Positions 1 to 39,873 of a stretch of 39,873 nucleotides of DNA are shown piece by piece. The notes beneath the pieces were generated by a model, which was not told the DNA's origin, ran no database searches, and was given only the letters and a program-made list of their open reading frames with translations. The translations under genes were made by a program, and so were the position numbers. Numbering within the stretch: the stretch's first letter is position 1; the number at the start of each line of letters is the position of its first letter. The stretch is from an uncultured Verrucomicrobia subdivision 3 bacterium (lineage in GTDB: Bacteria; Verrucomicrobiota; Verrucomicrobiia; Limisphaerales; UBA11358), in NCBI GenBank assembly GCA_903827955.1, contig CAIKKJ010000051.1:1-39873 (forward strand), read 5' to 3'.

Positions 1-430
1 GACCCAGTTCGCCGTTGCCGCGGTCAAGGCCGTTGAAGCCGTAGCTGGAAAAATGCGCCAGCGTAGACTGGAAGAATCCCGTCTCCAACGGGCAGTCGAA
101 CAGGGCCAGGTTGGATTGCAAATTGGGCGGCAGGCTGAGATACGGCGGCAGGCAGTCCTTGTAGGCGTAGTAGATATCGTTGGTGAAATAACCCATCGCG
201 TCACCGTGATCCTCCGTATAAAGTTGCAGGGCGAAGCCGATCTGCCGGACGTTGCTCACGCAAACGGTGCGTTTGGCGGCCGCCTTAGCCCGCGCCAGCG
301 CGGGCAGCAGCAGCGCGGCCAGAATGGCGATGATGGCGATGACCACCAGTAATTCAATCAATGTGAACGCGCGTTTCATCCACAACTGATTCTCCATCGG
401 GTTGGCGCCGGTGGCAAGGGCTGTTGTCAT
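1..430 (-). CDS. Type II secretion/type IV pilin-like pseudopilin, truncated at the window edge
   Basis: The reverse strand is open from an ATG at 430 to position 1 with no stop, so the C-terminal part lies outside the window. In-frame ATGs at 397 and 379 are other possible starts; the last gives a leader of only MKRA. The protein has the prepilin signature [20 protein letters not shown]: a short basic leader, cleavage before Phe, Glu at mature position 5 and a long hydrophobic helix. The region after it (positions about 1-300, with [12 protein letters not shown] and FDCP) resembles the large family of Verrucomicrobia/Planctomycetes prepilin-like secreted proteins (DUF1559-type). The residue before the cleavage site is Ala rather than Gly. 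Such proteins are processed by prepilin peptidase and act in pseudopilus-like assemblies or are simply exported that way; the exact role cannot be told. Confidence 0.85.
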
Positions 431-472
431 GAAGCCCGGCGCCGGAAGCAGGCCGGGTTTCCGCGACAAGAC

Positions 473-772
473 TCACTCAAAATCGTAGATGAGCGCCTTT
501 TGGCAGGTGGGCTTGAATACTTTTTCCACGAACTCGAGGTGCTGCGGATGGACTTGATATGCCTGCTCGGCGGCCTTGTTCGGAAAAATTAGATTGAGCG
601 CGACCTGGTAGGACTGATCCACGACCGGGCGCGGGCTGGGCGACATTTTGCCGACATGAAATTGCAGCACGCCGGGGATGGCCTTGAGATATTGGTTCGC
701 GCCGGCGATGAGTTCATCCGCCGCGTTGGGTTGCGCTGGGTTGGTCCAGAAGATGACGATGTGGGAGAACAT
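473..772 (-). CDS. Dabb (stress-responsive A/B barrel) domain protein
   Basis: This is a 99-residue protein beginning MFSHIVIFWT and ending LIYDFE. It fits the Dabb family, dimeric alpha/beta barrels of about 95-105 residues: an N-terminal beta strand with a HIVIFW pattern, a helix, the segment GVLQFHVGKM and a C-terminal helix with HPQHLEFVEKVFKP. The frame stays open upstream to 1009, but that extension overlaps the opposite-strand amidase start and has no family similarity, so I chose the ATG at 772. Members occur in stress-induced proteins and a few cyclases; no substrate can be assigned. It is divergent from the amidase gene, with 109 bases between the two starts. Confidence 0.8.
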   Translation of the reverse strand: MFSHIVIFWTNPAQPNAADELIAGANQYLKAIPGVLQFHVGKMSPSPRPVVDQSYQVALNLIFPNKAAEQAYQVHPQHLEFVEKVFKPTCQKALIYDFE

Positions 773-881
773 AATTTTATCTTGCGCAGATTTTTCAGCG
801 GAACGACGATAAGGGCAAGCAAGGAATTCAGGATGTGGCGCGCCGCCGTTTGCCGCCGTGTCCGTAAAATGAAAAAGCTGA

Positions 882-3632
882 ATGGTGACGCGTCCATTAT
901 TTTGCATCATTGTCTGCACACTTTTTGCGTGTGCGCCCCTGGCTCGTGCCCAGGAAACGCCGGCGGTCTGGCCGCCGGATGAAAACACCGCCTGGCGTTC
1001 CGCCCTCACGCCGGATGCGGCAGAAAATTATTCCCCAAAATCGGCACGGCAATTTCCACCCGTGATCGCGGCCAAAGCCAGCGGCCCGATTACGCCGGCG
1101 GCGCGCCAGCCGGCGGGCGCGCTTTCGGGCCGCATCGTGTTCATGAATTCCGGCCACGGCTGGACGTGGAGCACCAATAATTTCTGGTATCTGCAGCGGC
1201 CCGCCGCGCTGAATTCCATGAACGAAGATTATGGCAACTGGGATCAGTTGAATTTTTTTGCCGCGTATTGTTTCAACGCCGGCGCGGTCGTGGTCTCGAT
1301 GCGTCCGCTCGGCCAGCAGACGAACGAAGTGGTCTTGGACAACGCCAGCCCCGCCGTGACGTTCGCAGGCACTTGGAACAACAGTTCCTCGACGACTTTT
1401 TTTGGCAATCCGGGCGACGTGCCTTATTGCTTCGCCGCTTTCAACAATTCGGAAACCGCCACGGCGACTTACACGCCGACCATTCCCACGACGGGTTATT
1501 ATCCAGTTTATACTTGGGTGCTGGCGGGCTCGGATCGCGGCGACCAGCTGTATCGCATCCGGCACACGGGCGGTGAATCGCAGCTCCGCATCCCGCATCA
1601 CATGGTCGGCAACGGCTGGGTTTATCTCGGCGAATATTATTTCAACGCCGGTTCCAACGCGGCGAACGGCTCGGTCATCATCAGCAACCTGCGCGGTTCG
1701 ACGAATGGTTCGTATGTCATTGCCGACGCCATCCGTTTCGGCAACGGCATGGGCTCGGTGAATCGCGGCGGCGGCGTCTCCGGCTACCCGCGCGAGGAAG
1801 AAAGCTGCCGCTACTGGATTCAGGCCAGTCTCGGTCAGGGCCAGTCCACCAGCCTTTACGACGCCAGCGACACGGATGAACACGACAGCTGGTCCGCCCC
1901 GCCGCGCATGTCCGCCGAGATGAACCGCGAAACCTCCGGCTCGATGTTCAAGCGCATCCACATCAGTTTTCACTCGAACGCCGGCGGCCAGCGCGGGGTT
2001 GAGGGCTTGATCAACAGCGTGCCCACGCCGAACCAGGCCGCGCTCGCGCAAATCTGCGGCCAGACGGTGAATGACGAACTCGTCAGCCTCGGTTCGCCGC
2101 CGTTGGAATACGGCTGGTTTGACCGCGGCACGAACATCACCTTCGCCGGCGGCTACGGCGAAATCAGCAACAACAGTTTCGTCAATGAGATGGACGCCAC
2201 CATCATCGAGGTCGCCTATCACGACAGCGCCACCGACGCCGCGCTGCTCCGCGACCCGCGCGTGCGCGACGCGGTGGGCCGCGCTGCGATGCACGCCGTG
2301 GTGAAATACATGAACCAGTTCGACACCGTGGATCCCGTGCCGCTGATTTTTTTACCGGAGCCGCCGGCCAATGTCCGCGCCATCGGCATCGCCAGCAACG
2401 TCGTTTCGCTCGCGTGGAACGCGCCGGTCAGCGTGGCCAGCAGCGGCGCGCCGACGAACTACGTCATTTACCAATCCACCAACGGCTACGGCTTCGGCAA
2501 CCCCGTTGCCGTGGGCAACGTCACAAATTATTCCATCTCCAATCTGACGGCCAGCGTGGATTATTATTTTCGGGTCACGGCGGCGAACGCGGGTGGCGAA
2601 TCGTTTCCGTCCGCCGTCGTCGGCTGCCGTCCGCCCGCGACGCCGACGGCCATCAAAGCGCTTTTTGTGAACGGCTTTGACCGTTTTGACCGCACGACAA
2701 ATCTGAAACAAAATCTCGTCGCCCAAAATTACGTTCCGCCCGGCCCGACCGGCGGCAACGAGCGCGTGCTGCCCCGCCACATCAATGCGTTTGATTACGT
2801 CGTGCCGCACGGCAAGGCCATCAGCGCTTACGGCATGGCGTTCGATTCGTGCCATCACAACGCCATCACGAACGATTTAGTCACGCTGACAAATTATCCG
2901 ATTGTGGTTTGGGAGTGCGGCAATGAATCTACCGGCGACGAAAGTTTCAGCAGCGCGGAGCAGACGAAGGTGACGACATTTCTCGCAGCCGGCGGAAATC
3001 TGTTTGTCTCCGGCTCGGAAATTGGCTGGGACTTGGATCGCGCCAGCGGACCGACGACGGCCGACCGGAATTTTTTCCACAACCAGCTGCATGCGGTGTA
3101 TGTCGCGGACAGTTCCGGCTCGTGGAATTTCAACGCCCACAACACCTCGCTGTTCGCCGGCAACACCAACGGCACGTTCGACGACGGCTCGCGCGGCAGC
3201 TATCTGGTTGGCTTTCCTGATGTGATTGCGCCGACGAATTACGGCACGCTCTCCGCCATCACTTACAGCAACGTCACGACCGGCGCGGCAGCGATTGTCT
3301 ATAACGGCACGGCCGGCGGCGGCAAAGTGGTTTATCTCGGATTCCCGTTCGAGACCATCACCAGCGCGACGGTGCGAAACGCCTACATGGCGAGCGCGCT
3401 AAATCTGTTCACCGCCGGGCCGCTGAAATTTGATTCGGCTGCGTTACTATCCGGCAACCAAGTGAAACTAGCCATCAGCGGCGCGGCAGGCGTTTACACG
3501 TTGCAAACCGCCGCCGTGCTCAATGTCTGGGGTTCGCTCACCAACCTGACGAACACCAGCGGCACGATGAACTTCACCAACAGCACGACGAATTGCGCCG
3601 GCAAATTTTTTCGCGTAAAATCGTTTCCGTGA
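882..3632 (+). CDS. Secreted N-acetylmuramoyl-L-alanine amidase-like protein with golvesin-type insert, FN3 and C-terminal domains
   Basis: This 916-residue protein has a signal peptide (residues 1-23, ending LARAQ). Residues 82-155 start an amidase_3-like fold with MNSGHGW (His92 as a likely zinc ligand). Residues about 160-288 look like a golvesin/xanthan-lyase type beta domain (GTWNNSSS, GYYPVYTWVLAGSDR, YVIADAIRFG). The amidase fold then resumes with ISFHSNAGG (His364) and IIEVAYHD (Glu443, likely catalytic), and ends in a helix near 480. A fibronectin type III domain follows (about 494-585), then a region of unknown function (590-840) that may be a glutamine-amidotransferase-like fold, and a short beta-rich C-terminus ending FFRVKSFP. 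Predicted role: cutting the amide bond between muramic acid and the stem peptide outside the cytoplasmic membrane. Family-level calls are from motifs only. A longer frame upstream is absent; the start is ATG 882. Confidence 0.8.
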   Translation: MVTRPLFCIIVCTLFACAPLARAQETPAVWPPDENTAWRSALTPDAAENYSPKSARQFPPVIAAKASGPITPAARQPAGALSGRIVFMNSGHGWTWSTNNFWYLQRPAALNSMNEDYGNWDQLNFFAAYCFNAGAVVVSMRPLGQQTNEVVLDNASPAVTFAGTWNNSSSTTFFGNPGDVPYCFAAFNNSETATATYTPTIPTTGYYPVYTWVLAGSDRGDQLYRIRHTGGESQLRIPHHMVGNGWVYLGEYYFNAGSNAANGSVIISNLRGSTNGSYVIADAIRFGNGMGSVNRGGGVSGYPREEESCRYWIQASLGQGQSTSLYDASDTDEHDSWSAPPRMSAEMNRETSGSMFKRIHISFHSNAGGQRGVEGLINSVPTPNQAALAQICGQTVNDELVSLGSPPLEYGWFDRGTNITFAGGYGEISNNSFVNEMDATIIEVAYHDSATDAALLRDPRVRDAVGRAAMHAVVKYMNQFDTVDPVPLIFLPEPPANVRAIGIASNVVSLAWNAPVSVASSGAPTNYVIYQSTNGYGFGNPVAVGNVTNYSISNLTASVDYYFRVTAANAGGESFPSAVVGCRPPATPTAIKALFVNGFDRFDRTTNLKQNLVAQNYVPPGPTGGNERVLPRHINAFDYVVPHGKAISAYGMAFDSCHHNAITNDLVTLTNYPIVVWECGNESTGDESFSSAEQTKVTTFLAAGGNLFVSGSEIGWDLDRASGPTTADRNFFHNQLHAVYVADSSGSWNFNAHNTSLFAGNTNGTFDDGSRGSYLVGFPDVIAPTNYGTLSAITYSNVTTGAAAIVYNGTAGGGKVVYLGFPFETITSATVRNAYMASALNLFTAGPLKFDSAALLSGNQVKLAISGAAGVYTLQTAAVLNVWGSLTNLTNTSGTMNFTNSTTNCAGKFFRVKSFP

Positions 3633-3655
3633 AGGTGACGGCGGGGATGTCGTGT

Positions 3656-3717
3656 CCCCCTCATCCGGCCTTCGGCCACCTTCTCCCCCACCGGGGGAGA
3701 AGGCCGGGATGAGGGGG
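3656..3717. repeat. REP-like two-stem inverted repeat downstream of the amidase gene
   Basis: An 11-bp arm at 3656-3666 (CCCCCTCATCC) pairs exactly with 3707-3717. An inner 11-bp arm at 3679-3689 (CCTTCTCCCCC) pairs exactly with 3693-3703 around a 3-base loop. Between the left arms lies a small GGCC-TTC-GGCC hairpin (3667-3677). There is no T-run after it, so it resembles a repetitive extragenic palindrome more than an intrinsic terminator. It lies 24 bases after the amidase stop and about 90 before fabD. It could still protect or end the upstream transcript. Confidence 0.75.
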
Positions 3718-3767
3718 CGCTCGGTCAGACAGGCATTCCGCCAACTTTTGGACTGCCGAAATTTAAT

Positions 3768-3795
3768 CTTCGTGACTCTGTGCCTTTGTGGTTAG
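3768..3795 (+). repeat. Three-unit TTCGTG-type intergenic repeat, copy 1 (upstream of fabD)
   Basis: Three units of about 10 bases in tandem (CTTCGTGACT, CTGTGCCTTT, GTGGTTAG) end 9 bases before the fabD ATG, in the fabD orientation. Related copies lie at 5081-5112, 9611-9640, 10341-10370 (minus) and 29551-29582 (minus). Confidence 0.55.
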
Positions 3796-3804
3796 AATTT
3801 TCCC

Positions 3805-4737
3805 ATGAGCAAAACTGCATTGTTATTCGCCGGTCAAGGCGCGCAAGTCGTCGGCATGGGCAAAGACCTCGCGGAAAAATTTCCCTCCGCCAAGGCGTGG
3901 TTCGACCGCGCCAACGCCGCGCTCGGCTACGATCTCGCCAAGATTTGTTTTGAAGGACCGGAAGCGGAACTCACCAAGACCGAACACGCGCAGCCGGGAA
4001 TTTTTCTCGTGAGCTGGGTTGCGTTTCAATTGCTCAAGGAACAAGTGCCGAATCTGAAATTTGAAGCCACCGCCGGTTTGTCGCTCGGCGAATTTACAGC
4101 GCTGACGGCGGCGGGCGCGATGAGTTTTGAGGACGGCCTGCGCGTGGTCCGCCAGCGCGGCAAGTTCATGCAGGAAGCGTGCGACCTAACCAAAGGCGGC
4201 ATGGCCGCGATCATCGGCCTCGACGAAGCGCCGACGCGCGAAGTCTGCGCGGAAGCCGGTGTTGTCCTGGCTAATCTGAATTGCCCCGGCCAGCTCGTCA
4301 TCTCCGGCGAAGCGGAAAAAATTGTGAAGGCTTGCGAACTCGCCAAGGCCAAGGGCGCGAAACGCGCGTTGCCGTTGCCGGTGGCGGGCGCGTATCACTC
4401 GCCGCTGATGGCGAGCGCGCAGCCGAAGCTGGGCGCGGAACTGGCGAAGGTGAATCTAGTTTCGCCCGGCGTGCCGGTGATTTCCAACGTCACGGCGCAG
4501 GCGCACGGAACGGCGGCGGAAATTTCTGCGAAGCTCGTGGAACAGGTTTGCGCGTCCGTGTTGTGGGAGACTTCCGTGCGCGCATTGCTGGCGCAGGGTT
4601 TTACGCGGTTCATCGAACTCGGGCCGGGCACAGCCTTGAGCGGCTTCATGAAACGCATTGATAAAACGGCGACGATGCTGAACGTCGCAGACGCGGCGAG
4701 CTTGGAAGCCACGGTGAAGGCGCTTTCGTCTTCGTAA
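3805..4737 (+). CDS. fabD: Malonyl-CoA:acyl carrier protein transacylase
   Basis: FabD moves the malonyl group from CoA to the carrier protein, giving the extender for fatty acid synthesis in the cytoplasm. At 310 residues it has the normal length. It starts with the family hallmark LLFAGQGAQ (residues 7-14) and has the nucleophile elbow GLSLGEF (Ser93; many relatives have GHSLGE, so the residue before Ser is Leu instead of His). The loop RQRGKFMQ holds the carboxylate-binding Arg, and AGAYHSPLM holds the catalytic His198. The substrate-binding Gln is in GQGAQ. It heads a fab gene group (fabG, acpP, fabF). A three-unit intergenic repeat lies directly upstream. Confidence 0.97.
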   Translation: MSKTALLFAGQGAQVVGMGKDLAEKFPSAKAWFDRANAALGYDLAKICFEGPEAELTKTEHAQPGIFLVSWVAFQLLKEQVPNLKFEATAGLSLGEFTALTAAGAMSFEDGLRVVRQRGKFMQEACDLTKGGMAAIIGLDEAPTREVCAEAGVVLANLNCPGQLVISGEAEKIVKACELAKAKGAKRALPLPVAGAYHSPLMASAQPKLGAELAKVNLVSPGVPVISNVTAQAHGTAAEISAKLVEQVCASVLWETSVRALLAQGFTRFIELGPGTALSGFMKRIDKTATMLNVADAASLEATVKALSSS

Positions 4738-4747
4738 TGTTAGGTTG

Positions 4748-5071
4748 ATGCCGGTTCCTATGAGCAAAACAGTCATCATTCTAGTTGCGGTAATTGTCTT
4801 AGCTATTCAGTTCGCTCTTATCGTGCCCGCAACGATGAATGACACTGCATTCCGCCGTCAGGAACGTTTGGAAGCACATAAATTGATGGCGGACAATCCA
4901 ACATCGGCGAACCAATTGACATTTCAGCGAGAGATGGATCTTGAACAGTATCATCGAACGCACAGTCAGCTTGTTCGCGGCCTGCTATATTTTTGTGCTT
5001 TGACTGTTTTTGAAGGGATGGTTTTTTATTTTTTCTTTCAGCAAATAAAACAGAAACGCACGCCGATTTAA
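4748..5071 (+). CDS. Small two-helix membrane protein of unknown function
   Basis: I do not recognise a family. An ATG at 4748 gives 107 residues, and a second ATG at 4760 (MSKTVIILV) gives 103; a TTG at 4745 is also in frame. The protein has a hydrophobic helix near the N-terminus (VIILVAVIVLAIQFALIV), a polar middle rich in Glu/His/Gln, a second helix near the C-terminus (LLYFCALTVFEGMVFYFFF) and a basic tail. That pattern suggests two membrane spans with the middle loop on one side. The gene is 10 bases after fabD and about 55 before fabG, in the same direction. It is visibly richer in A and T than fabD and fabG, as if it came in separately. It may be cotranscribed with the fab genes. Confidence 0.7.
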   Translation: MPVPMSKTVIILVAVIVLAIQFALIVPATMNDTAFRRQERLEAHKLMADNPTSANQLTFQREMDLEQYHRTHSQLVRGLLYFCALTVFEGMVFYFFFQQIKQKRTPI

Positions 5072-5080
5072 TTTGGAACT

Positions 5081-5112
5081 TTTCGTGTGCATTCGTGTGC
5101 ATTCGTGGTTTA
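5081..5112 (+). repeat. Three-unit TTCGTG-type intergenic repeat, copy 2 (upstream of fabG)
   Basis: Three near-identical units (TTTCGTGTGCA, TTCGTGTGCA, TTCGTGGTTTA) lie 14 bases before the fabG ATG, in the fabG orientation. The unit length is about 10 bases, close to one helical turn. Confidence 0.6.
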
Positions 5113-5126
5113 ACCTTTTGGAAATT

Positions 5127-5870
5127 ATGAGCCAACTTGCCAATCAAATTGCCGTTGTCACCGGAGCGGGTCGTGGAATCGGCCGCGCCATCGCCTTGAA
5201 ATTCGCTGCGGAAGGCGCGGATGTCGTCGTCGTCTCGCGCACGGCGGAAAATTCCGAGAAGGTCGCCGCCGAAATCCGCGCGCTGGGCCGCAAGGCGTGG
5301 GCGCTGGCCGTGGACGTGGCGGATTCCGCCGCCGTGAGCGCCGCAGCTGAGAAGATCCTCGCCGATTGCGGCAAAGTGGACATCCTCGTGAACAACGCCG
5401 GCGTGACGCGCGACGGTTTGCTGATGCGCATGAGCGATGCGGATTGGGACACGGTCATTGACACGAATCTCAAGGGGGCGTTCCTCGTGACGAAGGCGTT
5501 TTTCCGCACGTTCGCCAAGCAGCGCGCGGGTCGCATCATCAACATCACTTCGGTCATCGGCCTCATCGGCAACGGTGGCCAGTGCAATTACGCGGCGAGC
5601 AAGGCGGGGTTGATCGGTTTCACGCAGTCGGTGGCCAAAGAATTGGCCGGTCGCGGCGTGACGGTGAACGCCATCGCGCCGGGTTTTATCGAGACGGACA
5701 TGACCGCCGTTTTGAACGACGAATTGAAGGCGGGCATCCTGAAGGTGATCCCGATGGGCAAATTGGGCGCGGCGGATGACATCGCGCACGCGGCGTTGTA
5801 TCTCGCGAGTCCCGGTGCGCGCTACGTCACGGGGCAGGTGCTGACGGTGGATGGCGGGATGGTGATGTGA
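5127..5870 (+). CDS. fabG: 3-oxoacyl-[acyl-carrier-protein] reductase
   Basis: FabG reduces beta-ketoacyl-ACP with NADPH in each elongation round. The 247-residue protein is a classical short-chain dehydrogenase: the nucleotide motif TGAGRGIG (12-19), NNAGVTRDG near 89-97, and the catalytic Ser142, Tyr155 and Lys159 in INITSVIG and YAASKAG. The C-terminus YVTGQVLTVDGGMVM matches FabG. The frame is open back to 5073, but those 18 codons are translated intergenic repeat, so I placed the start at ATG 5127 (MSQLANQIAVVTG). It lies between the small membrane protein and acpP. Confidence 0.96.
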   Translation: MSQLANQIAVVTGAGRGIGRAIALKFAAEGADVVVVSRTAENSEKVAAEIRALGRKAWALAVDVADSAAVSAAAEKILADCGKVDILVNNAGVTRDGLLMRMSDADWDTVIDTNLKGAFLVTKAFFRTFAKQRAGRIINITSVIGLIGNGGQCNYAASKAGLIGFTQSVAKELAGRGVTVNAIAPGFIETDMTAVLNDELKAGILKVIPMGKLGAADDIAHAALYLASPGARYVTGQVLTVDGGMVM

Positions 5871-5892
5871 TTTTTTGGCGCATGCCAAAAAA
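5871..5892. terminator. Hairpin after fabG with A/T-rich arms
   Basis: TTTTTTGGC (5871-5879) and GCCAAAAAA (5884-5892) are perfect inverted repeats around GCAT, immediately after the fabG stop. The stem has only three G/C pairs, but the T and A tracts give it the look of a weak bidirectional terminator. It separates fabG from acpP. Confidence 0.45.
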
Positions 5893-5952
5893 TTTGTTCG
5901 GAATCGAAGCTTGACGCACAGGGCCTTTTTAGGCTAGAAAAGCAGGACATTT

Positions 5953-6198
5953 ATGGCTGATAAACCACTTGATCAACGTGTAAAAGACATCATCGTCGAA
6001 CAGCTCGGCGTCAAACCCGAGCAGGTCGTGCCCGAAGCCAAGTTCATTGAGGACTTGGGCGCGGATTCCCTCGACACCGTCGAGCTGGTGATGGCCCTGG
6101 AAGAAGAATTCGGCGTGGAAGTGCCGGACGAACAGGCTGAAAAGCTGCACAGCGTCGGCGATGTGATGAAATACATCGAAGAAGCGCAGACGAAGTAA
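5953..6198 (+). CDS. acpP: Acyl carrier protein
   Basis: This is an 81-residue acidic protein with the phosphopantetheine attachment motif [12 protein letters not shown], Ser39 being the modified residue. It carries the growing acyl chain between the Fab enzymes. Length, charge and the [15 protein letters not shown] helix are typical of AcpP. It is followed by a strong hairpin and fabF, the usual acpP-fabF order. Confidence 0.97.
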
Positions 6199-6213
6199 TT
6201 TGAGCTTTAACTG

Positions 6214-6251
6214 CGGGGCAGTTTTGGCTGGACACAGCCCAAACTGCCCCG
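6214..6251 (+). terminator. Strong hairpin between acpP and fabF (terminator or attenuator)
   Basis: The arm CGGGGCAGTTT (6214-6224) pairs exactly with 6241-6251, and GGCT/AGCC extend the stem inside it. A T-rich stretch (TTTCATTTT) follows, and the fabF ATG lies 12 bases after the stem. It could stop most acpP transcripts and so make acpP more abundant than fabF, or act as an RNA-stability element. Confidence 0.6.
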
Positions 6252-6263
6252 TTTCATTTTCTC

Positions 6264-7523
6264 ATGGCAAACTCATATTCCGAACGCCGCGTGGTCATCA
6301 CGGGCCTGGGCTGCGTCACGCCGCTCGGCAATGACCCGGATACTTTCTGGAAAAATCTCATCGCCGGCCAATGCGGCATTGACAAAATCACCGCGTTCGA
6401 TGCCTCGCCTTACGACACGAAAATTGCTGGCGAAGTGAAAAACTTTGACCCGACGCCCGCGTTTCCCTCGCCGAAAGATGTCCGCCGCGCCGACCGCTAC
6501 TCGCAATTTGCCATCTACGCCGCGTGGACGGCGCTGAAGGATTCCGGCCTCGACCTCGCGAAGGAAAATCTGGATGAAATCGGCGTGTTCCTCGGCTCCG
6601 GCATCGGCGGCCTTACGACGACCAGCGATCAGTTGAAGATCTTGAACGAACGCGGTCCCAGTCGCGTCTCGCCGTTCACGATTCCCATGTTGATCTCCAA
6701 CATGGCATCGGGGCTCGTCTCGATGTATTTCAATCTGCGCGGGCCGAACTTTGCCACCTGCTCTGCCTGCGCCACCGCCAACCACGCCATCGGCGAGGCC
6801 TGGCGCACCATCAAGGCCGGCGACGCCCAAATCATGTTTGCCGGCGGCTCCGAAGCGGCGGTCATCCCCATCGGTATCGCCGGCTTCTGCGCCATGCGCG
6901 CCATGAGCACGCGCAATGACGATCCCAAAGCAGCGTCCCGACCGTTCGACAAAGACCGCGACGGCTTCGTCATGGGCGAAGGCGCGGGCGTTTTGGTCTT
7001 GGAAGAATTGGAGCACGCCAAGAAACGCGGCGCGCAAATCTATTGCGAAATTTCCGGCTACGGCAACACCGCCGACGCGCATCACCTCACCGCGCCGTCA
7101 CCCGGCGGCGAAGGCGCGGCGCGTTGCATGAAAATGGCGCTCCGCACCGGCGGCCTGAACCTCACGGACGTCACCTACATCAACGCCCACGGCACGTCCA
7201 CGCCGCAAGGCGACGTCTGCGAAACGCAGGCCATCAAATCCGTTTTCGGCGACCACGCGAAAAAACTCGTCGTCAGCTCCACCAAAGGCGCGACCGGCCA
7301 CATGCTCGGCGCGGCTGGCGCGGTTGAAATGACCGCCTGCGCGCTGGCCATCAAGCACGGCATCGTGCCGCCGACCATCAATTACACCACGCCTGACCCC
7401 GAGTGCGATTTGGATTACGTCCCGAACACCGCGCGGCAGATGCCGGTGAACGCCATCGTGAACAACTCCTTCGGCTTCGGCGGGCATAACTCGACGATTG
7501 CGGCGAAGAAGTTTGTAGGGTGA
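6264..7523 (+). CDS. fabF: 3-oxoacyl-[acyl-carrier-protein] synthase II
   Basis: FabF condenses acyl-ACP with malonyl-ACP. The 419-residue protein has the ketosynthase fold with the nucleophile in SACATAN (Cys169), the catalytic His309 in NAHGTSTPQGD, and Lys341/His346 in KGATGHMLGAAG. The Cys-His-His pattern makes it FabB/FabF type rather than FabH. The N-terminus RRVVITGLGCVTPLG and C-terminus NSFGFGGHN are typical. It lies directly after acpP. One base separates its stop from the following small gene, suggesting cotranscription. Confidence 0.97.
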   Translation: MANSYSERRVVITGLGCVTPLGNDPDTFWKNLIAGQCGIDKITAFDASPYDTKIAGEVKNFDPTPAFPSPKDVRRADRYSQFAIYAAWTALKDSGLDLAKENLDEIGVFLGSGIGGLTTTSDQLKILNERGPSRVSPFTIPMLISNMASGLVSMYFNLRGPNFATCSACATANHAIGEAWRTIKAGDAQIMFAGGSEAAVIPIGIAGFCAMRAMSTRNDDPKAASRPFDKDRDGFVMGEGAGVLVLEELEHAKKRGAQIYCEISGYGNTADAHHLTAPSPGGEGAARCMKMALRTGGLNLTDVTYINAHGTSTPQGDVCETQAIKSVFGDHAKKLVVSSTKGATGHMLGAAGAVEMTACALAIKHGIVPPTINYTTPDPECDLDYVPNTARQMPVNAIVNNSFGFGGHNSTIAAKKFVG

Positions 7524-7524
7524 A

Positions 7525-7998
7525 ATGAAACCTGAGCCGCCAAATAAAACGGGCGTGCAAAAGACGATCATCATATTTGCGGCTGCAATTACTTTTATAA
7601 TTGCAGCCGTTTTTATTGCTGGTTTTATTTGGTGGCACACTCCACCAAGGTTTGTTGTTGAGGCAGATGCAGGATTCAAGAAAGCTAAAAGCACCATTGA
7701 CCCGGAAGTGGTGCGGGCGTGGGCTTTAGAATGTATCCAGAAAAACGCCTCCCGAAAAGAGATCGCTAATTTAATGCCTGAATCAATGCGGAATCTTTAT
7801 GGTGAACCTCCAGATGCTTGGGTGGATGGCTCCAGCTTAAACTTGTTGTGGGGCGGCGGCTTTTTCCACTGGGGATTTTACATTGGAAATACAAATGAAA
7901 CCATGCCGTTCAATTCAGAAAACCACGAATACCCATACAATTTTGAATGGCGACCGGGAATTTATTACACGCGAGAAGCAAAGTGGGAACTACAATGA
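7525..7998 (+). CDS. Single-span membrane protein of unknown function
   Basis: I do not recognise a named family. The 157-residue product has a basic N-terminus, one hydrophobic helix (about residues 16-36, TIIIFAAAITFIIAAVFIAG) and an extracytoplasmic-type soluble part containing GGGFFHWGFYIG and an aromatic-rich end (PYNFEWRPGIYY). The base composition is clearly AT-richer than in fabF and the phosphorylase. Its stop overlaps the next gene's start (ATGA at 7995-7998), so the downstream phosphorylase is probably translationally coupled to it. With the gene at 4748 it makes two orphan membrane-protein genes placed in this metabolic block. Confidence 0.75.
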   Translation: MKPEPPNKTGVQKTIIIFAAAITFIIAAVFIAGFIWWHTPPRFVVEADAGFKKAKSTIDPEVVRAWALECIQKNASRKEIANLMPESMRNLYGEPPDAWVDGSSLNLLWGGGFFHWGFYIGNTNETMPFNSENHEYPYNFEWRPGIYYTREAKWELQ

Positions 7999-9302
7999 AC
8001 TTTCTTTCACTCATCGAATCCAAACGCGAAGGAAAAATTCTCGCGCCGGAACAGATTCAGGAAATCATCCACGCGTTCACCGCCGGGAAAATTCCCGATT
8101 ACCAGATGTCGGCCATGCTCATGGCCATCTTCTTTCGCGGCCTGAACACCGCCGAGACCACCGCGCTCACGCTCGCCATGCGCGATTCCGGCGACGTGCT
8201 AAAATTTCCCAAAGACAAACGGCCGCTCGTGGACAAACATTCCACCGGCGGCATCGGCGACAAAGTTTCGCTCCCACTCGCGCCGTTGCTGGCGTGCCTC
8301 GGCTTTCGCGTGCCGATGATTTCCGGTCGCGGCCTCGGCATCACCGGCGGCACGCTGGACAAACTCGATTCCATCCCCGGTTTCAAAACGCTTTTGCCCG
8401 CCGCGCAAATCACGAAGCTCGTGCAACACGTCGGCTGCGTGATTTGCGGCCAGACGGACACGATGGTTCCTGCCGACAAAAAAATTTACGCCCTCCGCGA
8501 CGCCAGCGGAACCGTGCCGAGCATCCAGTTAATCACCGCCTCAATCCTTTCCAAGAAGCTCGCTGAAAATTTGGATGCGCTCATCCTTGACGTGAAATTC
8601 GGGTGCGCGGCGTTCATGCAAACCAAGGCCGACGCGCGCAAGCTCGCCAAGGCAATGGCCGCGCTCGGCAATGAATGCGGCACGAACACCCGCGCGATTT
8701 TGACGGACATGAACACACCGCTCGGCCGCGCCGCCGGTAACTGGCTGGAAGTCAAAGAAAGCGTTGAGTGTCTGGAGGGCAACGGTCCGTTGGATTTGTT
8801 GGAGCTCGTGGTGGATTCCGCCGCACATCTGTTGGTGCAGACCAAGAAATCGAAGTCGCTCGCGGCCGCGCGGGCGTTGGCGACCGAATGTTTGCAATCT
8901 GGCGCGCCGCGTAAAAAATGGGATGAGATGATCGTCGCGCAAGGCGCGGACTTGAAAGCTTTCAACCGCAAGCTGGCGCTGGATTCGACCGCGAAAGTTG
9001 CCGTCGAAGTGAAGTCGGACAAAGCCGGTTACATTTCCAAATGCGACGCCCGCATCATCGGCGAAGTCATCCGCGACCTCGGCGGCGGGCGGCTCACGAA
9101 GGAATCAGCTATCAATTTTGACGTGGGTGTTGACTGCATTGCCAAGCCCGGCGAGCGCGTGGAAAAATCTGCAATCCTTTGCCGTGTTCACGCTGGCGAT
9201 TTGGAACCGATGAAAGTGGCGGTTGCCCGATTGAAAATGGCATTTGAGATTTCCGCCCGGAAAATTTCCGCCGCGCCGTTGATTCAAGAAATTATCGGCT
9301 AA
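7995..9302 (+). CDS. deoA: Thymidine/pyrimidine-nucleoside phosphorylase
   Basis: The enzyme splits thymidine, deoxyuridine or uridine with phosphate into free base and (deoxy)ribose-1-phosphate, a pyrimidine salvage step. The 435-residue length fits DeoA (about 440) and Pdp (about 433). The phosphate/nucleoside site KHSTGGIGDKVS and the family signature SGRGLGITGGTLDKLDSI are present, and the C-terminal PYNP domain includes GGGRLTKESAINFDVG. I chose ATG 7995 (MNFLSLIESKREG), which overlaps the previous stop by 4 bases; the frame extends 16 codons further upstream within the previous gene. DeoA and Pdp cannot be told apart here by eye. Confidence 0.92.
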   Translation: MNFLSLIESKREGKILAPEQIQEIIHAFTAGKIPDYQMSAMLMAIFFRGLNTAETTALTLAMRDSGDVLKFPKDKRPLVDKHSTGGIGDKVSLPLAPLLACLGFRVPMISGRGLGITGGTLDKLDSIPGFKTLLPAAQITKLVQHVGCVICGQTDTMVPADKKIYALRDASGTVPSIQLITASILSKKLAENLDALILDVKFGCAAFMQTKADARKLAKAMAALGNECGTNTRAILTDMNTPLGRAAGNWLEVKESVECLEGNGPLDLLELVVDSAAHLLVQTKKSKSLAAARALATECLQSGAPRKKWDEMIVAQGADLKAFNRKLALDSTAKVAVEVKSDKAGYISKCDARIIGEVIRDLGGGRLTKESAINFDVGVDCIAKPGERVEKSAILCRVHAGDLEPMKVAVARLKMAFEISARKISAAPLIQEIIG

Positions 9303-9317
9303 TTTTGTTAATTCTGC

Positions 9318-9611
9318 TCAAGCAATCTTCTCCCAGATCACGATGTCCGGCATCCCGACGGCCAGTTCATCCATGCGTGGCAGCAAGACTTGGATGTGCG
9401 GCATCTGCAAATGCGCGTCGAGCGCAGCCTTGGTCGTCCAGTTTTCGTGGAAGAGAAATTTTCCCGGATCGTCTGGCGACTGGTGCAAATCGTAATTGAG
9501 GCAGCCCGCTTCTTTGCGCGTCGGCGCGACGAGGCTGATGAGGGCGCGCTTCAATTCCTCGGCCTTGCCCGGCTTGGCCTGAAACGTGGCGACAACGGTG
9601 ATGGTTTTCAT
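9318..9611 (-). CDS. ABM-domain (antibiotic biosynthesis monooxygenase-like) protein, putative quinol monooxygenase
   Basis: A 97-residue protein beginning MKTITVVATFQAKPGKAEELK, with EAGCLNYDLHQSPDDP and FLFHENWTTKAALDAHLQMPH. This is the ABM/YgiN-type dimeric alpha-beta barrel pattern, known from small quinol monooxygenases and heme-degrading enzymes. The longer frame upstream (to 9707) is translated repeat plus the end of pyrF, so ATG 9611 is preferred. It ends 15 bases from the convergent phosphorylase gene and follows pyrF on the same strand. The substrate is unknown. Confidence 0.85.
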   Translation of the reverse strand: MKTITVVATFQAKPGKAEELKRALISLVAPTRKEAGCLNYDLHQSPDDPGKFLFHENWTTKAALDAHLQMPHIQVLLPRMDELAVGMPDIVIWEKIA

Positions 9612-9640
9612 TTCGTGTATTTTGTGTCTTTCGTAGTCAA
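9611..9640 (+). repeat. Three-unit TTCGTG-type intergenic repeat, copy 3 (between pyrF and the ABM gene)
   Basis: The plus strand reads TTTCGTGTAT, TTTGTGTCTT, TCGTAGTCAA. It fills the whole gap between the two minus-strand genes and holds the pyrF stop codon (TCA at 9637-9639). Here the repeat runs opposite to the genes, unlike the other copies. Confidence 0.55.
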
Positions 9641-10356
9641 AAAATGGATTCCAAAATTTTCTCCGCCGCCGCGCGCGGATTTTCCGCCGCGTAAATCGGC
9701 CGGCCAATCACCAGCCAGCTTGCGCCGGCGGCCATCGCTTCGCGCGGTGTGAGTGTGCGCTTTTGGTCGTCGGCTTTTTCCGCGCCGGTGCGGATGCCGG
9801 GCGTGACGAGTTGGACGTGCGCGGGCAAAATTTTTCGGAGCGCGACGATTTCCAGCGGCGAGCAAACCAAACCGCGTAGACCGGATTTCACCGCAAGTTG
9901 CGCAAGGCGCAGAACTTGTTTTTCCGTGTCCGCTTCAATGCCGAGTTCCGCGAGCGTTTCGTTCGTGGAACTCGTCAGCACCGTCACGCCGAGCACGAGT
10001 GGCGCGGCCAAACCGAGCGATTTCGCCGTGTCCTGCGCGGATTTTTCCGCCGCACGCATCATCTCGCTGCCGCCGCTGGTGTGAATGGTCGTCATCTGCA
10101 AATCAAGCCGCGTGGCGGCGGCGATGGCCTTGGCGACGGTGTTGGGGATGTCGTGAAATTTCAGGTCAAGAAAAACCGCCGCGCCGGTGTCGCGCACGCG
10201 CTTCACGATGTCCGGCCCGGCGGACACAAAAAGTTCCTTGCCGATCTTGAACGCGCCGACGGCGGGTGCGATTTGCTCGGCGAGTTTCAAGGCCTGTTCC
10301 GCCGTTGGCACATCCAGCGCGGCGATGATGGGATTTTTATGAGCCACAGAGGACAC
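9637..10356 (-). CDS. pyrF: Orotidine 5'-phosphate decarboxylase
   Basis: PyrF decarboxylates OMP to UMP, the last step of de novo pyrimidine synthesis. The 239-residue protein has PIIAALDVPT at the N-terminus, the catalytic segment FLDLKFHDIPNTV (Asp-x-Lys-x-x-Asp), and the phosphate-binding end VTPGIRTG ... WLVIGRPIYAAENP. No ATG is in frame near the start; two GTG codons (10356 and 10347) are available and both lie inside an intergenic repeat (10341-10370). The start used here is GTG 10356. It is divergent from hisD with about 70 bases between. Confidence 0.95.
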   Translation of the reverse strand: MSSVAHKNPIIAALDVPTAEQALKLAEQIAPAVGAFKIGKELFVSAGPDIVKRVRDTGAAVFLDLKFHDIPNTVAKAIAAATRLDLQMTTIHTSGGSEMMRAAEKSAQDTAKSLGLAAPLVLGVTVLTSSTNETLAELGIEADTEKQVLRLAQLAVKSGLRGLVCSPLEIVALRKILPAHVQLVTPGIRTGAEKADDQKRTLTPREAMAAGASWLVIGRPIYAAENPRAAAEKILESIF

Positions 10357-10370
10357 AGATAAACATAGAT
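10341..10370 (-). repeat. Three-unit TCTGTG-type repeat, copy 4 (overlapping the pyrF start)
   Basis: In the pyrF sense the units read ATCTATGTTT, ATCTGTGTCC, TCTGTGGCTC. The two candidate GTG start codons of pyrF lie within the units, so this repeat supplies the translation start. Confidence 0.6.
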
Positions 10371-10429
10371 TTTGGAAAAGTGCATCCGCGAATTTTGACT
10401 TGGCCGCGAATTTTTCCTAACCTGTGACC

Positions 10430-11722
10430 ATGAAAATTGTCCGCCACACCGACAAGAATTTTTCCGCCAAGCTCCGCGAAGTTGCCGCCGACACCAGTTT
10501 GTTCGATGCCGAGATCGAAGCGCGCACCAAGGCAATTCTCCAAGAAGTATTTATTCGCGGTGACGACGCGGTGCTGGAGTTCACGGAAAAATTCGACGGC
10601 GCAAAACTTTCCGCCGAGCAACTCGCGGTGACGCAGGCGGAACTGTTCAACGCCTCCATCGCCGCTGACGAATCGCTGCGGGCGGCCGTTGCGGAGGCGG
10701 AAAAGAACATCGCATTCTTCGCCAAAAAATCTTTGCGCAAAGGCTGGTCGGCGAACAATTCCCACGGCGCGAGCGTCGGCGAGAAGTTTGATCCGTTCCA
10801 GCGCGTCGGCGTTTATATTCCCGGCGGCACCGCGCCGCTCGTGTCCACCGCGCTGATGACCATCACACTCGCCAAAGTCGCGGGCTGCAAAGAAATCGTC
10901 GTGACCACACCTTGCGGCAAGGACGGCTCCATCAATCCCGCGATTCTCTTCGCGGCGCGGGCGGCGGGGGCGACGGAAATTTACCGCGTCGGCGGGGCGC
11001 AGGCGATTGCGGCGATGGCTTACGGCACAAAAGCGATTCGCCGCGTGCAGAAAATTTTTGGCCCCGGCAACGCCTACGTCAGTATGGCCAAGCGGCTGCT
11101 CGTCGGCCGCGTGGCGATTGATCTGCTTGCCGGACCGAGCGATCTGCTCGTGCTGGCCGACGACACGGCGAATCCAAAGTTTGCGGCCGCCGACATGCTC
11201 GCGCAGGCGGAACACGGTTCCAGCCACGAACGCGTTTGGCTAGTTACGACCTCGGAAAAACTTTTACGCGCGGTAGAAAAAGAAATTACGAAGCAGCTTT
11301 CTAAACTGTCGCGCCGTGATTTGATCCGGCGCGTGCTCGACCGCAATGTCTGGCTCATCCAAGTTGCCAACGTCGCCGACGCCGTGGCGCTGGCGAACCA
11401 GATTGCGCCGGAACATTGCGAAGTCATCACGCGCGACGCGCGCAAGGTCAGCGATGGCCTACTCACCGCCGGCGCGATTTTTCTCGGCAACTGGTCGCCG
11501 ACGGTGCTGGGCGATTACATAGCTGGGCCGAGCCACGTTTTGCCGACCGACGGCGCAGGCGCGAGCTTTGCCGGGCTGACGGTGGATCAGTTTCAACGCC
11601 GCACAAGCGTGGTGGAATACAATAAAGCGTCGTTGAAAAAGGCGTTGAAGGGTGTGAAAAAATTTGCCGAGCTTGAAGGCTTGGACGCTCACGGAAAATC
11701 CGCGGAAACTCGTTTGAAATAA
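10430..11722 (+). CDS. hisD: Histidinol dehydrogenase
   Basis: HisD oxidises histidinol twice with NAD to give histidine, the last two steps of histidine synthesis; it is a zinc enzyme. The product has 430 residues, the normal length. Diagnostic segments are VGVYIPGGTAPLVST, RVGGAQAIAAMAYGT, KIFGPGNAYV, DLLAGPSDLLVLAD, DMLAQAEHG, the base/metal region IAPEHCE, and GDYIAGPSHVLPT. A GTG two codons upstream (10424) is in frame, but ATG 10430 (MKIVRHTDKNF) is the better start. It is followed 4 bases later by an SMR transporter and then hisC. Confidence 0.97.
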   Translation: MKIVRHTDKNFSAKLREVAADTSLFDAEIEARTKAILQEVFIRGDDAVLEFTEKFDGAKLSAEQLAVTQAELFNASIAADESLRAAVAEAEKNIAFFAKKSLRKGWSANNSHGASVGEKFDPFQRVGVYIPGGTAPLVSTALMTITLAKVAGCKEIVVTTPCGKDGSINPAILFAARAAGATEIYRVGGAQAIAAMAYGTKAIRRVQKIFGPGNAYVSMAKRLLVGRVAIDLLAGPSDLLVLADDTANPKFAAADMLAQAEHGSSHERVWLVTTSEKLLRAVEKEITKQLSKLSRRDLIRRVLDRNVWLIQVANVADAVALANQIAPEHCEVITRDARKVSDGLLTAGAIFLGNWSPTVLGDYIAGPSHVLPTDGAGASFAGLTVDQFQRRTSVVEYNKASLKKALKGVKKFAELEGLDAHGKSAETRLK

Positions 11723-11726
11723 TTTT

Positions 11727-12053
11727 ATGCACTGGTTTTTTCTCGTGCTCGCCGGTCTGCTGGAGATCGGCTGGGCGCTCGGCATGAAATACACGAACGG
11801 CTTCACGAAGCTCTGGCCGACGGCGGCGACCTTCGCTACGATGACGGCGAGTCTTTATCTGCTGTCGCTTTCGCTCAAAGCGATTCCCATGGGCACGGCC
11901 TACGCGGTGTGGGCCGGCATCGGCGCGGCGGGCACGGCTTTTTTTGGCATCTTGTTTCTCGGCGAACCGCGCGAGGCAGGACGCATCGTCTGCCTCGTGA
12001 TGATTGTCGCGGGCACAGTCGGGCTGAAATTATTTTCAAGCAAGGCCGGCTGA
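11727..12053 (+). CDS. sugE: Small multidrug resistance family transporter, SugE/Gdx type
   Basis: A 108-residue four-helix membrane protein. It starts MHWFFLVLAGLLEIGWALGMKYTNGFTKLWPT with the essential membrane Glu (ILEIGWA-like LLEIGWA, Glu13), continues with GTAYAVWAGIGAAGTAFFGI and ends with a typical fourth helix. The LGMKYTNGFTKL loop and WAGIGAAGT resemble the SugE/Gdx subgroup (guanidinium export in characterised members) rather than EmrE. It is wedged between hisD (4-base gap) and hisC (14-base gap), so it is likely in the same transcript. No guanidine riboswitch is visible. Confidence 0.88.
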   Translation: MHWFFLVLAGLLEIGWALGMKYTNGFTKLWPTAATFATMTASLYLLSLSLKAIPMGTAYAVWAGIGAAGTAFFGILFLGEPREAGRIVCLVMIVAGTVGLKLFSSKAG

Positions 12054-12067
12054 AAAAACTTTCCCAC

Positions 12068-13177
12068 ATGGCAAAAAATAATCCATTAATCCGCTCGCTC
12101 GTGCACGAACTGCACGCCTACGTTCCGGGCGAGCAGCCGAAGATCAAAGGGTTGATCAAGCTCAACACGAACGAAAATCCGTATCCGCCGTCGCCGCGCG
12201 TGCTGGCGGCGGTCAAGGCGGCGGTGGACGGGCGGTTGCGGCTGTATCCGAACCCGACGGCGCAGGCGTTGCGTGAAAAACTGGCGAAGCTGCATGGCTG
12301 CAAGGCGGAGAACATCATCGTCGGCAACGGCTCGGACGAAGTGCTGGCGCTGGCGGTTCGCGGTTTCGTCGAACCCAAGGCAAAATTAAAAAAAGAAAAT
12401 TCAAAACTCGCGAAGGCGACGGTGCAGTATTTCACGCCGAGTTATTCGCTATATCCGGTGCTGGCGGATACGCACGGAGCGGCGAAGAATACGGTGAATT
12501 TGAAGGCGGATTTCTCGCTGCCCAGCGTGGCGGAATTGAAGCGCGGCGGCAAATGGGATTTCAACGCCGCGCTCACGTTTGTCACCACGCCGAACGCGCC
12601 GGGAGGGCGCGGTTATACAACTGCGGAGCTGGAAAAAATTTGTTGCGCGCAAAAGGGCGTGGTGGTGCTGGACGAGGCGTATGTGGATTTTGCTAATGAA
12701 AACGCGGCGAAACTGGCGCAAAAATTTTCGCACGTGCTGGTCGCCCGGACTTTTTCCAAGGCATATTCGCTGTGCTTCCAGCGCGTGGGGTATTTCATCG
12801 GGCAGCCGGAACTCATCGCGGCGCTGGACAAAATGCGCGACAGCTACAATGTGAACGGCCTCGGCCAAATCGCCGCCGCCGCGACACTGGACGACCTGAA
12901 ATTTTACCGCACGAATTTCAAGAAAGTCATCACCACGCGCGAAACGCTGTCGCGCGAATTGACGAAGCTGGGTTTCCGCGTGCTGCCCAGCCAGACAAAT
13001 TTCATTCTAGCGAAGCCACCGTTGTATCCCGCGCAGGACTGGTTACAGAAGTTGCGCGACAAAAAAATTCTCGTCCGCTGGTTCAGTGCGCCGGAGGTTT
13101 GCGATTACCTGCGCATCACCATCGGCACGCCGGCCGAGGCGGCGGCGCTGGTGCGCGCGGTGCGCGCGATTTTGTGA
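12068..13177 (+). CDS. hisC: Histidinol-phosphate aminotransferase
   Basis: HisC transaminates imidazole acetol-phosphate to histidinol-phosphate using PLP. The 369-residue protein begins MAKNNPLIRSL and has IKLNTNENPYPPSP, NIIVGNGSDEVL, TTPNAPGGRGY, VVLDEAYVDFA and the Schiff-base Lys in ARTFSKAYSL, followed by RVGYFIGQPE. The substrate Arg is in DYLRITIGTPAEAAAL. A Lys-rich stretch (EPKAKLKKENSKLAKATVQ, around 12370-12420) sits in the large domain where relatives have a short loop and looks like an insertion. The frame is open back to 11909 inside sugE; ATG 12068 is the proper start. Confidence 0.95.
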   Translation: MAKNNPLIRSLVHELHAYVPGEQPKIKGLIKLNTNENPYPPSPRVLAAVKAAVDGRLRLYPNPTAQALREKLAKLHGCKAENIIVGNGSDEVLALAVRGFVEPKAKLKKENSKLAKATVQYFTPSYSLYPVLADTHGAAKNTVNLKADFSLPSVAELKRGGKWDFNAALTFVTTPNAPGGRGYTTAELEKICCAQKGVVVLDEAYVDFANENAAKLAQKFSHVLVARTFSKAYSLCFQRVGYFIGQPELIAALDKMRDSYNVNGLGQIAAAATLDDLKFYRTNFKKVITTRETLSRELTKLGFRVLPSQTNFILAKPPLYPAQDWLQKLRDKKILVRWFSAPEVCDYLRITIGTPAEAAALVRAVRAIL

Positions 13178-13226
13178 AAGGTCAGCTTTGGCTTTCCTTC
13201 AATGAGCTTTCTGCTAAATAGCCATT

Positions 13227-14042
13227 GTGTATCTTGAGTTCTACGGATTAAGGCTGGCGCCGTTCGACATCACGCCGAACCCGCGCTTCCTTTTCCACAG
13301 CAACAAGCATCGCGAGGCGTTCAACCACCTGATCTACGGCATCCGCGAGCGCAAGGGCTTTGTGCAGCTCACGGGTGAGGTCGGGGCGGGCAAAACGACG
13401 TTGTGCCGGGCGTTGCTGGAGCAGCTGGATGGAAAATTTTCCACCGCTTTAATTTTAAATCCCGTTTTAAATGCCGATGAGTTGATGCGGGCCATCGCGA
13501 CGGAATTTGGTTTGGATGTGAAAGGCCGGGATCGTCTGGAAACGATCGCGACCATCAGCGATTTTTTGCTGCGACAGACGTTGGCCGGCAAGGAAACGGT
13601 GTTAATCGTGGATGAAGCGCAAAATTTAACGGAAGATTTGCTGGAACAGGTGCGGTTGATCTCGAACATCGAGACGGATGACCGCAAGCTGTTGCAGATT
13701 GTTTTGATGGGCCAGCCGGAATTGCGCGACCGCCTGAACAGCCCGCGCCTGAAACAACTGCGCCAGCGCATCACCGTGCGTTATCATCTCGCGCCGTTGA
13801 CGCGGAACGAAGTGGGGCAGTATATTCACCACCGGCTGGCGCTGGCCGGTTCGCACGGAGTGCCGACGTTCACATTTCCGGCCATCTGGCGCGTGTTCGG
13901 TTACAGCCAGGGAATCCCCCGGCTGGTGAACGCGCTGTGCGACAAGGCGCTGCTGGCGGGATTTGTGGAACGCAGTTACCGGATCAATTACCGGATGGTC
14001 GGACGCGCCATCCGTGAACTCGAAGGAAACATTCACGCATGA
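13227..14042 (+). CDS. ExeA/GspA-like AAA ATPase
   Basis: A 271-residue cytoplasmic ATPase of the ExeA/GspA type. The N-terminus has YGLRLAPFDITPNPRFLF, then Walker A GEVGAGKTT (51-58), Walker B VLIVDEAQNL (about 125-134), the sensor region LIVLMGQPELRD-like IVLMGQPELRDRL, and the arginine region QRITVRYHLAPLT. In Aeromonas, ExeA with ExeB reshapes peptidoglycan so that the type II secretion secretin can assemble. Here the protein lacks the peptidoglycan-binding C-terminal extension of full-length ExeA. The start is GTG 13227 (GTG TAT CTT GAG). The next gene overlaps by 4 bases and looks like the GspB partner. Confidence 0.88.
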   Translation: MYLEFYGLRLAPFDITPNPRFLFHSNKHREAFNHLIYGIRERKGFVQLTGEVGAGKTTLCRALLEQLDGKFSTALILNPVLNADELMRAIATEFGLDVKGRDRLETIATISDFLLRQTLAGKETVLIVDEAQNLTEDLLEQVRLISNIETDDRKLLQIVLMGQPELRDRLNSPRLKQLRQRITVRYHLAPLTRNEVGQYIHHRLALAGSHGVPTFTFPAIWRVFGYSQGIPRLVNALCDKALLAGFVERSYRINYRMVGRAIRELEGNIHA

Positions 14043-14518
14043 GCCTCATCAACGACGCATTGAAACAAGCGCGGCAGGCGCCGCCGCGCAACACGCCGAG
14101 CGCGTTGCCGCCGCTCCAGCCGGCGCACAACGAATCGCCGCACTCCGCTGTGTGGCTGGTGCCGGCCATCATCATCTTTCTCGTTTTCGCCGCGATTTTT
14201 TTCATCGGCTGGGCGGCGGCGCACCGCACCGTTCACAGCATCGTTTCCGCCCCGCCAGATTCGACAACGGTGCAACCGGTTGAAACTTTCAACCCCAGCA
14301 CCCCGATTGCCGCCGTGCCGGAGCCGGTCAAGACCGTGGAACTGCCGCGCCTGCAGGGAATTTTTTATTCACCCACCGCGCCTTCTGCCATCATGGACGG
14401 CAAGACCATCCGCCCCGGCGACCAGTTCAAGCAATACAAGGTCAAGGAAATCTCCAAATACACCGTGACCCTCATCGGCCCGGACAAAAAAGAAATCAAG
14501 ATCGGCATGGGCGACTGA
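14039..14518 (+). CDS. GspB-like membrane-anchored partner of the ExeA-type ATPase
   Basis: This 159-residue protein begins MSLINDALKQARQ, the N-terminal motif typical of GspB/ExeB-linked proteins, followed by a Pro-rich linker, one transmembrane helix (about 38-60) and a periplasmic part. The end (LQGIFYSPTAPSAIMDGKTI to KIGMGD) is like the GspB/PulB C-domain, where a short SH3-like beta fold covers the residues around DGKTIRPGDQF and YTVTLIG. The ATGA overlap with the upstream ATPase (14039-14042) points to coupled translation of the pair. Function by analogy: type II secretion assembly. Confidence 0.78.
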   Translation: MSLINDALKQARQAPPRNTPSALPPLQPAHNESPHSAVWLVPAIIIFLVFAAIFFIGWAAAHRTVHSIVSAPPDSTTVQPVETFNPSTPIAAVPEPVKTVELPRLQGIFYSPTAPSAIMDGKTIRPGDQFKQYKVKEISKYTVTLIGPDKKEIKIGMGD

Positions 14519-14521
14519 CCG

Positions 14522-15226
14522 ATGTTCCTGCGAAAATACTTTTCCGCCTCGCCAGTCGTAGCGCGCAGCGCGCCGTTTCTGCTCTTCGTCCTGCTCACCG
14601 TGGCGCAGGGAAAATTCGGCGCGGCCTCGGCATATTGGTTTTACCTGGCGAAAACCCTTGCCGGCGCGTGGCTGATTTTTGAAATGTGGCCGTTCGTGAC
14701 CGAGATGCGCTGGGCGTTTTCCTGGGAGGCCATCGCGGTCGGCATCGGAATTTTTGCGGCGTGGGTCGGCATCAGTGGTGATTGGGCCACGCAGGATTCT
14801 TTGTGGGTGAAACTGGGGATTTCTTCCGCGCCAAAAAATCTGCCCGCCGCATGGAATCCCAACGCCCAATTCGGCACCGGTTCCGCGCTGGCGTGGCTGT
14901 TCATCGTGACGCGCATCTTGGGCTCGACGTTGGTGGTGCCGCCGCTGGAGGAAGTTTTCTACCGCTCATTTTTGTATCGCTACATCGCCAGCCAAAATTT
15001 TCTTTCCGTGCCGCTGGATAAATTTTTGCCGCTGCCGTTTTTGGCCACGGCGTGCGTGTTCGGTTTTGCCCACAACGAATGGCTGGCGGGCATCCTCTGC
15101 GGCGCGGCGTATCAATGGCTGGTGCTGCGGAAAAATCGTCTAGGCGAGGCGATGACGGCGCACGCCATCACGAATTTTCTGCTGGGCGTGTGGGTGGTGT
15201 GGCGTGGCGCTTGGAACTTCTGGTAA
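14522..15226 (+). CDS. CPBP-family intramembrane protease (CAAX-protease-like)
   Basis: A 234-residue multi-span membrane protein. It has the CPBP metal/catalytic motifs: EEVFYRSF (Glu143, Glu144, Arg148), FGFAHNEW (His184) and a final HAITNFLLG (His214), in the usual order. The family includes CAAX prenyl proteases, bacteriocin-processing proteases and a subgroup linked to exosortase/PEP-CTERM systems, which this one may belong to; no exosortase is in this window. It starts 3 bases after the GspB-like gene and ends convergent to the TolC-family gene. Confidence 0.85.
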   Translation: MFLRKYFSASPVVARSAPFLLFVLLTVAQGKFGAASAYWFYLAKTLAGAWLIFEMWPFVTEMRWAFSWEAIAVGIGIFAAWVGISGDWATQDSLWVKLGISSAPKNLPAAWNPNAQFGTGSALAWLFIVTRILGSTLVVPPLEEVFYRSFLYRYIASQNFLSVPLDKFLPLPFLATACVFGFAHNEWLAGILCGAAYQWLVLRKNRLGEAMTAHAITNFLLGVWVVWRGAWNFW

Positions 15227-15254
15227 TGGCGGCGGAACAATGTTCCACGCTCCG

Positions 15255-16784
15255 TTACTTCACTTTGAAATCAATCTGGCGGCGTTCGAGGGTGTTGCCT
15301 TCCTCGTGGGCGAGATTAGCAAGCGCCTTGTTGTAGGCGGCCAAGGATCCGATCTCATGCGAGCGCGCGGTGGTCAGTTTGTTTTGCAACTGAAGCACGG
15401 TGAAGGTGGTGCTTTTGCCGACCTTGTATTTTTCCTGCTCGGAATGCAGCGCGGCTTCGGCGTAGCTGCGCGCCTCGCGGGTGGCATCCACGCTTTCCCA
15501 CGCGGACTGCGCCTGCTTCACGGCGTCATCAATCTGCACCATGATGTTCTGCTCAAGCTGCTTGAGTGTAAGCAATTTTTGCTGGAGCGTGGCGCGGTCG
15601 GCCTTGAGGGTGGTGCGGGCCTTGAGGTTGCTCAAGGGCATGGACAACTGCGCGCCGTAGGAATAGTAAGGGCGGTTTTCGTCGCGCACTTCGCCCAAGC
15701 TGTCGCCGTAAGTGTAGCCGTTACCCGCGTAGCCAAAGGTGCCTTTCAGGTCGAGCGTGGGGAAAAGCTGGTTGCGGTCGAATTGCAGCGTGATGCCCTG
15801 GTTCTCGATGCCCAGACGCAACTGCAGCAAATCGGGGCGTTGCGTCATGCCCTTGTTCCAACTGTCCTGCACATCGAGATGCTGGCGCACGGCGGTCAAC
15901 GGACCGGATGGCGCGATGTCCACGTCGTGCCACGATTTGTAATCGTCGGTGATGAGATTTTTCAGCGCGTTCTGGCTGCTGGCCAGATTGTATTCTGCGC
16001 TGATGAGATCGGCCCGGCTTTGGGCAACCTGCGATTCGTCCTGCTGCACATCGAGCGGTGCCAGACTGCCGACTTGCACGCGCTGCTGGTCGTCATCTAA
16101 TTGTTTTTGCGCGAGGTCGAGCGCCTCCTGCTGCACCTTCAAAGATCCCGCTGCAAAAATGACTTCATAGTAGGCATTCTCCACCGCCGTGATGGTGTCG
16201 ATGACTGTCTGCCGCAGTTTTTGCTGCGAGGCCTTGTAATTGTTTTTGGCCACGCGGATGGTCAGGCGCGTGCCATCAATCCAAAAATCCTTCAACAAGG
16301 GCTGGGTCAAATCCACTTCGGCGGAGCCGGCGGAGCTTCGCGTAAAGTCGGAATTTAAGGTGTTGTTCTGGCCGAAATAGTTGTTCTTATTTTGTTCGTC
16401 CACAGTGCCTTTAAAATCGTAAACCATGCCCCACGGCAACATGCCGCCGAGGCCGGAGTTGAAGGCATTGCCGCGCGCTAGATTCCGGTGCAGCACAAAA
16501 TAGTTCGTCGACACGCTGTTGGTAATCGCCGCGACATTGAAATCGCCAGTGTCGTAGGTGTGCGTGGCAGAAAAACTGAAGGTTGGGTCGTAAGCCCCGT
16601 AATCGCCGCGCAGGCCGTAGAGCGAGATGAGCGGCGTGTAACGCTCAACCTGCACGTCGAAATTATGCTGCAGCGCCTCGGAAAAACAGTCCTGCAACGA
16701 CATCACGCGCACCGCCGGATTCGTCTGCGCGGTGGCAGACAAAATGGCGGCGGCAAAAAGGACGATGGCGCTGATACGTTTCAT
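15255..16784 (-). CDS. TolC-family outer membrane efflux protein
   Basis: A 509-residue protein with a signal peptide (MKRISAIVLFAAAILSATAQ) and two OEP repeats, long helical stretches rich in Gln, Ala and Leu. Examples are YYEVIFAAGSLKVQQEALDLAQKQLDDDQQRVQVGSLAPLD in the first half and YAEAALHSEQEKYKVGKSTTFTVLQLQ in the second; the VGSLAPLDV-type turn is the family hallmark. TolC proteins form outer membrane channels for type I secretion or efflux pumps. The frame is open to 16814, but the signal peptide shows ATG 16784 is the start. No RND or ABC partner lies next to it; trigger factor is upstream on the same strand, 38 bases away. Confidence 0.9.
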   Translation of the reverse strand: MKRISAIVLFAAAILSATAQTNPAVRVMSLQDCFSEALQHNFDVQVERYTPLISLYGLRGDYGAYDPTFSFSATHTYDTGDFNVAAITNSVSTNYFVLHRNLARGNAFNSGLGGMLPWGMVYDFKGTVDEQNKNNYFGQNNTLNSDFTRSSAGSAEVDLTQPLLKDFWIDGTRLTIRVAKNNYKASQQKLRQTVIDTITAVENAYYEVIFAAGSLKVQQEALDLAQKQLDDDQQRVQVGSLAPLDVQQDESQVAQSRADLISAEYNLASSQNALKNLITDDYKSWHDVDIAPSGPLTAVRQHLDVQDSWNKGMTQRPDLLQLRLGIENQGITLQFDRNQLFPTLDLKGTFGYAGNGYTYGDSLGEVRDENRPYYSYGAQLSMPLSNLKARTTLKADRATLQQKLLTLKQLEQNIMVQIDDAVKQAQSAWESVDATREARSYAEAALHSEQEKYKVGKSTTFTVLQLQNKLTTARSHEIGSLAAYNKALANLAHEEGNTLERRQIDFKVK

Positions 16785-16822
16785 GGCAAATCCAGACGCC
16801 GCGCGCGGCCACAAAGTAACCG

Positions 16823-18133
16823 TTACTTCGCCGGCGCGGTTTCCGTGATGCTGGCGTTTTTCTCGAGCAACTCCAGCACTTTCTCGTGCAGCACCTGTTC
16901 GTAAAGCTCGTTCACGCCGTTGCGCTTCTGCAAATCCTTGATGAACGCATCCACCGGCATCTGGTTCATCATCGCCAGCGTCTGCGCGCGGCGGATGACA
17001 TCTTCCTGCGTGGCCGAAAGTTTTTCCTGCTCCGCGATGCGGGCAACGATGAACGCCAGCCGCACGCGTTCCTTCGCGTTGCCGGCGGCGGCGGCGTAAA
17101 TCTGATCCTTCTGCTGCTCAATGATGTCGCGGTTCACGCCACGCTGGGTGTTCTGGCGGACGAGGTCATAGACCACGTTGCGCGTCTCGTTGGCGACCGC
17201 TGATTCCGGCAGTTCAAAATTCAATTTCTCCAGCAGCGATTGCACGACTTGCTGGCGGATGGATTTGGATTTGGAATATTTCAATTCGTTTTCCAGATCC
17301 GTGCGGACGCCGGCTTTGAGTTTTTCCAAATCTTCCGCGCCGAATTTCTTCGCCAGCTCGTTGTCGAGCGTCGGCATAACTTTTTCCTTCACCTCGACCA
17401 TTTCGACTTCGTAAACCCCCTGCTTGCCCTGCAATTCCTTGGTGACGAAATCGGCGGGGAAATCCACATTCACCGTGCGTTTATCGCCAGCCTTCGCGCC
17501 GGTAAGCTGCGCGGCGAAACCGGGGATGAAAGAGTTGCCTTCCGTCTCAATCCAGAAATTTTTCTGCTCGGTCAAACCCTTCGCCGTCGGCGCAAGGTCG
17601 GTGATAGCCTTGCCGTCGCAAGTGCCGGTGTAGTTCACCACCGCGATGTCGCCGTTCGCGAGCGGACGAACGACGGTATCAAATTTTGCGTGCTGGGCGC
17701 GCAACATATCGAGCGCCTTTTCCACGTCAGCGTCGGTCACGGATTTGGTTTCAATCTTCGCGGGCAAACCTTTGTATTCCGGCAGTTCAAATTCCGGCGC
17801 GGTCTCGACCGTCGCGGCAAAAATCAGATTCTGCCCGCGGTCAAACTGGATTTCCTCGATATCAGGATAGCCCACGGCGTTGATTTTTTTGTCTTCGAGC
17901 GCCTTGCGGTAATTGTCGCCGATGAGTTTGCGCTTGGCTTCGTCCTTGATTTCCGCGCCGTATTTTTTCACGACCATGTCGCGCGGGGCTTTGCCCGGCC
18001 GGAAGCCCGGCAGCGACGCCTGCTTCTGGTAATCCTTCGTGATGGCGTCAAAAGCCGTGTCCACGGCGGTTGCGTCCAGTTCCACCCGCACGAGCTTTTT
18101 GCACGGGGCCAAATTTTCAACGGTAATATTCAC
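16823..18133 (-). CDS. tig: Trigger factor (ribosome-associated peptidyl-prolyl isomerase chaperone)
   Basis: Trigger factor binds nascent chains at the ribosome tunnel exit. The 436-residue protein has the N-terminal ribosome-binding domain with the signature GFRPGKAPRDMV (E. coli has GFRKGKVP), the FKBP-like domain with VNYTGTCDGKAI and FIPGFAAQL around residues 155-235, and a long helical C-terminal domain with the QQVVQSLLEKLNFELPESAV segment. I placed the start at GTG 18133 (VNITVENLAP, matching the family N-terminus); the frame stays open to 18208 but that segment is not conserved. The gene normally precedes clpP, which is absent here. Confidence 0.94.
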   Translation of the reverse strand: MNITVENLAPCKKLVRVELDATAVDTAFDAITKDYQKQASLPGFRPGKAPRDMVVKKYGAEIKDEAKRKLIGDNYRKALEDKKINAVGYPDIEEIQFDRGQNLIFAATVETAPEFELPEYKGLPAKIETKSVTDADVEKALDMLRAQHAKFDTVVRPLANGDIAVVNYTGTCDGKAITDLAPTAKGLTEQKNFWIETEGNSFIPGFAAQLTGAKAGDKRTVNVDFPADFVTKELQGKQGVYEVEMVEVKEKVMPTLDNELAKKFGAEDLEKLKAGVRTDLENELKYSKSKSIRQQVVQSLLEKLNFELPESAVANETRNVVYDLVRQNTQRGVNRDIIEQQKDQIYAAAAGNAKERVRLAFIVARIAEQEKLSATQEDVIRRAQTLAMMNQMPVDAFIKDLQKRNGVNELYEQVLHEKVLELLEKNASITETAPAK

Positions 18134-18237
18134 GGTAAAATGTCGGTTAAACGAGCCGCGCAGAATAAATAATCCCCGGCGCAAAGGCAAATTCTTTTGA
18201 TGGCGCACAACGGTTGTTTCCGCTTTGATGTCCGCCC

Positions 18238-18909
18238 ATGAAGCGAACGCTCTTCATCACCGGCACGGACACTGGCGCGGGCAAGACGGTTCTCACCGCG
18301 CTGCTCGCCGCGCATTTACGCGCCCAAAAAATCCGCGTGGCCGCGCTCAAACCCGTCTGCTCCGGCGGGCGCGACGATGCGCGGAATATTTTTGCCGCGC
18401 TTGGCGGCACGCTGACGCTGGCTGAAATCAACCCGTGGCATTTCCGCGCGGCCATCACGCCGCTGCTCGCCGCGCGGCGCGAAAAACAATCCATTTCACG
18501 CGCCGAAGTTCTGGCGCACATCCGCGCCACGCAGAAAAAATTTGATGTGACGCTGGTGGAAGGTGCGGGCGGATTGTTGAGCCCGCTGGGAGAAAACTTT
18601 GATTCGCACGATCTGATTCTGGCGTTGCGCGCCACGCCCGTCATCGTCGCGCAAAACAAGCTCGGCGTGGTGAACCACCTGCTGCTCACGCTCGCCGCGC
18701 TACCGGCGGATTTTCGCGCGGCGGCCAAAGTGGTTTTGATGTCGCCTGCGAAACCCGACGCCGCCACGGCAACGAATGCCGGACTGCTCGCCGAGTTTTT
18801 CCCGGCAAAAGAAATCTTCACCCTGCCGTGGCTGGGCCAAAAATTCTCGACCGTGGCGGCGTTGAAAAACCCACCGGTGCGGCGGACGCTGTCAAAATTG
18901 ACCGGCTAA
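18238..18909 (+). CDS. bioD: Dethiobiotin synthetase
   Basis: BioD closes the ureido ring of dethiobiotin from 7,8-diaminopelargonate, CO2 and ATP in biotin synthesis. The 223-residue product starts with the P-loop FITGTDTGAGKTVLTALL, has the substrate motif ALKPVCSGG, and VTLVEGAGGLLSPLG, and PVIVAQNKLGVVNHLLL. No other bio gene lies in the window, so it is isolated from its pathway partners. Its stop TAA (18907-18909) overlaps the stop of the convergent gene by 4 bases. Confidence 0.93.
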   Translation: MKRTLFITGTDTGAGKTVLTALLAAHLRAQKIRVAALKPVCSGGRDDARNIFAALGGTLTLAEINPWHFRAAITPLLAARREKQSISRAEVLAHIRATQKKFDVTLVEGAGGLLSPLGENFDSHDLILALRATPVIVAQNKLGVVNHLLLTLAALPADFRAAAKVVLMSPAKPDAATATNAGLLAEFFPAKEIFTLPWLGQKFSTVAALKNPPVRRTLSKLTG

Positions 18910-20858
18910 TTTTTCACCGGCGCGTTGGTGGCGCGGAAATTTTCCCGCCACGGCTGATTGTTTTTGTAAAGTTCCAGCCGCTGCTGGATGGGCTCAACCT
19001 TTTGCAACCGCGCGGCGGCGGCCAGTTCCAGGGCATTTTGCGCGCAGACGATGGCGTTCGTGAAATCGCCATTCGCGGCGAGAGCCATGCCCAGGATGTC
19101 AAAAACCATCGGCTGCACATGGCCGGAAAGCTCGTTTGCCTTGAGCGCGAGCGGCAGGGAATTTTTCGCATCGCGCGCCGCTGCGTTTTCGTTCGCCGCG
19201 AGGTAATGCGCCACCGTGGCCAGCGTCTGGTAGTTGTCCGACTCCAGGCGCAACGCTGCGCGAAATTCCTCCACGCCGTCGGCGTCGCGGCCCAGTTTGA
19301 ACATAATTTTGGCGGTCCCGACATGGGGCGCGGCGGAGTTGGTATCCAACTTCTCCGCCAAAGAAAATTCGCTCAACGCCTCCTCCAACTGGCCGAGCGC
19401 CGCCAGTTCGTTGCCGGCGGAATTATGCAGAAATGCGCGATCGGGTTGCCGGCGGATGGCCTCGCGATATTCCGCAAGCGATTCCGTGCGGCGCCCCAGC
19501 AGGTCGAGGACGTTGCCGAGATTATTGTGCAACTGGTAACGGCTGGGATCCACTTTTTCCGCCTGGCGATAGGCGAGCAGGGCTTCGTCAAATTTCCCGT
19601 GCGCGTTCAACGCCACACCGAGGTCAATGAGCGCCACGTCATTGTGCGGATTCACAGCCACAGCCTGGCGGAACAGCGCTTCACCATCGCGCCAAAATTG
19701 CATCTGATTTTCCGTGGCGAGAATGCAGGCGATGGAAATTAACCCGGCGAGGCCAATGGCAATTGTTTTTGGTAACTGCACTCGTTGCGCCAATTCATGC
19801 GCGAGATAAACCAGCGTGATAAAAAATCCAATGGACGGAATGTAAGTGTAACGGTCGGCCATCGCCTGCCCGCCGACTTGCACCAGGCCAATGACTGGAA
19901 CGAGCGTGCCGAGAAACCACAGCCAGCCGGTGATAAAATACGGGCGCGAATTCCGCCAGCGCCACGCGATGACGGAAATCAGCAATAAAACCGCCACGGA
20001 TGCGGCCACCGTGAGCGCGGAAATTTTTTCGGGCATTGAATAATTGGCGCAGAGATCGGCGGGCCAGAAGATTTTTTGGAGATAGCCGACGACGGCGACC
20101 GGTGCGTTTTCCAAACGGTAACGCAGCGACACTTTGGCGAGCGAGACGACGGCCTCGCCATTTTTTTGCGCGAGGAAGGTGACGACGCAGGATGTGATGG
20201 TCAGCGCGAAGAAGGGGATTTTTTCCGAAATGAACCGGCGTTTGAAATTTGAAAGTGAAAACCTTTGCAACGGCCAGAAATCCAGCAGCAGCATGACGCA
20301 CGGCAGCGTGACGAGCATCGGCTTGGCAAGCAGACCGAGCCCGAAAAACAAAAACGCCAGCCAGTAATCGCGCCGGGAGTTTTCTTTTGCGAACTTCGCG
20401 TAGCTCAGCAGCGCGAGCAGCGCGAAGAACGTGCTCAACACATCTTTGCGCTCGGAAATCCACGCGACGGACTCGACATGCAACGGATGCCAAGCGAACA
20501 GCGCGGCAACAAGCGCGCATGGCCAGAGTTTTTGTGTGAGCCGCCACAGCAGCGCGAACAGCAGCGCGGCATTCGCGGCGTGGAACAACACGTTCACAAG
20601 GTGATGCGCGCCAGCGTTGAGCCTGAACAGCTCGCAGTCAGTCATATGCGAAATCCAGGTCAGCGGATGCCAGTTGCCGGCGTGAAAGGCAGTGAATGCC
20701 CAGCGGACGCCCGCGGCGGTCAACCCCTGCCGAACCGGCGGGTTGTTGGTGACGTAATCGTCGTCGTCATAATTCACGAAGCTGAAACTTCCGACCGGCA
20801 GGAACACGGCCAGCGTGACCAGTGCCAGCAGCAGGGCGATGAGGCGTGGGCGAGACAT
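18906..20858 (-). CDS. Large multi-span membrane protein with C-terminal TPR repeats (GT-C-like)
   Basis: A 650-residue protein. Residues 1-390 hold about ten hydrophobic helices; after the first comes FVNYDDDDYVTNN (Asp31-Asp34), then NWHPLTWISHM and WHPLHVESVAWISERKDVLS, motifs found in a widespread bacterial family related to the TMTC/PMT-type GT-C glycosyltransferases. Residues about 410-630 hold about five TPR units, e.g. DEALLAYRQAEKVDP and ESLAEYREAIRRQPDRAF. A role in protein O-glycosylation is possible but not shown. The acidic cluster sits in the first periplasmic loop, as in GT-C enzymes. It stands alone on the minus strand and is divergent from the tol operon. Confidence 0.8.
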   Translation of the reverse strand: MSRPRLIALLLALVTLAVFLPVGSFSFVNYDDDDYVTNNPPVRQGLTAAGVRWAFTAFHAGNWHPLTWISHMTDCELFRLNAGAHHLVNVLFHAANAALLFALLWRLTQKLWPCALVAALFAWHPLHVESVAWISERKDVLSTFFALLALLSYAKFAKENSRRDYWLAFLFFGLGLLAKPMLVTLPCVMLLLDFWPLQRFSLSNFKRRFISEKIPFFALTITSCVVTFLAQKNGEAVVSLAKVSLRYRLENAPVAVVGYLQKIFWPADLCANYSMPEKISALTVAASVAVLLLISVIAWRWRNSRPYFITGWLWFLGTLVPVIGLVQVGGQAMADRYTYIPSIGFFITLVYLAHELAQRVQLPKTIAIGLAGLISIACILATENQMQFWRDGEALFRQAVAVNPHNDVALIDLGVALNAHGKFDEALLAYRQAEKVDPSRYQLHNNLGNVLDLLGRRTESLAEYREAIRRQPDRAFLHNSAGNELAALGQLEEALSEFSLAEKLDTNSAAPHVGTAKIMFKLGRDADGVEEFRAALRLESDNYQTLATVAHYLAANENAAARDAKNSLPLALKANELSGHVQPMVFDILGMALAANGDFTNAIVCAQNALELAAAARLQKVEPIQQRLELYKNNQPWRENFRATNAPVKN

Positions 20859-20921
20859 CGCGCTTCTTTTAAGCGATTTCAGCCCGGCAGCAAAGCCGAT
20901 TCATTTTCCGGCAAAAAGTTT

Positions 20922-20950
20922 TTGCAATTTTTCCGGCATAGATTGATACT
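20922..20950 (+). promoter_or_regulatory. Candidate sigma-70-type promoter of the tol-pal operon
   Basis: TTGCAA (20922-20927) and GATACT (20945-20950) are 17 bases apart, each matching four of six bases of the -35 and -10 consensus. They lie about 75 bases before the tolQ start in the gap between divergent genes. Inference only. Confidence 0.35.
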
Positions 20951-21025
20951 GTGCGCCGGTGGACAATTGCTCGGAGTTCCGCCACTTGGCCAAAACCGGT
21001 TCCTCACCACCAAGTAAGATTTTTT

Positions 21026-21757
21026 ATGAGCGGGTTATCTATTGCATTCATCGCGGCCGCCGCCAAACAGGTGGAGCTGCTTTACGTTTGGGATCAGGCG
21101 CGACCGGAAGCCAAGGTCATCATCGTCCTGTTATTCCTGTCCTCCATCGCGGTCTGGTGGATGATGATTTTCAAAGTCATCCAGATGCGCCGTGCGCGGA
21201 AATTAAATTCTCTCTTCGCCGAGGAATTTACCGGACAAAAAAAAGTTTTGGAAATGTTCGACCGCAAACTCGAAGTGAACGGCTGTCCGCTCTACGCCGT
21301 CTATCAATCCGGCTGCCTGCAACTCGACGCGCGTCTGCGCGGCCCGACCGGTGAACGCGCCAAGCAGCAGGTCAGTCTCAAAAACATGGAGCACATCAAA
21401 CGCGCCATCGAAAACGTCGTCGCGAAAGAATCGCTCAAGCTGGAATCCGGCCTCATCCTGCTCGCCATCGCCGTGAGCGGCGCGCCGTTTATGGGGCTGC
21501 TCGGCACGGTGTGGGGCGTGATGAGCACGTTCGCCGGCATCGCGCAATCGCCGCAAGGCGCGTCGCTGGCGGTGATGGCGCCGGGCGTTTCCGCCGCGCT
21601 CGTCACGACGGTCGCCGGCCTGCTCGTGGCGATTCCCTCGATGTTCGGCTACAACTGGCTCGTGCATAATCTCCGCGCGTTCACGGTCGAACTCGACAAC
21701 TTTGCGCAAGAACTCGTCTCCAATATGGAGACGGAATTTTTGAAGGAAGAAGAATAA
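21026..21757 (+). CDS. tolQ: TolQ/ExbB-family proton channel protein
   Basis: TolQ forms, with TolR, the proton-driven motor of the Tol-Pal system in the cytoplasmic membrane. The 243-residue protein has the first membrane helix around VIIVLLFLSSIAVWWMMIFKVI, a cytoplasmic loop and the conserved MotA/TolQ/ExbB domain: SGAPFMGLLGTVWGVMSTFAGIA and VSAALVTTVAGLLVAIP. Upstream in-frame codons (from 20951) are not conserved; the ATG at 21026 follows AAGTAAGA as a weak ribosome-binding site. The tolR, tolA, tolB and pal genes follow in the same direction, so the Tol assignment is preferred to ExbB. Confidence 0.92.
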   Translation: MSGLSIAFIAAAAKQVELLYVWDQARPEAKVIIVLLFLSSIAVWWMMIFKVIQMRRARKLNSLFAEEFTGQKKVLEMFDRKLEVNGCPLYAVYQSGCLQLDARLRGPTGERAKQQVSLKNMEHIKRAIENVVAKESLKLESGLILLAIAVSGAPFMGLLGTVWGVMSTFAGIAQSPQGASLAVMAPGVSAALVTTVAGLLVAIPSMFGYNWLVHNLRAFTVELDNFAQELVSNMETEFLKEEE

Positions 21758-21764
21758 TTTTCCG

Positions 21765-22178
21765 ATGAGAAGATTCTCACAACGCAGTCATCTCGTGACG
21801 TTGAGCGACATCAATATCACGCCGCTGCTCGACCTTGCGTTCGTGCTGCTCATCATCTTTATCATCACCACGCCGCTGCTGACGCAGAGCATCGAATTGA
21901 AACTGCCGCGCGGCGGTTCCCCCGACAAACATCTGAACAAGTCGGACATCCGCACGGTGGAAATTTCCAATACCGGCTACTACAAATTCGAATCCAGACA
22001 AATGACGTTGCCACAGATTGTGTCGCAATTGGTTCAGGAATCGCGGGTGAATTCAAACCTGATTCTGTATATCCGCATGGACAAAGAAAGTCGTTATGAA
22101 CTTTTTGCCGCGTTGCTGGACATTTGCCAGAAGAACAGCATCAAGATTTCATTCCGCACCGACCCGACGCCCAAATGA
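21765..22178 (+). CDS. tolR: TolR/ExbD-family protein
   Basis: TolR/ExbD is the small motor partner of TolQ. The 137-residue protein has one transmembrane helix with the essential Asp23 in INITPLLDLAFVLLIIFIITTP, and a periplasmic C-domain. The next start overlaps its stop (ATGA at 22175-22178), which supports translational coupling with tolA. Confidence 0.92.
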   Translation: MRRFSQRSHLVTLSDINITPLLDLAFVLLIIFIITTPLLTQSIELKLPRGGSPDKHLNKSDIRTVEISNTGYYKFESRQMTLPQIVSQLVQESRVNSNLILYIRMDKESRYELFAALLDICQKNSIKISFRTDPTPK

Positions 22179-23053
22179 CCCGGCTGCAAAAAAAATGTCT
22201 CATCGCGGCGGCAGGCACGCACCTGCTGGTCGTCGTGGTGCTGCTTTGCTCCGGCTTCATCACGTCCAAGCCCAAGCCGGACACGACCGAGCTGCTCGAC
22301 GTGATTCCTTCGACCTTGATTGATGCCGCGATGAGCAGCGGCGTGAAGAGCGCGCAAACACCGCCGCCTACACCCATCACCAAACCGCCGGAGCCAACAC
22401 CGCCAACACCCGAGCCGCCGAAGCCGGTGGTCAAACAGGTGGAGCCAGTGAAGCCCGTTGAACCCGTCAAAGTTCCTGATCCAATCAAGCCGGAAGAAGT
22501 GAAGTTGCCGGAAAAACCGGACGCGGAAATTCCAAAACCGAAGCCGCCAAAAAAACACGAAATCAAAATTGATCTGACGAAAGTCACGCGCGACAACCAG
22601 CAGGCGCAAAAAGAAGCCGCTGAAGCTGCGGCCAAAGCGGAGAAAGAAGCCAAGCGCGTTCGCGACCTGAAATTGAAGGCGTTTCAAAATGCCGCGCGCT
22701 CCATCAAACAGAATTCCTCGTCGGCCACCACGGTTGAAATGCCCGGCGCGGGCAGCGTATCGTATGCGAATTATGCCTCGGTCGTAAAAAGCATTTACGA
22801 ACGCGCGTGGACGCCGCCGGATGACACGGCCAGCGACGACGCGAACGTAAAGGTCAGCGTGACCATCGCCAATGACGGCCGCGTGATTGAGTCGCACATC
22901 GTGGACGAATCGGGCGACGGCAAAGTGGATGGCAGTATCCGCCGCACGCTCGACCGCGTGACGTTTATCGCGCCGTTTCCCGAAGGTGCGAAGGAAAAGC
23001 AGCGAACCTTTAAAATCAATTTTAACCTCAAAGCCAAACGACTCCTCGGATGA
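22175..23053 (+). CDS. tolA: TolA/TonB-like energy transducer
   Basis: A 292-residue envelope protein. It has a short cytoplasmic start, one transmembrane helix (residues about 8-28), a Pro-rich stretch (about 62-135; TPPPTPITKPPEPTPP), a helical Ala/Lys/Glu-rich stretch (about 140-175) and a C-terminal domain with YANYASVVKSIYERAWTPP and IANDGRVIESHIVDESGDGKVD. The C-domain has TonB_C features. TolA links the TolQR motor in the inner membrane to TolB/Pal at the outer membrane. The frame extends upstream to 22124, but ATG 22175, which overlaps the tolR stop, is the natural start. The following tolB overlaps it by 4 bases. Confidence 0.85.
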   Translation: MTRLQKKCLIAAAGTHLLVVVVLLCSGFITSKPKPDTTELLDVIPSTLIDAAMSSGVKSAQTPPPTPITKPPEPTPPTPEPPKPVVKQVEPVKPVEPVKVPDPIKPEEVKLPEKPDAEIPKPKPPKKHEIKIDLTKVTRDNQQAQKEAAEAAAKAEKEAKRVRDLKLKAFQNAARSIKQNSSSATTVEMPGAGSVSYANYASVVKSIYERAWTPPDDTASDDANVKVSVTIANDGRVIESHIVDESGDGKVDGSIRRTLDRVTFIAPFPEGAKEKQRTFKINFNLKAKRLLG

Positions 23054-24219
23054 AAAAATTAATTCTCACACTCGCACTCGCCGTCGGCGCGCTGAACTTT
23101 TTGCGCGCGGAAGACATGATAATTCCAATTTCAAAAGACACGGAAATTTTGGGGCAAATGAAACCCATTCCCGTCGCGCTGACCGGCTTCACCGGCGAGG
23201 CGGCGGAGGTTTTGAAATTTGATTTGTATGTGCAGGGCTACTCGTTCGTGTCGCCGGACGCCGCGCAATATCTTATCAACGGCACGGACACTGGCAGCGT
23301 CGTGGGCAGCGTCACGGACAAGTTCGCGCGCAAGGTGGTTTTGTCGCGCAGCTACAACGGCGCGAGCTTGCGGCGGCAGGCGCACGCGTTCGCGGACGAC
23401 ATCGTGCAGGCCACCACCACGCTCAAGCCGATTGGCGCGGGCAAAATCGCCTTCAAATCGCAGCGCGCGGCCGGCAGCGGCGAAATTTATGTCGCGGACT
23501 TCGACGGCTTCGGCGCGCAATCCGTGACGAGCGACAACGCCATCGTTGCCAAGCCGGCGTGGGTTCCCGGCCGCATGGCGCTATACTACACGAGCTACGC
23601 GCGCGACAACCCGGACATTTTTTTCCACAGCCTCTCGACCGGCCAACGCCGCGTCGTCGCGGGTTATTCCGGGCTGAACACCAGCGCGTCCGTCTCACCG
23701 GATGGCTCGAAGGTGGCGATGATCTTGAGCAAGTCCGGCAGCCCGAACGTTTGGGTGAGCGATGCGGATGGGAAAAATCTTAAAAAACTGACGAGCGGTC
23801 TGGAAGATTCTTCACCGTGCTGGTCGCCGGATGGAAAATGGATTTGTTTCGCCACGAAAAAAGCCGAGCGGCGTCGCCTCGCAAAAATTCCCGCTGGCGG
23901 CGGCGAAGTGCAATACTTGAACACCACCGGCGCGGCGAACCCGACCGAGCCGGACTGGTCGCCGGACGGCAAATGGATTGCGTTCACGCGGCAGGCGGGC
24001 GATTTCGACATCTGCGTGATGCCGGCGGACGGCAGTTTGCCGCCGACGGTTTTGGTGGCGGGACAGAACCCGAGTTGGTCGCCGAACTCGCGGACGCTGG
24101 TTTTCAACCACGGCGGCAACGGGCATCAAACGCTGTCTGTGCTTGACGTTTTCACCAAACAATACAAGGATTGTCGCCGAGCGACGGGAAGCAATTCCCA
24201 GCCCGCTTGGGCGAGATGA
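23050..24219 (+). CDS. tolB: TolB periplasmic protein
   Basis: TolB is the periplasmic partner that binds Pal. The 389-residue protein starts with a signal peptide (MKKLILTLALAVGALNFLRA), an N-terminal alpha/beta domain (about 25-135) and a six-bladed beta propeller with repeated SPDG/WSPDGKW blades (SVSPDGSKVAMILSKSG, CWSPDGKWICFAT, DWSPDGKWIAFTR, SWSPNSRTLVF). Its length is somewhat below E. coli TolB (430). The start overlaps the tolA stop by 4 bases. Confidence 0.93.
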   Translation: MKKLILTLALAVGALNFLRAEDMIIPISKDTEILGQMKPIPVALTGFTGEAAEVLKFDLYVQGYSFVSPDAAQYLINGTDTGSVVGSVTDKFARKVVLSRSYNGASLRRQAHAFADDIVQATTTLKPIGAGKIAFKSQRAAGSGEIYVADFDGFGAQSVTSDNAIVAKPAWVPGRMALYYTSYARDNPDIFFHSLSTGQRRVVAGYSGLNTSASVSPDGSKVAMILSKSGSPNVWVSDADGKNLKKLTSGLEDSSPCWSPDGKWICFATKKAERRRLAKIPAGGGEVQYLNTTGAANPTEPDWSPDGKWIAFTRQAGDFDICVMPADGSLPPTVLVAGQNPSWSPNSRTLVFNHGGNGHQTLSVLDVFTKQYKDCRRATGSNSQPAWAR

Positions 24220-24285
24220 TTCAAATTTTCACGACTTCCTCTCAACCAAAACTTTTTAACCAAAAAATTTTAACAAAACTAAATT

Positions 24286-24909
24286 ATGAAACTGAACAAA
24301 ATGATTTTCCCGCTGATGCTCGCGCTCGTCGCGACGGTCGCTTTCACTGGCTGCAAAAAAGGATTTAGCGGCAAAGTCACAGGTTTGCCGGGACCACGCC
24401 AGCAAGCCCCGACCGGCGACGGAACGGACTTGACCACCAAGCCGTTTGCGCCGATTGACACGACCGGCCCGATTAGTAACCCAGTCGCGCCGACCGGCCC
24501 GATTGCTTACGATCCGACCAAGCGCTGGGATCCGGCGAACATGATTCAAGACCGCGCGACGGTGGCCGACCAGACGGTTCACTTCGCGTTCGACAGCGCG
24601 GCTGTGTTGTCGAAGGAAGAATCCAAGCTGGTCATCGTTTCTGAAAAATTGAAATCCGACCCGAGCGCCTACATGCTCATCGAAGGTCATTGCGACGAGC
24701 GCGGCACGGATGAATACAACCGCGCCCTCGGCGAACGTCGCGCGCTCGCGTTGCGCGAGGCGTTGATCCGCTCCGGCATCGAAGACGGACGTGTCCAGAC
24801 CATCAGCTTCGGCAAGGACAAGCCCGCTGACACCGGCCACGACGAAGCCGCGTGGGCCAAGAATCGCCGTGGCGAATTCATCCTGTGCCATCAAAAGACC
24901 GGCGCGTGA
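24286..24909 (+). CDS. pal: Peptidoglycan-associated lipoprotein
   Basis: Pal is an outer membrane lipoprotein whose OmpA domain binds peptidoglycan. The 207-residue protein has a lipoprotein signal with Cys23 in VAFTGCKKG, a Pro/Thr-rich linker (about 40-85) and the C-terminal OmpA-like domain: VHFAFDSAAVLSKEES, IEGHCDERGTDEYNRALGERRA and AWAKNRRGEFIL, with the diaminopimelate-binding Asp and Arg. It is the last gene of the tol operon and is followed by an intrinsic terminator. The 66-base gap to tolB is AT-rich and may hold a second promoter. Confidence 0.95.
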   Translation: MKLNKMIFPLMLALVATVAFTGCKKGFSGKVTGLPGPRQQAPTGDGTDLTTKPFAPIDTTGPISNPVAPTGPIAYDPTKRWDPANMIQDRATVADQTVHFAFDSAAVLSKEESKLVIVSEKLKSDPSAYMLIEGHCDERGTDEYNRALGERRALALREALIRSGIEDGRVQTISFGKDKPADTGHDEAAWAKNRRGEFILCHQKTGA

Positions 24910-24928
24910 TTCGCTGAAAAAAGTTTTC

Positions 24929-24956
24929 AAGGCCGCGAGCAATCGCGGCCTTTTTT
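24929..24956 (+). terminator. Intrinsic terminator of the tol-pal operon
   Basis: AAGGCCGCGA (24929-24938) and TCGCGGCCTT (24943-24952) form a perfect 10-bp stem around GCAA, followed by T-run TTTT into TATTT. It lies 19 bases after the pal stop. Confidence 0.9.
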
Positions 24957-24982
24957 ATTTTCCGCAGCTTTCCCAGCTGAAA

Positions 24983-25017
24983 AAATAAAAAACCCGCAGG
25001 CACCGGCCTGCGGGTTT
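24983..25017 (-). terminator. Intrinsic terminator of the minus-strand ferredoxin gene
   Basis: AAACCCGCAGGC (24990-25001) and GCCTGCGGGTTT (25006-25017) form a perfect 12-bp stem around ACCG. The A-rich stretch on its left becomes a T-run in the transcript of the ferredoxin. It faces the pal terminator, so the two operons are insulated from each other. Confidence 0.88.
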
Positions 25018-25033
25018 GGTTGGGAAAAGTGAA

Positions 25034-25264
25034 TCAGCCGTTGTCGCCGATGGCTTCCACGGGGCAGCCTTCTTTGGCTTCTTTGCAACGCGATTCCTCG
25101 TCGGGCGAGGTCGGTTGTTTATAGACGATGGAGTAACCACCGTCGTCGTTGCGTTTGAAATTGTCCGGAGCAGTTTCGCGACAGAGATCGCAGTCAATGC
25201 ACTGGTTGTCCACGTAGTATTTTCCGGAGACGCTTTCGGGATATTTGTTCGCTAGATCGGCCAT
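25034..25264 (-). CDS. Single-cluster [4Fe-4S] ferredoxin
   Basis: A 76-residue acidic protein. The cluster motif is CIDCDLC (Cys22, Cys25, Cys28) with the fourth ligand Cys67 in GCPVEAI; Cys60 is an extra cysteine. The fold is that of small monocluster ferredoxins (about 60-80 residues), with the VDNQCIDCDLCRETAP segment. It carries electrons in the cytoplasm; the partner is unknown. It stands alone between terminators, divergent from the gene at 25416. Confidence 0.9.
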   Translation of the reverse strand: MADLANKYPESVSGKYYVDNQCIDCDLCRETAPDNFKRNDDGGYSIVYKQPTSPDEESRCKEAKEGCPVEAIGDNG

Positions 25265-25415
25265 AAATTGTTTTAAGTTTGAATTTTCATTATGGCAGCA
25301 AACGCGTTGATGGCAAGCCGGATTTCAGTCAGAAACAGATTGAATCAGCCCGGCATGAACCCGCCGCGCCGGTTAATCGCTCGACGCTTCCAGCGGCTTG
25401 TGCCAGTATCGCCGC

Positions 25416-25742
25416 ATGGACGCCGACGAACGCGAAATCATCCACTATCTCTCCACCTGGGGCGATAATTTCGTGAACGCCAAGGAAATCGCCCGCCGCG
25501 CCAGCACCAAAAAACGTTTCAACCAGGATCCCGAATGGGCCAAACCCGTGCTCCAGCGCCTTGAGGACAGCCGCATCGTTGAAACCGATGCCCACGGCCG
25601 CTACCGCCTCATGCCCGGTCACGATGATGAAGAAGAATGGGTTGCGCCGGACATCAACAAACTGTTGCAGGAAGATGGCGTCGAGGTCGAAGCCTCCGGC
25701 CCCGGTGAACCGCCGGAAAAATCGGACGACGATAATTTTTAA
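25416..25742 (+). CDS. Small winged-helix-like protein of unknown function
   Basis: A 108-residue protein starting MDADEREIIHYLSTWGDNF. Residues 1-70 have the look of a winged helix: helix, short strand, then a helix with KEIARRASTKKRF, a helix WAKPVLQRLEDSRIVE and a wing DAHGRYRLMP. A strongly acidic tail follows. It may bind DNA or another partner, but I recognise no named family. An in-frame ATG at 25398 would add six residues. It starts 9 bases before the transporter gene. Confidence 0.65.
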   Translation: MDADEREIIHYLSTWGDNFVNAKEIARRASTKKRFNQDPEWAKPVLQRLEDSRIVETDAHGRYRLMPGHDDEEEWVAPDINKLLQEDGVEVEASGPGEPPEKSDDDNF

Positions 25743-25751
25743 GCGCACCCG

Positions 25752-26675
25752 ATGCTTGCCGCGCTGCTCACCACCCTGCTCTTCGCCACCTCGGCTGTTT
25801 GCGGTTATCGCACCTCCAAACAAATCGGCGGCCTCGAGGCGAATTTCTGGCGCATCGCGCTCGCCACGATTTTCCTCACCATCTGGGCGTTTACGTTTGG
25901 CCACGGCTTTGAAGGCGCGCCGGGCTGGTTTGCGTTGAGCGGCTTCATCGGCATCGGCATCGGCGACTCCGCGTATTTTCAGGCGCTGCCCAAACTCGGC
26001 AGCCGCCGCACCATTTTGCTCTGCCAATGTCTCACCGCGCCGTTCGCCGCGCTTATCGAATTTTTTTATCTCGGCACAAAATTAAATTTTGCGGAAATTT
26101 CCTGCATCGCCGTCATCCTCGGCGGCGTCGCCATCGCGCTCAAGCCGGACGACCACCTGAAAATTTCCGCGCGCGACTGGCAGATCGGCCTCGCCGGCAG
26201 CGCCGTGTCCGCGCTCTGCACCGCCATCGGCTCCGTGCTCATCCGCAAAGGCTTTCAAGTCGCGGGTGAAAACGGTTTTCATCCCGACGCCGGCACCACC
26301 GGCTACCAACGCGTGCTCGGCGGCATTTTGGTTCCGGCGATTGCACTGCTCATTTTCAAATGGCGTTCCGCGCACGCACACGGCCCGGCGTTTGCGAGCG
26401 ACACGCTGCACATCTCGCGCAAAAAATGGCGCACGCTCTGGCCGTGGGTTTTGGCGAACGCCCTCGCCGGCCAGACGCTCGGCGTGACGGCCATGCAATG
26501 GGCGCTCAAGACCACGCAAGCCGGCGTTGTCTCCGCCATCATCGCCACCACGCCGATTTTTCTGCTGCCGATGACGCGGCTCGTGGAGAAGGAAAAAATT
26601 CAACGGCACTCGCTCATCGGCGCAGCCATTGCCGTGGCGGGGGTAATCGGGCTGACGCTCTGCCGCGTGAAGTGA
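25752..26675 (+). CDS. DMT-superfamily (EamA) transporter
   Basis: A 307-residue protein with about ten hydrophobic helices forming two EamA halves. The first half has LEANFWRIALATIFLTIWAFTFG and GDSAYFQALPKLGSRRTILLCQCLTAPFAALIEFFYLG; the second has LANALAGQTLGVTAMQWALKTTQAGVVSAIIATTPIFLLPMTRLVE. The G/A-rich helices and Pro-rich loop are typical of drug/metabolite exporters. The substrate cannot be read from the sequence. It lies 9 bases after the winged-helix-like gene, probably one transcript. Confidence 0.9.
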   Translation: MLAALLTTLLFATSAVCGYRTSKQIGGLEANFWRIALATIFLTIWAFTFGHGFEGAPGWFALSGFIGIGIGDSAYFQALPKLGSRRTILLCQCLTAPFAALIEFFYLGTKLNFAEISCIAVILGGVAIALKPDDHLKISARDWQIGLAGSAVSALCTAIGSVLIRKGFQVAGENGFHPDAGTTGYQRVLGGILVPAIALLIFKWRSAHAHGPAFASDTLHISRKKWRTLWPWVLANALAGQTLGVTAMQWALKTTQAGVVSAIIATTPIFLLPMTRLVEKEKIQRHSLIGAAIAVAGVIGLTLCRVK

Positions 26676-26691
26676 ACGGCTTTTTAGGACA

Positions 26692-26726
26692 GGATTAACC
26701 GGATTTTACAGAAAACCGGATAATCC
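26692..26726. repeat. GGATTAACCGG inverted repeat after the DMT transporter
   Basis: GGATTAACCGGATTTT (26692-26707) pairs with AAAACCGGATAATCC (26712-26726) around ACAG, with one mismatch and one bulge. It looks like a member of the short palindromic intergenic repeats common in such genomes. There is no T-run after it, so a terminator role is uncertain. The rest of the 26676-26837 gap shows nothing else recognisable. Confidence 0.5.
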
Positions 26727-26837
26727 TTGATAGAAATTCGCCAGTCCGCTTTCATCAAAGCCAATTGACAAATGCCAAAGTGAAAACAACCGTGCACGCG
26801 TCTGTGCGCGCACTGCGGCCGAATTATTGTTAGGCGC

Positions 26838-27278
26838 ATGAGCACCACCACCTATTTCAGCCTTTGTCTGGCTTTCACTTCGGCAGTCATTTTGTCCGGC
26901 TGCGATGCGCGTCCAAAACCGAAATTTCATTCACCTCGCCGGATTTTGGCACTTGAGTTTCGCCCGCCCACTCCACCACCTATCGTCACCCATTTTTTTC
27001 AGGACACAAACAATGACGAGCCAGATTTCTTTGATGGGACTTTCGGCGATTTCAAGGGCAGTATGTCTGCGACCTCGCTTTCCTCAAATGCGGTGGCATG
27101 GCGTGTGCAGATTGCGCTCAACGGATCGTGTGGTGGTTCTGACCTCCACCAAACCAACGAGATTGAGATTGCCTTTCCACAAAGCCAGAGGCTTTCATTG
27201 GGTCAGATCGGTTCTGTTACCGGGTGGTTTTTTTCAGATGCCGAGTTGCTGGATTATGATAAGAGAACATCAAAATAA
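26838..27278 (+). CDS. Putative lipoprotein of unknown function
   Basis: A 146-residue protein with a lipoprotein signal: hydrophobic helix and LSGC lipobox with Cys22. The rest has no family I recognise; it contains PPTPPPIVTHFFQD, DGTFGDFKGSM and a C-terminal half with IALNGSCGGSDLHQTNEIEIAFPQSQ. It is distinctly AT-richer than its neighbours, with a different codon use. The gene stands alone between the DMT transporter and the [2Fe-2S] ferredoxin, in the same direction. Confidence 0.55.
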   Translation: MSTTTYFSLCLAFTSAVILSGCDARPKPKFHSPRRILALEFRPPTPPPIVTHFFQDTNNDEPDFFDGTFGDFKGSMSATSLSSNAVAWRVQIALNGSCGGSDLHQTNEIEIAFPQSQRLSLGQIGSVTGWFFSDAELLDYDKRTSK

Positions 27279-27345
27279 ATGCGATGCGTTTAGTTTCACA
27301 TTTGTAGTGTGACAATTGGTCAGTTATAGGCTTCGTTAAAACACC

Positions 27346-27705
27346 ATGACCCCCGAACTCCAATCCGCCGCCGCGCTCGGCCTGGAAAAATTTCAGCGCC
27401 ACATCTTCCTCTGCGTGGACGCGGAAAAACCCAAGTGCGCCCCGCCAGAAGCCACCACGGCGGCGTGGGAATTTTTGAAGGCGCGGCTGAAGGAGTTGAA
27501 CCTCGTCGGCGCGGAGCCGCTGGTCTATCGCACCAAGGCCGGTTGCCTGCGCGTCTGCACGCGCGGCCCAATCGCCGTGGTCTATCCCGAAGGCGCGTGG
27601 TATCACTCGTGCAACCCTACCGTGCTAGAACGCATCATTCAGGAACATCTTATAGGCGGTAAAATCGTAGAAGACTTTGCTTTTGCCAGAAATCCGCTTG
27701 TCTGA
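27346..27705 (+). CDS. [2Fe-2S] thioredoxin-like ferredoxin
   Basis: A 119-residue protein of the thioredoxin-like [2Fe-2S] ferredoxin family. The cluster ligands are Cys23 in HIFLCVD, Cys31 in KPKCAPP, and Cys67/Cys71 in GCLRVC, in the usual order. The segment [14 protein letters not shown] is the conserved end of the fold. The C-terminal stretch [21 protein letters not shown] is also encoded a second time just downstream (27717-27839). From about 27600 the codons become clearly AT-richer (cttata, gtagaa, gctttt), unlike the first part. Function: electron carrier; the partner is unknown. Confidence 0.85.
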
Positions 27706-27716
27706 ATTATTGTCCG

Positions 27717-27839
27717 GTGAAACGAAACAACTATTATCACAGTTGCACGCCGGAAGTGTTGGAGCGCATCATCCAGGAACATTTGATCGGCGGAAATATC
27801 GTGCGCGCCTTCGCCTTCGCGGAAAATCCGCTGCGCTGA
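27717..27839 (+). pseudogene. Duplicated 3' end of the [2Fe-2S] ferredoxin gene
   Basis: The frame from GTG 27717 to the stop at 27837-27839 encodes 40 residues that match the end of the preceding ferredoxin: [18 protein letters not shown] and IVRAFAFAENPLR against [18 protein letters not shown] and [13 protein letters not shown]. The copies are 134 bases apart and in different frames. This copy is GC-rich, like the front part of the ferredoxin gene. The likely reading is a remnant, perhaps of the original 3' end after a replacement event. It has no cluster-forming start, so it cannot be a working ferredoxin. Confidence 0.8.
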
Positions 27840-27902
27840 ATATTTTCCCGCTCGACTTTCCAAATCACCCCGCGCAGATTTTCGCATCTAACTGGGAAAA
27901 TT

Positions 27903-28517
27903 ATGGCGCGACTCCTCATCCAGACCGCCGGTCTCGGCAAATCGGCCGTCGAATTGCGCATGGGCATCAACCGCATCGGCCGTGACCGGGAATGTGAGAT
28001 TCATCTGCCGCACGCCAGCGTCTCCTGGTTTCACGCCGAACTTGCGCTCACCAGCGATGGCGTGCACCTCACCGACTGCCATTCCACCAACGGCACTTTT
28101 CTTGACGGCCAGCCGTGCGCCGCCGCGTGGCTGGTCCCCGGCCAGCAACTGCGCTTTGGCAGCATTGAAACTCTGGTTGAATCCACCGACGCGGTCATCG
28201 CCATCCCGCAATTTGAACGTGGCGAACCCGCGCCCGCCGCGCCCGTCATTTTGGAAAATGGCCAGACCGCCTGCCGCCGCCACACCGAGACCGCCAGCAC
28301 TTTCTGCTGTCCGCAGTGCAAGGAGCTGATGTGCAACCGCTGCGTGCGCGTCATCCGGTTGAAAGGGCGTTCGCCGCACTACCTTTGCTGTCTGTGCAGC
28401 CATCCCGTTGAACGCATCGAAGCTCTCGTGCCGAAAACGAAAAAAAGTTTCTTTGCCACGTTGCAAGAAACCGTCCTGTTAAAATTCAAGCATCCACGCA
28501 ATGCCGGGAAGAAATGA
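27903..28517 (+). CDS. FHA-domain protein with C-terminal zinc-finger-like region
   Basis: A 204-residue protein. Residues 1-92 are a forkhead-associated domain that binds phospho-threonine: IGRDRECEIHLPHASVSWFHAEL has the Gly-Arg, Ser and His of the binding loop, and STNGTFLDG is the second hallmark. Residues 121-170 contain a Cys/His cluster (Cys124, His127, Cys135, Cys136, Cys139, Cys144, Cys147, Cys162, Cys163, Cys165, His167), B-box or zinc-ribbon-like. The C-terminus is basic. No kinase gene lies nearby. The FHA call is firm; the metal site is inferred from spacing only. Confidence 0.88.
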   Translation: MARLLIQTAGLGKSAVELRMGINRIGRDRECEIHLPHASVSWFHAELALTSDGVHLTDCHSTNGTFLDGQPCAAAWLVPGQQLRFGSIETLVESTDAVIAIPQFERGEPAPAAPVILENGQTACRRHTETASTFCCPQCKELMCNRCVRVIRLKGRSPHYLCCLCSHPVERIEALVPKTKKSFFATLQETVLLKFKHPRNAGKK

Positions 28518-28527
28518 AATTGATCGT

Positions 28528-29544
28528 TTAACCAACTTTTAAAAACTTCCCCGCCATTTTTTCGAGCGCATCAATCCACGCCGGATGTTCGTTCATGCAC
28601 GGAATGCGCGTGAACTCCTGACCGTTGCCAGCCATAAATTCTTCGCAGCCGCGAATGCCAATTTCCTCAATCGTCTCCAAACAGTCCGAGACGAACGCCG
28701 GACAGATCACGAGCATTTTCTTTTTTCCCTCCGTCGCGAGGCGCGGCAATTCGTAGTCCGTGTAAGGTTTCAGCCACGGATCTTTGCCCAGCCGCGATTG
28801 AAACGACACCGACCATTTGCCCGCCGGCACGCCCGCTTTTTCGGTGAACAGCGCAGCAGTGCGATAACATTGTGCGCGGTAGCATTGTGCGTGCGCGGGA
28901 CTCGGCGTTTCGCAGCAATTCGGCGTGGCTAGACAATGACAGCCCGTGGTGTCGGACTTTTTGATATGCCGCTCCGGGATACCGTGAAAGCTGAATAGCA
29001 GATGGTCGTAATCTTTTTTGAAAAAATTCGCCGCGCTCGCCACCAGCGCCGCGATGTAATCCGGCTGGTCATAATACGGCGGCTGCACCGTGACTTTCAT
29101 TTGCGGCGCAAGTTTCGCCACGACTTCCTGCACGCGCACGACGGCGGTTTCGTAACTCGACATCGCGTAATGCGGAAACAGCGGGATGAGCAGAACTTCC
29201 GTCGCGCCCTTCGCCGCCAGTTTTTTCACGGCGGATTCGATGGACGGATTTTGATAACGCATCGCCAGTTCCACCGGCACGCTGACGCGCTTTTGCAACA
29301 AGGCCTGCACATGCTGGCTCGTGACGACGAGCGGTGAACCTTCCTTGGTCCAAACTTTTTCGTAAGCGTGGCCGGATTCCGCCGGGCGCTTGATCAAAAT
29401 CAAACCGACGAGCAAGCGGCGCAGCGGCCACGCCACGTCAATCACGCGACCATCCATCAGAAACTCGTTCAAATACCGCCGCACATCCGGCACCGACGGC
29501 GAGTCCGGCGAACCGAGATTGACCAAAAGAATTGCTTTGCTCAT
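28528..29544 (-). CDS. hemH: Ferrochelatase
   Basis: HemH inserts iron into protoporphyrin IX, the last step of heme synthesis. The 338-residue protein has the N-terminal LLVNLGSPDSPSVPDVRRYLNEF, LLIPLFPHYAMSS, the catalytic His187 in FSFHGIPERH and SFQSRLGKDPWLKPYT, and ICPAFVSDCLETIEEI with the metal Glu. Between residues 202 and 226 lies a Cys-rich stretch (Cys202, 204, 210, 211, 221, 226) that may bind an iron-sulfur cluster, as seen in some bacterial ferrochelatases. It is the last gene of the heme operon, about 90 bases after hemG. Confidence 0.95.
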   Translation of the reverse strand: MSKAILLVNLGSPDSPSVPDVRRYLNEFLMDGRVIDVAWPLRRLLVGLILIKRPAESGHAYEKVWTKEGSPLVVTSQHVQALLQKRVSVPVELAMRYQNPSIESAVKKLAAKGATEVLLIPLFPHYAMSSYETAVVRVQEVVAKLAPQMKVTVQPPYYDQPDYIAALVASAANFFKKDYDHLLFSFHGIPERHIKKSDTTGCHCLATPNCCETPSPAHAQCYRAQCYRTAALFTEKAGVPAGKWSVSFQSRLGKDPWLKPYTDYELPRLATEGKKKMLVICPAFVSDCLETIEEIGIRGCEEFMAGNGQEFTRIPCMNEHPAWIDALEKMAGKFLKVG

Positions 29545-29550
29545 AAAAAT

Positions 29551-29623
29551 TCAGCCACAGATTTGCACAGATGGACACAGATGCAAAAATTTCTTTTGAG
29601 AAATTATCTGTGTTTCATCTGTG
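29551..29623 (-). repeat. Inverted pair of CACAGAT repeat units between hemG and hemH (copy 5)
   Basis: Read on the minus strand, ATCTGTGTCC, ATCTGTG, CAAATCTGTGGCTGAA precede hemH, matching the TTCGTG/TCTGTG repeat family. The left part, 29566-29582, pairs with 29606-29623 (17-18 bp with one bulge), and AATTTCT (29588-29594) pairs with AGAAATT (29599-29605) around TTTG. The whole can fold into a long hairpin. It begins 6 bases before hemH's ATG in the transcript. Confidence 0.6.
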
Positions 29624-29634
29624 AGAATCGGCGG

Positions 29635-30993
29635 CTAAAAAAGTTTCCCCACCCGCTCGGCGATGTTCACACCCGAAACAATCGAGTCGCCCAGTGAAAC
29701 GCCGTCGCGATAATGGCCGGCGAAAAACAGATTGGGCACCTTGGCCTCAATGTCTTTGAGCAGTTCACGGTATTTGCCGTAGCCGACGTTGTATTGCGGA
29801 ATCGCCTTCGGCCAAAATGCCGTGTGCACAAAAGTGGGTTTACCGCGCACGCCGAGTAACCCGCGTAAATCCGCCAGCACCACCTCGACCAATTTGTCGG
29901 CGGGCAGCGACGCGAGTTCGGGGTAACGCGCGCCACCGACGTAACTGGTCAAATTGACCTGACCATCTGGCGCGCGATTTGGAAATAGTGCCGAGGAAAA
30001 AATCGTGCCGAGAATTTTGAAGCCTTCAATTTTGGGAATCAACATTCCAAAACCTGCACACGAATGCGCCACATCTTCGCGACGAAAACCGAGGACGACG
30101 CTCGCCACCGGCGGATAACTGATTTCGGAAAACGTTCCCAGATCCAAAGGCAATCGCGCCTCGACGTTGAGCTGCGCCAGCCGGTGCGCCGTGCCGCAAT
30201 AAATCACCGCGCCAAATTCCGTCTCGCCCTCTGTTGTAGTCACGCGCCAACCGTTAGCCGTTTGCGCGAGCTTCGTCGCGGGCGAATTTAATTTTAACGA
30301 ACTTCCGAGCTGCGCCGCGAGCGTATCGGGCAATACTTGCAAACCTTCATCGAACGAAAATTTAGCCGCGCGATCTTTCGCGACTTCGCCGGATTTCTTG
30401 CGGTCGCGGGCGCCAAAAATTTGACCCTTGATCATTGAACCGTAATTATCTTCGAGCGCCTTGAGCTTGGGGAAAGCGTGCGGCAGCGAGAGTTTGTGCG
30501 GATCGCCGGCGTAAATGCCGGCCACCAGCGCATCAATCGCGTGGTCGAGAAATTCCTGGTTGAAGCGGCGCACGACAAACTGCGCGATGCTTTCTTCCAC
30601 GCCGTCGCGGCGCGGTTTTATGAATGGTTCGCGCAAAACCGCGAGCTTGGCTTTGGCGGTGAACAGCGGTGTTGAAAAAAATCCAAGCGGCTTGCCGGGC
30701 ATCTCAATCGGCCGACCATAGCGCACGACGTAACGCGCTTCGGCTTTGGGATCGGTGTTGAGCTTGCGCGATTCCAGCCCAGCGTCGCGCACGAGCTGCG
30801 CAATTTTCGGCGACGTTTCGAGAATGGTGTTCGGCCCGAACTCGGCGAGAAAACCGTCTTTGCGAATGGATTGAATCACGCCGCCAACGCGCCCGCCCGC
30901 CTCATAAACCGTGACCGGCACGCCGTTGCGTTTCAGATAAAACGCGGCGGTCAGCCCCGTGATACCAGCTCCGATGATGGCGACAGATTTCAT
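29635..30993 (-). CDS. hemG: Protoporphyrinogen oxidase (oxygen-dependent type)
   Basis: This flavoprotein oxidises protoporphyrinogen IX to protoporphyrin IX; the oxygen-dependent FAD form is also called HemY. The 452-residue protein has the FAD dinucleotide motif VAIIGAGITGLTAAFYLKRNG, VYEAGGRVGG, the amine-oxidase-like body, and the C-terminal FAD region GNYRDGVSLGD-like HYRDGVSLGDSIVSG. The start at 30993 overlaps the ATP-grasp stop by 4 bases, and hemH follows. Together with hemE, hemN and hemH it completes protoheme synthesis from uroporphyrinogen III. Confidence 0.94.
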   Translation of the reverse strand: MKSVAIIGAGITGLTAAFYLKRNGVPVTVYEAGGRVGGVIQSIRKDGFLAEFGPNTILETSPKIAQLVRDAGLESRKLNTDPKAEARYVVRYGRPIEMPGKPLGFFSTPLFTAKAKLAVLREPFIKPRRDGVEESIAQFVVRRFNQEFLDHAIDALVAGIYAGDPHKLSLPHAFPKLKALEDNYGSMIKGQIFGARDRKKSGEVAKDRAAKFSFDEGLQVLPDTLAAQLGSSLKLNSPATKLAQTANGWRVTTTEGETEFGAVIYCGTAHRLAQLNVEARLPLDLGTFSEISYPPVASVVLGFRREDVAHSCAGFGMLIPKIEGFKILGTIFSSALFPNRAPDGQVNLTSYVGGARYPELASLPADKLVEVVLADLRGLLGVRGKPTFVHTAFWPKAIPQYNVGYGKYRELLKDIEAKVPNLFFAGHYRDGVSLGDSIVSGVNIAERVGKLF

Positions 30994-31988
30994 ACGATCG
31001 GTTTATTTTGCAACAACGCGCGGGATTTTTCCAGATGCCGCCGCAACGCCGCCGCGTAGATGCCTTTTAATCCGCGTGGCGGCGTGCGGAAAAAATGCGC
31101 GTCCAACAGATTCCAGCCTGCCAGCAGAATCTTGTTGGCGTGCGGATGCAGCGGATCATCAAAACCACTGGCGGGAAACACAGTGATTTCCCCGCCATAC
31201 AAAGTGCGGCCATTCCAAAAAAAATCATACCGCGCATAGTCCACGCCCTGGCTCAATCGTCGCGCAAACGTCACCGCCTGTCGATACGGCTCCAGAATGT
31301 CCGCAAGTGCCGGACTGGCCGAAATGATACTGTCAGCCGAATCGGTCATGCCCCAAGTAGGCCGGCCTTCGGCGTCGAGGTAAAAATGCCATTGCTCCGG
31401 CGTCTTGGCCTTGAGCAGCACGGAGCCTTGTATCGCGTGGCCATTGCTGGCGCGGATGTTGAACTCCACTAGTTCGCCGATGCCATCCAGTCGAATCGTC
31501 TCCTCGACAAAAATTTTCCGCTCCACGCGAAAGTAAGGCCATTCGCACGTCGCCGCACCATATTTGGTTTTCAGCCAGCGGGAAGATAATTTTGTCAGCG
31601 CCGCCCGGTCGCACGGCTGGCCGCGCGTGTGAAAATTAAAACCGCAGCCGTGGTTCGCCTTCACAAAAACATCCTGCCGCAGCAGCTCGTCGGGAATGTC
31701 TTTTGCCTCCGTCCCAACCCAAAGCGTCGCGGGCAGCGGCAGATCAGGGCAGACGCGCTGCACAAACGCCTTCGATTGCAGCTTGTCGGAGCACACCTCA
31801 AAATGCGGATTGCGATCCACTGCCTTGCGCCAGGACATTCGCTCGGAAAAACGCACCGGCCGCGCGAGATCCAGCGACCGGCCGTTCAGCCGACGGTAAG
31901 AACGCACCAGCTTCCAGTTGGTCAGTCGCAAATACACGTTGGCCACCGCGAAAATAAAATCGTCAGTGAACATCGCGGTTCGCTTCAA
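30990..31988 (-). CDS. TupA-like ATP-grasp protein inside the heme operon
   Basis: This 332-residue protein fits the TupA-like ATP-grasp family, usually found in polysaccharide or peptide-linked polymer loci. Visible signs: FSERMSWRKAVDRNPHFEVCSDKLQSK near the N-terminus, the nucleotide-binding VFVKANHGCGFNFH, VERKIFVEETI, and DYARYDFFWNGRTLYGGEITVFPASGF, which holds acidic metal residues. ATP-grasp enzymes typically form an amide or thioester bond by ATP-driven acyl-phosphate chemistry. It overlaps hemN by 4 bases upstream and hemG by 4 bases downstream, so it belongs to the heme operon. No signal peptide is seen, so it acts in the cytoplasm. Its substrate is unknown. Confidence 0.82.
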   Translation of the reverse strand: MKRTAMFTDDFIFAVANVYLRLTNWKLVRSYRRLNGRSLDLARPVRFSERMSWRKAVDRNPHFEVCSDKLQSKAFVQRVCPDLPLPATLWVGTEAKDIPDELLRQDVFVKANHGCGFNFHTRGQPCDRAALTKLSSRWLKTKYGAATCEWPYFRVERKIFVEETIRLDGIGELVEFNIRASNGHAIQGSVLLKAKTPEQWHFYLDAEGRPTWGMTDSADSIISASPALADILEPYRQAVTFARRLSQGVDYARYDFFWNGRTLYGGEITVFPASGFDDPLHPHANKILLAGWNLLDAHFFRTPPRGLKGIYAAALRRHLEKSRALLQNKPIV

Positions 31989-33361
31989 ATCGTCTTCGAA
32001 TGCCGCCGCTCATTCGCCGCGCCGAGCGTGTTGTCGAAACACATCGCGATGTTGCGGATAAAAAGGCGGCCGGAGTTCGTCACTTCCAGGCCACCGGGAG
32101 TTTTTTTCACCAACCCGTCGGCGATGAAGGGCGCGAGCGCCGAAAGTTCCTTGTCAAAATGCTGCTCGAAGTTGATGCCAAGTTTTGCGCTCATCGCGGC
32201 GAAATCGAGCGAGAGATCGCACATCGTCCGCATGATGGTTTCACGGCGGATCAAATCTTCAGCGGTCACAAAATAGGCTTTGTGCAACGGCGGTTTGCCG
32301 GCGTCCACTGCGGTCTGATACTTCGGCAGTTCTTTTTCGTTCTGCCAATACGCTTCGGGAATCTGCGAAATGGCGCTCATGCCAAAGGAATAAATATCCG
32401 AGCCGGCGCGCGTGCTGTAGCCCTGAAAATTCCGCTGCAATTTTTTCTCGCGCTGCGAAATCGTCAGCTCGTCGTTCGGCTTCGCGAAATGATCCATGCC
32501 GATGTAAACGTATTGGTCATCGGCGGTGAGCCGTTCGATGACGAGCTTAAGCACTTCGAGTTTGGATTCCGGCGTGGGCAGAATCTTGTCTTCGAGAATT
32601 TTTTGCGCGGGCTTGATCCACGGCACATGCGCGTAGCTGAACACGGCAAGACGGTCGGGTTTCATCTCCAAAACCGTGTTGAGCGTTTCATTGAACGTCT
32701 CCGGCGTCTGATGCGGCAAGCCGTAAATCAAATCCAGATTGATGGAGCCGAAACCCTGTTCGCGCATCCAGTCCATTGCCTGCTGCGTCATTTCGCGCGG
32801 CTGGATGCGGTGAATCGCCTCCTGCACTTTGGGATTAAAATCCTGCACCCCCATTGAGGCGCGATTGAATCCGATTTCTTTCAGCGCCACGACGTGATCG
32901 CGTGTGAGCCGACGCGGATCAACCTCAACGCTGGCCTCGATGTCCGGCGCGAACGTGAAATGTTTGTGGATGATGTCGCCGAGCCGGCGTAGTTCATCAG
33001 GCCGCAGAAACGTCGGCGAGCCGCCGCCGAAGTGAAGTTGCACGGCTTTGCGGCCTCGGTTCAAACGCGGTGCGAGTTGCGCGACTTCGCGGCCAAGATA
33101 ATCAATGTAATCCTTGCCCTTGTCGTGATTGGTCGTGATGACGGTGGTGCAGCCGCAAAACCAGCAGAGCGATTCGCAAAACGGAATGTGAAAATAAACC
33201 GAAAGGTCGCGCGGCGACTGGTTGTTGCCCTCGATTTTTTCCGAAAGCTGCTCCCACGTCACGGCGTCGGTGAACTTGGTCGCGGGCGGATAGCTGGTGT
33301 AACGCGGCCCGGCCACGTTGTATTTTTTCACCAAGTCCAGATCTACGTTCAGCGTTTTCAT
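31985..33361 (-). CDS. hemN: Oxygen-independent coproporphyrinogen III oxidase
   Basis: HemN decarboxylates coproporphyrinogen III to protoporphyrinogen IX by radical-SAM chemistry. The 458-residue protein has the cluster motif FCESLCWFCGCTT (Cys62, Cys66, Cys69), at the same residue numbers as in E. coli HemN. YFHIPF before it and HFGGGSPTF, VEVDPRRLT, NRASMGVQDFNPKVQEAIHRIQP and YGLPHQTPETF are family segments. The C-terminal HemN domain is present (RRETIMRTMCDL). The length is that of genuine HemN, not the shorter HemW. It overlaps hemE by 4 bases and the ATP-grasp gene by 4. Confidence 0.96.
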   Translation of the reverse strand: MKTLNVDLDLVKKYNVAGPRYTSYPPATKFTDAVTWEQLSEKIEGNNQSPRDLSVYFHIPFCESLCWFCGCTTVITTNHDKGKDYIDYLGREVAQLAPRLNRGRKAVQLHFGGGSPTFLRPDELRRLGDIIHKHFTFAPDIEASVEVDPRRLTRDHVVALKEIGFNRASMGVQDFNPKVQEAIHRIQPREMTQQAMDWMREQGFGSINLDLIYGLPHQTPETFNETLNTVLEMKPDRLAVFSYAHVPWIKPAQKILEDKILPTPESKLEVLKLVIERLTADDQYVYIGMDHFAKPNDELTISQREKKLQRNFQGYSTRAGSDIYSFGMSAISQIPEAYWQNEKELPKYQTAVDAGKPPLHKAYFVTAEDLIRRETIMRTMCDLSLDFAAMSAKLGINFEQHFDKELSALAPFIADGLVKKTPGGLEVTNSGRLFIRNIAMCFDNTLGAANERRHSKTI

Positions 33362-34428
33362 TTGAAACCTTTCACCGTCTCCACCAGCGCGGCAATGTTT
33401 TCCAATTTTGCCGCCGGCGTCAAACCGTGGCCGAGATTGAAAATGTGTCCAGGCCGACCGCGCATGGCTTCCAAAATATTTTTAGCTTCCGCCGAGACGA
33501 CTTCCGGCGTGGACTCGGCAATGTGCACCGGCGAAAGATTTCCCTGCATCGCGATGTGCGCCGGAATGATTTTCCGCGCCTCGGCAATCGAGGTCTGCCA
33601 GTCAATGCCGAGCACATTCGCACCGCTGGCGATAAGGTCAGGCCAGTTGCCATGCGTGCCAAGCGAGAAATTGATGACCGGAACTTTGCCGCCGAGGTTG
33701 GCGATAATTTGATCCGTCCAGCGTCCGCTCGCGTCCTGAAATTCCGTCGGCGCAAGATGCCCGCCGTGGCTGTCGAAAATCTGCACCGCATCCACGCCCG
33801 TCGCAATTTGCATCTGCAAATACACGGTAATAGCGGCGGTCAATTTTTCCGCGAGGGCATAATAAGTTTTCGGATCTTCGCGGAACAGTTGCAGCGCGCG
33901 GCTGTATTTCGGCACGCTCGCGCCTTCCATCATGAACGTCGCCAGCGTCCACGGCGATCCGCTGAAGCCGATGAGCGCGTTTTTGTCGCCGAGTTCCGCG
34001 CGCAACATTCGCAGCGCCTTGTCCACATAGCTCAACCGCTCAACGACGCGCTCGACCGAAAGTTTTTCGATGTCCGCTTTGCTCGTCACGGCGAAATCCA
34101 TCTGCACACCGCCGGTTTCCTTGAAGTGATACGTTTGGCCCATCGCCTCGGGAATCACCAGAATGTCGCTGAACAAAATCGCCGCATCAAAACCAAACCG
34201 GCGCACCGGCTGAAGCGTCACCTCAACGGCAAGTTCAGGATTTTGGACGAGCTGGACGAAAGTGTAAGTCTCCTTGAGCTTGCGGTATTCGGGCAGTGCG
34301 CGGCCGGCCTGGCGCATAAGCCACATCGGCGGACGGTCCACGGGCAGACAGCGCGCAGCGCGGGCGAAGCGTTCACGCGCGGTTGGCGGCGTTACAATTT
34401 TTGCGGTGTTCAAGGCAATTGCATTCAT
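33358..34428 (-). CDS. hemE: Uroporphyrinogen decarboxylase
   Basis: HemE removes four carboxyl groups from uroporphyrinogen III to give coproporphyrinogen III. The product is 356 residues from ATG 34428 (MNAIALNTAKIVTPPTARERF). The catalytic region PPMWLMRQAGRALPEYRKLKE, the ILFSDILVIPEAMGQ stretch with the catalytic Asp, GFSGSPWTLATFMMEG, and DAVQIFDSHGG are all present. An ATG at 34449 is in frame and would add seven residues. It is the first gene of the heme operon, 80 bases after the cyclase stop on the same strand, so it might be partly read through from it. Confidence 0.96.
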   Translation of the reverse strand: MNAIALNTAKIVTPPTARERFARAARCLPVDRPPMWLMRQAGRALPEYRKLKETYTFVQLVQNPELAVEVTLQPVRRFGFDAAILFSDILVIPEAMGQTYHFKETGGVQMDFAVTSKADIEKLSVERVVERLSYVDKALRMLRAELGDKNALIGFSGSPWTLATFMMEGASVPKYSRALQLFREDPKTYYALAEKLTAAITVYLQMQIATGVDAVQIFDSHGGHLAPTEFQDASGRWTDQIIANLGGKVPVINFSLGTHGNWPDLIASGANVLGIDWQTSIAEARKIIPAHIAMQGNLSPVHIAESTPEVVSAEAKNILEAMRGRPGHIFNLGHGLTPAAKLENIAALVETVKGFK

Positions 34429-34508
34429 CAAATTTGTCGCCCACAGCATAGCCGAACCGGGGCGGAAGGCAGCTTCGCATTTTTTGGCAATGACCGCGCA
34501 TCTTTTGG

Positions 34509-36302
34509 TTAGTCAACGCGGCCGGACGGCAGGGCGATGCGCCAGATGCGCACCGGTTCGGGGATGCCGGTGAACAGCTCCTTGTCAGCCACGGCGCTTT
34601 GCTGGATGGCGCGCAGAAAACTTTGCGTTTCGGCCCGCTGAAAAATTTCGTCCGCGACTACCAGATCATCGCCCTGCGATTTTTCCACGAGCCGCGCGGC
34701 GAGGTTCACAACGGAACCGAAAAAATCCAGCCGGTCGTTCGCGTTCACGGCGAGACACGGGCCGGCGTGCAGCGCGCACTTCAGGCGCAGCCGGATTTTT
34801 TTGGAATCTACGCGCGCCAGTTCCGCGTGCATCTGCCGCGCGGCGTTCAACGCTTCGCCCAAATCGCTGAACACCGCCATCACGGCGTCGCCGATGGTTT
34901 TGACCACGCCGCCGTGGTGCGCGGAAATGACATCGTGCAAAATTTTGAAATGGTCGCGCACCAGCGCGTAAGCTGGCGCATCGCCCACGGCGGAATACAG
35001 CGCCGTGGAGCCGCGCAAATCCGTGAACAGCACGATCTGCGAACCGACCGTCACGCGTTCGTTCGGCGAAATCACTTCGGTGGCGAATAGGTCGCGGAAT
35101 TCCTGCCAGTTCGTGACGCGCGCGGCGGTAAGAATTTCGTCGTCGCCCGCGCCGGATTCCAGCGCGACCTGCACGGGAAAGGGGTTCGGGTTGCGCACGA
35201 AAAAGGTTGTGCCGGTATTTTTAAATTCAAATTTATCCGGCGCGCAAACGACCTCGACGCACTGCGTCGGCAGGTCGGCGGCAGCTTTCACCTGCACCGA
35301 GCGCACGCGCAATTCCCAGGCGGTGAGCGGCAGCGACCATTCCCGCCGCTCTTCCGGTTCGAGATGGATTTGCGCCGCGATGTGCGGCCGCGCGCCGGGG
35401 CCGACGAGGCAAAACGTCTGTTCATCGCACGGGCGCACGGACGGATGCACGGAAAATTTCAGCTCCACCGATTTGTCGAACTCCGCGTCGAACCGGATAT
35501 TGCACACGTCGCAATGCGCGGTCTGAGCCAACTCGGCAAGCGACGCCGTGCGCGGCAGGCGCGTGGAACGGCAGTTCGGGCACAGCACCTCCCAGCGCAG
35601 GTTCAGCAACCCGGCGCGCGTGGCGTGCAGAAAAATTTTCAAGACTTCCCAGCGATCCGCCCGCCAGCGTTTCGCGACATTGAACGGCCGGATGTGCGAC
35701 AGCTCCACGTCCGCCGCCGACACCAGCAGGTCGCGCAATTTTTCCAGCAACGGCGCGGAAAGTTTTTCCGTGCGCAGTTGATTCAAGCCAACGTCGAGCG
35801 CCGTGAGGTTGGCCGCTGCGCGCGCCAGATTGGGCATCGCCGCCGTTTGCTGACCGGCCAGATATTCGCCGATGTGGCGGATGAGCACCTGAAAATCGCG
35901 CATGGTTTTCGGACCGACAACGTGGCGGACCAGCGCGGTGCCGAAAAGATTTCTGGTTGTGAAGTGACCGAAGGATTCGATGGCGCAACCGGTTTTGGTT
36001 TCGCGCAGGCGCAGGCCCATCACCGACTCGACCAGCGCGCCCGTCTCAAAAATCCGGCGCACCTGATAAAACTCCGGCTCCGTCCATTCAAACGGAAATT
36101 CCCGCCACGCCAGCGGCAGGCCGAACATTTTGGCGCGGGCGGTGATTTTGCTGCCGCCTTCCGGCAACGGTTCGACGGTGTATTTGACCGGCGGCAGGCC
36201 GATGGCGCGATTGAGCCAGTCGGTGCGCGCCAGAATCGGCCACACCACCGCGCGCGGATGCGGTAGTTCGCTGGTTTCTTCGATTTTCACCAGGCTGGCC
36301 AT
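34509..36302 (-). CDS. Class III nucleotidyl cyclase with SRPBCC-like domain and zinc-ribbon region
   Basis: This 597-residue protein has residues about 15-145 like a SRPBCC/START-type cavity fold (RAVVWPILARTDWLNRAIG, ETKTGCAIESFGHF). Residues 241-267 hold four cysteines spaced C-x2-C and C-x2-C (Cys241, 244, 264, 267), a zinc ribbon, in a region like DUF5939. Residues about 420-590 are the class III catalytic domain, with metal Asp428 in VLFTDLRGS, Asp472 in VKTIGDAVMAVF, and Asn533/Arg537 in VVNLAARL. Whether it makes cAMP or cGMP cannot be read from this. The frame reaches 36680, but that part overlaps the opposite gene; ATG 36302 (MASLVKIEET) is preferred. Confidence 0.88.
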   Translation of the reverse strand: MASLVKIEETSELPHPRAVVWPILARTDWLNRAIGLPPVKYTVEPLPEGGSKITARAKMFGLPLAWREFPFEWTEPEFYQVRRIFETGALVESVMGLRLRETKTGCAIESFGHFTTRNLFGTALVRHVVGPKTMRDFQVLIRHIGEYLAGQQTAAMPNLARAAANLTALDVGLNQLRTEKLSAPLLEKLRDLLVSAADVELSHIRPFNVAKRWRADRWEVLKIFLHATRAGLLNLRWEVLCPNCRSTRLPRTASLAELAQTAHCDVCNIRFDAEFDKSVELKFSVHPSVRPCDEQTFCLVGPGARPHIAAQIHLEPEERREWSLPLTAWELRVRSVQVKAAADLPTQCVEVVCAPDKFEFKNTGTTFFVRNPNPFPVQVALESGAGDDEILTAARVTNWQEFRDLFATEVISPNERVTVGSQIVLFTDLRGSTALYSAVGDAPAYALVRDHFKILHDVISAHHGGVVKTIGDAVMAVFSDLGEALNAARQMHAELARVDSKKIRLRLKCALHAGPCLAVNANDRLDFFGSVVNLAARLVEKSQGDDLVVADEIFQRAETQSFLRAIQQSAVADKELFTGIPEPVRIWRIALPSGRVD

Positions 36303-36387
36303 GTGCGGAAACTGTAACGGACGCGGGCAAATTTGACGAAAAAAATTTGCAACTTTGCGCGCCGCCCGGTTTTTGATTTCCAGACGA

Positions 36388-36846
36388 ATGAAAAACGAGT
36401 CCAACAACCTGCGCGAATCGCTGTGGCGGCGAAAGCTGTCCGCTGCCGAACGCGCGGAACTGCGCGCGCAGCCGGACTTGGAACTGGAAGCCCGCCTGAC
36501 CGCCGCGCTGGGAAAAATTCCCGCCGCACCGGTCTCCTCGAATTTCACCGCGCGCGTCCTGGCCGCCATCGAGCTGGAAGAAAAAGCCGCCGCACGCGCC
36601 GGCTGGCATTGGAACTGGCGCTTGCTGTTCCCGCGTCTCGCGGTCGCGGCGGCGGTTATGGTTTTTGCCGGCGTGAGCATCCAGCGTTACGAAACGCATT
36701 CGCAACACATCCGGCTCGCCAAAAACTTAGCCACGGTCGCCAGCACCCAGACGCCCGGCATGGACGCGCTGGAAAACCTCGACGCCATCCGGGGCATGAG
36801 CCAGTCCGCCCGCGCGGACGGCGAACTCCTCGCCGCGCTGCAATGA
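36388..36846 (+). CDS. Small membrane-anchored protein with anti-sigma-like layout
   Basis: A 152-residue protein beginning MKNESNNLRESLWRRKLSA. It has a helical, highly charged N-terminal half, a conserved-looking SSNFTARVLAAIE segment, one transmembrane helix (about 80-97; FPRLAVAAAVMVFAGVSI) and a short C-terminal part outside. This soluble-domain/one-helix layout recalls anti-sigma factors, but no sigma factor gene lies next to it and no family is recognised. The frame extends upstream to 36355 without support. It overlaps the next gene by 4 bases. Confidence 0.7.
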   Translation: MKNESNNLRESLWRRKLSAAERAELRAQPDLELEARLTAALGKIPAAPVSSNFTARVLAAIELEEKAAARAGWHWNWRLLFPRLAVAAAVMVFAGVSIQRYETHSQHIRLAKNLATVASTQTPGMDALENLDAIRGMSQSARADGELLAALQ

Positions 36847-37751
36847 GCCGCGTCCGCCAGATTTTTTTCTGCGCCACGTTCGCCACTCTGGTCATTTCGT
36901 CCCGCGCGCAAAACCCGGCGCTGCCGCTGCCACAAAATTTTCCCCCGCCCACCAACCCGCCGCCGCCGATACCACAGACATTTTCTTCGCCAGTCGCTTT
37001 TTTTCGGCAACTGCTGGCCATGTCGCCTAGTGAGCGCAATGCCGCGCTGACGAACCGCACGCCGGAAATGCGCGACCGCATCAAAGTAAAGATCCACGAA
37101 TATCTGGCGCTCGATGCGGACGAACGCGAACTGCGGCTGCGCGCCACGGAATTGCGCTGGTGGCTCGCGCCGCTGTTCAAATTCGCGCCCGCCGAACGCG
37201 CGGCGCGCGTGGCGCTCGCGCCGGAGGAATTGCGCGGCATCATCCAGACGCGCCTTGCGCAGTGGGACGCGCTCCCGGCGGATTTGCAAAAGGAAATTTT
37301 GGACAACGACCGGACGCTGCATTATTTCGCGCGCGTCGAGACGACCAATGCCGTGGCGGCCACGGCGGAGCAGCAGAAAATTTCCGCGCAGTTGAACCAG
37401 TTCTTCGAGCTGACGCCGGAGGAAAAATTGCAGGCGCTGAACACGCTGTCCGACGGCGAACGCGCGGCGATGCAGCGGACGCTCGACTCATTTGAAAAAC
37501 TGCCGCCCCGGCAACGGCTGGAGTGCGTGCGCAATTACGCGAAGTTCGCCGGCATGACTGCCGCCGAACGGGCGGAATTTCTCAAGAACGCCGAGCACTG
37601 GTCGCAAATGTCGCCAAAGGAACGCCAGTCATGGCATGACCTCGTGGCGCGCGTGCCGCTGCAACCGCCGATGCCGCCCACCATTGCGCCGATGAATCTG
37701 CTGCCGCATCCCGCGCCCAAAGTTCCGCGCGCGAGCGTGGCCACGAATTAA
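36843..37751 (+). CDS. Secreted DUF3106-like protein
   Basis: A 302-residue protein with a signal peptide (MSRVRQIFFCATFATLVISSRAQ), a Pro-rich stretch and repeated helical units: LLAMSPSERNAALTNR, FKFAPAERAARVALAPEEL, FFELTPEEKLQALNTLSDGERAAMQ, FAGMTAAERAEFLKNAEHWSQMSPKERQSW. The pattern of x(F/M)-x-x-(T/S)-P/A-x-E-R-x repeats fits the DUF3106 family of periplasmic proteins. The Pro-rich tail is not conserved in appearance. Its ATG overlaps the stop of the membrane-anchored gene (36843-36846), so the two are probably made together. Confidence 0.8.
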   Translation: MSRVRQIFFCATFATLVISSRAQNPALPLPQNFPPPTNPPPPIPQTFSSPVAFFRQLLAMSPSERNAALTNRTPEMRDRIKVKIHEYLALDADERELRLRATELRWWLAPLFKFAPAERAARVALAPEELRGIIQTRLAQWDALPADLQKEILDNDRTLHYFARVETTNAVAATAEQQKISAQLNQFFELTPEEKLQALNTLSDGERAAMQRTLDSFEKLPPRQRLECVRNYAKFAGMTAAERAEFLKNAEHWSQMSPKERQSWHDLVARVPLQPPMPPTIAPMNLLPHPAPKVPRASVATN

Positions 37752-37788
37752 AATTCCTTTTTCCGCAGTGCCCGTTTAACTTTCCGCC

Positions 37789-38565
37789 GTGCATCCGATT
37801 GCCTTTTATCTCGGCCCGTTGCCCGTGCGCTGGTATGGCGTGATGATGGCGCTGGGCTTTTTCGCCGGACTGTGGACGGCCACGCATCGCGCCCGCCGCG
37901 CGAACGTCTCGCCGGACATCATCGCGGACGTGACGCTATGGCTGATGTTCGGCGGCATCGCCGGAGCGCGCATCGCGTATGTCACGACGTATTGGCGGCA
38001 GGAATTCGCTGACCAGCCGTTCTCGGAAGTGTTCATGGTGCAGCACGGTGGGCTGGTTTATTACGGCGGGTTGATCGGCTCGACGATTGCCGGCCTGACT
38101 TATCTTGCGTGGAAAAAATTTCCGGTCTGGAAAATCACTGACATCCTCGCGCCGAGCATCGCGCTCGGCAGCGTCTTTGGGCGCATCGGCTGTCTGCTAA
38201 ATGGCTGTTGCTATGGCTACCGGTGTGATTTGCCATGGGCCATTCATTTTCCCGAAAAGGAATTTGCCGGAGCCGGCGTGCATCCGGTGCAAATCTACGA
38301 CGCGGGTTTGAATTTGATTTTGTATCTCGCGCTCGCGTGGCTGTTCCGCCGCAAAAAATTCGACGGCCAGATTTTTGCTGCCTACCTGATGGGCTACGCG
38401 GTTTTTCGCTCGATTGCCGAACATTTTCGCGGCGACTATCCGGCGGATCACATTCACGTCGGCCTGACCTCGGCGCAGGTGGTGAGCATCGGGATTTTTG
38501 CGACGGGCGCAGTGCTGTGGTTTCTCCGTTCGCGCGCGGTGCAAAAAAAAGAAGATGGAAAATAG
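37789..38565 (+). CDS. lgt: Prolipoprotein diacylglyceryl transferase
   Basis: Lgt attaches diacylglycerol to the lipobox cysteine of prolipoproteins in the cytoplasmic membrane. The 258-residue protein has about seven helices, an N-terminal IAFYLGPLPVRWYGVMMALGF, YYGGLIGSTIAG, the signature GRIGCLLNGCCYGYRCDLPWA, and YPADHIHVGLTSAQ. The conserved Arg and Asn of the lgt signature are visible. The start is GTG 37789. It would serve Pal and the lipoprotein at 26838. Its stop lies 10 bases before miaA. Confidence 0.95.
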   Translation: MHPIAFYLGPLPVRWYGVMMALGFFAGLWTATHRARRANVSPDIIADVTLWLMFGGIAGARIAYVTTYWRQEFADQPFSEVFMVQHGGLVYYGGLIGSTIAGLTYLAWKKFPVWKITDILAPSIALGSVFGRIGCLLNGCCYGYRCDLPWAIHFPEKEFAGAGVHPVQIYDAGLNLILYLALAWLFRRKKFDGQIFAAYLMGYAVFRSIAEHFRGDYPADHIHVGLTSAQVVSIGIFATGAVLWFLRSRAVQKKEDGK

Positions 38566-38575
38566 AGGCTAGAAG

Positions 38576-39520
38576 ATGGAAAAAATCGCCGGCCATCCGC
38601 CATCCGCCATCCGCCATCCTCGCACCGTTTTCATCGCCGGCCCGACCGCCGTGGGCAAATCCGCCATCGCGCTCGCGCTCGCGGAAAAAATTGGCGGGGA
38701 AATTATTTCGGTGGATTCCATGCAGGTCTATCGCGGGCTGGACATCGGCACGGCCAAACCGACGGCGGATGAACGCAAAAAAATTCCGCATCACTTGATT
38801 GATATTTGCGATTTGACGGAAGCTTTTGACGCCGCGCAATTCATCCGGCTGGCGCAAAAGGCCGTCGCCGAAATCCAGTCGCGCAATCGCACGCCGGTTT
38901 TTTGCGGCGGCACAGGGCTTTATTTCAAGGCGTTTCTCGACGGCCTCGGCGAAGCGCCGCCGTCCGATGAAAAACTCCGCGCAGAACTGGAAGCCGCACC
39001 GTTCCCATCGCTGCTCGAAGAGTTGCGCGAGCGCGATCCGGCGGCCTACGAGAAAATTGACCGACAAAACCCGCGCCGCGTCATCCGCGCGGTCGAAGTC
39101 ATCCGGTTGACCGGCAAAAAATTTTCTGAACAGCGCGCCGAGTGGAAATCAGCAGCCAAAAATCAGCAGCCAGAGGCCAGAATTTTTTGCTTCACACGTC
39201 AGGCCGATGATTTGCACGGACGTATCAACCGTCGCGTGGACGAGATGTTTTCACGCGGACTCGTGGACGAGACACGCGAACTTTTGAAGCACGCCCTTGC
39301 CGAAAATAAATTCGCGATGCAAGCCATCGGCTATCGGCAGGTCGTCGAGCATCTGCGCGGCGAACGTTCGCTCGCGGAAACCGTCGAGTTGGTGAAAATC
39401 AAGACGCGCCAATTTGCCAAGCGGCAGTTAACGTGGTTCCGTCGACATGGCAATTGCGAGTGGCTCGAATTGTCACCGTCGGATTCAGTCCGCGACCTTT
39501 TGCCGCGCCTGCTTCGCTGA
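38576..39520 (+). CDS. miaA: tRNA dimethylallyltransferase
   Basis: MiaA adds a dimethylallyl group to A37 of tRNAs that read codons starting with U. The 314-residue protein has the P-loop AGPTAVGKS (21-29), IISVDSMQVYRGLDIGTAKP, HHLIDICDLTEAFDAAQFI, FCGGTGLYFKAFLDGL and NPRRVIRAVEVIRLTGK, then the Zn-free C-terminal end with IKTRQFAKRQLTWFR. The first 14 residues are encoded by a four-fold GCCATCC heptamer repeat; no start lies between it and the P-loop. A short insertion (SAAKNQQPEA, about 39145-39185, with a near-perfect direct repeat in DNA) sits in the middle. The start is ATG 38576. Confidence 0.94.
   Translation: MEKIAGHPPSAIRHPRTVFIAGPTAVGKSAIALALAEKIGGEIISVDSMQVYRGLDIGTAKPTADERKKIPHHLIDICDLTEAFDAAQFIRLAQKAVAEIQSRNRTPVFCGGTGLYFKAFLDGLGEAPPSDEKLRAELEAAPFPSLLEELRERDPAAYEKIDRQNPRRVIRAVEVIRLTGKKFSEQRAEWKSAAKNQQPEARIFCFTRQADDLHGRINRRVDEMFSRGLVDETRELLKHALAENKFAMQAIGYRQVVEHLRGERSLAETVELVKIKTRQFAKRQLTWFRRHGNCEWLELSPSDSVRDLLPRLLR
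38592..38619 (+). repeat. Perfect four-copy GCCATCC tandem repeat at the start of miaA
   Basis: Copies lie at 38592-38598, 38599-38605, 38606-38612 and 38613-38619, with no mismatch. The unit length of 7 is not a multiple of 3, so gaining or losing one copy would change the miaA frame. Just before it, GAAGATGGAAAA occurs twice, at the lgt end and at the miaA start. Confidence 0.85.
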
Positions 39521-39585
39521 TTGCTTTGGCTCGCTTTTCAGCAGTTTGGCTGCTAGTTTCTCCGCTTTCTTGAGACTGAAAGCGT

Positions 39586-39873
39586 ATGGAATATAAAGAC
39601 ACATTGAATCTGCCGCGCACGGACTTCGCCATGAAGGCCGACCTCGTCACGCGCGAACCGGAGCGTCTGAAAAAATGGCAGGCCGCCAAGCTCTACGAAA
39701 AAATTCAGGCGTCGCGCGCGGGCAAAGAAAAATTTGTCCTGCACGACGGCCCGCCGTTCGCCAATGCCGACGCGCACATCGGCACCGCGCTGAACAAGAT
39801 TCTCAAAGACATCGTCATCAAGTATCAGACCTTGCGTGGCAAAAGTGCGCCCTACATCCCCGGTTGGGATTGC
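39586..39873 (+). CDS. ileS: Isoleucyl-tRNA synthetase, N-terminal part, cut by the window edge
   Basis: From ATG 39586 the frame stays open to the end of the window (96 codons). The start [31 protein letters not shown], then [31 protein letters not shown], contains the class I HIGH-type motif as HIGT (residues 64-67), and [10 protein letters not shown] follows. This matches IleS. It charges tRNA-Ile. The rest lies beyond the window. Confidence 0.96.

Follow-up and report, generated by a model that had tools for sequence, protein, structure and literature searches.

Which of two 3′ ends belongs to a ferredoxin gene, and how the gene came to have both, are the questions raised by a 39,873-nt stretch of DNA (the window) from an uncultured Verrucomicrobia subdivision 3 bacterium. 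The window spans an entire contig (G000:C51) from a 3.86 Mb genome in 213 contigs; this genome is labelled G000 and, judged by its named relatives in the reference collection, belongs near Limisphaerales / Verrucomicrobia subdivision 3. A first-pass annotation had suggested that an incoming homologous end displaced the original one, making a chimeric gene and leaving the old end as debris.

A ferredoxin gene with two 3′ ends

The gene at 27346–27705 (+) encodes a 119-residue ferredoxin of the thioredoxin-like [2Fe-2S] type. The product matched PDB 1f37, the Aquifex aeolicus protein with the thioredoxin-like [2Fe-2S] ferredoxin fold, over residues 18–114 (phmmer E 2e-13), and cysteines 23, 31, 67, and 71 aligned with the four cluster cysteines of the Aquifex ferredoxin. 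All four lie in the front of the gene (codons 1–85, 27346–27600, +; native style, GC 0.655) and precede the duplicated part. Unlike the Aquifex protein, that of the window has an extra cysteine at residue 89, inside the segment read as swapped, and it stays under the curated NCBIfam cut-offs (47.7 of 150 bits for NF041612 and 35.7 of 195 for NF041613). A Pfam scan of the product gave no match at E up to 0.1. A whole-genome search found no other ferredoxin of this kind in G000 (next match E 0.68), and it detected a second copy of the 3′ end directly 3′ of the gene (match 27687–27833, E 1.3e-12). The usual downstream neighbour, an FHA-domain gene, follows at 27903–28517 (+).

The in-frame copy, c1, comprises codons 86–119 and the stop (27601–27705, +), starting with the TAT at 27601, while the second copy, c2, runs from 27735 to the end of its stop codon at 27839 (+). 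The recurrence first noted by eye, of residues 86–119 at 27732–27839 with about 24 of 34 identical, was confirmed, in that codons 86–118 recur from 27735 on with 27 of 33 residues identical, the codons showing 6 non-synonymous and 14 synonymous differences. The offset of 134 and the shift out of frame were likewise confirmed, being exactly 134 nt and the −1 frame relative to the gene. Over 99 nt, nucleotide identity between c1 and c2 of the same genome was 0.697 in G000 and 0.727 in G013 (CAIXFY010000058.1), a genus member with the same arrangement. The described contrast of an AT-rich first copy with a second copy keeping the GC-rich style of the gene front also held, with a GC of 0.448 in c1 and 0.562 in c2; the spacer between them has 0.345. 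GC at third codon positions (GC3) fell from 0.82 in the 5′ part to 0.42 in the 3′ part, and this drop of 0.40 was the largest among 39 genus genes (median drop 0.09, sd 0.08). In G013, GC3 was 0.49 in c1 vs. 0.67 in the gene front.

The 29-nt spacer (27706–27734, +) has an equal length in G013, and 20 of the 29 positions are identical. Its block GTGAAACGAAACAAC (27717–27731) is identical at 14 of 15 positions between the two genomes, the preceding 11 nt at only 5 of 11, and the conserved block GTGAAACGANACAAC begins at an in-frame GTG. At the putative illegitimate junction, only TAT is shared at 27732–27737 as read by eye.

Behind c2, and not behind c1, stands the motif CTCGAC (27851–27856, +). 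Of 41 genus genomes, 21 have it no more than 90 nt from the ferredoxin end vs. 0.9 expected by shuffling, with G000 and G013 scored from the c2 stop; it lies 11 nt (G000) and 8 nt (G013) after that stop and is absent from the spacer after c1. In those 21 genomes it sits 5–76 nt after the ferredoxin end, often ahead of the FHA gene, and is perhaps a promoter element of that gene.

The interval between the EamA transporter gene and the ferredoxin gene holds an AT-rich insert (26676–27345, +; GC 0.478) with a lipoprotein-like open reading frame at 26838–27278. This gap is 674 nt long here, compared with 15–155 nt in 27 of 29 genomes and 4714 in G063. The annotation had taken the AT-rich segment next to the lipoprotein region as support for an acquired piece; the insert is absent from G013, however, and it is an event separate from the proposed end swap. 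An exact 10-nt repeat, GAATTATTGT, occurs at 26821–26830, just before the lipoprotein frame, and at 27704–27713, across the c1 stop and the spacer start, and may be a chance occurrence. By eye, the insert looks cassette-like, carrying GTTAGGC near 26830 and, at 26761–26784 / 27289–27319, inverted arms that match imperfectly. Two integron integrases over the curated cut-off are encoded in the G000 genome (C164:1204–2151 and C105:38047–38928; L265, L266), and an integron integrase of the relative G017 is followed by a 21-nt tandem repeat array (L267, G017:C49, about 2271–2501). A simple attC rule, untried on known attC sites, gave no site either in the window or near the integrases of four IntI loci, the folds tested were no better than those of shuffled sequences, and the direct repeats at three of the four IntI loci were not attC-like. 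An integron origin of the lipoprotein insert or of the spacer was rejected on this attC evidence.

Origin of the two ends

When the copies were compared over 99 nt with single-copy ends of relatives, the closest resemblance was found for c2. The identity to the end of G062 was 0.869 for the c2 of G000 and 0.838 for that of G013, compared with at most 0.778 (G000) and 0.727 (G013) for c1 and any of 54 single-copy ends; the two c1s were 0.808 identical to each other. Consistently, a maximum-likelihood tree of 41 ends paired the two c1s (100/90) and placed the c2s among the native ends (G005 and G070, which lack the anchor motif, were omitted from the 5′ and 3′ trees). Since c2 is nearest to the native single-copy ends, falls among native ends in the tree, and is the copy followed by CTCGAC, it is the native end in its native setting, in agreement with the expectation that the second copy should be closer to the native gene of the clade. 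By composition and tree position c1 is the odd copy, best read as an incoming, putatively foreign end, and c2 is best read as the native end displaced.

Simple tandem duplication, under which both copies should be equally close to the native family, was evaluated from the same trees, in which c2 stood with the native ends and c1 did not. A recent duplication in the window's own genome was rejected, as c1 and c2 of G000 are not each other's closest relatives (AU p 0.038 for the two as one clade among the 41 ends, log-likelihood 30 lower). An old one, in which the last 134 nt were duplicated in place in a common ancestor of G000 and G013 and then diverged, other lineages losing one copy, is only disfavoured, and we consider it somewhat unlikely. 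The unit boundaries are as a tandem duplication would leave them, and neither a clade of all four copies (p 0.119) nor one of the G013 c1 and c2 (p 0.34) was rejected. However, the rejection of the G000 pair opposes it, and it leaves unexplained why the codon style of c1 departs from that of the gene front in both genomes when c2 is native-like.

The synonymous distances were less decisive. In detail, the proportion of synonymous differences (pS) between c1 and c2 was 0.72 in G000 and 0.89 in G013, and values as large were reached by 35 and 5%, respectively, of 666 native pairs from 37 ends, which puts the G000 distance inside the native-pair range, as an old duplication would allow. The mean pS to native ends was the highest of 41 for the c1 of G013 (0.87) and the seventh of 41 for that of G000 (0.75). 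Synonymous distance singles out the G013 c1 but not the G000 c1, which weakens it as an argument.

The first-pass annotation had also expected c1 to be closer to a different lineage, and here the search came back empty. No donor of c1 was found at E up to 1e-9 among 320 genomes of the order and 387 of the phylum, which are overlapping sets; the best matches within the order were G013 (80% over 133 nt), G017 (84% over 85 nt), and G145 of another family (79% over 100 nt), and the 387 phylum genomes held none better. Strong matches to c1 plus spacer in 97 relatives were all ferredoxin genes, with no further copies elsewhere. A 27-nt spacer match in G029 lies inside a frame that reads, by eye, like an ABC transporter ATPase and looks like chance. 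A phage or plasmid source of c1 was also rejected, given 0 matches in a pattern scan of viral contigs, 2 matches at 32–34% identity in a phage collection, and 97 records, all below 60%, in a plasmid collection. Of the proposed incoming end, then, the parts concerning a native c2, its retained CTCGAC, and the exclusion of a recent duplication stood, and no source lineage was found.

The same layout in a non-sister species

G013 has the same 134-nt unit and 29-nt spacer as G000, with no indels between them. The C-terminus of the ferredoxin was matched in 43 of 49 genus genomes (own included), and 41 of these 43 had one copy at the locus, G000 and G013 being the only ones with two; a second match in G005 was weak and on another contig (E 0.07). 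Across the order, 241 of 320 genomes matched at E up to 0.01, and two matches were found in three, namely G000, G013, and G087, the second match of the last being a 47%-identical stretch on another contig. The expectation that close relatives have only one copy was thus correct for most of the genus and failed for G013, which shares both layout and boundaries. An assembly artefact that joined the ferredoxin ends of two strains might be suspected in an assembly of 213 contigs whose relatives are mostly metagenome bins; the layout recurs, however, in the separate record CAIXFY010000058.1, and at 70% identity c1 and c2 differ by much more than strains would, which makes such an artefact almost inconceivable.

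G000 and G013 are not sister species. The RpoB tree placed G000 with G067 (97/97) and G013 with G017 (100/99), and a G000+G013 clade was rejected (AU p 0.006); this tree had 17 rows, without G006, taken from 18 long matches selected among the 24 of 27 genomes that matched, and G029 had no RpoB match. Quick trees of EamA, HemH, HemG, and HemN also separated the two genomes. In the tree of the whole ferredoxin protein, c1 included, G000 and G013 lay closest to each other by path, though this was not strongly supported. Non-sister species with the same layout indicate, therefore, that the arrangement is old or has moved between species, and is not private to one genome.

A recent transfer between G000 and G013 appeared unlikely and was set aside, because the synonymous divergence of the c1 pair is as large as that of other genes. 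In detail, pS was 0.61 for the c1 pair and 0.64 for the c2 pair, vs. 0.44–0.57 for other genes of the two species, a similarity which would also suit the old duplication. The event is not datable by synonymous sites, because pS in seven compared species pairs was 0.39–0.60 regardless of kinship. Similarly, the short sequences do not settle a single vs. a repeated origin, because a G000+G013 clade was rejected neither for the 5′ part of the ferredoxin (p 0.43; 37 rows, without G001 and G062) nor for c2 (p 0.41).

The displaced end itself shows no decay. A candidate open frame of 40 codons that contains c2 (27717–27839, +) starts with the GTG at 27717, 11 nt after the c1 stop, and the matching frame in G013 is likewise open from GTG to stop. 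Between the two genomes, c2 had a pN of 0.117 and a pS of 0.636, the differences falling 2, 5, and 16 on the three codon positions, and its pN/pS of 0.18 lies inside the range of native pairs (median 0.246, 5–95% 0.13–0.38; 666 pairs). In neutral simulations with 23 substitutions, none of 20,000 runs kept the number of changed residues down to 6, and a stop arose in 47%. The earlier reading of c2 as debris did not hold up, and its description as broken is apt only in that c2 lacks the gene front, since its own frame is open with a possible start.

If c2 was displaced once and long ago, it has been under selection since, and so may be translated; if it was displaced recently and separately in each lineage, the constraint would have been inherited from the time within the intact gene. 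The first case would suit a maintained small gene, a stand-alone 40-residue C-terminal ferredoxin segment translated from the GTG by reinitiation behind the ferredoxin stop, which is compatible with the chimeric origin preferred here and which we regard as unlikely. The frame open in both species, the spacer conservation that sets in at that very GTG, and the simulated rarity of so few changed residues argue for it. Its presence in 2 of the 43 matching genus genomes only speaks against it, as does a recent independent displacement, which would leave the same constraint, and by eye no ribosome-binding site was seen.

Possible exchange of the ferredoxin end and its parallels in relatives

Related events at the same locus were found in other genomes. 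The ferredoxin of G005 shares 82% identity with one from G160, which belongs to another family, against no more than 72% with those of the genus members listed; together with about 70 nt upstream, the G005 gene aligns at 75% over 383 nt to that of G160. From 120 nt past the G005 stop, 39 nt of native 3′ end can be recognised (score 26.5 vs. at most 12 in 123 shuffles), with CTCGAC behind them. We infer from these alignments that a foreign whole ferredoxin took the locus and a native 3′ remnant was kept, a xenologous displacement in situ. As in the window, foreign ferredoxin sequence would stand at the locus with a native 3′ remnant ahead of the native downstream region; in the window, however, only the 3′ third would have been exchanged, with the old end preserved in full, whereas G005 would have lost its entire native gene apart from a short remnant.

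G160, whose genome is 73% complete, has a cut locus (L242, G160:C485:5000–14455, 6859–9456). Its native ferredoxin matches that of the congener G058 exactly to TGGTAT, codon 86, after which foreign DNA follows, with a complete ferredoxin in inverted orientation and an ORF with weak STAND/AAA matches; a second ORF overlaps the end of the STAND/AAA ORF and runs off the contig. This insert is possibly a defence island. The far side of the insert lies beyond the contig end, and the lost native end of the G160 ferredoxin was not found.

Further relatives gave smaller indications. G017, the RpoB sister of G013, has one copy, whose codons 90–109 have their closest match in the c1 of G000 (0.85 over 60 nt; the next reached 0.80), which hints at movement of c1-type ends. 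In G006, a 15-nt possible native end lies 3 nt after the stop (score 15, shuffles up to 12), which is a weak lead. In G034, two contig ends (L038, L039) interrupt the ferredoxin gene near codon 54 and carry inverted terminal-looking sequences; the split looks like an insertion sequence and, because the gene is interrupted there, the protein may be dispensable in G034.

The haem genes next to the locus, hemH, hemG, and hemN (28528–33361), group G000 with G029 and G059, and RpoB, which has no G029 row, groups it with G067. The HemH of G000 is 97% identical to that of G029, and the HemH, HemG, and HemN trees place G000 near G029 and G059. Because the haem trees disagree with RpoB, on which G029 is not directly comparable for want of a row, the haem cluster or neighbourhood has likely been exchanged between species.

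For the window, we give about an even chance to the gene being a chimera formed in a single old event, with c1 as an incoming homologous end and c2 as the native end pushed downstream. The incoming fragment would have been the 3′ end of a differently coded homologous ferredoxin together with about 29 nt of its own downstream flank. It would have joined the native gene at codon 86 (TAT CAC) through homology at the upstream junction, the downstream junction being illegitimate and falling at the same codon of the native end, so that c2, its stop codon, and the downstream motif would have been pushed 134 nt downstream and not deleted. This one old event may have taken place in an ancestor or in another genus member. 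The lineages of G000 and G013 would then have acquired its product either vertically, with other lineages losing it, or through ordinary exchange of the locus. One-sided recombination of this kind is the most economical account of the arrangement, and that the boundaries coincide in two non-sister species speaks for one event, inherited or passed on. Single origin by descent needs several losses, because nearly all matching genus genomes have one copy at the locus.

The chimera is supported by the closeness of c2 and the distance of c1 to native single-copy ends, the tree position of c1, the largest GC3 drop of the 39 genes, the top-ranking synonymous distance of the G013 c1, the identical 134- and 29-nt layout, CTCGAC behind c2, the parallel in G005, and the apparent exchange of the neighbourhood between species. 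Against it count the failed search for a donor or a free relative of c1 plus spacer, the unrejected four-copy clade, and the unremarkable synonymous distance of the G000 c1, seventh of 41 and matched by 35% of the native pairs. The lack of decay in c2 is odd for old debris.

A more daring alternative, which gains some weight from G160, is site-specific integration, in which codon 86 would serve as attachment site (TGGTAT^CAC) for a mobile element equipped with a ferredoxin 3′ end of its own, and c1 with the 29 nt would be what is left of that element, or the 134-nt unit would itself be mobile. We rate it as quite unlikely. It would account for identical boundaries in two non-sister species, for the end of the G160 homology to G058 exactly after TGGTAT, and for the conserved 15-nt block beside the junction. 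However, no integrase was noticed beside the gene in the ORF translations of 11 genomes read by eye, no longer element with c1 and spacer at its ends was found in 97 relatives or in the 320 order genomes, and it is unlikely that two insertions decayed independently to an identical length of 29 nt. Further, the inserted ferredoxin of G160 is inverted, and G005 has a different boundary; the integration point is the same in G000, G013, and, on one side only, G160. A diversity-generating retroelement with template and variable repeat was considered from a reading of the two copies by eye, whose differences are not confined to adenines.

Among known systems, the chimera most closely resembles, by analogy, homology-facilitated illegitimate recombination and displacement of the e14/icd type. 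The former has been proposed for Rhs loci and for arrays of T6SS effector and immunity genes (PMC5361080), where, as would be the case here, a new part arrives at a conserved upstream anchor and the old 3′ part is kept downstream, giving orphan 3′ regions; in contrast to those cases, the ends here are homologous, the protein stays nearly the same and is a redox protein instead of a toxin system, and only 134 nt are concerned. The junction of the window lies inside homology, with c1 joining the front in frame at codon 86 and c2 complete. In Escherichia coli, prophage e14 integrates in icd and provides the gene with a new 3′ end, the native one (163 bp) staying separated from it (PMC6379469). 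Similarly, c1 would be a supplied end in frame, with the native c2 separated from the gene, but the two ends in G000 and G013 have only 29 nt between them, and no prophage or integrase, and no element that would supply c1 was seen. A literature search that combined Limisphaerales, horizontal gene transfer, and ferredoxin found no paper.

A bolder extension would make codon 86 a recurrent integration point of undescribed Limisphaerales mobile elements, which would carry a recoded ferredoxin end in G000 and G013 and an entire replacement ferredoxin in G160 and G005, and so spare the host the loss of the protein, the displaced end in G000 and G013 being kept as a small translated gene; we hold this to be improbable. 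Should codon 86 prove to be a genuine integration point, Verrucomicrobiota would be expected to harbour mobile elements not yet described.

Cases in which part of a gene is replaced and its former end persists have been discussed for toxin systems and prophage sites, and the case described here concerns a small electron carrier. With two non-sister species that share the same boundaries, and an old end that has not decayed, the order of events becomes approachable from sequence. If the displaced end is translated, the locus would exemplify gene fission brought about by the replacement of an end.
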